This document shows positions 1 to 42,156 of a stretch of 42,156 nucleotides of DNA, piece after piece (position 1 is the first letter of the stretch; the number at the start of each line of letters is the position of its first letter). The stretch covers positions 1-42,156 of the forward strand of contig VXTZ01000019.1 of assembly GCA_009837205.1 (NCBI GenBank), read 5' to 3'. Both the position numbers and the translations under genes were made by a program. The stretch comes from Candidatus Dadabacteria bacterium. GTDB lineage: Bacteria > Desulfobacterota_D > UBA1144 > Nemesobacterales > Nemesobacteraceae. A model generated the notes under the pieces. The model searched no databases, was not told the origin of the DNA, and was given only the letters and a program-made list of their open reading frames with translations.

Positions 1-62
1 GTCATAGACAGAAGCCGTTCCATCTTCTTTTATTCTCCGCCTTTGGGAGTTATCGTATTCGC

Positions 63-959
63 ATGAACAGCTTTAAAATCGCCCTTGTTCAGAACCGGGT
101 GCACAAAGACAAAGACGAAAACCTGAAAAAAGCCATATTAAACGTAGAGAAAGCTTCTGCGCTCGGAGCGAACATAGTCTGTCTTCCCGAGCTTTTTCTC
201 ACCAGGTACTTCTGTCAATCTGAGGACACAGGCTGTTTTGATCTCGCCGAACCCATCCCCGGACCCACAACGGACAGATTCTGCGGGGAAGCGGAAAAAA
301 GAGGAGTTTTCATCGTGTGCCCGCTTTTTGAGAAAAGGGCGTCCGGCGTGTATCACAACTCCCTTGTCCTTATCGATCCCTCGGGAGAGATTTCCGGCAT
401 TTACAGAAAGATGCACATACCGGATGACCCGGGCTATTTCGAGAAGTTCTACTTTGCTCCCGGAGACACGGGGTTTTCCTGTTTTGAAACCGCTTTTGCG
501 AAGATAGGCACACTTATTTGCTGGGACCAGTGGTATCCCGAAGCGGCACGCATAGTATCGCTCAAGGGGGCGGACATTATCTTCTACCCGACCGCCATAG
601 GGTGGCGCACGGACGAGGATGAACACTCGAAAAATACCCAGCTTGAGGCATGGAAAACTGTTCAGCGCGCCCACGCGGTCTCAAATGGAATCTATGTCGC
701 AGCCGTGAACAGGGTGGGCTTCGAGGAATCGGGAGAAACCGGTGAAGGAATAAATTTCTGGGGAAATTCCTTTGTGTGTGACCCCCAGGGAACGGTGATC
801 TGCGAGGCTTCCGGCGAGAGAGACGAGATCATACTGGCCGACATCGACCTTAGGAAGCTTGAGGAGACCAGAAGGAACTGGCCCTTTCTTCGGGACCGAA
901 GAATTGACTCCTACTCCGAGCTTCGGCAAAGATTTATCGACAATGATTCCGGTACCTGA
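63..959 (+). CDS. aguB: N-carbamoylputrescine amidohydrolase
   Basis: Carbon-nitrogen hydrolase (nitrilase superfamily) of 298 residues, the usual length. It hydrolyses N-carbamoylputrescine to putrescine, CO2 and ammonia in the cytoplasm. The Glu-Lys-Cys triad is visible: E43 in LPELF, K116 in YRKMHIP and C153 in LICWDQWYPE. The IPDDPGYFEKFYF stretch after the lysine is typical of the AguB branch. The ATG at 63 has only a distant GGGAG. The agmatine deiminase gene begins 2 bases after the stop, so the two make a two-step agmatine-to-putrescine unit, and that context supports the substrate. Seen: triad and pairing. Inferred: exact substrate. Other nitrilase-family amidases are less likely. 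Confidence 0.93.
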   Translation: MNSFKIALVQNRVHKDKDENLKKAILNVEKASALGANIVCLPELFLTRYFCQSEDTGCFDLAEPIPGPTTDRFCGEAEKRGVFIVCPLFEKRASGVYHNSLVLIDPSGEISGIYRKMHIPDDPGYFEKFYFAPGDTGFSCFETAFAKIGTLICWDQWYPEAARIVSLKGADIIFYPTAIGWRTDEDEHSKNTQLEAWKTVQRAHAVSNGIYVAAVNRVGFEESGETGEGINFWGNSFVCDPQGTVICEASGERDEIILADIDLRKLEETRRNWPFLRDRRIDSYSELRQRFIDNDSGT

Positions 960-961
960 AA

Positions 962-2017
962 TTGAGTGATTCTTCAGCGGTTCGTTACAGACTTCCAGCT
1001 GAATGGGAACCTCACGACGCCACCTGGCTTGTGTGGCCGCAGAACGTAAGCGATTGGCCGGGAAAATTCTCGGGGATCGAGAGGGTATACCGCGAGATCG
1101 TAAGCCACCTGTCAGAATCAGAGAAGGTGAGAATAATAGTTGACCCCGGAGGAACACAGAAGCGGGCCGAGGGGTTTCTCAGGGAAGAATCAACTGATCT
1201 TGGCAACGTGGAGTTCTACGAGTGCTCCACGGACAGATCCTGGATACGGGATTCCGGCCCCTTCTTCGCAAGAGACGGTTCCGGGGGGCTGAGCGTGCTT
1301 GATTTCGGGTTTAACGGATGGGCCAAGTACCCGGACTGGGAAAATGACGACATGATTCCAGGGTTCGTGGCCAAGACCCTTCGTCTTGACTCAGAAACCC
1401 CTGCATGTGTTGGAAAGAAAATCATTCTTGAGGGCGGAAGCATTGACGTAAACGGAGAGGGCTCCCTGATAACAACTAGGCAGTGTCTTCTGAGTACCGA
1501 GAAACAGGTAAGGAATCCTTCTTTCGGGAAAAACGACTACAAGGCGGTGTTCTCTGAGTATTTCGGCGCAACGAACGTTCTCTGGCTTAACGAAGGCATA
1601 GAGGGAGATGATACAAACGGCCACGTTGACGATATATGCAGGTTTACGGGTCCCAGCACGGTTGTCTTATGCCTTGAGAACAGCTCCCGGGACCCGAATT
1701 ACCGCCCGCTTCGCGAAAACCTTGAGATACTCCAGGGCCTAGAGCTTGAGGATGGGGGAAAGATTGAAATCGTCCCCCTCCCGATGCCATCGCCGCTTTT
1801 TTTCGACGGAGAAAGACTTCCGGCAACTTATGCTAATTTCTACGTCTCAAACGAAAAAATTCTCGTCCCCGTCTATAACGATCCGAAAGACCGTGAGGCG
1901 CTCGGCGTACTGTCGGAACTTTTTCCCGCAAGACATGTGGTTGGAATTGACTGCATCGACCTTGTGTGGGGATTCGGAGCTATCCACTGCATGACAAAGG
2001 AAGAGCCTCTTCGCTGA
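962..2017 (+). CDS. aguA: agmatine deiminase
   Basis: Agmatine iminohydrolase (351 residues, porphyromonas-type PAD family) converting agmatine to N-carbamoylputrescine plus ammonia. Family blocks appear in order: PAEWEPHDATWLVWP near the N terminus, DRSWIRDSGP, EGGSIDVNGEG, NGHVDDICRF, and the C-terminal GAIHCMT with nucleophile C343. The reading frame starts at a TTG at 962, two bases after aguB stops; no ATG fits because the conserved N-terminal block begins within 15 residues. No Shine-Dalgarno sequence is evident, so translation is probably coupled to aguB. No arginine decarboxylase is present in the window, so the source of agmatine is not seen here. Confidence 0.93.
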   Translation: MSDSSAVRYRLPAEWEPHDATWLVWPQNVSDWPGKFSGIERVYREIVSHLSESEKVRIIVDPGGTQKRAEGFLREESTDLGNVEFYECSTDRSWIRDSGPFFARDGSGGLSVLDFGFNGWAKYPDWENDDMIPGFVAKTLRLDSETPACVGKKIILEGGSIDVNGEGSLITTRQCLLSTEKQVRNPSFGKNDYKAVFSEYFGATNVLWLNEGIEGDDTNGHVDDICRFTGPSTVVLCLENSSRDPNYRPLRENLEILQGLELEDGGKIEIVPLPMPSPLFFDGERLPATYANFYVSNEKILVPVYNDPKDREALGVLSELFPARHVVGIDCIDLVWGFGAIHCMTKEEPLR

Positions 2018-2041
2018 CCGTGCAAACTCAGACCGAGTTAA

Positions 2042-2671
2042 TCACCGCGAGACCAGGTTAACCCCTTCGTACTCAAGAATCGCCCTTTTCACGTCAAGCC
2101 CCCAGCGGTAGCCGTGAAGATCCCCCGCCTTCCCTATAATACGGTGGCAAGGCACCAGATAAGCAATCGGATTTCCCGCCACGGCATTTGAGACGGCCCT
2201 TACGGCAGTAGGCACTCCTGCCGACTCCGCGAGTTCTGAATAGGACAAGGTCTCACCCTCCCGGACCTGCATCAGCTTTTCCCATACCTTGAGCTGAAAC
2301 CGTGTTCCTAGGAGCAGTATCTCCGGAGGCCGTCTTCCCGGGGAAAACAGCAATTTCCGCAATACCTCGGCCGTCTTTTCGTCATCCCTTCGGTTCTTCG
2401 GGTTCGGCCATACCTTCCTGAATTCTTCCAAGTGGGTTTTAGGATCGGTGCGGAAAAAACTCATATGACATATAACTTCTTCGCAGATTCCGATAAGACA
2501 TTTTCCAAACGGGCTACCGTGAATTCCGTAGATAAGGCGCATCCCGGACCTGGCTTCTTTCTTTTTCCCGGAAGAAATCTCTTTTGTGTTAACCACAATA
2601 TCCCGCCATAAGTGATTCGGGAAGCTTTCCAAGACTTCATTATCGTGGGTTTTCACATTCATCGACTGCAA
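2042..2671 (-). CDS. ogt: methylated-DNA--protein-cysteine methyltransferase
   Basis: Suicide repair enzyme that takes O6-alkyl groups from guanine onto its own cysteine. The active-site PCHR is present (C175 counted from a TTG at 2671), followed by IIGKAGDLHGYRWG and the C-terminal helix. The N-terminal part (MRLIYGIHGSPFGKCLIGI from residue 44) resembles the domain preceding the methyltransferase in Ada-type proteins, but no full Ada N domain or AraC HTH is present. An ATG at 2662 is a better start than the TTG. It lies 7 to 16 bases after the acyl-CoA dehydrogenase stop on the same strand, so the two are probably co-transcribed. Both are tail-to-tail with aguA. Confidence 0.9.
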   Translation of the reverse strand: MQSMNVKTHDNEVLESFPNHLWRDIVVNTKEISSGKKKEARSGMRLIYGIHGSPFGKCLIGICEEVICHMSFFRTDPKTHLEEFRKVWPNPKNRRDDEKTAEVLRKLLFSPGRRPPEILLLGTRFQLKVWEKLMQVREGETLSYSELAESAGVPTAVRAVSNAVAGNPIAYLVPCHRIIGKAGDLHGYRWGLDVKRAILEYEGVNLVSR

Positions 2672-2678
2672 AACAAAA

Positions 2679-3893
2679 CTACCTCTTTCCGAAAATCGAT
2701 CTCGCTATTATCATCTTGTGTATCTCGTTTGTGCCTTCGTATATCTCCCCGACCTTGGAATCTCTGTAGATCTCCTCGACCTTGTAGGTGGAAGAGTCAT
2801 GGGCAAGTTCCACCATAAGCCCGAGACCCCCGAATATCTGAACGGCGTCGCGGGCCATGGTAACGCTTATCTCCGAGCCGTAGTACTTGGCGGCGGATGT
2901 CTCGAAAGTCGGGAAAGGATCCCTGTTGTCAAGGCAGATCGCGGCCTTCAAATACAGGTTCCTAGCGTTTTCTATCTCAACGGCCCTCTGCGCCAGCAAA
3001 AACTGCCAGTACTGAAAATCGGCTATCTTTTTTCCGAAAGCCTCCCTCTCGTTCATGAACTCCACGCATTCATCGAACGCCGACTGCGCCATCCCCACCC
3101 CACTTGCCCCGATTCCCGTTCTTCCGTAAAGAAGGGAATTAACGGCGACCCGAAGGCCCTCTCCTTCCTTCCCTATTAGGTTTTCCCGGGGCACCTCCAC
3201 ATCCTTAAGATATATGTCGTAGGTAAGTTCTCCCCTGTTTCCGAGTTTTTTATCCGGGGCGCTCACAGAACAGCCCGGCGAATCAAGATCAACCACTATC
3301 ATTATGGATTTGTCCCCCGCTGAGGCTAGCAGAGTAACGAAATCAGCCACCCCGGCGTTGGTTATATAGCGCTTGCGGCCGTTTACAATGTATTTTTTAC
3401 CCTTCTTGCGGGCTTTCGTTACAAGAGACTCGGTCCTTACGTCAGAACCCGACTGGGGCTCCGTCATCGCAAATGACGCCACCGAGGTTCCATCAAGAGC
3501 CGCAGCGAGATATTTTTCCTTTATGTGAGGGGACCCCATAGCCAAGGTTTTTCCGGAAAGCAAAAAGTGGGCATTTATCGTTCCCGCGACGCTCGCGCTT
3601 ATGTAGGCGAGTTCCTCCGCCATAACCGCTACTGCGCACGCCGGGTAGGAAAGACCCAGTCCCCCGTCCTTTTTTGAATACGGAATCCGGAAAAACCCCT
3701 CTGCGGCCATTTTCCTGAAAAGGTCACGGGGAAAATTCTCGTTTTTCTCGCTTTTCTCTCCTATGTCCCTAGCAATCGGAAGAACCTCTTTTTCGGCAAA
3801 ATCCCTTACTTTCTTCCTGATTTCTCTCGTCTCCTCGGGAAAAAGATGCTCCTTGTAGAGCTTTGTCTGCATTCTTTGGGGTAACTTGCGCAT
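2679..3893 (-). CDS. acyl-CoA dehydrogenase
   Basis: FAD-dependent acyl-CoA dehydrogenase of about 404 residues with the full fold: N-terminal helices (ETREIRKKVRDFAEKEVLP), middle beta domain with the flavin-contact stretch FAMTEPQSGSD, and C-terminal helical domain ending YEGTNEIHKMIIAR, the region holding the usual catalytic Glu in short/medium-chain members. It oxidises an acyl-CoA at the alpha-beta bond and passes electrons to ETF; chain length cannot be told. The frame is open to a TTG at 3956, but the ATG at 3893 has GGGAG eight bases upstream and is preferred. No ETF or beta-oxidation partners are nearby, so the pathway is unknown. Confidence 0.9.
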   Translation of the reverse strand: MRKLPQRMQTKLYKEHLFPEETREIRKKVRDFAEKEVLPIARDIGEKSEKNENFPRDLFRKMAAEGFFRIPYSKKDGGLGLSYPACAVAVMAEELAYISASVAGTINAHFLLSGKTLAMGSPHIKEKYLAAALDGTSVASFAMTEPQSGSDVRTESLVTKARKKGKKYIVNGRKRYITNAGVADFVTLLASAGDKSIMIVVDLDSPGCSVSAPDKKLGNRGELTYDIYLKDVEVPRENLIGKEGEGLRVAVNSLLYGRTGIGASGVGMAQSAFDECVEFMNEREAFGKKIADFQYWQFLLAQRAVEIENARNLYLKAAICLDNRDPFPTFETSAAKYYGSEISVTMARDAVQIFGGLGLMVELAHDSSTYKVEEIYRDSKVGEIYEGTNEIHKMIIARSIFGKR

Positions 3894-4074
3894 TCCGCTA
3901 ACTCCCGTAGTTAAAGATTGTACTTCTGCAAAGACAGGCTGGCATATGTCTTCCAAATAGTTTAACCAACTTATCAGATGAACGTTAAAAACATCTCAGG
4001 AGAACCGAGATCCGGAAGCAAAAATAAGAACCCTAGGTGCTTCCCGCTTCTCACTATCCTTGCTCTCAAGTAAA

Positions 4075-5079
4075 ATGAATCTGAGCAAATCCGCACTTGG
4101 GAGGAACCAGTTGTCTCTTACCGGAATTGTCGTACCGTACTGGGCCGACGTAAAAAAAGATGATCTCACCTATTTTTCGAAACTGGCAGAAGACTTAGGC
4201 TACCACTCCATCTGGGTTCCCGAAATGTGGGGACGGGACGCATTTTCCTTAATATCCCACATGGCTTCGGTCACAGAAAGGATAAATCTGGCCACCGGTA
4301 TCATCTCCGTTTACAGCAGGTCTCCGGCACTCATAGCGCAGACGGCGGCCACCGTGGATGAGTACTGCGGGGAAAGATTCATCCTTGGACTCGGGATAAG
4401 CAGCGTTTACCTCAACGAATACTGGCACGGCACGAAATTCGAGCGGCCCCTGAGACGGACACTTGAGTGCGTCGAGATAATAAGGACGACACTTGCAGGA
4501 AAGAGAGTCGACTATGAGGGGGAGATTTTCAGGCTTAAAAACTTCAGGCTTCTTTTTAAGCCCCGACGAAGCGAGATCCCCATATATATCGCATCCATGG
4601 GACCGAAAAACATCGAGCTTACCTCCCAGGTCGCTGACGGCTGGATTCCCTATCTCTGCCCCGTGGGCCTTATTAACGAAAGAAAAAAGGTGCTCGCTTC
4701 CAGCGGAAGAAAAATAACCGTGGCCCCGTTTATTCCGGCGATGGTTTCCGAGGACCGAAGCGAATCAAGAGAAATCGTAAGGGAATTCGTGGCCCTTTAT
4801 GTATGCTCCATGGGAGATTATTACAATAAGCTCGTAAGCAGCTATGGATTCGGGGAAGAAGCGGACAGGGCGAGAAAACTCTGGCGGGAAAACAGAGCGG
4901 AGGCTATAAAAAGCATAAGCGACGAACTGCTTGATCTTGTTTCCGTAAGCGGTTCCCCGGAGGAGGGAAGAGCAAAGCTCGCGGAGTTCGCCGAGAGCTC
5001 CGATCTCCCCATTCTCATGTTTCCCTACAACGCTTCAAGAGAGCAGACAGCTTTTGCAATGAAGGCGCTTGCCTCTTGA
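4075..5079 (+). CDS. LLM-class flavin/F420-dependent oxidoreductase
   Basis: Luciferase-like monooxygenase-superfamily TIM barrel of 334 residues. Diagnostic stretches are AEDLGYHSIWVPEMWGRD near the N terminus, INLATGIISVYSRSPALIAQTAATVDE in the middle, RFILGLGISS, and PIYIASMGPKNIELTSQVADGWIPY. This resembles the F420-dependent methylenetetrahydromethanopterin-reductase-like branch, but FMN-dependent relatives share these motifs and no F420 biosynthesis gene is in view, so the cofactor is open. The frame is open from a TTG at 4060; the ATG at 4075 is the likelier start. No clear Shine-Dalgarno. Neighbours give no pathway clue. Confidence 0.85.
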   Translation: MNLSKSALGRNQLSLTGIVVPYWADVKKDDLTYFSKLAEDLGYHSIWVPEMWGRDAFSLISHMASVTERINLATGIISVYSRSPALIAQTAATVDEYCGERFILGLGISSVYLNEYWHGTKFERPLRRTLECVEIIRTTLAGKRVDYEGEIFRLKNFRLLFKPRRSEIPIYIASMGPKNIELTSQVADGWIPYLCPVGLINERKKVLASSGRKITVAPFIPAMVSEDRSESREIVREFVALYVCSMGDYYNKLVSSYGFGEEADRARKLWRENRAEAIKSISDELLDLVSVSGSPEEGRAKLAEFAESSDLPILMFPYNASREQTAFAMKALAS

Positions 5080-5096
5080 GAGAACAGTCCGGGCTT

Positions 5097-5144
5097 AAGG
5101 GTCAGGTCTTGACATAATTTCCTGTCTTCATTATAATCCCTTCT
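5097..5144 (+). promoter_or_regulatory. consensus sigma-70 promoter with almost no leader
   Basis: TTGACA at 5109-5114 and TATAAT at 5132-5137 are both perfect hexamers with a 17-base spacer. The -10 ends 7 bases before the ATG at 5145, so transcription should begin at or within a base or two of the start codon, giving a leaderless message. The -35 lies inside the string AAGGGTCAGGTCTTGACAT (5097-5115), which contains the short inverted pair GTCA/TGAC. Such GGGTCAGGTCTTGA strings are, from memory, often seen next to RAYT-type genes; this needs a database check. Confidence 0.75.
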
Positions 5145-5990
5145 ATGGCAAGGCCGCTAAGACCGGAATACGCAGGGGCCGTCTATTACGTCTCCTCAGT
5201 CGGGAACAGAGGGCAGAGCGTCTTTCAGAACTCAGCCGACGGCAACACTTGGATAGAAGTCCTCGAGGGGGTATGCGGAAGGTTCGGATGCCTCTGCTTT
5301 GGCTACTGTCTCATGTCCGACGGGTACCATCTGGTCATTGAGACCCCAAAGCCCAACCTCTCAAAAGCCATAAGACAGCTAAACGGCGTTTACACTCAGC
5401 GTTCAAACAGGCTGCACGATACAGACGGTCATGTTTTCCGGGGAAGATATAAATCCATAGCTGTCCAGAGGGAGAAATATCTTCTACCCCTTATGGCCCA
5501 TATCTTTCTTCTCCCCCTTCGAGCCGGGTTCGTACAACATCCCAACCAGTTCAAATGGAGCAGTTGCAGGTACCTTTACGGAAAGGATGAAGCGCCAGGA
5601 TACATAGACCTCGAGTGGTTCTCAGAAGGATTCTCTTCGGATATAAACGCTTTTGATGAGTTTCTCGAAGAGAATAGTTCGCGCGACGTGATCTCGGAAG
5701 CCCGAAAGCAGGTATATCTCGGCGATGATGGATTCATAGAGCTTGTGCAGGAAAAAACGAAGAGGGATTCGCGGTCAAAAGATATTCCCAAGTATCAGCT
5801 CACAAAACCCCTACCGGGCATGATAGACGGCTTCATGCGAAGCGGACACTCAAGAGAGGAAGCGATAGCTAAAACCTACCTTACGGGGGACTACACACTG
5901 AGAGAAGTTGCCGACGCGGTCTCAGTTCACTACTCGGTTGTGAGCAAGATCGTAAGCGAATACGAGAAAACCTCTTCTCTTTCTCGGTAA
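5145..5990 (+). CDS. RAYT/Y1-type transposase relative lacking catalytic residues
   Basis: REP-associated tyrosine transposase family (Y1/HUH fold) of 281 residues. The framework is clear: MARPLRPEYAGAVYYVSS start, RQLNGVYTQRSNR at about 77-89, HVFRGRYKSI and RAGFV at about 126-130. In active members the metal-binding motif reads NHYH and a tyrosine sits in RYIxLNPVRAG. Here the first becomes D59-G60-Y61-H62 and the catalytic tyrosine is H119 (AHIFLLPLRAG), so one HUH histidine and the nucleophile are both missing. The C-terminal 100 residues include an HTH-like segment (TLREVADAVSVHYSVVSKIV). The frame is intact with no stop or frameshift. It may be a domesticated DNA-binding protein; that function is inference. 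Confidence 0.82.
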   Translation: MARPLRPEYAGAVYYVSSVGNRGQSVFQNSADGNTWIEVLEGVCGRFGCLCFGYCLMSDGYHLVIETPKPNLSKAIRQLNGVYTQRSNRLHDTDGHVFRGRYKSIAVQREKYLLPLMAHIFLLPLRAGFVQHPNQFKWSSCRYLYGKDEAPGYIDLEWFSEGFSSDINAFDEFLEENSSRDVISEARKQVYLGDDGFIELVQEKTKRDSRSKDIPKYQLTKPLPGMIDGFMRSGHSREEAIAKTYLTGDYTLREVADAVSVHYSVVSKIVSEYEKTSSLSR

Positions 5991-5996
5991 AAATCC

Positions 5997-7796
5997 TCAG
6001 TCGACTCCGGACTGCTCTGCGAGTTCCTCAACCTCGTCCACCATCGCACCTATCACGTCAAGTCCCGTCTGCCAGAAACCGGGGTTGTTTATATCTACCC
6101 CCACTCCAGAGAGGAGCTCTGCGGGCGAGGCGCTTCCCCCGGACCGAAGAAGCTCCATGTAATCGGGCACAAAAGACCTTCCCCGCTCCAAGAACATTCC
6201 GTAAAGAGCTAGGGTGAGCAGCTCACCGAATGAATATGCGTAGCAGTAAAAGGGAGAGTGTATGAAATGGGGGATGTAAAGCCACCAGTAAGCGTAGTTT
6301 TCGGTCAGGGTAACAGAATCTCCAAACATCTCACGGTTAGCCTCGATCCAGAGTTCGCTTATTCTCGGGGTCGTAAGCTCCCCCTGATCTCTTCTTTCGC
6401 TGTGCAGGTTCTGCTCGAACCTTGTAAGTACCGCCTGTCTGAAGACCGTGGCCATTATATCCTCGAGTTTTTCCGCTACCAGAACCAGCCTGCCTTCCCT
6501 TCGCGTTTCTTCCTCCTTGAGGCGGTGAAACACGAGCATTTCCGCAAAGACGCTTGCGGTCTCAGCAGTGGTAAGAGGCGTGTGGGCCTGAAAATAACCC
6601 TGTCGTCTCGAAAGATACTGGTGCACGCCGTGGCCAAGCTCGTGAGCCAGAATCATCACGTCTCTCGGTTTCCCGGTGTAGTTCATAAAAACATAGGGGT
6701 GTACGCCGGGAACCGTACCGTGGCTGAAAGCGCCTCCTCTTTTCCCGTCCCGAAGCTCGGCGTCTATCCAGTTTTTCTCGAAAAACGAAGACGCGGTCTT
6801 TTTCATCTCGGATGAGAATTCACCGAACGAAGAAAGCACGATTTCCTCTGCCTTGTCCCATGGAACCTGCTCCCTCTCCGAACCCAGGGGAGCGTAGCGG
6901 TCGTAGTCGTAGAATCTTCGGTACCCGAGAAGTTTTCCCTTGAGTCCATAGTAGCGTTTTACGAATCCGAAGCTTTGCTCGCACGATTCAAGCAGGGCTT
7001 CCACGGCACTGTGGGATATCTCGTTGCTAAGGTGACGCGCCGACATGGGATCCTCGTAGCTCCTAAGCCTGTCGTTTATTGAGTGGTCGTTTACAAGAGT
7101 GTTGAATATGTAGGTAAGTACATGGGAGTTCTCTTTAAGCCCCCTTGTGAGACCGGACCAGGCTGCCTTTCTTTTCCTTCTGTCCGGGTCGTAAAGAAGC
7201 GAGAGGGTCCGGGACTGGTTCAGCCTTTCGGTCTTGCCCGAGAGCCTCACACGAAACTGGATATTGTTCACGACCTCGTCAAAAAGTCTTGAAAACGCCT
7301 TCTGCCCGGTGTTTGACTTCTCCTGAAGTATCTTTTCCTCGGCCTCTGAGAGAGTGTGGTTTCTGTACTGTCTTTCCTGCTCGAGAAAATGCCTGTATTC
7401 CGAAAGTTCCGGGTTATTAAGAAGTTTCTTCGCTCTTTTCTTCGGAACCGAAACCCATTCAACGTAAAAGAAAATGAGCTTTTTCTGAACTTCCGTCGCC
7501 TTCTGCTGCATTGACGAACGAAAGGCGCCGTTTTTGGGGTCCCGGGTGTCGGCTGCAAAAACAAGGTGAGCGAAGGAAAGTATCTTTCCGATTCTTTCCG
7601 ACAAGCGCTCAAGCTCCTTCACCGCTCCCGCGAGCTTCCCAGCGGTAAGTGAAGGAGACTTTATCTTCCCCCTGTACTTCTTTTCAAATCTGCTCGCACG
7701 CGCCGATATCCTCTCGAAATCCTTCTCCACGCGTGGGTCGGAAATTCCTCCGTAAAGGTCCGAGAGATCCCAACTTATGCCTTCTGCTTTCGCCAT
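5997..7796 (-). CDS. pepF: oligoendopeptidase F (M3 family)
   Basis: Zinc metallopeptidase of 599 residues, normal for PepF, cleaving short cytoplasmic peptides. The HELGH motif is at 385-389 (two His ligands and the catalytic Glu) and the third ligand Glu lies in LTTAETASVFAEM at about 412. The N-terminal helical domain and SFGELLTLALY near the C terminus match the family. No signal peptide, so cytoplasmic. The ATG at 7796 has a GGAG-like stretch upstream. It follows hpt by 39 bases on the same strand and may be the last gene of the folK-hpt-pepF unit. It is tail-to-tail with the RAYT gene (6 bases apart). Confidence 0.93.
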   Translation of the reverse strand: MAKAEGISWDLSDLYGGISDPRVEKDFERISARASRFEKKYRGKIKSPSLTAGKLAGAVKELERLSERIGKILSFAHLVFAADTRDPKNGAFRSSMQQKATEVQKKLIFFYVEWVSVPKKRAKKLLNNPELSEYRHFLEQERQYRNHTLSEAEEKILQEKSNTGQKAFSRLFDEVVNNIQFRVRLSGKTERLNQSRTLSLLYDPDRRKRKAAWSGLTRGLKENSHVLTYIFNTLVNDHSINDRLRSYEDPMSARHLSNEISHSAVEALLESCEQSFGFVKRYYGLKGKLLGYRRFYDYDRYAPLGSEREQVPWDKAEEIVLSSFGEFSSEMKKTASSFFEKNWIDAELRDGKRGGAFSHGTVPGVHPYVFMNYTGKPRDVMILAHELGHGVHQYLSRRQGYFQAHTPLTTAETASVFAEMLVFHRLKEEETRREGRLVLVAEKLEDIMATVFRQAVLTRFEQNLHSERRDQGELTTPRISELWIEANREMFGDSVTLTENYAYWWLYIPHFIHSPFYCYAYSFGELLTLALYGMFLERGRSFVPDYMELLRSGGSASPAELLSGVGVDINNPGFWQTGLDVIGAMVDEVEELAEQSGVD

Positions 7797-7835
7797 GTCC
7801 GTCTCCGTAGCTCCTTGTCGGGAGCAAAAATTAAG

Positions 7836-8381
7836 TTATTCCCGAAGCAGGTATATATCCTCAAGCGATCTTCCCTTTTCCATGTAGTCCATTCCGTAGC
7901 CTACGAGGAACCCTTCATCCACTTGGAAACCCGTGTAATCAGGCTCTGGATCCATCGCGCCCTTTCCTCTTTTGTCTATGAGTGCGCATATCCGAAGCGA
8001 ACCCGGGTTTTTAGACTCTATGTGCTGCAGGATAAACTTCGCCGTCTCCGAAGTGTCAATTATATCTTCAATTATTATAACGTCCCTGCCCTCCACTTCG
8101 CATTCAATATCCCTTAAGAGCTTGAGGCGTCTAGGCCGCGTTCCCTCTCTGTAACTTGAAACCCTGAGAAACTGCCTTTCGACCATTACGGTTACCCGCA
8201 CCAGAAGATCTTCAAAGAAAGGACGCGCTCCTTTAAGAACGCAGACCGCGACGGGAGTTTTTCCCTCGTAGTCCCCCGAAATTTGCTCGGCGAGCCTCGA
8301 AACGGCGGTTTTTATATCGTCTTTTAAGAGAAATTTTTTAAGCGCGACACCTTCTAGGATTTCAGTTTCTTCAGACAGCAC
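7836..8381 (-). CDS. hpt: hypoxanthine phosphoribosyltransferase
   Basis: Purine salvage enzyme (181 residues) that joins hypoxanthine or guanine to PRPP. The PRPP-binding motif VIIIEDIIDTSET is at 101-113, the pyrophosphate loop LKGARPFFEDLL at 49-60, and the base-contact region EPDYTGFQVDEGFLVGYGMDY follows near the end. The GTG start at 8381 has GGAGGGG upstream and overlaps the folK stop by 11 bases, so it is translationally coupled to folK. hpt beside fol genes is a common arrangement and links GTP supply with folate synthesis. Confidence 0.93.
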   Translation of the reverse strand: MLSEETEILEGVALKKFLLKDDIKTAVSRLAEQISGDYEGKTPVAVCVLKGARPFFEDLLVRVTVMVERQFLRVSSYREGTRPRRLKLLRDIECEVEGRDVIIIEDIIDTSETAKFILQHIESKNPGSLRICALIDKRGKGAMDPEPDYTGFQVDEGFLVGYGMDYMEKGRSLEDIYLLRE

Positions 8382-8781
8382 CTCGCCCCTCCTTCAAAGT
8401 TTTTTCAAGTTCAGGACAAAGTTCGATCACGGAGCGGCGAAGAAACCCCCGCTCGTAAACGTCGGGATCGACAATCTCTCCGTTCCACACGAGTATATCC
8501 AGGTCCATTTTTCTCGGGCCGTAGCGATCCTCCCCGACACCTCTCCCGAGGGAAACCTCTACTCCCTTGAGCAGGGTTTTCAGTTGCTTGCAGCCAAGAC
8601 GGGTTTCTATCAGCAAGGAACCGTTTAGAAAATCCTGCTGCTCACGGGATCCTATGGGCTTGGTTCTCACGAACTTCGATTCTCCGAGAACCCTGAGTTT
8701 CTCCCCGAGCATTCGTTTGGCGACGCTTACGTTTCTCTCGGCGTCTATGTTTGAACCGACCCCGATAATAACCGTATTCAT
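8371..8781 (-). CDS. folK: 2-amino-4-hydroxy-6-hydroxymethyldihydropteridine pyrophosphokinase
   Basis: HPPK of 136 residues, transferring pyrophosphate from ATP to 6-hydroxymethyldihydropterin in folate synthesis. It opens with NTVIIGVGSNIDAERN, contains SREQQDFLNGSLLIET, and carries the signature YGPRKMDLDIL. The frame extends upstream to 8835, but the ATG at 8781 places the conserved GSN block at the usual distance and is chosen. It begins about 95 bases after a predicted transcription start and overlaps hpt at its 3-prime end. Confidence 0.93.
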   Translation of the reverse strand: MNTVIIGVGSNIDAERNVSVAKRMLGEKLRVLGESKFVRTKPIGSREQQDFLNGSLLIETRLGCKQLKTLLKGVEVSLGRGVGEDRYGPRKMDLDILVWNGEIVDPDVYERGFLRRSVIELCPELEKTLKEGRGAV

Positions 8782-8882
8782 ACCCTGATACCTTCTCCTT
8801 GCGCCGACAAAACGGTCTCCAGACCACAAAACCAAATTTCACTCAGCCACCTAAGCCGGCATCCGCGCCTAATCGGAACCGT

Positions 8883-8910
8883 ATTTTACATCTAGCCTGC
8901 TGAATGTTAA
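8883..8910 (-). promoter_or_regulatory. promoter for folK-hpt(-pepF)
   Basis: On the minus strand TTAACA (8905-8910) and TAAAAT (8883-8888) are separated by 16 bases, just downstream of the folB terminator. Predicted start near 8876, leader about 95 bases. It splits the fol genes into two transcription units. Motif-based only. Confidence 0.45.
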
Positions 8911-8917
8911 GTATGGT

Positions 8918-8945
8918 TTAAAAAACCGCGGAAAAGTCTTCCGCG
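8918..8945 (-). terminator. Rho-independent terminator after folB
   Basis: Perfect 7-bp stem (CGCGGAA at 8927-8933 with TTCCGCG at 8939-8945) and a 5-base loop. On the minus strand it is followed by GGTTTTTTAAACC, giving a T run directly after the stem, as expected for transcription ending downstream of folB. Confidence 0.72.
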
Positions 8946-8986
8946 TTGCGTCTCCGAGAAAACCGGCAAGACGGCACCTGTCCTGC

Positions 8987-9334
8987 TTACCTTTCCCTCG
9001 CTTCGGTCACAGAAACGGAATCAGCAAAACGGAGCGCCCCGGGCTTCTCCACCTTCACCGACGCCCACCTCACCGCCGGATCCTCAAAAACTATATCGCA
9101 TATACCTCCGGCGACTCTCTCAAGCAGGTTAAAATCGTTTGTCTCCACAAAGCTTATGATCTTTTTGTTTATGGCCTTGTAGTCCAAAGTATCATCTATG
9201 TCGTCGCTCTCGGCGGCCTTGCGTCCGTCAAAATCGATGGTGACGTTTATGATCAGGTCCTGGCGGTTCTCCTTCTCCCAGTCATAAACCCCTATTATAG
9301 TACGAAGCCTCAGGTTTTCGATCTTTATTATCAT
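8987..9334 (-). CDS. folB: dihydroneopterin aldolase
   Basis: Folate-pathway aldolase of 115 residues converting dihydroneopterin to 6-hydroxymethyldihydropterin and glycolaldehyde, the step before FolK. Motifs: IIGVYDWEKENRQD with E20, DYKAINKKI, NLLERVAGGI, and KVEKPGALRFADSVSV with the conserved lysine K97. The ATG at 9334 lies 4 bases after the stop of the reductase gene, so these two are one operon, ended by the hairpin at 8927-8945. Confidence 0.93.
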   Translation of the reverse strand: MIIKIENLRLRTIIGVYDWEKENRQDLIINVTIDFDGRKAAESDDIDDTLDYKAINKKIISFVETNDFNLLERVAGGICDIVFEDPAVRWASVKVEKPGALRFADSVSVTEARER

Positions 9335-9338
9335 CTGA

Positions 9339-10052
9339 TCAGGTAAGACTCATGCCTCCGTCAACGAAAAGACACTCTCCGGTGACGTAATTATTCTCCA
9401 AAAGATAGTTAAACGCGTTAATTATATCCTCAACAGAGCCTGGACGCTTCATCGGAGCTCCCCGCGCCATCTTGTGAAGATAGTCATCCCCGAACCCCGG
9501 GGGAGCGAGAACGGCCCCTGGGCACACGGCGTTTACCCGAAAATCGGGAGCGAGTTCCCTTGCAAGCATTTTCGTCAAGTGATAAAGGCATTTCTTGCTC
9601 AGGTTGTAGCAAAAATGCTCAACGGGATTTTTTCTGATTCTCGTGTCAAGGAAATTAACGATAAGCCCCCCGCTTGCCTCAGTGGAAAAAGACTGGGAGA
9701 GGAAAAAAGGTGCCTTGAAGTTTATAGCCATATCGGTTTCAAGAAATTCGGGGGTCATGTCACGGAATCCGACGTTCTCGAAAATTGAGGCGTTGTTAAC
9801 AAGAACACACAGCCCCCCGAAACTTTCCATGACTCTCGGGATAAGCTCCTTTGCGTCATCAGGTGATGAAAGGTCGCACCTGAAAAGCTCGCATTCGACG
9901 CCGGTCCCGAGAATAAGTTCCCTTGTAGCCAGGGCCTCTTTTTCGGAGGAATTGTAGTGAAGGGCGAGATAGTAGCCCTTCCGGGCGAGATTCAGGGATA
10001 TCTCCTTTCCTATTCTCACCGCCCCGCCTGTAACCAAAGCTGCCTTTTTCAT
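9339..10052 (-). CDS. PTR1/FolM-like pteridine reductase (SDR family)
   Basis: Short-chain dehydrogenase of 237 residues. The cofactor loop reads TGGAVRIG (8-15), matching the TGxxxRxG form typical of PTR1 and FolM pteridine reductases rather than the usual TGxxxGIG. NNAS, the YNLSK catalytic Tyr/Lys pair and the C-terminal VTGECLFVDGG follow. It lies 4 bases upstream of folB on the same strand, which strongly suggests reduction of dihydrofolate or a dihydropterin; this may matter if the genome lacks FolA, which cannot be judged here. The frame is open to 10193, but the ATG at 10052 starts the Rossmann strand directly. A generic SDR cannot be excluded. Confidence 0.82.
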   Translation of the reverse strand: MKKAALVTGGAVRIGKEISLNLARKGYYLALHYNSSEKEALATRELILGTGVECELFRCDLSSPDDAKELIPRVMESFGGLCVLVNNASIFENVGFRDMTPEFLETDMAINFKAPFFLSQSFSTEASGGLIVNFLDTRIRKNPVEHFCYNLSKKCLYHLTKMLARELAPDFRVNAVCPGAVLAPPGFGDDYLHKMARGAPMKRPGSVEDIINAFNYLLENNYVTGECLFVDGGMSLT

Positions 10053-10225
10053 TTCACACGGGAAACAACGGTTTTCATGTAGCACACGCTGCAAAAACCG
10101 CCTCTGGGTATATATTGATATATTATTCCCATTGTTTATTATAAGTAAATTTAAAAACGGCCCGCGAAAGCGAAACCCCGGCCGTCGTTTCATATGAATC
10201 CGACGCGCGCTGCCGCGGATCTTTA
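10053..10225. promoter_or_regulatory. divergent promoter region between folM-like gene and tkt
   Basis: This gap separates divergent genes and contains the AT-rich core 10111-10162 (TATATATTGATATATTATT... TTATTATAAG). TTGATA near 10115 followed by TTATAA gives a plausible rightward promoter; a leftward one can be drawn through the same bases. The exact hexamers are not decidable by eye. Confidence 0.35.
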
Positions 10226-12256
10226 ATGTTTGCGTACGGATTTCTCCCCGAGGATGAAGAATTGGAGAACCTTGTAATCAACTGTATAAGAACGCTCGCG
10301 ATGGACGCCGTGGAAAAAGCGAAGTCCGGCCATCCGGGAACCCCGATGGCTCTCGCTCCCACGGCTTTCGTACTTTTCGACAAGTTCTTAAGGCACAATC
10401 CCAAGAACCCGAGTTGGCCCAACCGCGACCGCTTCATCCTTTCCGCCGGTCACGCTTCCATGCTTCTCTACGCCGCCCTTTACGTAAACGGATACGACAT
10501 CCCGATTGACGAGATAAAGAAATTCCGAAGCCTCCACAGCCGCTGTCCCGGTCACCCCGAAGTGGGAATCACGGCTGGAGTCGAGACCACTACAGGGCCT
10601 CTGGGGCAGGGAGTATCGAATTCGGTTGGAATGGCCATAGCAAGCAAATGGCTTTCGGAGCACTTTAACCGTCCCGGCTACGACATAATAAATCATCATG
10701 TGTATTCAATCTGCAGCGACGGGGACATGATGGAAGGAATTTCCTCAGAAGCCGCATCCATAGCAGGACATCTGGGGCTCGGAAACCTGATCTGGATATA
10801 CGACAGCAACAGCATAACTATCGAGGGCAGCACCTCGCTTGCGTATTCCGAGGACACGGAAATGCGGTTTGGTTCCTACAACTGGCACGTGGAGAAAGTC
10901 TCGGATGCAAACAATCTTGAGGAAATTGAAAAAGCCCTAGATCGCGCACGATCCGAAACCAAAAGGCCTTCCATTGTAATATTGAAAAGCCAAATAGCCT
11001 ACGGAAGCCCCAACAAGCAGAACACGTGTGAGGCCCACGGATCGCCACTTGGGGAGGAGGAAGTCAGACTGGCGAAGGAATTTTACGGATGGGACGCCCC
11101 GGGAAACTTTCACGTTCCCGAAGAGATTCTCTCCTACATGAAAGAAGCAGTCGCCAGAGGAAACGATGCCGAAGCGGCCTGGAAGGAGAATTTCAGGAAG
11201 TATTCAAACGAATATCCGGAACTTGCTCACGACTTTGAGATGCTTGATAAAAGGAAGCTGCCTGAAGGATGGGACAGCGACATCCCGTCTTTTCCCTATC
11301 CCGCAGATCCGGTTGCTACCCGTTCCGCGAACTCAAGCATAATTAACTCCATAGGGGAAAAAGTGCCATGGTTCATGGGCGGCGCCGCGGATGTAGGCTC
11401 CTCAACTAAAACCTATATTAAGTGTACAACGAGCTTTTCCGCCGAGGACCGCGAGGGAAGAAACTTTCATTTCGGAGTCAGGGAACATTCAATGGCCGCG
11501 ATAGCAAGCGGCATGTGTCTCAGCGGACTCAGGGCATACGCCTCGACCTACTTTGTGTTTGCCGACTACATGAAACCCTCGATAAGACTTGCAGCCCTGA
11601 TGAAACTTCCCGTAATCTACATTTTCACTCATGACAGCATAGGAGTTGGCGAGGACGGACCCACTCATCAACCCATAGAGCATCTGGCGGCCCTCAGAGT
11701 CACACCCAATATCGATGTCATCCGTCCCTGCGACGCAAACGAGCTTGCGATTCTTTGGAAACACGTGATGGGGCTTTCTGACCGTCCCGCCGCATTCGTT
11801 CTCACAAGACAGAACGTTCCGATAATAGACAGGGACCGCTACGCCGCGGCCGATGGAGCCCTCGCGGGGGGTTATGTACTTGCGGACTCAGACGGCACAC
11901 CTGACATCATACTGATATCCACGGGTTCTGAGGTTCACATCTGTCTCGAAGTTTATGAAAAGCTGCGCGAGATGGAGAAAAATCCGAGAGTTGTGAGTCT
12001 CCCGTGCTGGAGTCTTTTCGAAGCTCAGTCCCAGAAGTACAAAGACAGCGTCCTGCCGCCTTCTGTAGGCACGAGGCTAAGTGTCGAGGCCGGAGCAACG
12101 TTCGGATGGGAAAAATTCACGGGATCGGGCCCCGCTGCCAAGGTCTACGGAATAGACTGCTTTGGAGAGTCCGCGCCATACCAAGACGTGATGAACAACT
12201 TCGGTTTTAACGCGGACACCATCCTAAAGGAATGCCTCAAGCTGCTTGGTAACTAG
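10226..12256 (+). CDS. tkt: transketolase
   Basis: Thiamine-diphosphate enzyme of 676 residues moving two-carbon units between sugar phosphates (pentose phosphate pathway). The start of the enzyme (AMDAVEKAKSGHPGTPMALAP), SAGHASMLLYA, GPLGQGVSNSVGMA, the ThDP/metal motif GDMMEG at 166-171, the pyrimidine-domain block DSIGVGEDGPTHQPIEHLAALR and the C-terminal FGESAPYQDVMNNFGF are all present. It is divergent from the pteridine reductase across an AT-rich gap (10053-10225) that must hold both promoters. Phosphoglucose isomerase starts 4 bases after the stop, so the two form an operon. Confidence 0.96.
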   Translation: MFAYGFLPEDEELENLVINCIRTLAMDAVEKAKSGHPGTPMALAPTAFVLFDKFLRHNPKNPSWPNRDRFILSAGHASMLLYAALYVNGYDIPIDEIKKFRSLHSRCPGHPEVGITAGVETTTGPLGQGVSNSVGMAIASKWLSEHFNRPGYDIINHHVYSICSDGDMMEGISSEAASIAGHLGLGNLIWIYDSNSITIEGSTSLAYSEDTEMRFGSYNWHVEKVSDANNLEEIEKALDRARSETKRPSIVILKSQIAYGSPNKQNTCEAHGSPLGEEEVRLAKEFYGWDAPGNFHVPEEILSYMKEAVARGNDAEAAWKENFRKYSNEYPELAHDFEMLDKRKLPEGWDSDIPSFPYPADPVATRSANSSIINSIGEKVPWFMGGAADVGSSTKTYIKCTTSFSAEDREGRNFHFGVREHSMAAIASGMCLSGLRAYASTYFVFADYMKPSIRLAALMKLPVIYIFTHDSIGVGEDGPTHQPIEHLAALRVTPNIDVIRPCDANELAILWKHVMGLSDRPAAFVLTRQNVPIIDRDRYAAADGALAGGYVLADSDGTPDIILISTGSEVHICLEVYEKLREMEKNPRVVSLPCWSLFEAQSQKYKDSVLPPSVGTRLSVEAGATFGWEKFTGSGPAAKVYGIDCFGESAPYQDVMNNFGFNADTILKECLKLLGN

Positions 12257-12260
12257 TACC

Positions 12261-13976
12261 GTGTCCACTGAAAACAAAGCCGGTTCGGAGTCACCAAACT
12301 ACACCGAATACGCGGGCGATTACGGAAGCATAATCCAATCCCAACTCCTCGAACTTGAGAAAAACCGCTTTGCCGAAAGATTCTTCGAATACGATCATCT
12401 GCTCTGGGCAGATAATCCTTCCGAGATCACGAATCGCCTCGGTTGGGTCCATCTTCCAAAGCAGATGCTCGCGGTAATAAATGAAATAGACAACTTCTCA
12501 GAATCGATAAGGAAAAAAGGGTTTACCGAAGTTGTTGTTTTAGGCATGGGGGGCTCAAGTCTCTCCTCCGAGGTGTTCAGAAATATATTCACCCTCCGCG
12601 ACGGCTTTTTGCGCCTCACTCTTCTTGACACTACGGACCCCGATTTCATTCTTAAGACCCGGGAGAGCGTAGACCTTCTTAGAACTCTCTTCGTAGTCTC
12701 CTCAAAATCAGGTTCGACCGTGGAAACCGTTTCCCTCATGAAATACTTTTACGGCGAACTCGAGAGAAAAACCGGGGCCCCGGGAGAACATTTCATCTGC
12801 ATAACGGATCCTGGCTCAGAACTGATCAAAACGGCTGACAAACATGGTTTTAGCAGGGTGTTCATCAACGATCCGAACGTCGGCGGGAGGTTCAGCGCGC
12901 TTTCCTACTTCGGCCTCGTTCCCGCATCTCTTGCGGGAGTCGATATACGCAAGATACTTCAATCGGCCTTTTCCGTGCTGCTTGAACTTGAAAACTCAGT
13001 CGGAGGAAAATGCCACGAGAGTCCCTCCTTTCGTCTGGGGACATTTCTCGGGGTCATGGCCGAGCAGGGAAGAGACAAGATGGGCTTTATCTTTTCCGAA
13101 AAGCTTTTTCCTTTCGGCTGCTGGGTGGAACAACTGATCGCCGAAAGCACCGGGAAAAACGGAACGGGCATCCTTCCACTGCTTGACGAAGAGGTCCCGG
13201 ACTGCCCACGGCCGGGAGACGACAGGGCATACATTCTCCTTTCCCTGAGGGAGGACGGAACTGTGGATACGGCCGCCTCGCGCATCAGGAACTCCAAGAT
13301 TCCCTTCGTGAAAATAGTAGTTGACAGTCCCGACCAGATAGCCGCGGAACTCTTCCGCTTCGAGTTTGCCGTGGCGCTTGCCGGAAGCATAATGGGAATA
13401 AATCCCTTTGACCAGCCCGACGTCGAATCCGCGAAGGCCTTCGCAAGAAGTTTTCTCGGACTCTACAGGGAAACGGGCGAACTTGAGCCAGAAGAGCCCG
13501 ATTTTTCCAGAAACGGTCTTGCTTTCTCAAGTAACAGGAACATAGAATCCCCGGAGCAGCTAAAAGATATCATCTCTTCAAAGAAAAAAGGGTACGTATC
13601 GATTCAGGCTTACGTAGACCCCGCAGAAGAAAATTCAAAAGAGCTTCTTTCCCTTCGCGCACAGATTGAAAGCATATCACCCGTACCCGTAACCTTGGGG
13701 TTCGGCCCGAGATTCCTTCACTCAACAGGTCAGCTTCACAAAGGAGACTCGGGAGAAGGATTCTTCATTCAAATCGTAAGCGATAATGAAAACGATCTGC
13801 CCATACCTGATGACGTCGGTTCTGCGGAATCGGCATTCTCTTTCCAAGTACTCAAAACAGCCCAGGCCACCGGAGACTTCAGGTCTCTTGACGAAACGGG
13901 AAGGGGGATTGCAAGAATCAGGATACCGTCTGACATCCCGCAAGGCGTACGGAAAATCGCCCGGATTTTCGCCTGA
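12261..13976 (+). CDS. pgi: glucose-6-phosphate isomerase, transaldolase-fusion type but lacking the transaldolase part
   Basis: Interconverts glucose-6-phosphate and fructose-6-phosphate. About 571 residues. VVVLGMGGSSLSSEV, SSKSGSTVETVSLM, GGRFSALSYFGLVP and EQLIAESTGKNG are the SIS-domain and active-site motifs. The sequence style, including LWADNPSEITNRLGWVHLP near the start and FGPRFLHSTGQLHKGDSGEGF near the end, matches the isomerase half of bifunctional Tal-Pgi proteins (about 950 residues), yet the transaldolase half is absent. The frame opens at a TTG inside tkt (12246), but the GTG at 12261, 4 bases past the tkt stop, is preferred. The isomerase call is firm; the evolutionary reading is inference. 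Confidence 0.88.
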   Translation: MSTENKAGSESPNYTEYAGDYGSIIQSQLLELEKNRFAERFFEYDHLLWADNPSEITNRLGWVHLPKQMLAVINEIDNFSESIRKKGFTEVVVLGMGGSSLSSEVFRNIFTLRDGFLRLTLLDTTDPDFILKTRESVDLLRTLFVVSSKSGSTVETVSLMKYFYGELERKTGAPGEHFICITDPGSELIKTADKHGFSRVFINDPNVGGRFSALSYFGLVPASLAGVDIRKILQSAFSVLLELENSVGGKCHESPSFRLGTFLGVMAEQGRDKMGFIFSEKLFPFGCWVEQLIAESTGKNGTGILPLLDEEVPDCPRPGDDRAYILLSLREDGTVDTAASRIRNSKIPFVKIVVDSPDQIAAELFRFEFAVALAGSIMGINPFDQPDVESAKAFARSFLGLYRETGELEPEEPDFSRNGLAFSSNRNIESPEQLKDIISSKKKGYVSIQAYVDPAEENSKELLSLRAQIESISPVPVTLGFGPRFLHSTGQLHKGDSGEGFFIQIVSDNENDLPIPDDVGSAESAFSFQVLKTAQATGDFRSLDETGRGIARIRIPSDIPQGVRKIARIFA

Positions 13977-14067
13977 CCCGTCCCACGCGCGGCCGAAAAG
14001 ACGCAGGGGTCTGCGGCAGAAACAACAGCAAGTCAAGCAATCCGCCTGCACAGGGCACTTTATCAGG

Positions 14068-14096
14068 TTGAAATTATTGCTCCAAAATGGGATAAT
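14068..14096 (+). promoter_or_regulatory. promoter for the double Cache-like protein
   Basis: TTGAAA (14068-14073), 17-base spacer, GATAAT (14091-14096). The predicted start near 14103 leaves a leader of about 110 bases before the ATG at 14213. Motif match only. Confidence 0.55.
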
Positions 14097-14102
14097 CACA
14101 TT

Positions 14103-14212
14103 TATGTCGTTGGGATTCAGGTTGCAAAGCCAAGCTGATTCTAGGTGGCGGGTTCGACCTGAAGACTAACGTGAGGTAACTATCTATGTAAAACACGCAA
14201 AGGGGGTTGAAG
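14103..14212 (+). other. structured 5-prime leader of unknown class
   Basis: The leader can fold into a closing stem of 7 pairs (CAGGTTG 14118-14124 with CGACCTG 14155-14161, one G-U) enclosing GCCA/TGGC (14129-14132 with 14146-14149) and the unpaired strings CAAA and GGGTT. A strong Shine-Dalgarno AGGGGG (14201-14206) lies 6 bases before the ATG. GCAAAGCC and GCGGGTT are reminiscent of cyclic-di-GMP-I riboswitches, but the 5-prime half of that motif is not visible, so no class is assigned. Confidence 0.3.
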
Positions 14213-16768
14213 ATGAGTGCTGTACTCTTACGAAAACCGGGAAGTTCCATTAATTCCAGTGCCGTTATAAAGATACAAAATCCGGTCTTCTTTCTCTGCA
14301 TGTTGGCACTGCTTGTCTTCTTTTCCCACGCGGGTCCGCTTCAGGCCCATGAAATCCCTGGTATCCCGAGCCGCGCAGGCACAGAAGACAACCACAGCCC
14401 CGACAGCATAACAGCAAAAGACGTCAGAGCCGGGAACATGGAAGACATGAAAGCCTTCATGCTGCACGCAATGGCTCACATGGAGCAGCTAATAGACTAC
14501 AACACCGGCCTCGCGCCCTTTCTGCAGCTCATTGAAGAGGAGGGAGGTGACTGGCGCAAAGACAGCATATATATCTTCCGGACGAGCAAAGATGGTGTAA
14601 TACAGCAACCCCACCCCTATTATCCTCCCGCCCAAGGCGGAATCCTGTCACACAAAAATCCCGTTATGAAAGGGCTCATGGACGAGTTACAAGAAAAAGA
14701 AGATGGAGTGGCTTGTCGCAATTACACTTTCAGGAATGAAGAGAGAGCGGCATGTGCCGTTAAATTTAACCTGCACCTCGACAGTCTTTCGTTTCCGCTT
14801 CCGACCATCCTGGTCGGCGGGCTTCACCATAATTTCTCAGATGTGTCCTTTTCCAATCTGAAATGCCCTCATTATGTTCCCGAAACAAGCGCCGTCGACG
14901 TGGTGGACAGGGATACGCTCAAGAAGTTTGTAGACGAGTTCGCTCAATTCTATGTTGAGTGGCGGGAAAGGGTAGGCCTGCTTGAGCTTATCAACTCGGT
15001 GAGTTGTTTCAGGGTCTTGCCATGGAAAAACGATTCCATCTACCTTTTCGCAATGGCTGCAAATAACCGGTTAGTTGTTCTAAACGGCAACACGCCCAGC
15101 CTTGAGAACAAAAGCCTGAATGTTGAAGACGACAACGGAACCAATGTCGGGGATCTGCTGGTAGAAGCCGTAAAGGATTTGCCGCATTTACCTTCCGGCG
15201 AAGGAGCGTTTGTTGAGTATCTCTGGGACGACCCGACTACGCCTGATGACGATATACGCGACGCCGAAGGAAATCTGATACCCGGCAGGGCTCCCGGCAA
15301 TTCTCCCAAGATAACCTATGTCACGTCGATTCCGTCAACCGATGGGCAGGGTCAGATCATCTGGGGTTCCGGCATCTATCCCGAAACAGGTGACGACAAT
15401 GGCTGCGCTATCGCGGAAGGAGCGGACGCACCCGGAAGCGTCCTGCTCAACTTCTTCATGACAGTTCTGTTTTTGCTCCCTGCGGTTTTCCTTAAAAAAC
15501 GCTCAGGAATAAAGAAAGCCTTTGCGCAAAGCGGACCGGCGGCCTTCGTTGTCTGTGCGTTGGCGACACTTGTTTTTCTCTCGGGTCCCGACACAGCTGT
15601 GGCCCATGAGGGCGAACACAACCATAGCATAATTGCCGGAGGTGTAGATGCTTCGGACCAGGATGATATGCTCGAATTCGTTCTGCACGCGAAAGTTCAC
15701 TGGGAAGCCATAGACGATCCGAACGAAAACATAAGATTCGAGAAAAGCCTGACCGTTGACGGAGGGGACTGGAAAAACGGCACCATATACCTCATGGTGA
15801 TAGATGAAGACGGAACGATCTATACTCACGCGCACGACCCTGAGGCGCAGAACGGAACCTTGAATGCTACGGAACTCATAGCAAAAGCCGATGAAGGCGG
15901 TTGCGTTGATTATGTCCTGAACGGCGAAAACAGGGTGGCCTGTGCCGTCAAGTTTGAGCATCCGGTCTGGAAAAGCGAGCTCATACTCATCGGCGGGCTT
16001 CACCATGAGTCTGGTGACGTAAGTTTTTACAACATAAGATGTCCTTATTTCATAAGTGAGATCATTGATGAAGAACCCTATTTCAAGCAGGGGATAACTG
16101 CCAACAAGGTTACAGACAGCGACACGCTGAAGAATTTTGTGAAAGAATTCAAAAAGCATTTCACGGAGCAGGTAGAACAAGCCGGGCAGACTCCCGCCAG
16201 TCTGGCTTCTGTGCGCAACTGCTGGAGAGCGCTTCCGTGGAAACACGGGGCCGTATACCTGTTTGTGATGACGGAGAGCGACCAGCTTGTGTTTTTTAAC
16301 GGGAATTCCCCGGCGCTTGAAAACGGGACTCTTGATGTTGTGGACGACAACGGATGTAATGTAGGCGACGAAGTGGTAAGGGTAGTGAATAATGAGCCGA
16401 GGCAGTGCAGGGACCTGGGGCTGCTGCCCGGGGATGCAGAGGGTTTTGTTGAGTACCTTTGGGATGATCCGACTGATTCCGCTCCTGCTCTCCCGGGAGA
16501 AGGCACAGCCCCGGGTGATGTGCCGAAGCTTAGCTACGTGGAACGGGTAAGTTTCCCCGGGTTTCTCGGTGGCCAGCCACTTATAGTCGGTTCCGGATAT
16601 CATCCTGGAACAAGCAACGACGATGGAGGGTGTGCGGTCGCCGCAACTTCCGCCAGGGGGGGAGCTTTGTTTAACTCGCTTCTTATAGTTTCCGTGTTGT
16701 TCTCCGCGGCTTTGTGGAAAAGACGCCCAATGGGAAAACAGACTGTATCCGACTCTCGGGAACGCTAG
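14213..16768 (+). CDS. exported protein made of two tandem Cache-like precursors fused in frame
   Basis: 851 residues, no relative recognised by name. Two halves align along their length. Each runs: signal peptide ending in AHE (first after about residue 45, second hydrophobic 443-457 then AVA|HEG near 464), a DM..F.LHA..H helix, GGDW..IY..DG.I, R.ACAVKF, GGLHH..DVSF.N..CP, D.DTLK.FV.EF, LPWK..YLF.M, NGN.P.LEN, DDNG.NVGD, FVEYLWDDP and GSG..P. This looks like paired Cache/PDC-type sensor modules. Each half ends DDxGCAxA, a hydrophobic stretch and Lys/Arg (about 394-431 and 803-838), like a C-terminal sorting signal. Start: the ATG at 14213 has AGGGGG six bases upstream; the TTG at 14207 abuts it and is rejected. 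Function unknown. Confidence 0.8.
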   Translation: MSAVLLRKPGSSINSSAVIKIQNPVFFLCMLALLVFFSHAGPLQAHEIPGIPSRAGTEDNHSPDSITAKDVRAGNMEDMKAFMLHAMAHMEQLIDYNTGLAPFLQLIEEEGGDWRKDSIYIFRTSKDGVIQQPHPYYPPAQGGILSHKNPVMKGLMDELQEKEDGVACRNYTFRNEERAACAVKFNLHLDSLSFPLPTILVGGLHHNFSDVSFSNLKCPHYVPETSAVDVVDRDTLKKFVDEFAQFYVEWRERVGLLELINSVSCFRVLPWKNDSIYLFAMAANNRLVVLNGNTPSLENKSLNVEDDNGTNVGDLLVEAVKDLPHLPSGEGAFVEYLWDDPTTPDDDIRDAEGNLIPGRAPGNSPKITYVTSIPSTDGQGQIIWGSGIYPETGDDNGCAIAEGADAPGSVLLNFFMTVLFLLPAVFLKKRSGIKKAFAQSGPAAFVVCALATLVFLSGPDTAVAHEGEHNHSIIAGGVDASDQDDMLEFVLHAKVHWEAIDDPNENIRFEKSLTVDGGDWKNGTIYLMVIDEDGTIYTHAHDPEAQNGTLNATELIAKADEGGCVDYVLNGENRVACAVKFEHPVWKSELILIGGLHHESGDVSFYNIRCPYFISEIIDEEPYFKQGITANKVTDSDTLKNFVKEFKKHFTEQVEQAGQTPASLASVRNCWRALPWKHGAVYLFVMTESDQLVFFNGNSPALENGTLDVVDDNGCNVGDEVVRVVNNEPRQCRDLGLLPGDAEGFVEYLWDDPTDSAPALPGEGTAPGDVPKLSYVERVSFPGFLGGQPLIVGSGYHPGTSNDDGGCAVAATSARGGALFNSLLIVSVLFSAALWKRRPMGKQTVSDSRER

Positions 16769-16835
16769 TCTTTACCTGAAATTTTGTACATAACTGCGGT
16801 CTGCATTTTCAAAGCCGAGAAGTATTTAATCCAGT

Positions 16836-17531
16836 TTATTCGCCCGGGATAAAATGTTTCACCCCTCGCGAAAACCCTATTACTACATCAGTTGCGGTTC
16901 CCACAAAAATGCCATGCTCAATTATTCCCGCTCTCTCCGACAGCCGGTTCGCAAAACAGGACGGGTCTTCAATCTCTCCGCAACTCCAGTCAACTATAAA
17001 GTTGCGCTGGTCAGTCAGGAAAGGAGAACCGTCTTGTGCAAGTCGCAGTTCCGTTTCTCCGCCGAGTGTCTCAAGGTAGTTTTTTTCAGCTTCAAGGGCA
17101 AATTGAAGCACTTCTACGGGAACGGGGAAATGGGTGCCAAGACGCTGAGAGAGCTTTGATTCGTCTGCGACGACTATGTTTCTCCTGCTGTTTTGGGCAA
17201 GCACCTTCTCCCTGAGAAGCGCTCCTCCTCCCCCCTTTATAAGGTTGAAATCGGAGTCGATTTCATCCGCTCCGTCAATGGTCACGTCAATCATCTTCCC
17301 CATATCGAGTTCAACAAGATCAAGACCCAGAGACTCTGCAAAACTCCTTGTTCTTTCGGAACTTGGAACGCAGGATATGCCCGAAAGCCGGCCGTCTCTT
17401 GCACGCCTTGAGAGCTCTTTGATGGCAAACTCCGCAGTCGACCCGGTGCCGAGTCCGACAAGCATGCCCGCACGCACGAAGTCAACGGCTTTTACGCCCG
17501 CGGCTTTTTTAAGTTCTTCGGTCTTGTCCAT
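16836..17531 (-). CDS. rpiA: ribose-5-phosphate isomerase A
   Basis: Interconverts ribose-5-phosphate and ribulose-5-phosphate; 231 residues, normal for RpiA. GLGTGSTAEF (phosphate loop, 26-35), TIDGADEID with D86 and D89, K99 in LIKGGGG and the catalytic E108 in LLREKV correspond to the E. coli active site. ATG at 17531 without a good Shine-Dalgarno. Transcribed alone on the minus strand; a TATAATATTATA string at 17584-17595 marks a likely -10. With tkt and pgi it supplies most of the non-oxidative pentose phosphate pathway in this window; transaldolase is missing. Confidence 0.95.
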   Translation of the reverse strand: MDKTEELKKAAGVKAVDFVRAGMLVGLGTGSTAEFAIKELSRRARDGRLSGISCVPSSERTRSFAESLGLDLVELDMGKMIDVTIDGADEIDSDFNLIKGGGGALLREKVLAQNSRRNIVVADESKLSQRLGTHFPVPVEVLQFALEAEKNYLETLGGETELRLAQDGSPFLTDQRNFIVDWSCGEIEDPSCFANRLSERAGIIEHGIFVGTATDVVIGFSRGVKHFIPGE

Positions 17532-17706
17532 TTCGAAAAAGAATCAGTAAAGTCATTCCGCATACCCGGACAATTAACACAGATATAATATTATACGAGC
17601 AATTCCCAAAGAGATGAAATATCCTGAAGGCAGCCGCGGAAAGCAAGTGCCAGTTCCCGATATCCTGAGCCCGCTTCGCCGCCCCCACCTTCGGGACATA
17701 TGCCGT

Positions 17707-17734
17707 TTGTTTTGCCGCGAAAAACTTATATACT
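17707..17734 (+). promoter_or_regulatory. promoter for the CBS-pair gene
   Basis: TTGTTT (17707-17712), 16-base spacer, TATACT (17729-17734), followed by a leader of about 33 bases with AGAGACAGAG before the ATG at 17775. Confidence 0.4.
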
Positions 17735-17774
17735 TGATAACAGGGGTCGCGAAACGTAAGAGACAGAGTGCATC

Positions 17775-18209
17775 ATGGAAAATCTAAGACACATACTTAA
17801 ACACAAGGGCTCAAGCGTGTGGTCGATAGGGCCGGACGAGACGGTGTACAGCGCTCTCCAGATGATGGCGGAAAAGGAGATAGGCGCTCTGCTCGTGCTT
17901 GAGGGGGAAAAGGTCGTCGGAATATTCTCCGAGCGAGACTACGCGAGGAAGGTTATTCTTCAGGGAAGATCTTCTGCGAACACGAAAATAAGCGAACTCA
18001 TGATCAGAGATGTGATCTACGGTTCGCCCGACGACCCGATTCAGGAAAGCATGGCCGTTATGACGGCGAACAAGATAAGACACCTTCCGGTAATAGAGGA
18101 CGGCAAGCTTTGCGGGATGGTGACAAGCGGCGACATCATAAACCACATTATCTCCCGTCAGAAATTCGAGATCGAGGCGCTCAAGAAATATATAACCGGA
18201 GGTTATTGA
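17775..18209 (+). CDS. CBS-domain pair protein
   Basis: 144 residues consisting only of two CBS domains. The first covers about 10-65 (VWSIGPDETVYSALQMMAEKEIGALLV, then GIFSERDYARKVI) and the second about 75-130 (VIYGSPDDPIQESMAVMTANKIRHLPV, then GMVTSGDIINHII). Such stand-alone pairs bind adenine nucleotides and regulate partner enzymes; the partner cannot be named. There is no membrane segment. Convergent with the siroheme reductase, 14 bases apart. Confidence 0.9.
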   Translation: MENLRHILKHKGSSVWSIGPDETVYSALQMMAEKEIGALLVLEGEKVVGIFSERDYARKVILQGRSSANTKISELMIRDVIYGSPDDPIQESMAVMTANKIRHLPVIEDGKLCGMVTSGDIINHIISRQKFEIEALKKYITGGY

Positions 18210-18223
18210 GTCTTTTCCGGCCC

Positions 18224-20350
18224 CTACGCAATCAGTTGCTCCTGAACCCTCTCGCAGTCGGAGTGAAAACTCTTGGCAATTTCAAGGAACTCTATGGCTT
18301 TTGACGCTGACGCCTCTCCATTCCTATATTCGCCCAGCCTGCTCGAGACGTCAAACCATTTCTCATCGGTTTCCCCGGTTCTCACGATAAGGTTCTCAAA
18401 CTCCCAGATCGTCTGCTCCGGAGTGAACGGGTCGACAAGCTTGGTGTAGAGAGGTACATGGGCACTCTCGGAACACGCAAGGTAAAGCTCGTTTATGCAT
18501 GCCTCGTAGTCGCCGTGCAGGAAAAGGGCCTGGGCCCGCTCAAGACGCCTTTCTGCGTCTGAGAAAACCGGGATCTTCTCCTCGACGGTAACCCCCGCGC
18601 ACTCTCCTCTCACTCCCTGCTGAACGGCAAATTTCTTCTCTTCGTGTCCCCAGTCGGTGTAAAAATCGGGATCATCCTCGTACGAGGGAATCTCGTTGAA
18701 CTCGGAGACCGCTTCCTTGATGTACTTGGCGCCGAGCCTTTTCATCGTGAGGTCAAAATGCTCGCCATCCTCTTTTTCCCTCTCGTATACCTCAAGCAGT
18801 CTCTGGACAACCTTGGGAGCGTTTCTGGTCGGAATCTTGGTGACTGGCATAGCAAGGCGCGAGTCGTCTCCGTATAATCCTCCGCCGAGGAAAAGCATTT
18901 CGGCAGGAACGCTTCTACCTTCTCTGGTTATGGACGCCCCCTGGAACCCTATGCTGGCCGAAACATGCTGAGCGCAAGCGTTGGGGCAACCGGATATCTT
19001 GATCCTGAGATCCCCAAGAGTCTCCTTGTATTTTCCAAGACCGTTATCCATCATGCTGGTAAGCTTCGTCGCAAGGCCCTTGGCCGAAGTGATACCCAGA
19101 CGGCAGGTATCGGCACCCGGGCAGGCGGTTACATCTTCGAAAGTGTCCGCGCCCGAATCAGAAATGCCCGCCTCTTTAAGGTCGGCATAAAGCGAGGGGA
19201 TGGACTGATCGGGAACCCATCTAACCACGAAATTCTGCTGAATAGTTATCCGTATGGAACCGTCTGCATGGGTGTCTATCATGTCCGCAAGCGCTCTTGC
19301 GGTATCGGCCGGAACGTCTCCCAGAAGCACTCTCACGTTAACGATTGAATATCCCTCGACCCCCGCCGGGGAAACGTTTTTTCGCCGCCACTCCGCAAAA
19401 TCCGGGTCATCCTCCACCCAGCCAGGAGCGTCCGGAAGGTCGTGTCCGTTCGGCTTGGGAGTTTCGTGCTCCCAGTCAATTGCCTCAAGATAGTCGTTCC
19501 ACGAAGGATCGACCTCAAGCGAAGTCCTTTCCTGCTCGACTACCTCTCTGAACTTCTCAAAGCCAAGTTTCCTCACAAGAAACTTCATTCTGGCTTTCAT
19601 CCTAACCTTTCTCTCGCCGTACCTGTCAAAGATCCTGACCACCGAAGCCGAAAAAGGTATCATCTCCTCAACCGGCATGAACTCCGTCCAGAGATGTCCG
19701 AGCGAAGGCGAAGCGCCGAGCCCCCCGCCGACGTAGACCTGAAAGCCGTGCTTTCCATCCTCTTCCCTTACCCTGGCGCGAAAACCCAGATCATGGATGC
19801 GGATTCCCGCGTTGTCTATATCCGGATTACTCTCAAAGCAGACCTTGAATTTCCTTCCCATGTTCTGGCATATGGGATTTCGGAGCATAAACTGCTTAAA
19901 CGCCTCCGCGTAAGGAGTCACGTCAAAGGTTTCCGTAGGTGAAGCCCCGGTTATCGGGGAAGCCGTGACGTTCCTTATTGTGTTGCCGCAGGCTTCACGG
20001 GTTGTGATCCCCGCACTTGCAAGATCCCTCATCATGTCGGGAACCGTTTCAAGGTTGACGTAGTAAAGCTGAGCGTCCTGGCGGGTCGTAAGGTGAAAGA
20101 AGCCACTTGCGTACTTGTCCGAAACGTCTGCAAGTTTTCTCAGTTGAGCAGAACTCAGTTTCCCGCAGGGAATCTTTATCCTCTGCATCTGGACTCCTTC
20201 CTGGCGCTGTGCGTACACCCCCAGCTGGAGTCTTATCTTCTGGAATTTCACCTCGCTTATCTTCCCGTTCATGTAGTCGGAGACCTGCTGTTCGAACTCG
20301 TCGATCTCACCCGCTACAAGTTTGGGCAGAGTTGGCGCTTCTTCATCCAT
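18224..20350 (-). CDS. siroheme nitrite/sulfite reductase with C-terminal HEPN-like domain
   Basis: Ferredoxin-type assimilatory nitrite or sulfite reductase, 708 residues. Two ferredoxin-like/siroheme-binding repeats are present (FHLTTRQDAQLYYVNL near 85-100; SIRITIQQNFVVRWV near 365). The Fe4S4-siroheme cysteines are C410-x5-C416 and C455-x3-C459 (ACPGADTCRLG, SGCPNAC). Residues about 595-708 (ERAQALFLHGDYEACINELYLAC...) form an added helical domain like HEPN, seen in some bacterial nitrite reductases. Nitrite versus sulfite cannot be settled; no cysteine-synthesis or nitrate genes are adjacent. ATG at 20350; the 70-base gap upstream contains a T9 run and probably the promoter. Confidence 0.85.
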   Translation of the reverse strand: MDEEAPTLPKLVAGEIDEFEQQVSDYMNGKISEVKFQKIRLQLGVYAQRQEGVQMQRIKIPCGKLSSAQLRKLADVSDKYASGFFHLTTRQDAQLYYVNLETVPDMMRDLASAGITTREACGNTIRNVTASPITGASPTETFDVTPYAEAFKQFMLRNPICQNMGRKFKVCFESNPDIDNAGIRIHDLGFRARVREEDGKHGFQVYVGGGLGASPSLGHLWTEFMPVEEMIPFSASVVRIFDRYGERKVRMKARMKFLVRKLGFEKFREVVEQERTSLEVDPSWNDYLEAIDWEHETPKPNGHDLPDAPGWVEDDPDFAEWRRKNVSPAGVEGYSIVNVRVLLGDVPADTARALADMIDTHADGSIRITIQQNFVVRWVPDQSIPSLYADLKEAGISDSGADTFEDVTACPGADTCRLGITSAKGLATKLTSMMDNGLGKYKETLGDLRIKISGCPNACAQHVSASIGFQGASITREGRSVPAEMLFLGGGLYGDDSRLAMPVTKIPTRNAPKVVQRLLEVYEREKEDGEHFDLTMKRLGAKYIKEAVSEFNEIPSYEDDPDFYTDWGHEEKKFAVQQGVRGECAGVTVEEKIPVFSDAERRLERAQALFLHGDYEACINELYLACSESAHVPLYTKLVDPFTPEQTIWEFENLIVRTGETDEKWFDVSSRLGEYRNGEASASKAIEFLEIAKSFHSDCERVQEQLIA

Positions 20351-20423
20351 GGTTTCTAGCTCCGTAACATAAAATCTTTTATATCTCCCGATATTCTAAC
20401 ATAAAACAATTTTTTTTTGGAAA

Positions 20424-20810
20424 TCACTCCTGCGGACCGCTCTGAGCCGAAAGCCACATCTCAATTACCAGGAGAATATAATCAATTTCCTGTTCCGTAA
20501 GCTTCCTTTTCTTAGGGATGCCGTGCCACTTTAGTAGGCAGCTCCGACAACATGTGGCTGTGGCATGCTGGGCGCGAAACACGGGATGTCCGCCCCATGG
20601 AGTCTGCTTCCCGTCGTTAGGGGGCAAAGCGGGGGCAAGCCTTTTTTCAAGAAAATCCCTTCCGTGCGAAAGCACTTCGGGGAGCCCTTTTTGCCTGAGA
20701 TAAGATGTCTCCTTGGCATTCAGCCTGACCCCAGAACGGAACCGGGATCCGTTTAGTCTTCTGAAAACATTCTCCAGCCGTTCCTTTTCGCCGTTTTTCG
20801 CTCTATACAT
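20424..20810 (-). CDS. DUF4186 family protein
   Basis: 128 residues. The conserved core is RFRSGVRLNAKETSYLRQKG, RDFLEKRLAPALPPNDGKQTPWGGHPVFRAQHATATCCRSC and KWHGIPKKRKLTEQEIDYIL, which I recognise as DUF4186. The clustered His/Cys residues (HPVF, QHATATCC, C, KWH) suggest a metal site. Function is not known. It starts 9 bases after the dinG stop, so it is probably co-transcribed with the helicase, which hints at a nucleic-acid-related role. Confidence 0.8.
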   Translation of the reverse strand: MYRAKNGEKERLENVFRRLNGSRFRSGVRLNAKETSYLRQKGLPEVLSHGRDFLEKRLAPALPPNDGKQTPWGGHPVFRAQHATATCCRSCLLKWHGIPKKRKLTEQEIDYILLVIEMWLSAQSGPQE

Positions 20811-20819
20811 GTAAGAAAT

Positions 20820-23324
20820 TCAGTGCTCTCGCTCCTCAGAGAAAAAATCCCGCATCCGTCCGAGTATCTGTTCCGTCTTCGCGCAGAAAAAGCCGCTGCC
20901 CGCAACGGAGTTGATAAAGAATTTCCCGTAGTATTTCGACACGATGCGCCTGTCAAGAACCATAACAACACCACGGTCCGTCTTGGTGCGTATGAGTCTC
21001 CCGAAGCCCTGTTTGAACCTGAGTACCGCATGGGGAAGTATGTATTCGCGGAACGAATCCATATCCTGTTTTTCCATGTACTCGATTTTCGCCTCCGTAA
21101 CCGGATCCGTGGGAACCTTGAAGGGAAGTCTGCATATAACGACCATCTTTAGAGAATCCCCGGGAATGTCTACTCCTTCCCAGAAGCTGTCGGTCGCGAA
21201 AAGCACCGAGTTCCCAAGCGTTTTGAATTTTTCAAGCAGCAGGCCCCTAGGCATTTCCCCCTGCTTGAAAAGACTGACCGGAACGGTCCCGATGCTCTCA
21301 AGAATTTTTCCCGTCTTTTCATAAACCCTGTTAAGCGAGGAATAAGAGGTGAAAAGTACCAGGGCGTTTCCGTTCGTTACGGAGATCGAGCCTGAGAGTA
21401 TCTGCGCAAGGGAATCTTCATAGTCCTCGCGTCCGGGCTCGGGCATATCCGACGGGACCAGCAGCAGGGACTGCGTTCGGAAATCAAACGGTGAATCAAC
21501 AATAAGCCCCCTGAATCTTTCATTATCCGAAAGTCCGATGTTTTTCCTCTGAAAATCGAAATTCTTATCCACGGCAAGCGACGCAGAAGTCATAACGACG
21601 GTTTTGGTCTTCGAGTAGAGCTTTTCCGAAAGCTCCTTGGATACATCGAGCGGGGAGAGGTTGATGGAGCAGAAAATCGCCGCCCTTCTGCGGTTCCCTT
21701 CAAACCATCTTATATAGCTCTCGTCCTGCTCGCCAAAGAACCTTCCTATGGCTTCGCGGAAAGCAAGGGATCTCTTAGCGATGCCTCCGAGCTCAGCGGT
21801 GAGTTTTATGTGGGAATCCGCGTGCGGTGAGCCCTCGACTACTCTCAGCAGGTGGGCAATCTCGTTTTCAAGCGAAAAAAGGGATTTTTCAAGCGCCCCG
21901 AAACGCTCCTCAACGGCAGGCCATTTCTCGTGCCGCATAACCTCTTCTGTGAGCCTCAGGCTTATCGCTGTCTCACCCGATAGCTCCACCCCAAAACCGT
22001 AAAGCGAATTAAAGACCTCTTCGCTTACGGCCTCTATGCGCTCAACGGCCCTCGCAAGCCCGCCGCCCGAGCGCTCGAAAACCTCCCTGAGGGTGGAGTC
22101 TTTTTCTTTCTGCGCAAGGTGCGAGATGTAGGATACAAGTCCCTTGTCCCTGTTTTTCCGAGAACGAAGCTTTGAAAGCGTCTTCGCAATCCCGTGCTTG
22201 CTAAGTTTCAAACTGAAATGCGAAGTGGCCGCCTCGGCGATATTGTGCGCCTCGTCAAAAACGACCTTCGCGTAGCGGGGAATTATCCCGAAATCCGAAT
22301 CGGGTCCCGCAGTCCCTTTTATCGCAATATCAGAGAAAAGCATGTGGTGGTTGGCAACAAGCACCGAAGCCCTCGAGAGCTCCCTCCGCGACTTGAAGAA
22401 AAAGCAGCTTGAATAGTGGGGACACTTGGTCCCCGGGCAGCTTTCGCTTTCCGCAGACACCCTGTCCCACACATCGTCAGGGGGTGTAAACGCAAGATCG
22501 GAAAGTGAGCCGTCCGAGGTGGTCTTGGCCCACTCAAGCACATCCTTCATGGAACCTCTTTCCCCGTCGTCTATAAAATCGAAAAGATCCTGCCCAACGG
22601 CTTCGCCGCGGAGAAGACAGAAGTAGTTTCTCATTCCCTTAACAAGAGCGTAATCAAACTTCCTCGGGAAAAGATCCCGAAGAAGGGGAAGGTCTTTGTT
22701 TATCAACTGTTCCTGAAGATTGATGGTGTTTGTTGAGACCAGAACCCTCTCACTGTTGCTAATTGACCAGAGAATGGAAGGTATGAGGTAGGAAAGAGTT
22801 TTTCCGGTGCCCGTGCCGGCCTCTATCATTGAAAGGTGTTCGTCATTGAATGCGTCAATCACGTTTGAGAGGACTTCCAGTTGCTCATCCCTGTGCTCGT
22901 ATTTCTCTCCCAAGACACGGGACACGGGACCTGCAGGCAGAAGATATTCCCTCGCGGATTCATTGTCAACACGTACCGTTTCCCCCGGAACAAAAGGCTC
23001 AACAACTACGTACACCTTCTCGACCTCGCTGTCCACTATGTAGAAACCGACGCCCTTGTTTCCGAAAGCCGAAGCGACTGCCACGTCCTGAGGTGAAGGT
23101 TCGAGGTTGCCTGAGGGATGGTTATGCACGACAACGTTCCCCGTTTTCGCCGCGTCAAGGATGGCCGGAACCGCCTGGCGGTTGCCGCGTGCAAGGACTT
23201 TTAGATCACAAACCAGAGAGTTTTCATTTACCTTGCCGACGAAAAAAACCTCGTTTCCATAGGCCTCTGTTATTGCCTCCCTGATAAACTCTACAGCTTC
23301 GGGAGTAAAGTAGCTTTCAATCAT
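20820..23324 (-). CDS. dinG: DinG-family helicase with N-terminal RadC/JAMM domain
   Basis: 834 residues. Residues 1-110 are a RadC-like JAMM domain with a full metal motif: E25, H67-N68-H69-P70-S71-G72, S77 and D80. From about 140 an XPD/DinG superfamily-2 helicase follows: Walker A AGTGTGKT (169-176), Fe-S cysteines C236, C296, C301 and C307, DEAH box 357-360, and the C-terminal motifs FATDSFWEGVDIPGD and RFKQGFGRLIRT. Such helicases unwind 5-prime-tailed DNA, D-loops and R-loops. The JAMM-DinG fusion is, to my knowledge, found in Geobacter/Myxococcus-type genomes, so it is a lineage hint rather than a novelty. Followed by the DUF4186 gene. Confidence 0.92.
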   Translation of the reverse strand: MIESYFTPEAVEFIREAITEAYGNEVFFVGKVNENSLVCDLKVLARGNRQAVPAILDAAKTGNVVVHNHPSGNLEPSPQDVAVASAFGNKGVGFYIVDSEVEKVYVVVEPFVPGETVRVDNESAREYLLPAGPVSRVLGEKYEHRDEQLEVLSNVIDAFNDEHLSMIEAGTGTGKTLSYLIPSILWSISNSERVLVSTNTINLQEQLINKDLPLLRDLFPRKFDYALVKGMRNYFCLLRGEAVGQDLFDFIDDGERGSMKDVLEWAKTTSDGSLSDLAFTPPDDVWDRVSAESESCPGTKCPHYSSCFFFKSRRELSRASVLVANHHMLFSDIAIKGTAGPDSDFGIIPRYAKVVFDEAHNIAEAATSHFSLKLSKHGIAKTLSKLRSRKNRDKGLVSYISHLAQKEKDSTLREVFERSGGGLARAVERIEAVSEEVFNSLYGFGVELSGETAISLRLTEEVMRHEKWPAVEERFGALEKSLFSLENEIAHLLRVVEGSPHADSHIKLTAELGGIAKRSLAFREAIGRFFGEQDESYIRWFEGNRRRAAIFCSINLSPLDVSKELSEKLYSKTKTVVMTSASLAVDKNFDFQRKNIGLSDNERFRGLIVDSPFDFRTQSLLLVPSDMPEPGREDYEDSLAQILSGSISVTNGNALVLFTSYSSLNRVYEKTGKILESIGTVPVSLFKQGEMPRGLLLEKFKTLGNSVLFATDSFWEGVDIPGDSLKMVVICRLPFKVPTDPVTEAKIEYMEKQDMDSFREYILPHAVLRFKQGFGRLIRTKTDRGVVMVLDRRIVSKYYGKFFINSVAGSGFFCAKTEQILGRMRDFFSEEREH

Positions 23325-23375
23325 ATCCGCTTAAGTTTACACAGAGGCTCTAATAACTAAACTTCCCGACAGATG

Positions 23376-23404
23376 TTGCCTTGCCCTTCGGGCTTCGGTA
23401 GCCT
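23376..23404 (+). promoter_or_regulatory. possible promoter for tRNA-Ser
   Basis: TTGCCT (23376-23381), 17-base spacer, TAGCCT (23399-23404), 15 bases before the tRNA 5-prime end. GC-rich and only a partial match. Confidence 0.35.
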
Positions 23405-23419
23405 GTTTTGCGTGTCGGG

Positions 23420-23510
23420 GGAGGGATGGCCGAGCGGTTTAAGGCGCTGGTCTCGAAAACCAGTGGGGTCTTTTTGGCCCTCGTGGGTTCGAATCCCACT
23501 CCCTCCGCCA
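23420..23510 (+). tRNA. tRNA-Ser(CGA)
   Basis: A 7-bp acceptor stem pairs GGAGGGA (23420-23426) with TCCCTCC (23500-23506). The anticodon arm CTGGT-CTCGAAA-ACCAG gives anticodon CGA. A long variable arm follows (typical of serine tRNAs), then GGTTCGAATCC, and CCA is encoded. The accessory island begins immediately downstream. Confidence 0.95.
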
Positions 23511-23570
23511 CATTCTTTTGGTATGTGCCTGCAAATAAAGATTTTCGCAATAAGTAATTAGGGGCTTGTT

Positions 23571-23753
23571 CTATTTTCTTCTCTTTTCTTGCCAATCCGT
23601 AATATACTGAAGCAACTTGATTATTACCTCGAAAACAACCCAAATTACAACACCTGCAAGTACAAGGTAAGGAAATAAACTCCATACGGTGGCTCTTACT
23701 ATCCCCCAAAACTCAAACCAACCTAGAATTAAATCTATCATGGGTTCAATCAC
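23571..23753 (-). CDS. small hydrophobic membrane protein
   Basis: 60 residues, unrecognised. One strong transmembrane segment covers about 23-48 (TVWSLFPYLVLAGVVIWVVFEVII), with a shorter hydrophobic N terminus and a charged tail EKRRK. Its ATG overlaps the stop of the methylase-tail fragment by 4 bases, so it would be translated by coupling if that message is still made. It lies at the downstream end of a decayed accessory cluster beside tRNA-Ser. Confidence 0.5.
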   Translation of the reverse strand: MIEPMIDLILGWFEFWGIVRATVWSLFPYLVLAGVVIWVVFEVIIKLLQYITDWQEKRRK

Positions 23754-24163
23754 GGGAGCAAAGGCATTTGCCGGTCTCTTTTCCCCTGGGGGAAGGGAGT
23801 AACAAATCTTTTCCCATCTAATATCTCTTGGACTGTGAGCATTTGCATTCTCGGAAACTTCGCTCCGAATATCTCAAGGTCTCCCGCCTCTCCCATCATC
23901 TTATGAAAATTCCTCGCCTTCCGTTCACTCAAAGGTTCCATAATGATTAGTCCTGCCATTTCTGCCTCGTCTCTTTCCATAACGCTGTGTAATGCCCTTA
24001 GATCGGCAATAGCGACATTCCGCCCGCCCTTCACTTCAAGCACCATGCTTTGAAGCTCCTTTTCCCGAGTATCGAAATAAAGGGTTATTTGTCCTTTCTC
24101 TTCCTGATTCTTTCTACCATCTCCATACCCTCGGCCGTAACGCTTTGAAAGAAGGAATACTCT
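23750..24163 (-). pseudogene. C-terminal fragment of a DNA methyltransferase (Mrr-like tail domain)
   Basis: The frame is open from 24163 (after two TGA codons at 24164-24172) to 23750. Translation from about 24150 reads RYGRGYGDGRKNQEEKG, then YFDT, MVLEVKGGRNV, RDEAEMAGLIIMEP, FPRMQMLTVQEIL. This matches the domain that closes many site-specific DNA methylases (GxDGxIYF ... VQVKGG ... REgAxxGvlItL ... PRIQILTIeeLL). The methylase body (several hundred residues) is absent upstream, and the only ATG (24046) falls inside the domain. It therefore looks like a 5-prime-truncated remnant. A free-standing nuclease-like protein from a non-ATG start is less likely. Confidence 0.6.
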
Positions 24164-24300
24164 TCATCTTCACTCCATCTGTCCGCAACAGCCCTCACTA
24201 CAGTTGAAAGGTTTGTGGTTCCTCCAAGCAACTCACTTCCGGTTATATCTCTTACCATCACATTCCCTTTTTTGTCAGTAATCCTATATTAATAACCCAT
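24085..24300 (-). pseudogene. small gene with stop at codon 4, possibly rescued by internal ATG
   Basis: A strong Shine-Dalgarno AGGAGGG (24309-24315) precedes ATG GGT TAT TAA. The same frame then continues YRITDKKGNVMVRDITGSELL and on to a lysine-rich end at 24085. Codon 4 is an ochre stop (24291-24289). Translation could restart at the ATG at 24258, giving 57 residues, with AAAAGGG 8 to 9 bases upstream. The family is not recognised. It overlaps the methylase-tail fragment in another frame. Taken as a recent nonsense mutation. Confidence 0.5.
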
Positions 24301-24357
24301 AATCAATTCCCTCCTATAAACACGTCTTAAAATGCTTTTCTTTGCCAAGCCTTGTTT

Positions 24358-24480
24358 TCATTCACCTTTTTTTGCCCGTTCACTGAAAGAATCCAGAAGA
24401 TTTGCCCTTGCTTCTTGATACTCCTTTTCCATCTCCGGCCCGAATTTCTCTAAGTGCTTTCTAGCTTTTCTCTCATTCAT
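24358..24480 (-). CDS. small charged helical protein
   Basis: 40 residues, unrecognised, highly charged and likely all helix (starts MNERKARKHLEKFGPEMEKE, ends ERAKKGE). Support for translation is a perfect GGAGGT Shine-Dalgarno (24487-24492) six bases before the ATG and a TATAAT -10 at 24501-24506 on the same strand. First gene of the leftward cluster that is divergent from the Fic gene. Confidence 0.5.
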   Translation of the reverse strand: MNERKARKHLEKFGPEMEKEYQEARANLLDSFSERAKKGE

Positions 24481-24486
24481 GCTAAC

Positions 24487-24506
24487 ACCTCCATAACTCT
24501 ATTATA
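24487..24506 (-). promoter_or_regulatory. -10 element and ribosome site of the leftward island genes
   Basis: On the minus strand TATAAT (24501-24506) is followed by GGAGGT (24487-24492) and then the ATG at 24480, giving a very short leader. No good -35 was found. Confidence 0.4.
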
Positions 24507-24571
24507 CAAAGTAGCTTCAATTCCTGTCTCTTCCCCTACGGTCCTGTCCTTTCCCTCTCTTGCCTTTTGGT

Positions 24572-24656
24572 GGTGAATAACAATCTATTCACCGCATATT
24601 TTACGGCGATTTTCTTGCTTATGTGATAAATAAAAGGTACAAACAATGCGGTGAAT
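24572..24656 (+). promoter_or_regulatory. repeat operator upstream of fic
   Basis: GGTGAATA (24572-24579) and TATTCACC (24586-24593) form a perfect inverted repeat with a 6-base spacer. The right arm extends as ATTCACCGCAT (24587-24597), and its exact 11-base reverse complement ATGCGGTGAAT occurs at 24646-24656, just before the ATG at 24660. Three copies of one half-site around a promoter region suggest a repressor operator, perhaps bound by the HTH tail of the Fic protein itself. Repeats are seen; the regulator is inferred. Confidence 0.6.
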
Positions 24657-24659
24657 GAT

Positions 24660-25769
24660 ATGTGGATACATGAGCATCATAACTGGCCGGACTTCACTTG
24701 GGATCTCAAAAAACTCGCTTCCAAGCTTGTCAATATTCGACACCGTCAGGGTCGTCTGCTAGGCAGAATGGAAGGATTAGGTTTCGAACTCAAGCAAGAA
24801 GCAAGTCTCGGAACACTGACAAGCGATGTCGTTAAATCATCAGCCATCGAGGGAGAAAATCTGAACCCGCAAGAGGTTCGCTCATCAATCGCTCGCCGAC
24901 TAGGGATTGATATCGCCGGCATTACGTCAGTGAACCAAGATATTGAGGGTATTGTTGAAATGATGCTGGATGCGACCCAGCAATCTATCAAACCTTTAAC
25001 AAAAGACAGATTGTTTGACTGGCATGCGGCACTGTTTCCAACAGGTCGCAGCGGCATGCGTCGCATCACAGTTGGTGGCTGGCGCTCCGTCGAATCCGGT
25101 CCCATGCAAGTGGTTTCAGGTCCTATAGGACGTGAAAAAGTTCATTTCGAGGCTCCAAACGCAGAGCACCTTGAACATGAGATGACGGGGTTTCTGGTAT
25201 GGTTTGAGAGCAAGGATGATACTGACCCCGTGCTCAGAGCCGGTATTGCCCATCTGTGGTTTGTGACAATTCATCCATTTGAAGACGGTAATGGACGTAT
25301 TGCAAGAGCGATTACCGATATGGCCCTGGCGCGTGCTGACGGCATGGGAGACCGCTTTTACAGCCTTTCATCGCAATTTGAATCTGAGCGCAAAGATTAT
25401 TATGACCAGTTGGAAAAACAGCAACGCGGCACGCCGGAGGTAACAGGTTGGTTTGAATGGTTTCTGGATTGCCTTGGTCGTGCAATTGCCAGAGCCGAAG
25501 ACACACTGAGCACCGTGTTATTTAAAGCACAGCTGTGGGAAAAGATTAATCGGCAACCTGTCAATAAACGTCAGCGTCTGATTATTAATCGTATGCTGGA
25601 GCATGATTTTAGAGGGCATATGAGCACCTCAAAGTATGCAAAACTGGCCAAGTGCTCCACAGATACAGCATTACGGGACATTCAGCACTTAAAGTCACTC
25701 GGCATTTTTATTCAGAACCCTGGCGGCGGACGAAGCACAAGCTACCGCTTGCCGGATACCATTAACTGA
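24660..25769 (+). CDS. Fic family AMP-transferase (DUF4172-Fic-HTH)
   Basis: 369 residues from the ATG at 24660 (MWIHEHHNWPDFTWD is the usual N terminus; the upstream GTG at 24651 lies in the operator repeat). DUF4172-type N domain with class II inhibitory helix SSAIEG (60-65), whose Glu blocks ATP binding. The Fic motif HPFEDGNGR is at 205-213. A winged-helix-like C terminus contains YAKLAKCSTDTALRDIQHLKSLG. Expected to transfer AMP to a protein target and to be self-inhibited, so no antitoxin is needed. Base use is more AT-rich than the neighbours and it ends 9 bases from the rnr stop, fitting horizontal gain at this site. Confidence 0.92.
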   Translation: MWIHEHHNWPDFTWDLKKLASKLVNIRHRQGRLLGRMEGLGFELKQEASLGTLTSDVVKSSAIEGENLNPQEVRSSIARRLGIDIAGITSVNQDIEGIVEMMLDATQQSIKPLTKDRLFDWHAALFPTGRSGMRRITVGGWRSVESGPMQVVSGPIGREKVHFEAPNAEHLEHEMTGFLVWFESKDDTDPVLRAGIAHLWFVTIHPFEDGNGRIARAITDMALARADGMGDRFYSLSSQFESERKDYYDQLEKQQRGTPEVTGWFEWFLDCLGRAIARAEDTLSTVLFKAQLWEKINRQPVNKRQRLIINRMLEHDFRGHMSTSKYAKLAKCSTDTALRDIQHLKSLGIFIQNPGGGRSTSYRLPDTIN

Positions 25770-25778
25770 AAAAAACGG

Positions 25779-27731
25779 TCAGGATGCTAGATTGAAAGTA
25801 AGCCTTCTTCTCTCCATGTCCGCTGATACAAGCTTCACGCGAACTTCCTCTCCGAGGTTGAACCACTTTCTTTTCCTGCCCTTGATCTTGTAAAAATGCT
25901 CGGGGATGAGTCCCTCGACGAAGTGTTCTTCTATTTCTATGAAAACCCCGAAGGGGTGTATGCTCAGTATTTTCCCGTGGAATACGTCACCCACGCGGCT
26001 TTTCATGAAATTTGCCGTCTCAAGGTTCATAAACTGGCGCTCCGCATCCTCGGCTGTTCTCTCCAGAATCGAGCAGCGTTCGGCTATCCGCTTGAGACGG
26101 GCGGAGTCGTAGGAAGGTGTTCTTTTCTGCAGTATTTCATCGATAATCCTGTGAACAACAAGGTCAGGATACCTCCTTATGGGGGAAGTGAAGTGGGTGT
26201 AATCGTCTATAGCAAGACCGAAGTGGGGAACATGCTTTGTTGAGTAAACGGCTTTTTTGAGCGCGCGCAGAATCATAAAGTTTATCTGCTCCCGATCCTT
26301 TCTCCCCGAAGCAGCTTTTATCACCGCCTGGATGTCCTGCTGCTTGATCTGTCCTCCGAAGTTTGCCTTGATGCCTATCTTGAGAAGGTTTTCACGCAGT
26401 TGCTCTATGGAATCCGGGTCCGGGGATTCGTGAATCCTGTAAATCGATTCGAAACCGTTTCTGAAAATAAACTCCGCGACAACGGAGTTGGCCATGATCA
26501 TGAACTCCTCTATTATCTCATGGGCAACATTCCGTTTAAGCCTGTCGACGTCGCTTACCTCTCCCTTGGAATCGCGAAGCAGCACGGCCTCGGGAAAATC
26601 AAAGTCAAGGCCTCCTTTGCCAATCCTAAGCTCCTTGAGCTTGCAGTAAAGCTCTCTCATCAAAAGCAGGGAAATAACGATGTTTTTGCCACGGGAGGAT
26701 GAAGCAGTGCCGTTCCCTTCCAAAATGGCCGCGGCTTCGGAGTACGTAAGCCTCGCACAGCTTTTTATCACGCTGTTGTATATCCTCGAGTCCTTGAGTC
26801 TTCCCGAGGAATCGAAATCCATCTCGACCGTCTTGGTAAGCCGTCTTCTTCTGGGGCGCAGGCTGCAAAGATCGTTTGAGAGTCTCTTGGGAAGCATGGG
26901 AATCACCCTGTCTGAAAGGTAGGTGCTGGTGGCCCTGCGGGCAGCCTCCTCATCACACGCGCTTCCGCAAGCCACGTAATGAGAAACGTCCGCGATACTT
27001 ACCCGGAGTCTGTACCCCTTGCGGATTTTCATTACGCCTACCGCATCGTCAAAATCCTTCGCGTCATCCCCGTCTATGGTGAAAATAGTCTCTTTTTCAA
27101 GATTCACTCTCGAGGAAAGGTTCCCGTTTGATAACTCCGCGCTTAGACCCGCGACTTCTTTTGTCACGTTGCGCGAAAAACCCTTCGCAAGACCATATTC
27201 GGAGATAATCCCTTTTTTTTCAGTTTCAATTTCTCCGGATATCCCTAGGCGCTCGGTCACTCTTGCTGACTGTCTCCCCGGCTTAATCTCTATGACCACG
27301 AGTTCCCCGTCGGAAAAACTCTTTTTCCACCCTCTGGTTTCAACCTCATACTCGAAGAGTTCCGCTTTTCTGGGACAGGCAACAAATCCCCTCGGGGTTT
27401 TTCTCAAATCGGCCAGAACCCTCAGGGAGTTACCATTTGAGAGGCTGGTTGGAACGATTTTCTTGCGGTTCCCATTAAGAAGAGATACAGGGAAATCCAG
27501 GTGCCGACTGTCTTTCGCAGCACTCTTTTTCCAACGTTTTCGAAGACGGTAACGACCCTTGGAAGTTCTTTTAAGCTTCCCCTCGAAGGCCATACTCTTC
27601 AGCGTAGCCCGGAGCTTCTCTCTTTTTCTCTCGGGCATATCAAGCCCCCTGAGAATATTGCCCTCGGAGAGACTTTCCCCCTTGTTTTCGCTGAGCAGTT
27701 TTAGAATCTGCAATTCCCTTTTGCTTGACAT
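25779..27731 (-). CDS. rnr: ribonuclease R (RNB family)
   Basis: 3-prime to 5-prime exoribonuclease of 650 residues, shorter than the E. coli enzyme (about 813). It has an N-terminal winged helix (ELQILKLLSENKGESLSEGNI), cold-shock-like domains, the RNB catalytic block TIDGDDAKDFDDAV at 218-231 with its metal-binding aspartates, SPIRRYPDLVVHR, and a C-terminal S1 domain (GDVFHGKILSIHPFGVFIEI). The lysine-rich tail of the E. coli protein is absent. It degrades structured RNA and takes part in ribosome quality control. Convergent with fic. Confidence 0.94.
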   Translation of the reverse strand: MSSKRELQILKLLSENKGESLSEGNILRGLDMPERKREKLRATLKSMAFEGKLKRTSKGRYRLRKRWKKSAAKDSRHLDFPVSLLNGNRKKIVPTSLSNGNSLRVLADLRKTPRGFVACPRKAELFEYEVETRGWKKSFSDGELVVIEIKPGRQSARVTERLGISGEIETEKKGIISEYGLAKGFSRNVTKEVAGLSAELSNGNLSSRVNLEKETIFTIDGDDAKDFDDAVGVMKIRKGYRLRVSIADVSHYVACGSACDEEAARRATSTYLSDRVIPMLPKRLSNDLCSLRPRRRRLTKTVEMDFDSSGRLKDSRIYNSVIKSCARLTYSEAAAILEGNGTASSSRGKNIVISLLLMRELYCKLKELRIGKGGLDFDFPEAVLLRDSKGEVSDVDRLKRNVAHEIIEEFMIMANSVVAEFIFRNGFESIYRIHESPDPDSIEQLRENLLKIGIKANFGGQIKQQDIQAVIKAASGRKDREQINFMILRALKKAVYSTKHVPHFGLAIDDYTHFTSPIRRYPDLVVHRIIDEILQKRTPSYDSARLKRIAERCSILERTAEDAERQFMNLETANFMKSRVGDVFHGKILSIHPFGVFIEIEEHFVEGLIPEHFYKIKGRKRKWFNLGEEVRVKLVSADMERRRLTFNLAS

Positions 27732-27778
27732 GATATAAACCCGGCTTTTCAGCCGCAGGAACTTCCCTGTTTTAAGAA

Positions 27779-27806
27779 TTGAAATTTATGGGGTCTTGTA
27801 TACAAT
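27779..27806 (+). promoter_or_regulatory. promoter for the small membrane protein
   Basis: TTGAAA (27779-27784), 16-base spacer, TACAAT (27801-27806), about 40 bases before the ATG at 27846, which has CTGGAG upstream. Confidence 0.5.
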
Positions 27807-27845
27807 AGTGCCGTTTTTTATTAATTCTGCTTTCTGGAGTTTTTT

Positions 27846-28028
27846 ATGCTTAGAACAAACATTCTCGGAGGGATTCTCATAACCGCGCTTGTTCTTTTTA
27901 TAGTAGGTTTCGGAATTTCCCTCAAATTCTCACTCGACTGGTCTTTTTACTTTAAGGTTCTCTCGGTAGTCGGCGCGGTCGCGCTTGCAGTTTCCCTGAT
28001 AGTCCACCTTATACCTTCAAGAAACTAA
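27846..28028 (+). CDS. small two-helix membrane protein
   Basis: 60 residues, unrecognised. Two transmembrane helices at about 6-28 and 33-55 are joined by a short SLDWSF turn, and the protein ends HLIPSRN. It has its own promoter-like sequence and a GGAG ribosome site, so it is probably expressed. Convergent with pilM and divergent from rnr. No functional call is possible. Confidence 0.65.
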   Translation: MLRTNILGGILITALVLFIVGFGISLKFSLDWSFYFKVLSVVGAVALAVSLIVHLIPSRN

Positions 28029-28066
28029 TCCGGTACGCGGAATTTCTTACCAGTTTTTTCTTCTAT

Positions 28067-29149
28067 TCACAAACCCCTAAGCGCAAGTCCCACCGCAACT
28101 GCCATCTTCGGGGCCAGATGTTCAATGTATTCAGGATCAAAACGCGAATCCGAAACAGTGATGTTTTGAAAAGGATTTGAAATCTCGACCTGAACCCCAG
28201 TGGCCTCTCCAAGTACATCGGCGAGAGTTGCTATTCTTGAAGATCCCCCGGAAAGAATTATTCGGTCGATTACGTCTCCCGCTTCATCAAGAACCGTCTT
28301 TATCTCATCAGTGGCACGAGCAACGAAATCAGTAAAAACATTTTCTATTTCGTCATATCTGCCATAACCTTTAAGGCTGAACTTTATTCTCTCCGCCTCT
28401 TCGTAGGTAATTTTGAATTCCTCCATCAAACGAAACGTAATCCATTGTCCCCCAAGCGAAATATCCTTCAGCACAAAGGGCACTGTACCATCCAAAACGC
28501 TCAAGTTAGTCCCTGACGCTCCGATATTCACAAGCGCCACCTTTTGACCGCGACCGCGGCAAAAAACTGTATAGCAGTTTGAAAGGGCCATGGCGTCAAC
28601 ATCAATTGCTTGGGCGCGGAGTCCCGCCGAGAAAAGCGAACTTTTATACTCCTGCGCCGTTTTTTTCGAAACTGCCGCAACCAGCACCTGGGTCTCCTCG
28701 GATTTCCCGTTGCGGCGGAAAAGCGAAGTGTAGCTGTAATTAACTCCGCTAACGTCTTTGCGAAGACTGGTTCTCACAAGGTCCGGAACAAGTTTTTCCA
28801 TGTCCTCTCTGAGGAAAATTCTGGGAACATTTACGACTTCTAAAGCAACGGCTTCGCCGGAAACTCCTATAACCGCCTTTTTCGTTCTCACGCCGAGCTT
28901 AGAAACGAGACTTGATACAACCCCCGAAACTATGTCGCCCCTTGAAATCGACTTGCGGACTATTGCATCTCTAGGAAGCATAGCCTCTCCCATATTCTCA
29001 AGCCGGTAGGTTCCACCCCCGTAGGAAAGTTCCACAATCTTGACAGAACTTGAACCTATATCTATTCCAACCATGGCATCTTTCCCCTCAAGGAGGGAAT
29101 CTGGGCGACGAAGTTTACCGAAAGCCAACTTTTTAAAAGGAGAAATCAA
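28067..29149 (-). CDS. pilM: PilM-like actin-fold ATPase
   Basis: 360 residues of the type IV pilus assembly PilM/FtsA-like fold: GIDIGSSSVKIVEL (phosphate 1), VVNVPRIFLREDMEKLVPDLVR, KVALVNIGASGTNLSVLDG (phosphate 2), GGQWITFRLMEEFKITYEEAE and IILSGGSSRI. PilM normally sits on the inner-membrane face, binds the PilN tail, and heads pilMNOPQ. Here no pilN follows; instead it is last of four genes after XRE, membrane sensor and lipoprotein. The frame starts at TTG 29149; a later ATG at 29074 begins right at the phosphate loop and would lose the usual N-terminal tail. Confidence 0.88.
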   Translation of the reverse strand: MISPFKKLAFGKLRRPDSLLEGKDAMVGIDIGSSSVKIVELSYGGGTYRLENMGEAMLPRDAIVRKSISRGDIVSGVVSSLVSKLGVRTKKAVIGVSGEAVALEVVNVPRIFLREDMEKLVPDLVRTSLRKDVSGVNYSYTSLFRRNGKSEETQVLVAAVSKKTAQEYKSSLFSAGLRAQAIDVDAMALSNCYTVFCRGRGQKVALVNIGASGTNLSVLDGTVPFVLKDISLGGQWITFRLMEEFKITYEEAERIKFSLKGYGRYDEIENVFTDFVARATDEIKTVLDEAGDVIDRIILSGGSSRIATLADVLGEATGVQVEISNPFQNITVSDSRFDPEYIEHLAPKMAVAVGLALRGL

Positions 29150-29167
29150 CGAACCGGGGATTGGAAA

Positions 29168-29533
29168 CTACTCTTCCACAAGATCGTAATATATTTGCAC
29201 TTCCTTGGAATGGGCTTCCGGGGGAAAGCTATCGAAACTGGCTGTGAAGAAAAAGCTTTCCGTCGGACCAAGTCTTTCCCCTTCCTCGACAAGCGCGGAG
29301 GTCGCGGCAAGGGCGTTTCCATCCGAATCCTTTACAAATATAACGACGTAAACTGACTGTACCGGGAAACTCGCCGTGTTCACCACGGCGCCGTTAAAAT
29401 CCACGCTTCCGTCAAAGTTCTCGGTCTGGAGAACCGGCCCGTCGAGTTCAACGGCGGACTCCTCCGCGGTGCAGGCCGTAAGAATAAAGGCCGCGAGGAC
29501 AAATAATGAGGTAATCAGAAAGCTTTTTTTCAT
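29168..29533 (-). CDS. FxLYD-like lipoprotein
   Basis: 121 residues with a lipoprotein signal (MKKSF..., hydrophobic core, lipobox LTAC with C21). The mature part is a small beta-sandwich with the FxLYD pattern: DFNGAVVNTASFPVQSVYVVIFVKDSDGNAL, then a Gly-Pro-rich turn and FFFTASFDSFPPE. Such domains are exported or surface modules of unknown role. ATG overlaps the stop of the membrane-sensor gene (ATGA), and pilM begins 18 bases after its stop, so it is in the middle of a tightly packed operon. Confidence 0.75.
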   Translation of the reverse strand: MKKSFLITSLFVLAAFILTACTAEESAVELDGPVLQTENFDGSVDFNGAVVNTASFPVQSVYVVIFVKDSDGNALAATSALVEEGERLGPTESFFFTASFDSFPPEAHSKEVQIYYDLVEE

Positions 29534-30291
29534 TTTTCCGGTTTAGTACCCACGTTTGAAATCGAAATTACGTTCGCTGGATCCGCAGTTTTCTTCTCCG
29601 CGGTCTTTTTATCTTCAGAAGCGTGATCCTCTATTATGTCTCCAAGCACCTTGTGCATCAGCTTAAGTGCGCTTATGGAGTGTTCCTTGAGATAACCCTC
29701 GCTGAAGGGAATCTCCTCCTTTCTCCTTCTTAAGAACAGATGAAGAATAAAGGCCTGATTGTTCAGTACCACTAAAATAGCTACGTAAAGCAGAAAGTTG
29801 TCGGCGAAAACCTTTTTCATCAATGTTTTCGTGTCGGAATCGATCTTAACTATGCCGAGCGGCCCATCGGCCTGCGGGGAAAGAAACGGAACGGAAACGG
29901 AGATCTTTCCTGCGTATTTTTCAACCGAGTACCCCTCGGGCGGATAAGTGTTTTCCAGAAAGTGCCCAGAAGCCATTTCGTCTTCCGGCTGTTTCATAAA
30001 AGTAACGCTGAAAAATTTGGGAGAGATCCCGAAAGTGTTAAACAGCTTCTCCCTGCCCAGCTTCTGGTCAAGAAAAAGATAGAACTCGTCACTTGTAGAC
30101 CCCTCTCCGTGATCCTGATAGAAACTGGTCGCCTGGTCTCCTATGGTCTCGGCTATGGCTTTGGTTCTGGTGACAAAGTCTTTTTTTGCGTTATCAAACT
30201 GAAAATAGAACACCACTCCTATAAGGGCTATGATGCCCAGCTCAACCATTGATATTTTGAACAGCAGTCCAAATTTCTGGTTCAGGCGCAT
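29530..30291 (-). CDS. membrane-anchored sensor-like protein without output domain
   Basis: 253 residues. TM1 at about 9-31, an extracytoplasmic domain 32-163, TM2 at about 165-187 followed by RRRKEE, and a cytoplasmic tail of 65 residues. The outer domain starts with the AIAETIGDQATSFYQD helix common in periplasmic ligand sensors and ends GPLGIVKIDSDTKTLMKKV just before TM2, as Cache-type sensors do. No HAMP, kinase, cyclase or methyl-accepting domain follows; the tail has one helix and ends in a Lys/Thr-rich region. The start overlaps the XRE gene by 10 bases, so the two are translationally coupled. Confidence 0.65.
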   Translation of the reverse strand: MRLNQKFGLLFKISMVELGIIALIGVVFYFQFDNAKKDFVTRTKAIAETIGDQATSFYQDHGEGSTSDEFYLFLDQKLGREKLFNTFGISPKFFSVTFMKQPEDEMASGHFLENTYPPEGYSVEKYAGKISVSVPFLSPQADGPLGIVKIDSDTKTLMKKVFADNFLLYVAILVVLNNQAFILHLFLRRRKEEIPFSEGYLKEHSISALKLMHKVLGDIIEDHASEDKKTAEKKTADPANVISISNVGTKPEK

Positions 30292-30695
30292 TTTACAAAC
30301 TCTTCAAGTATCTTGCGTAGATTTTTGTCCTGTGAATGTCGGAGAAGCATGAACACCATTCCGGCAAAATCTTTTTTTATTTCTCCGTCAAGACTTCTGT
30401 AAAGCTTAAGGAGCATCTTCTCCTCGTTTGTGAGAACCTCGAGCTCCTGTTCTGATATGGCCTCTTTTTCGATAAATCTTTTGAGTCTTTCCGTCCTTGA
30501 GACGCTCCAGATTTCCTCAACCTTGACCCCCAAGATTGAAGATATTTGCTGGCAGCGGTCAAAAGAAGGTGCATCAACCTTTCCGGTTTCAAGCTGATGT
30601 ATGTACACGCTCGAAACCTCAAGAGATCGAGCAAGGTTCTCCTGGGTAATCTTTCTTCTCTTCCTTATCCTCTTTAGATAATCTCCAAACTTCAT
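30282..30695 (-). CDS. XRE-family transcriptional regulator
   Basis: 137 residues. N-terminal lambda-repressor-type HTH (GDYLKRIRKRRKITQENLARSLEVSSVYIHQLETGKVDAPS, about 4-45) and a helical C-terminal region (NEEKMLLKLYRSLDGEIKKDF) perhaps for dimerisation. ATG has GGAGG seven bases upstream. It opens the operon XRE, sensor, lipoprotein, pilM, and most likely regulates it. A possible promoter lies in the 130-base gap upstream (TTGTTT, 17 bases, TAGACT). Confidence 0.85.
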   Translation of the reverse strand: MKFGDYLKRIRKRRKITQENLARSLEVSSVYIHQLETGKVDAPSFDRCQQISSILGVKVEEIWSVSRTERLKRFIEKEAISEQELEVLTNEEKMLLKLYRSLDGEIKKDFAGMVFMLLRHSQDKNLRKILEEFVKCA

Positions 30696-30826
30696 TTAAA
30701 ATCCCTCCGAGAATAAAATAGTCCTATATATGCCAAGTCTAACCTAATGTACATAACAAAACAATCCAGTCAGACCAACCTTAGATACAGAAGTTAAAAC
30801 ATAAGGAAAGAAGATGAGGGGTAAGG

Positions 30827-31270
30827 TCAGAACGATGCGCAGGTGGGATTGATTTCGCGCAGGACACCCTGTTGAGCAAATCTGCTTTTGTATCCTTCAA
30901 TAATCCTGTCTATTCCGGGAGCAGAATCGGCATTTGGCGGAACAAGGATTATAAGTACCTTAGTGTCCTCTTTTATCAGATTTTCAGCGGCATCCGTGTA
31001 CTGCCCATAGGCATCCAGAATGGTAAGACCGTCAGGAAACTCAACAGTTATGGTGTCTTCGAGAAACTCTTCCCATTGCTGATCACTCACGACTTGCCGA
31101 TTGTCCGCATTCCCACGCCCGAAAAAAAGTCTATATTCGGTATAAGAATCGGTGCCGTCCGGACACGGGTTTGTCTGTGCCTCGGAAGAACATGAAAGGA
31201 TAAAAGCACAAGCAGCAAGAGCCACAACAGTAGCTAGTGCATCAACCGTTTGATTAAGGGTCTTCAGCAT
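30827..31270 (-). CDS. DUF3574 lipoprotein
   Basis: 147 residues with a lipobox-like ILSC (C27) after a hydrophobic stretch. The mature protein matches DUF3574: YRLFFGRG, VSDQQWEEFLEDTITVEFPDGLTILDAYGQY, KVLIILVPP and a C-terminal RFAQQGVLRE..P.C. The family is secreted or periplasmic, with unknown function. GGGAG is just upstream of the ATG. Located between the XRE operon and tRNA-Phe, on the same strand as both. Confidence 0.85.
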   Translation of the reverse strand: MLKTLNQTVDALATVVALAACAFILSCSSEAQTNPCPDGTDSYTEYRLFFGRGNADNRQVVSDQQWEEFLEDTITVEFPDGLTILDAYGQYTDAAENLIKEDTKVLIILVPPNADSAPGIDRIIEGYKSRFAQQGVLREINPTCASF

Positions 31271-31308
31271 AAACTCCCTCGTTTAAGTGGAGAGATGCAA
31301 AAATTGTG

Positions 31309-31381
<73 letters not shown>

Positions 31382-31399
31382 AGAAATAAACGGGCTTTA

Positions 31400-31429
31400 A
31401 TTCTACCCGAAGAAAATATTTTGTTTCAA
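31400..31429 (-). promoter_or_regulatory. promoter for tRNA-Phe
   Basis: Minus strand TTGAAA (31424-31429), 18-base spacer, TAGAAT (31400-31405), 18 bases before the tRNA 5-prime end. Confidence 0.55.
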
Positions 31430-31451
31430 GGAACGAAACTTCTTCGTTCAT

Positions 31452-31493
31452 AAACAAAGGGGCCTCGGCCCTTTTCTAAAGAACCGAGGCCCC
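31452..31493 (-). terminator. Rho-independent terminator after the porin
   Basis: A perfect 10-bp GC-rich stem (GGGGCCTCGG 31459-31468 with CCGAGGCCCC 31484-31493) has a 15-base loop and, on the minus strand, is followed by TTTGTTTA. It lies 71 bases past the porin stop and insulates tRNA-Phe. Confidence 0.75.
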
Positions 31494-31563
31494 CCTGAAC
31501 ACAGAAAAAAGAGGTATGGAGAGATGGTTTTTTTTCTTCTGCGTTGTGTTTGGTTTTCTCTAT

Positions 31564-32658
31564 CTATACGTCAAGCCAGTAAAGAAGCTGTACGGCAAAT
31601 CCGTGCTGATTATCTTCGCCGGCAAAATAAGCGTCGTCGCCGTCCGCCATGTCATACCTGTACTCAAGCCTCGTCTCGAAATTTCCCACGGACTCGAAAG
31701 GAGTCAATATGAGAGTCGAGGTGAACTCGGAAAGCTCAAGATCCGGAGTATCGACTCTTTCCGACTCATCAACGTACTCACCCCTGAGAGCAAGTGACAT
31801 GGAGTCCGCAAGGCTTACTATCGCATAACCTGCAAAACCCCAACGGTCTCCCCCCGCATCATGCGACGTGTACTCGAAATCGGCTATCAAGGTGATCTTC
31901 TCCATGAGGGTCACGGTCCCAACAACCGTGACAAGGGTTCTGGTATCGCCATCAGTATCGCCGAAGTACCCGGTAACACCAAGCCAGCCGTCGTTCGCGA
32001 AATTAAGCGCAATCTGCGATTCAAATGTCTTGCCGTCATCCACATCATCAACCGCGTCCCAGTCGTTGCTTAAGCCGAGAGCGAAATCAAGTGATCCGGC
32101 ACTGAAGGTGGCCCGAACACCGCTGTGCGCAAACGGAATCCTGTAAAAAAGCAGGGATCTCGTTATGTTGGTGTTGTCCTTGGCCTCTATAAGTTCCCAG
32201 CCCGCAAGCGTGGTGAACTGACCGGCGTAGATGTTAAGACCACCGGCACCCGATGGAACAAGTACGTTTATGTAAGCCTGATAGGGACTTACCGCGCCGT
32301 CACCGTCGGTGTTAAAACCGAAGCCGAGACGTTCAGCCTGTTCGCCGAAAAGAACATCTGCCCTGAAACCCACCAAGTCCATTGCTCCATCGCCGGCAGT
32401 TGGAACCTTTTCAAGCGAAAGAGTGAAGGCGTCTATCGAAAAATCGTTGTGTTCGGGATAAAGACCCCTCTCAGCGATACCCTCCCCGACTTCCCCGTTC
32501 GAAACATACTGGTAAGTCGTATCAAGCGAAAAGCCGAGTCCAATCGACTCAAGATTTCCGAGATCGAGAGCGTTTGCCCTCGAGGCCCCGAACTGGGTCC
32601 CGAGCAGCAAAGCCGCCGCAATCATCATCAATGAAAGTTTAGAAACTATACTTCTCAT
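31564..32658 (-). CDS. outer-membrane beta-barrel porin (BBP2-like)
   Basis: 364 residues. Signal peptide of about 31 residues ending SRANA. The rest is alternating beta-strand sequence with many Asp/Gly turns and no transmembrane helix, ending in an aromatic strand (GFAVQLLYWLDV). Features such as SIDAFTLSLEKVP, YQAYINVLVP..GLNIYAGQFTTLAGWE and TRSLLFYRIPFAHSGVRA resemble the OmpL-like beta-barrel porin-2 family. Strong Shine-Dalgarno GGAGGAG. It begins 51 bases after amt stops on the same strand, so the two are probably co-transcribed, suggesting an outer-membrane route for small nitrogen compounds; that is inference. Confidence 0.78.
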   Translation of the reverse strand: MRSIVSKLSLMMIAAALLLGTQFGASRANALDLGNLESIGLGFSLDTTYQYVSNGEVGEGIAERGLYPEHNDFSIDAFTLSLEKVPTAGDGAMDLVGFRADVLFGEQAERLGFGFNTDGDGAVSPYQAYINVLVPSGAGGLNIYAGQFTTLAGWELIEAKDNTNITRSLLFYRIPFAHSGVRATFSAGSLDFALGLSNDWDAVDDVDDGKTFESQIALNFANDGWLGVTGYFGDTDGDTRTLVTVVGTVTLMEKITLIADFEYTSHDAGGDRWGFAGYAIVSLADSMSLALRGEYVDESERVDTPDLELSEFTSTLILTPFESVGNFETRLEYRYDMADGDDAYFAGEDNQHGFAVQLLYWLDV

Positions 32659-32709
32659 TTTTCTCCTCCTATAAGAGTTGTTATTTTCTTTTTTCCTGTT
32701 CTCATGCTG

Positions 32710-34056
32710 TCAAACCTGCGTTGCGGACTGAAAATCCGGATAGGACTCCATTCCGTGCTCGGTTATATCCAGCCCTCTTCTCTCTTCTTCCTCGCTCACT
32801 CTTATGCCCATAGCCATCTTTATGGCGTAGAAGATGATGAAGGCACAGACGACCGTGAAGACACCGTATGCCAGAACCCCGATAAGCTGAACCATAAAAC
32901 TGAAATCGGGTCCTCCGAAAATTCCCACGGCAAGCGTTCCCCATATACCGCAGACCAAGTGAACGGAAATCGCTCCCACCGGATCGTCTATCCTTATCTT
33001 GTCGAAGAAACTGACCGCGAAAACCACTATTATTCCGGCCACAAGCCCTATGATGACCGCCTCTCCCGGAGAGACCACATCGGCTCCGGCCGTGATTCCC
33101 ACAAGACCCGCAAGCACACCGTTTAAAGCCATGGAAAGGTCAGGATACTTAAAGGTTCCCCACGACGTGAAGGCCGCTCCTAAAGCACCCGCAGCCGCCG
33201 CAAGCGAAGTCGTGACTATGACCAGTGAAATCAGTTCCGGATCCGCGCTCAGCACCGAACCGCCGTTAAAACCGAACCATCCCATCCAGAGCAAGAACAC
33301 ACCGATTGCAAGAAGCGGAAGAGAGTGACCCGGAATCGGCCTCATTGCTCCCGAGGCGAGATATTTCCCTATGCGCGGGCCAAGAAGATAGGCTCCGACA
33401 AGTCCTCCCCATCCTCCTACGCTGTGAACGAGCGTGGAACCGGCGAAATCGTAAAAACCCATCTGATCAAGCCATCCGCCGCCCCACTTCCAGGATCCAG
33501 CTATGGGATACACTATGGCGACGAATATGGTTGCGAAAATAAGGAAGCTTGAGAGCTTTATACGCTCGGCAACCGCTCCGGAGACAATCGTGGCCGCCGT
33601 TGCGGCAAACATTGCCTGGAATATGAAATCGGTGTAGTAGGTGTAGCCACCGTCTGCATACTCTATGAGCCCCTCAGCCCCGGCCGGTGCTGAAATACCG
33701 AAACCGGCAAACCCAAAGATGCCACCACCTATGAAATCCCCTGGGTACATAAGGTTAAAACCCATAAGGGCGTAAGTGAGAATGCCCGCCGAGATGATAA
33801 ACGTGTTTTTAAACAGTATGTTTACCGTGTTCTTCGATCTGGTAAGTCCGGTCTCGAGACTGGCAAATCCGAGATGCATTATAAAGACAAGAAAAGTCGC
33901 AAGCAGCATCCACACGTTGTTCGCCACGAAAACAGAATGGGCCGCACCTTCTGACGCAAAAGCTGAATAGCCCCCCAGAACAACAAAAGCAAAAACCGAA
34001 AGAAACAGCACGCGGCTGCATCCGAAGGGTTTTCTTAAAAAATCTGCGATATTCAT
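32710..34056 (-). CDS. amt: ammonium transporter
   Basis: Amt/MEP channel of 448 residues: a signal-like N terminus, then about 11 membrane helices. Family blocks ASLETGLTRSKNTVNIL, FQAMFAATAATIVSGAVAERIK and DFAGSTLVHSVGGWGGLVGAYLLGPR are present; the pore histidines lie in LVHSVGG and SVHLVCGIWG. Start: ATG at 34056 with GGAGGAG just upstream, in preference to 34071. A sigma-54-type promoter lies about 45 bases upstream, fitting nitrogen control. Unusually for the family no glnK/P-II gene is adjacent; a porin gene follows instead. Confidence 0.94.
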   Translation of the reverse strand: MNIADFLRKPFGCSRVLFLSVFAFVVLGGYSAFASEGAAHSVFVANNVWMLLATFLVFIMHLGFASLETGLTRSKNTVNILFKNTFIISAGILTYALMGFNLMYPGDFIGGGIFGFAGFGISAPAGAEGLIEYADGGYTYYTDFIFQAMFAATAATIVSGAVAERIKLSSFLIFATIFVAIVYPIAGSWKWGGGWLDQMGFYDFAGSTLVHSVGGWGGLVGAYLLGPRIGKYLASGAMRPIPGHSLPLLAIGVFLLWMGWFGFNGGSVLSADPELISLVIVTTSLAAAAGALGAAFTSWGTFKYPDLSMALNGVLAGLVGITAGADVVSPGEAVIIGLVAGIIVVFAVSFFDKIRIDDPVGAISVHLVCGIWGTLAVGIFGGPDFSFMVQLIGVLAYGVFTVVCAFIIFYAIKMAMGIRVSEEEERRGLDITEHGMESYPDFQSATQV

Positions 34057-34099
34057 AACCAACTCCTCCATGTTTGGACAATTTTCTTCTCAATACCTT

Positions 34100-34116
34100 T
34101 TGCAATTAAGGGGCCA
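34100..34116 (-). promoter_or_regulatory. sigma-54 promoter for amt
   Basis: The minus strand reads TGGCCCCTTAATTGCA, with the -24 GG (34114-34115) and -12 GC (34102-34103) separated by exactly 10 bases, as sigma-54 requires. The predicted start is about 35 bases before the amt ATG. No competing sigma-70 pair was found. Confidence 0.62.
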
Positions 34117-34161
34117 TAAGACCAACAGACAGGAAGCACCCACTCTAACTCTCTGAAATAA

Positions 34162-34183
34162 TTGGGGAAAAATAAATCCCCAA
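34162..34183. repeat. inverted repeat TTGGGGA-N8-TCCCCAA
   Basis: Perfect 7-base arms (34162-34168 and 34177-34183) about 50 bases upstream of the -24 element. It has no T tract on either side, so it is more likely a protein site than a terminator. Confidence 0.45.
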
Positions 34184-34235
34184 CGGCTCGGGATTTTCAA
34201 GTAGACTTAGAGCCTGCAAACCATGCCTAAAAAAT

Positions 34236-34250
34236 GTGCACAGTGTGCAC
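34236..34250. promoter_or_regulatory. 15-base palindrome GTGCACA-G-TGTGCAC
   Basis: Perfect palindrome with a single central base, about 120 bases upstream of the amt -24 element, where an enhancer-binding protein would be expected. The GCAC..GTGC spacing (3) is shorter than in classical NtrC sites (7), so it is not called NtrC. Confidence 0.4.
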
Positions 34251-34303
34251 CGAAAAAAACCGTTTAGAACAAAAATCGCTTGCAGGCGCAAAAAATGGAG
34301 ACC

Positions 34304-34317
34304 GAAGTGATCACTTC
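34304..34317. promoter_or_regulatory. 14-base palindrome GAAGTGATCACTTC
   Basis: Perfect dyad 18 bases before the fmt ATG. It could be an operator for fmt or a leader hairpin. No known regulator is recognised. Confidence 0.4.
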
Positions 34318-34335
34318 CTTTAAAAACACAGAAAA

Positions 34336-35289
34336 ATGAGAATCCTTTTCGCCGGAACACCAGAATTCGCCGTACCATCACTCGAGGTGCTTTGCGATTC
34401 TTCCCACGAGGTAATCGGGCTTCTCTCGAAGCCGGATAGGCCAAGGGGGAGAAGTCGAAAACCCGTGTGGCCGGAAACAAAAAAAATTGCCGCGGAGCGC
34501 GGAGTGCCTGTTTTTCAGCCCCAAGACTTAAAGACACCCGAGTTCGAAGAGACGCTAAAGGCCCTTTCCCCCGATCTCATAGCGGTTGTGGCCTACGGAA
34601 AGATGCTCCCCACCGCCATGCTTGACGCACCCCCCTTTGGCTGCGTAAACGTTCACGCATCGCTGCTTCCCAGTTACAGGGGAGCAGCCCCAATTAACTG
34701 GGCCATAGCAAAGGGAGAGAAAAAAACGGGAGTTACAATCATGCAGATTGACGAGGAAATGGACACGGGAGACATTCTCGTTCAAAAGAAGGTGCAGATA
34801 GGGGATGAGGAAACCGCCGAAGAACTTTCGAAAAGACTTTCGCTTGAAGGAGCACAGCTTCTTTTGCAAACGATCGACAGCATTGCAAAAGATGAAATAT
34901 CTCCCGTAAAGCAGGACCCGGCCGCGGCCACCTACGCACCTCTTATTTCGAGAAAAGACGGCCGGGTGAACTGGAGCCGGAACGCAGAGGAGATAAAAAA
35001 CCTAGTAAGAGCAATGACTCCGTGGCCGTGCGCCCACACCACGCTCGGAGGGAAAAACCTCAAGATATTAAGGGCGCTTTCGGGCCCGGGGGAAGGAAGA
35101 CCCGGAGAAATAGTATCGCTCAGGGGAGAAAGCTTGGATGTCGCAACGGGTAATGGGATCTTGCAGATACTCTCTCTTCAGATTGAAGGCGGGAGAAAAA
35201 TGGACGCCCCTGAATTCAAACGGGGCAAAAAAGATCTTCGGGAAGGACAGTTCATGGGAACATCCGGAAGCTCTCTATATCCTGATTGA
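34336..35289 (+). CDS. fmt: methionyl-tRNA formyltransferase
   Basis: Formylates initiator Met-tRNA using 10-formyl-tetrahydrofolate. 317 residues, normal length. MRILFAGTPEFAVPSLE (Rossmann start with the GTPEFA loop), VNVHASLLPSYRGAAPINW with the catalytic region, GVTIMQIDEEMDTGDIL, and a C-terminal OB-like domain after about 205. The loop KPDRPRGRSRK and the end FKRGKKDLREGQFM are typical. No Shine-Dalgarno is visible. Usually next to def, which is not seen here. The last 15 bases overlap the convergent gene ending at 35275. Confidence 0.95.
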   Translation: MRILFAGTPEFAVPSLEVLCDSSHEVIGLLSKPDRPRGRSRKPVWPETKKIAAERGVPVFQPQDLKTPEFEETLKALSPDLIAVVAYGKMLPTAMLDAPPFGCVNVHASLLPSYRGAAPINWAIAKGEKKTGVTIMQIDEEMDTGDILVQKKVQIGDEETAEELSKRLSLEGAQLLLQTIDSIAKDEISPVKQDPAAATYAPLISRKDGRVNWSRNAEEIKNLVRAMTPWPCAHTTLGGKNLKILRALSGPGEGRPGEIVSLRGESLDVATGNGILQILSLQIEGGRKMDAPEFKRGKKDLREGQFMGTSGSSLYPD

Positions 35290-35643
35290 GACCTCGAAAG
35301 TTCCTATTTTCACTTTGCCGGCAAGCCCACATTTCCAGCAAAGATCTGTAGCGTGAGTCTTTGACTTTGCGGGAACAAGCAGAATGAGCTGGACCGAAAG
35401 CTCCGAGAGAGTTTTCCAGTACTCGCTTCTTTTTTCGTCGATAGTGGCTTCGGTCTCAACCTCAATAATCTGCACGACTTGCCCGTATGAACCGAGAATT
35501 ACGTCGGGGAAAAGACCCTCGAACTCACAGAGTTGCTCTTTGCCGGGGTTGGTACGTATCTCATTATAAAGCGAGGAGTACTTCTGCTCCACCTGCCTTA
35601 TTACCCAGCCATGAATCAACTTCTCCTCACTCGGAATTTTCAT
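35275..35643 (-). CDS. small possible PD-(D/E)XK-like protein
   Basis: 122 residues, family not recognised. The core EFEGLFPDVILGSYGQVVQIIEVETEATI has D47 and E61-V62-E63 on adjacent predicted strands, as in PD-(D/E)XK nuclease folds, followed by a helix and a strand QLILLVPAK. The C-terminal CWKCG (102-106) could bind metal. The start overlaps the nadK stop by 17 bases, so it is the third gene of prfB-nadK-this. Its stop overlaps fmt on the other strand by 15 bases. The nuclease fold is inference; cytoplasmic, with no signal peptide. Confidence 0.6.
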   Translation of the reverse strand: MKIPSEEKLIHGWVIRQVEQKYSSLYNEIRTNPGKEQLCEFEGLFPDVILGSYGQVVQIIEVETEATIDEKRSEYWKTLSELSVQLILLVPAKSKTHATDLCWKCGLAGKVKIGTFEVSIRI

Positions 35644-36493
35644 ATCTCCCGCTCCACATAAGCTTTGTCTTCAAAATGTTGAAATAATCCCTAAAAGGAG
35701 ATTTTATGATATTCACGTAACTCTCCGAACCTTCAAGAACAACTTCGTCGCCGAGATAAAGAGGTACTCCCACCTGCCCATCAAGTGTAAGATAGGTGTT
35801 CTGTATGTCGGTAAGCACCCTCGTCCTTATCTTTTTTGTGTAGGGCACCACGATAGGCCTGTTGGTAAGAATATGCGGACATATTGGAGTGACGGTTATC
35901 ACGGGCAGCGTCGGATAAATTATCGGCCCGCCCGCAGAAAGAGAGTAGGCGGTTGAGCCGGTAGGGGTCGCAAAGATAATTCCGTCAGCCTTAAAGGTCG
36001 TAACGTATTTTTCGTTTATATATATGGAGAGATCCACAACCTTGGAAATTGGACCGTTGTTTATAACTACGTCGTTTAGTACCGTGAATTCTTCCCGCTC
36101 TCCGTCCTTTCTGTCTACGCAGCACGATATCATGTCCCTCTTTTCTATCTCGTAGTCTCCGGCGAGTATTCTCTCCATCATCGGAAAAAACTCATCCACC
36201 GTGAACTCAGTGAGAAACCCGAGTCCACCGAGATTGCAGCCCAGTATTGAGACGTCATGTCCCTGCACCATTCGTGAAACCCAGATAAAGGAACCGTCAC
36301 CCCCGAACACAACTATTATGTCGACGGCCGCAGCCAGGTCACGCTCCGCAAGCACATTCTCAGCGTCTATGTTGCGTCCAAGGTTCTCCTCAACGAAGAA
36401 CTCTATGTCTCTTTCACGAAGCCACCCGCACAGCCCCCTAGCAATCTCATAGACTTGCGCGCTGTCCTTCTTGCCCGTTATGCCGAACTTCAA
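35627..36493 (-). CDS. nadK: NAD kinase
   Basis: ATP-NAD kinase of 288 residues making NADP. GGDG at 64-67 (VVFGGDGSFIWVSR), NDVVINNGPISKV, the NAD-binding block ADGIIFATPTGSTAYSLSAGGPIIYP, and ICPHILTNRPIVVP are present. It overlaps the prfB stop by 4 bases (ATGA) and in turn overlaps the small gene downstream, forming a compact operon. Confidence 0.95.
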   Translation of the reverse strand: MKFGITGKKDSAQVYEIARGLCGWLRERDIEFFVEENLGRNIDAENVLAERDLAAAVDIIVVFGGDGSFIWVSRMVQGHDVSILGCNLGGLGFLTEFTVDEFFPMMERILAGDYEIEKRDMISCCVDRKDGEREEFTVLNDVVINNGPISKVVDLSIYINEKYVTTFKADGIIFATPTGSTAYSLSAGGPIIYPTLPVITVTPICPHILTNRPIVVPYTKKIRTRVLTDIQNTYLTLDGQVGVPLYLGDEVVLEGSESYVNIIKSPFRDYFNILKTKLMWSGRYENSE

Positions 36494-37612
36494 GTCGCTT
36501 CCTCCCTTGAGTTTCCAGTTGAGTCATGCAGAAGATACGATTCTATAAAACCATCTATCTCCCCGTCAAGTATCGCATCAACGCCTGAGGACTCGAAATT
36601 GGTACGGTGGTCCTTCACCATGCGATAGGGATGCATGACATACGATCTTATCTGGCTTCCCCAGCCGATTTCCTTTTTCGAGGAATTGAGTTCCTCTTCT
36701 TTTTGTTTTTCCTCCATCCTGCGCAGTTCGTAGAGCCTCGCCTTGAGTATCTTCATGGCGCTCTCCCTGTTCTGGCGCTGCGACCTCTCGTTCTGGCAGC
36801 TGACCGCAACCCCGGTGGGAAGATGCGTGATGCGGACCGCGGAATCCGTCTTGTTAACATGCTGTCCGCCCGCTCCGCTCGCGCGGTAAGTATCGACCCG
36901 CAGATCCTTTTCCTCTATGTTCACCTCTATTGAATCATCTATCTCGGGAGAAACGAAAACCGATGCGAAAGAAGTGTGCCTCCTTTTGTTCGAGTCAAAC
37001 GGGGATATCCTCACCAGCCTGTGAACCCCTGTCTCCGCCTTCAGGTAACCGAAGGCGAACTTCCCATGAGCAAGAATTGTGGCGCTTTTTATGCCGGCTT
37101 CCTCTCCGTCCTGAGTCTCAAGCAGTTTCGCTGAAAATCCCTTCCTCTCCGCGTACCGAAGGTACATGCGAAGAAGCATCGCGGCCCAGTCCTGGGCTTC
37201 GGTTCCCCCCGCCCCGGCGTTTACCGATACTATGGCGTTTCGAGCGTCGTCAGGGCCGCCGAGAATCCGGGTGAACTCAAGTTCGTTGACTTTGGCTTCT
37301 AAGGACGCAAGCATGGCACCCGCCTCTTCAATCGAATCCTGATCGTCTTCACCGACCGCGAGTTCGAGAAGACACGCCGCGTCCTCCATGTCGGAACGGA
37401 GCTTCTCGAATCCCGAAACGGAGTCTTTGATTTCGGACTGTTCCTGAAGCGTTTTGCGGGCTAGCCCGGAATTATCCCAGAAATCCGGAGCCGCTGTAAT
37501 TTTTTCAAACTCTTTTAACCTTTCAGTCTTGGAAGGCAGGTCAAAGATAGTCTCCCATTTTCTGAATTCTTTCTCCGAGGCTTTCCATCAGGGCAGTGAG
37601 TTCCTCTTTCAT
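36490..37612 (-). CDS. prfB: peptide chain release factor 2 with programmed +1 frameshift
   Basis: Releases peptides at UGA and UAA. The frame starts at the ATG at 37612 (GGAGGA upstream) and reads 23 codons to ...GDYL followed by TGA (37543-37541). The context CTT TGA C is the classical RF2 slippery site, with a GGGAG stretch upstream. A +1 shift continues DLPSKTERLKEFEKI and runs to 36490, giving about 373 residues. RASGAGGQHVNKT carries the GGQ peptidyl-release motif. A simple frame starting at 37389 would lose the N-terminal domain. The internal UGA lets RF2 autoregulate. Heads the prfB-nadK operon. Confidence 0.95.
37540..37552 (-). promoter_or_regulatory. RF2 programmed frameshift site
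   Basis: Minus strand TAT CTT TGA C: leucine codon CTT at 37546-37544, stop TGA at 37543-37541, then C. After slippage GAC (37542-37540) is read. GGGAG a few bases upstream supplies the internal Shine-Dalgarno-like stimulator. Confidence 0.9.
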
Positions 37613-37688
37613 CCAAGATTCCTCCTTAGAACGCGTTAGAAGATAGTACGCAAATAACCTGTGAATTCAAAAACACGGACGATCCCAA

Positions 37689-37945
37689 ATAAAAACATTA
37701 GAATACGAACGCGAAGATGGAACTAAACCGTTTAAGCAATGGTTCGATTCTCTTAGCTCCGTTATTGGCTGAAAATCAGAACTGCTGTAGCTCGAATGAA
37801 AAATGGGAATTTTTCAAAAGACGGTGACAATCTGATCATTCTCCTAGGCGGTGGGACGAAGAAACGTCAGCAAAGTGACATTAACGAGGCGAAGAGATAT
37901 TGGAAAGACTACAAAGACAGAAAAAATTCGCATGGAATAATATAA
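37689..37945 (+). pseudogene. broken HigB/RelE-like toxin gene
   Basis: The sequence still reads KTLEYEREDGTKPFKQWFDSL, then after a frame change [15 protein letters not shown], then [21 protein letters not shown] and [13 protein letters not shown]. These are the successive blocks of the addiction-module killer (RelE/ParE-type) toxin family. Three lesions are visible: ATA where the start codon should be (37689-37691), a frameshift near 37768-37772 creating TGA, and loss of about 22-30 residues (the usual GDxKxVGxGVxELRIxYGPGYRxYF block) between NFS and KDG. It ends 17 bases before the antitoxin GTG. Confidence 0.8.
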
Positions 37946-37962
37946 AAGACAGGAGGAACATA

Positions 37963-38280
37963 GTGGCATTAACACGCGACTTTAGAGATACCGTAATGGA
38001 ACGGGCTAGGAAAGATCCGGAATTCCGCATCGGTCTTCTGACCGAAGCAATTGAGTGTGTTATCAATGATGAAATTAACGTAGCCAAGGAGTTGTTGCGA
38101 GACTACGTTAACGCGACTATCGGTTTTCAGGAACTTGGAACCCTTACGAAAAAAGATCCGAAAAGTCTAATGCGCATGCTCGGCCCGAAAGGGAATCCAA
38201 GTCTTAAAAACATCTCTTCCCTTCTAGCATCCTTAAAGGAAAGCGAGGGCGTAAAACTTCATGTGCAAGCCTTGGGATAA
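37963..38280 (+). CDS. HigA-like antitoxin (orphan)
   Basis: 105 residues from a GTG at 37963 with a perfect AGGAGG six bases upstream. MALTRDFRDTVMERARKDPEFRIGLLTEAIECVINDE, RDYVNATIGFQELG and KSLMRMLGPKGNPSLKNISSLLASL are the addiction-module antidote family, with the C-terminal HTH-like half. The open frame extends upstream to 37900, but those bases belong to the dead toxin. It is intact while its toxin is destroyed, so it may persist as an autoregulator or an anti-addiction gene, or simply not yet be lost. Confidence 0.87.
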   Translation: MALTRDFRDTVMERARKDPEFRIGLLTEAIECVINDEINVAKELLRDYVNATIGFQELGTLTKKDPKSLMRMLGPKGNPSLKNISSLLASLKESEGVKLHVQALG

Positions 38281-38333
38281 CACCTGTTATCAAGTACGAA
38301 GACCCTCTTGGCACCAATACCGTTAACTCTCAA

Positions 38334-38366
38334 TTGAAACGGCTTACATTTGTGGGTATTTTACCC
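38334..38366 (+). promoter_or_regulatory. promoter with overlapping dyad for the aminotransferase
   Basis: TTGAAA (38334-38339), 17-base spacer, TATTTT (38357-38362). The dyad GGGTA-TTT-TACCC (38354-38366) covers the -10, a good place for a repressor. The ATG at 38408 has GAGGAG upstream. Confidence 0.5.
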
Positions 38367-38407
38367 GCTTTGATTCAATCCCCTAATAACACGAGGAGAA
38401 ACACCAA

Positions 38408-39547
38408 ATGAAAAGATTGCTGCTGACCCCCGGCCCCGTGGCGGTCCCAAGCGAAATAATGGTTGAGATGGCAAGACCGCTCATTCATCACAGGACCAAG
38501 GAATTTGAAGCCGTGTTCGCTCAGGCAAGAGAAGGTCTGAAACAGGTTTTTCAGACAGAAAACGAAGTTTTCATACTGGCGGCTTCGGGAACCGGCGCCA
38601 TGGAAGGAGCCGTGGTAAACACCCTTCGCGCGGGCGACAAGGTGATCACGGTAAACGGCGGAAAGTTCGGAGAGAGGTGGGGGAAGATAGCGAGAGCCTA
38701 CGGACTGGAAGTGGATGAAATAGAGGTTACGTGGGGCGAGGCCGTTTCCCCGGCAGTAATAGAGGAAAAACTCGAGAGCGACCCCTCGATAAGGGCGATT
38801 CTGATGCAGGCAAGCGAGACCTCCACCGGAGTCAAGCATCCAACCGACCAGGTCGCGGCGATTACATCAAAAAGAGACGACGTGCTGCTCATAGTTGACG
38901 GCATAACCGCCGTCGGGGTGTTCCCCCTCCCGTTTGACGAACTGGGAATCGATGTTCTCGTGGGCGGTTCGCAGAAAGCTTTCATGCTTCCTCCGGGACT
39001 TTCATTCGCGTCTATGAGCGAGAAGGCCTGGGAGTTCAACAAGACCTCGGACCTCCCGAAGTTCTATCTCAATTTTGCCGACTACCAAAAAAGCGCCCAG
39101 AAAAACACGACGCCATGGACTCCCGCCGTCACGCTGATAATCGGCCTCGGCAAGGTTATAGAAGGGTTTATGGAAGAGGGGATGGACAATATTTACAGAA
39201 AACGCGAACTGATGTCGCTTGCGACCCGCGAGGCACTCCGAGCGATCAACATAGATCTTTTCACCACTGACGCGGCAAGCCCGGCTCTTACCGTGGGAGT
39301 AGCTCCCGAAGAGATAGGGGCGGGGAGGATCATCTCCGAGCTTCAGGCAAAATTCGGTATGACCGTCGCGGGCGGACAGGACCACGCCAAGGGAAAAATC
39401 TTCAGAGTATCCCACATAGGAGATGTCGACCGAAACGATATGGTGGCGTTTATTTCAGCCCTCGAATCTATTCTGGGATCTTTGGAACATGATTTTATAA
39501 GCGGAGCCGGAGTTTCCAAGGTATCGGAAATGCTGGGAACGGCATAG
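38408..39547 (+). CDS. class V aminotransferase (serine/alanine--glyoxylate type)
   Basis: PLP enzyme of 379 residues. LLLTPGPVAVPSEI and PLIHHRTKEFEAVF open the serine-glyoxylate/alanine-glyoxylate aminotransferase subgroup. AASGTGAMEGAVVN binds the cofactor phosphate, DGITAVGVFPLPFDELGIDVLVGGSQKAFMLPPGL holds the Schiff-base lysine K190, and the C-terminal domain ends with FRVSHIGDVDRNDM. Proteins of this type are often the serA-linked serine-forming enzyme, but no serA is in the window. The amino donor (serine or alanine) cannot be decided. Confidence 0.9.
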   Translation: MKRLLLTPGPVAVPSEIMVEMARPLIHHRTKEFEAVFAQAREGLKQVFQTENEVFILAASGTGAMEGAVVNTLRAGDKVITVNGGKFGERWGKIARAYGLEVDEIEVTWGEAVSPAVIEEKLESDPSIRAILMQASETSTGVKHPTDQVAAITSKRDDVLLIVDGITAVGVFPLPFDELGIDVLVGGSQKAFMLPPGLSFASMSEKAWEFNKTSDLPKFYLNFADYQKSAQKNTTPWTPAVTLIIGLGKVIEGFMEEGMDNIYRKRELMSLATREALRAINIDLFTTDAASPALTVGVAPEEIGAGRIISELQAKFGMTVAGGQDHAKGKIFRVSHIGDVDRNDMVAFISALESILGSLEHDFISGAGVSKVSEMLGTA

Positions 39548-39604
39548 ACACCATTATTATATGACGCCCGCAAGCTAAGGGGACTGAAGCCAGATAACAC
39601 CGCC

Positions 39605-40282
39605 ATGAAACACTTTTCTTTAGAAACCTTCCGTTTTCTAAAGGATCTCAGCATTCCACGCGACAAGACGTGGTTTGAGGAAAATCGCGAGTGCTACGAG
39701 AAGAAGCTGCTTGGCCCGCTACGCCAAGCTGTTACAGACATAGGTCCCAGTCTCCGCGAAGTGATCAAAGACTGCGAGACCCGCCCCGCCATTAATAAAA
39801 CGATTACCCGGATAAACCGGGACATGCGTTTTGCCAAAGGGCGAAGTCCTTACAAAGACAACATGCTCGCTCTTTTTTACAGAGAGGGGCGCAAAAGACT
39901 TGATGCTCAATTGTTTCTGGGTTTTCAGCCGGAAGGCGTATGGCGGGGACTCTACGTACCCACTCCGCTGCTCTCCCCCAACGCCCCGATGGCCGAAGAA
40001 ATTGAAAACGATTCACGGGCCGTCGTCAACCTCGCGCAAGACATTGGCCTTGGATCTGACATCGATCTGGTCGCGTGCAAAAAGTATGGTGAAATTGACC
40101 GGACGCTTGACCCCGCAAAAGCAGAGAGCTTCCTTGAAGGACCTCATCTTTGCGCCTTGCAGACATGTGAGCCAGACGAGGTCGCAAACAGCCTCGTCCC
40201 TTTTATCCGTGAAACACGAGACTTGTTAGTGCGACTCGTTCCTCTCTGGAAACTCTACTCAGGAGCGACAGGACAAACTTAG
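39605..40282 (+). CDS. DUF2461 family protein
   Basis: 225 residues. The family signature is clear: FRFLKDLSIPRDKTWFEENRECYEK at the start, then TRINRDMRFAKGRSPYKDNMLALFYREG, and GVWRGLYVPTP. Function is unknown. Starts 57 bases after the aminotransferase on the same strand with no terminator between, so possibly co-transcribed. Confidence 0.85.
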   Translation: MKHFSLETFRFLKDLSIPRDKTWFEENRECYEKKLLGPLRQAVTDIGPSLREVIKDCETRPAINKTITRINRDMRFAKGRSPYKDNMLALFYREGRKRLDAQLFLGFQPEGVWRGLYVPTPLLSPNAPMAEEIENDSRAVVNLAQDIGLGSDIDLVACKKYGEIDRTLDPAKAESFLEGPHLCALQTCEPDEVANSLVPFIRETRDLLVRLVPLWKLYSGATGQT

Positions 40283-40305
40283 CTTGTTTACCATTTCGGT
40301 TGTTA

Positions 40306-40629
40306 CTATTCTGCTTTGTTCGCAGGATAGATCGTTACAGGCGTTTCTTGCTTGATTACTTCAAAACTGATTTTGAGCCGTGTACCGGTTGCCTGCGCAA
40401 TCTTCTTTAGCGTACTTATGGAAGGATGAATTCTTCCACCCTCGAATCTGGCCACAGCAGACCGTGTTGTTTGAATTCTCTCGGCTAATTGTGCTTGAGT
40501 CAGTCCTGCCTTAGTGCGAGCCCCAATAAGCAAGCGTGCGATTTAAAATTCCGGTCTAAGCTCGTCATACGCAGACCTATACTCCGGACCCTTGCTCCAT
40601 TTCTTGTGTAATTCGCTTACCTTGCCCAT
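40306..40629 (-). pseudogene. XRE-family antitoxin gene interrupted by an ochre stop
   Basis: From the ATG at 40629 the frame reads MGKVSELHKKWSKGPEYRSA and on to RPEF, then TAA (40545-40543), then IARLLIGARTKAGLTQAQL and a complete HTH. The family (HigA-like antitoxins) normally continues EFxIARxLI, often with Gln, so one C-to-T change of CAA explains the stop. An internal start at 40533 could give a 75-residue HTH protein (GARTKAGLTQAQLAERIQTT...). No toxin gene accompanies it; its start lies 4 bases after the MAPEG gene stop. C-terminal ISFEVIKQETPVTIYP is intact. Confidence 0.8.
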
Positions 40630-40633
40630 TCAG

Positions 40634-41041
40634 CTAAAACACGGAACCCAGGTTGATCACCACGACGATACCGTAGCCCAGAAACGTCAGGACCATCCCT
40701 CCAACTCTCATGAACATGCTTCGCTGTTTCATGAAACTGAAAAGAATTCCATGCATGAGTCTGCCGATCAGAAAAGCTATACCCGCAAAGTGCAAGTATG
40801 CTGAGGACAGATGATTAAGTTCCGCGACAAGCATCAGAATCAGAAACAGCGGTGCGTATTCGATTAAATTTCCATGTCCCCTTACAGCTCTGTTAAGAGT
40901 TTCCTGCGAAATCGTTTCGCCCTTCTTACGCAGAAAATCGGTAAACGGACTGCCCCTCAGGTATATGACTCTCACGCTCAGAATTATAAGAAATATCGCC
41001 AGAAGGCATGAGTAAAGAAGTGTTATTTCGATTGGCGGCAT
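40634..41041 (-). CDS. MAPEG family membrane protein
   Basis: 135 residues with four predicted membrane helices (about 6-26, 57-76, 81-100 and 112-131). The MAPEG hallmark RAVRGHGNLIEYAPLFLILMLVAE follows the first loop, with the Arg, Asn and Glu used for glutathione binding in the family. Bacterial members are glutathione-transferase-like with unknown substrate. It lies 17 bases after the stop of the next gene upstream on the same strand. Confidence 0.88.
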   Translation of the reverse strand: MPPIEITLLYSCLLAIFLIILSVRVIYLRGSPFTDFLRKKGETISQETLNRAVRGHGNLIEYAPLFLILMLVAELNHLSSAYLHFAGIAFLIGRLMHGILFSFMKQRSMFMRVGGMVLTFLGYGIVVVINLGSVF

Positions 41042-41058
41042 TCTAATTCCTTGGAAAA

Positions 41059-41340
41059 TCAGGAAAAGTGCTTTGAAACAAGCGGATCATTGTCTATTTC
41101 CGAGATCAGGTAGCCGATCCCGTAATAGTCGCCCGAGTTGTGGTAGAGCTTTACTCCCTGGGGGGTCGTAAGGTAGTTTCCCGTCTTTACGGTCTGCTCA
41201 GGAAGATCGACCTCGTACACCGTGTAGCCGACCGTTCCACTTCCTATGTTAACCTTTTTCCGCTCTTCCCTTAGCCTCTTAACGCTTTTCGCGATCTCCC
41301 AGGCCTTTGGATATATGTGTCCTTTAACAAGAAATTTCAT
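41059..41340 (-). CDS. hypothetical protein with YVYEVDLPEQ-type beta core
   Basis: 93 residues from the ATG at 41340 (a longer frame to 41502 only overlaps the next gene). Starts MKFLVKGHIYPKAWEIAKSV. Predicted helix KRLREERKK, then strands GTVGYTVYEVDLPEQTVKTG and GVKLYHNSGDYYGIGYLIS. No signal peptide or membrane segment; family not recognised. It begins 14 bases after the zinc-ribbon gene stop, so the two are probably one unit between aroC and MAPEG. Confidence 0.65.
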   Translation of the reverse strand: MKFLVKGHIYPKAWEIAKSVKRLREERKKVNIGSGTVGYTVYEVDLPEQTVKTGNYLTTPQGVKLYHNSGDYYGIGYLISEIDNDPLVSKHFS

Positions 41341-41354
41341 AACTGCCCGAGAAA

Positions 41355-41699
41355 CTAAAGAATCTCCATCTCCACGCGGTCTATCAAACCGATGCACATC
41401 ATTATCTTGTCTATGCCCGGGTCCCTTTTGTGAACGAAAATTTCCGAGAACTCTCCGCCGCAGTCCCCGCATACGCCCTCTTCGTCGGATTCCTTCTCGC
41501 AATCTCCGCAGTAATATGTCTTCAGGTTATACCAATGTAAAGAGGAATAAAGAAGTTCCCTGAAACCGCTTTTGCTAAGACACTCCCCCCACTCGGAAAT
41601 CGCTTCGACCAGATTGCTGCGGTAGTAATCCGGTATGTCCGCCAGATGTCCCGAGTATATCTCTTCCTCCCCTACGTAAATTCTGAACAGTTCCGACAT
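41355..41699 (-). CDS. hypothetical zinc-ribbon protein
   Basis: 114 residues, family not recognised. A C64-x2-C67 ... C77-x2-C80 ribbon (YYCGDCEKESDEEGVCGDCGGEF) follows an acidic helical N terminus (MSELFRIYVGEEEIYSGH..., PDYYRSNLVEAISEWGEC). The C terminus contains DKIMMCIGLIDRVEMEIL. Starts 10 bases after the aroC stop and is followed closely by the 93-residue gene. A role is not evident. Confidence 0.7.
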   Translation of the reverse strand: MSELFRIYVGEEEIYSGHLADIPDYYRSNLVEAISEWGECLSKSGFRELLYSSLHWYNLKTYYCGDCEKESDEEGVCGDCGGEFSEIFVHKRDPGIDKIMMCIGLIDRVEMEIL

Positions 41700-41709
41700 G
41701 GCAGTTAAA

Positions 41710-42156
41710 TCAGATGGTCGACAGCTTTGAGATCAGCAGGTGATCGAGCAGAACAAGATTGACCATGGCCTCCGCTATTGGAACAGCCCTGGGGCAAAGA
41801 CATGGATCGTGCCTCCCCTTTACCCGCAGCTGGGTTTTTTCTCCCTCTTTATCCACGGTGTCCTGTACCTGGGATATGGAAGAAGTGGGTTTTATGGCAA
41901 TTCTCACTACCAGATCCGCCCCGCTTGTTATTCCGCCCAGAAGGCCGCCCGAGTTGTTCGTCCTGAAGCCCAGGGTGCCGTCTTCCTTTTTATACATGAG
42001 ATCGTTTACCTGCGAACCTTTCCTCTCGACGACCCCGAAACCCCAACCCAACGCCAAACCCCAAAAAAACCCCAAGCAAATAAAAACGAGCCGCGGCTCC
42101 GCCGGAAACGGGCGGTACAAGGGGAAGCAGAGAACCCTAGGGAAGCACCCCGGGCC
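41710..42156 (-). CDS. aroC: chorismate synthase, 3-prime part
   Basis: Runs off the window edge. The C-terminal half of AroC is clear from about 42065 leftward: GWGFGVVERKGSQVNDLMYKKEDG, TNNSGGLLGGITSGADLVVRIAIKPTSSI, QVQDTVD, and KGRHDPCLCPRAVPIAEAMVNLVLLDHLL. It makes chorismate from EPSP using reduced flavin. The most upstream residues in this frame (LYRPFPAEPRLVFICLGFFWG) do not resemble AroC, and the DNA there is homopolymer-rich, so the last 100 bases may be wrong or chimeric. Confidence 0.85.
   Translation of the reverse strand, partial: GPGCFPRVLCFPLYRPFPAEPRLVFICLGFFWGLALGWGFGVVERKGSQVNDLMYKKEDGTLGFRTNNSGGLLGGITSGADLVVRIAIKPTSSISQVQDTVDKEGEKTQLRVKGRHDPCLCPRAVPIAEAMVNLVLLDHLLISKLSTI

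Follow-up and report, generated by a model that had tools for sequence, protein, structure and literature searches.

The fused gene and its two halves

The window, that is, the whole stretch of 42,156 nucleotides analysed here, comes from a Candidatus Dadabacteria bacterium with a genome of 1.69 Mb. On its forward strand lies a single open reading frame that runs from an ATG at 14213 to a stop codon ending at 16768, with a TTG upstream at 14207, and that encodes two homologous exported precursors, one after the other. The features of this gene are given below, with residues of the fused protein counted from the ATG at 14213.

14213..16768, plus strand: fused gene, two homologous exported Cache precursors in a single frame, 851 aa (ORF list, alignment of half against half)
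14213..14347, plus strand: predicted signal peptide of unit A, covering residues 1-45 and ending at a putative cut site LQA/H46 (hydropathy and LQA/H motif)
14348..15394, plus strand: predicted mature part of unit A, residues 46-394, with Cache modules (Pfam, alignment)
15398..15415, plus strand: putative internal sorting tag NGCAIA, N396-G397-C398-A399-I-A401 (tail model A4, conservation)
15428..15499, plus strand: hydrophobic part of the internal tag, residues 406-429 (hydropathy; in nine of nine fused genes)
15500..15529, plus strand: basic loop RSGIKKAFAQ, net charge +3, expected to be cytoplasmic (hydropathy, codon scan)
15530..15604, plus strand: predicted internal signal peptide, hydrophobic core 440-460 and c-region A462-V-A464 before H465 (invariance in eight distinct fused genes)
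15605..16621, plus strand: predicted mature part of unit B, residues 465-803, modelled as two modules (Pfam, model, structure search)
16625..16720, plus strand: putative terminal sorting tag GGCAVA (G805-G-C807-A-V-A), hydrophobic segment 816-836, then KRR (tail model A4, hydropathy)

Half A and half B are 39% identical over 428 amino acids (E 7e-84), and each of them presents, in the same order, a signal peptide, Cache modules, a glycine-rich and acidic linker, the motif G-C-A-[IV]-A, a hydrophobic stretch and basic residues, which bears out the first-pass annotation of this frame as two precursors fused together. The topology of the fused protein was derived from a hydropathy scan, by which the pair of hydrophobic stretches in the hinge between the halves is predicted to give, by itself, an out-in-out arrangement.

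Cache domains and structure models

The Pfam family dCache_2 matches the whole fused protein above its cut-off (49.6 versus 26.5 bits), and also unit B scanned alone (28.4 bits), while unit A scanned alone falls just below it (residues 269-346, 25.9 bits). A model of unit B, built from nine sequences with a mean pLDDT of 75.9, contains two similar helix-strand modules in tandem, the second of which (residues 168-339 of the model) matches the structures 2qhk, 4exo, 4k08 and 5g4y at Z scores of 13.5-14.6 over 134-136 residues (rmsd 2.9-3.2; best match 2qhk, Z 14.6). Foldseek, run with the unit B model, matched 4exo at E 6.5e-5. The second module of unit B is thus modelled as a Cache-type fold; the fold search bears on this module and barely covers the first one. 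The model of the full-length fused protein was poor (pLDDT 45) and was set aside, and a sequence search against solved structures gave weak matches only, the best at E 0.091 (an affibody) and 4k08 at 0.17.

The likeness to these sCache_2/dCache_2 sensor domains lies in the fold of the second module of unit B. Three of the four structures are titled chemotaxis protein domains and 5g4y a chemosensory domain, whereas the Pfam scan of the fused protein found no signalling or output domain. The protein had been labelled a sensor, but this is not supported: an output domain was not found, and the genome has nine tail-anchored Cache ORFs, of which this is one, so that ligand binding fits better.

Occurrence and origin of the fusion

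Among the matches listed, 13 of the 60 genomes searched contain relatives of the fused protein, and these are the 13 genomes of this Dadabacteria genus. At least nine fused genes with two tags were found in at least six of them, at four kinds of locus: again among the matches listed, one each in G000 (the window), G002, G009 and G010, two in G008 and three in G012. Identities among the fused genes fall to 46%, and a relative of the window gene, L014 of G008, is 99% identical to it, is open through the hinge and extends to the end of its contig. The first locus is adjacent to a gene that we take to be pgi, with a presumed rpiA on the opposite side where the contig permits (window, G008 and G002), the second to a presumed murA (G012, G009 and G010) and the third to a presumed clpX (G012), while the fourth is a further place in G008 and G012. 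The presumed murA locus holds an intact A monomer in G011 and an A monomer frameshifted near the tag in G008, and the presumed pgi locus of G009 holds a collapsed, frameshifted copy. A search of named genomes returned six loci, five in Candidatus Dadabacteria MAGs and one, a weak match, in a Latescibacterota MAG; Dadabacteria MAGs of such kind are sponge-derived. A plasmid collection gave no match.

No pair of separate, adjacent A and B genes was seen in this lineage among the matches listed and the loci retrieved, where copies are fused, A monomers or broken; the arrangement that would have spoken against a genuine fusion, the halves as neighbouring genes in related genomes, was thus not seen. 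In other Cache subfamilies, neighbouring separate genes do occur (L053, L055, L056 and L058), and these are a plausible source of the fusion. In a tree of 50 units, whose root is unresolved and from which the near copy L014 and three longer multidomain proteins were left out, one branch sets the eight A halves off from the B halves and another sets the eight B halves off from the A halves, each with support 100/99, and the G011 monomer sits among the A halves. As the two kinds of half group separately, one old fusion followed by spread and occasional loss appears to be the simplest reading of the sequences. The tail of the G011 monomer has its best DNA match in the B tail of L016 (68% over 117 nt), with short matches to A tails too, a pattern that a deletion between the tags may have left.

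Two local patterns were noted among the copies. Between the window gene and L014, 10 of 16 nucleotide differences lie within codons 404-426 (stop-to-stop numbering; window 15404-15472) in the internal tag, and this cluster is likely a small conversion tract, for which a clear donor was not found among the loci retrieved. In L045 of G010, a stretch of unit B, from about GNGDNVGEL to PKLSYVV, is identical to unit A where other genes differ, which suggests conversion between the halves.

A modular, putative sorting tag in the genome

The tails of these proteins share an invariant cysteine, a hydrophobic segment and a basic end, as a sorting signal would, in the alignments behind two profiles, A1 and A4. 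Profile A1 was built from 23 tails, among them those of fused genes, and has three rows with G in place of D as the first letter; A1 matches on the window are partly by construction, since A1 contained fused-gene tails. A4 is a corrected profile without any tail of a fused gene or of the G011 monomer. The counts of the genome scan, the scan of 23 tails, the distribution of tails over several genomes and the list of weak tails come from A1. Searched against the host genome, A1 found 17 places, comprising 10 tails on nine Cache ORFs, five other proteins and two unresolved or noise places, and A4 found the identical 17. On the window gene, A4 matches the internal tag (15392-15505, E 1.1e-10) as well as the terminal tag (16619-16729, E 1.4e-12).

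Outside the Cache family the five carriers comprise a Spondin_N protein, one with leucine-rich repeats, two that weakly resemble metallo_LGF and contain HExxH, and one that has no family; as judged from sequence, the tail is a modular tag common to unrelated proteins. Altogether 46 tail proteins were listed with a search pattern that required G-C; A-C stands in its place in at least two relatives (L006 and L090). When the tails alone were compared with curated tag models at a lenient limit of E 10, six of 16 matched MYXO-CTERM and six of 16 JDVT-CTERM weakly (nine and eight of 23 with A1), the best E values being 0.0034 for MYXO and 3e-4 for JDVT among the 16 tails (0.0034 and 1.8e-4 among 23). 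None of the curated NCBIfam tag cut-offs was passed by the window protein or by the five other tail proteins scanned, and JDVT-CTERM was above its cut-off in none of 60 genomes.

Strong tails are nearly limited to the genus: with A1 they occur in 12 of its 13 genomes, plus one match in G013 (E 1e-5). Inspection of 17 loci, 15 of them among the 16 listed with weak tails and the other two L128 and L130, revealed a clear tail in four and none in 13, the four being L145 (G013), L135 (G015) and L134 (G024) outside the genus and L133 in the congener G004. This congener, with a genome of 1.3 Mb, keeps the CPBP enzyme described below; the two of its Cache proteins that were read, L023 and L037, are without the GC tag, and L133 is tagged, which makes this genome a natural case for contrast. 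In the host genome, the tag-bearing proteins at L104, L105, L107 and L109 (Spondin_N, leucine-rich-repeat and metallo_LGF-like) form a possible cell-contact repertoire.

A myxosortase-like CPBP protease

At E 0.001, the host genome encodes a single protein of family PF02517 (70.9 bits versus a cut-off of 22.4), whose gene includes G000:C17:76029-76313. One such gene is found in 11 of the 12 other genomes of the genus; in G010 (89% complete), which has tails, none was found. The motifs EExxxR and HxxxN are intact in all 13 aligned CPBP proteins (12 from the genus and that of G013). Against the myxosortase models the protein scores 78 bits for MrtP, 73.9 for Mrt_core, 62.9 for MrtS, 59.3 for MrtC, 47.9 for MrtX and 41.8 for MrtJ, all of them under the NCBIfam cut-offs (100 bits for Mrt_core), and Mrt_core was above its cut-off in none of 60 genomes. 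In 14 control genomes PF02517 matched 11 and Mrt_core three, so that these models have limited specificity. By its sequence, this CPBP protease is myxosortase-like, nearest to the myxosortases, and is the likely enzyme of the tag. Rhombosortase with GlyGly-CTERM was rejected as an alternative, with a best score of 21.1 versus 84 bits; all 14 controls also match and none is over the cut-off.

The co-occurrence of tag and protease gives weak support to this assignment, because the CPBP gene is present throughout the order, including genomes with few or no such tails. An exclusive pairing of the two is not supported, since the gene is order-wide and strong tails are almost confined to the genus. 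At four of the 12 loci of the genus, the stretch retrieved around the CPBP gene also contains a Cache gene with a tail; this gene is one gene away in L080 and L081 and farther off in L086 and L090, and the L090 tag reads GAC instead of GGC. The genome also has one secretin gene, which would be compatible with a type II or type IV export route, by analogy with the myxobacterial model.

Conservation of the hinge and alternative explanations

Across eight distinct fused genes, 10 of the 73 hinge columns are invariant (G397, C398, A399, A401, L421, L450, S457, A462, A464 and H465), and seven of the 10 make up the G-C-A-x-A tag and the internal A-x-A/H site. All five of the expected functional columns, G, C, A(-3), A(-1) and H(+1), are invariant, with a chance expectation of 1.7e-5 that assumes equal columns, ignores relatedness and concerns columns named after the sequences were seen. 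Elsewhere, invariant columns number 69 of 342 in body A, 117 of 329 in body B and six of 35 in the true end tag. A pair of hydrophobic stretches, a loop of net charge +3 to +7 and the A-x-A/H site are present in the hinge of all nine fused genes. The dN/dS ratio is 0.14-0.48 for the hinge, in seven non-independent pairs with enough change (L001/L014 has too few), and 0.11-0.41 for the tag with its hydrophobic stretch. The loop and second signal peptide are loosely constrained (0.18-0.75), and the signal peptide of A itself is about equally loose (0.28-0.77 in six computable pairs). These strictly conserved spots, mostly expected cut sites, point to a bacterial polyprotein, as far as sequence conservation can indicate.

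The main rival to a polyprotein is an uncut tandem protein, in which the hydrophobic pair would stay in the membrane as a hairpin holding both units, and in which the end tail alone, or no tail, would be processed. The out-in-out topology that the pair yields alone and the freedom with which parts of the loop and second signal peptide evolve are what such a protein could have; a hairpin, however, needs neither GCAxA nor A-x-A/H, and yet these account for seven of the 10 invariant hinge columns, which leaves this rival rather unlikely, although it deserves to be taken seriously. A half-processed protein is improbable. Here signal peptidase I would cut at 464/465 alone, leaving A on an unprocessed anchor and releasing B to its own anchor, which agrees with the conservation of A-x-A/H in all nine genes and with a sorting enzyme that is diverged here, unlike signal peptidase I, a general enzyme; against it, G397-C398-A399-x-A401 is invariant in the hinge and the internal tag is recognised by a model of the tails of other proteins.

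It is very improbable that translation of unit B begins, additionally or for the most part, inside the frame, which would make the fusion incidental. The loop contains an ATG with weak purine-rich stretches upstream in L017 and L026 and a GTG in L015, but ATG, GTG and TTG are absent from the loop in six of the nine fused genes, the window gene among them, so that B in most genes would depend on the fused frame, barring a start within the hydrophobic stretch. In the loop of the window gene, an ATA codon may be a lost start. Finally, a missed stop, frameshift or mis-assembly, for which the frameshifted relative in G008:C52 and the collapsed frameshifted one in G009:C1 might be cited, can be dismissed, since the hinge is open in at least nine genes from at least six genomes, which occupy four loci and are in some cases as little as 46% identical, and the frame fault near 15500 that had been set beforehand as decisive was not found.

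Proposed processing and relation to known systems

The fused gene thus probably encodes a surface-protein polyprotein that would be cut by signal peptidase I and the myxosortase-like enzyme into two lipid-anchored Cache proteins. We infer cleavage, lipidation, surface location, ligand and the identity of the acting enzyme along the following lines. Sec would export unit A behind its own signal peptide, until the internal GCAIA tag and its hydrophobic stretch halt transfer. The basic loop would remain cytoplasmic, and the second hydrophobic stretch, acting as a signal peptide, would restart export, with unit B following and becoming anchored through its own GCAVA tail. Signal peptidase I would cut ahead of H46 and H465, the tag cysteines C398 and C807 would be lipidated, and the CPBP protease would cut adjacent to them. 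The products would be two lipid-anchored double-Cache proteins, in equal amounts, at the cell surface, and both could bind small ligands, perhaps small carboxylates, to which the 5g4y match points. A fuller reading is offered tentatively: a conserved Dadabacteria surface polyprotein with its own sorting system, in which cuts by signal peptidase I and the myxosortase-like protease at selectively kept internal sites would give two lipid-anchored ligand-binding proteins in a fixed 1:1 ratio, perhaps a paired receptor. From the polyprotein first proposed for this gene, the layout and the conservation of both internal cut sites stand, while the cuts themselves are carried over as predictions.

The closest known system, in the available part of its description, is MYXO-CTERM with MrtX in Myxococcota, which has the same invariant cysteine, hydrophobic segment and basic end, a CPBP glutamic intramembrane protease with EExxxR and HxxxN, and a tag borne by many surface proteins (PMC11980579). 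According to the same source, MrtX cuts MYXO-CTERM, in E. coli too, and requires the tag cysteines (PMC11980579). The Dadabacteria belong to another phylum, the tags and enzyme described here are below the NCBIfam cut-offs, and the tag is [D/G]GCA[IV]A, its hydrophobic stretch containing N-L-F-L. JDVT-CTERM with MrtJ is likewise an invariant-Cys tag, and there, in what is available of the source, the CPBP protease and tag protein are adjacent (PMC11980579); the Dadabacteria differ in having many tag-bearing proteins instead of a single one.

The layout, unfamiliar to the first-pass annotation, is not wholly without counterpart. In the available text, MXAN_5598 of M. xanthus is reported to contain an internal MYXO-CTERM, possibly through gene fusion, and its authors propose that it is processed and state that mid-protein tags work (PMC11980579). 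In that protein an outer-membrane barrel and an OmpA part come after the tag (PMC11980579), whereas in the Dadabacteria fused gene the next elements are a further signal peptide and another complete precursor, homologous to the first and tagged in its turn. What sets the fused gene apart, at the level of sequence, is that behind the internal tag both this signal peptide and a whole homologous precursor have been retained, an arrangement conserved in nine genes. The literature search, in a coverage outside of which the myxosortase in-silico survey lies, found no paper naming both MYXO-CTERM and Dadabacteria. In the accessible parts of the literature on stand-alone Cache proteins, sponge Dadabacteria, Dadabacteria surface sorting and internal-signal polyproteins, the layout was absent, PMC11980579 aside, and the available part of PMC13393428 contains nothing on internal tags.

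A C-terminal position is what defines this class of sorting tags, and a gene lineage that has spread to several loci and still keeps an internal tag and an internal signal peptide is a natural test of whether these enzymes act on internal sites. The findings also point to a myxosortase-like system in Dadabacteria with Cache, Spondin_N, leucine-rich-repeat and protease-like cargo.

Other observations

Beneath unit B, an antisense ORF of 366 aa lies on the minus strand (15503-16603). It is probably due to chance, because the antisense frames of seven other fused genes (L014, near-identical to the window gene, aside) are of at most 238 codons. Elsewhere in the window, the ORF at 28067-29149 (minus strand) presumably encodes a PilM-type pilus protein, that at 24651-25769 (plus strand) a protein which we take to be of the Fic type, and that at 5145-5990 (plus strand), by presumed resemblance, a REP-type transposase. 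The Latescibacterota protein at L047:2602-5128 has a Cache-like module flanked by two similar repeats that, by eye, are spondin-type-like.
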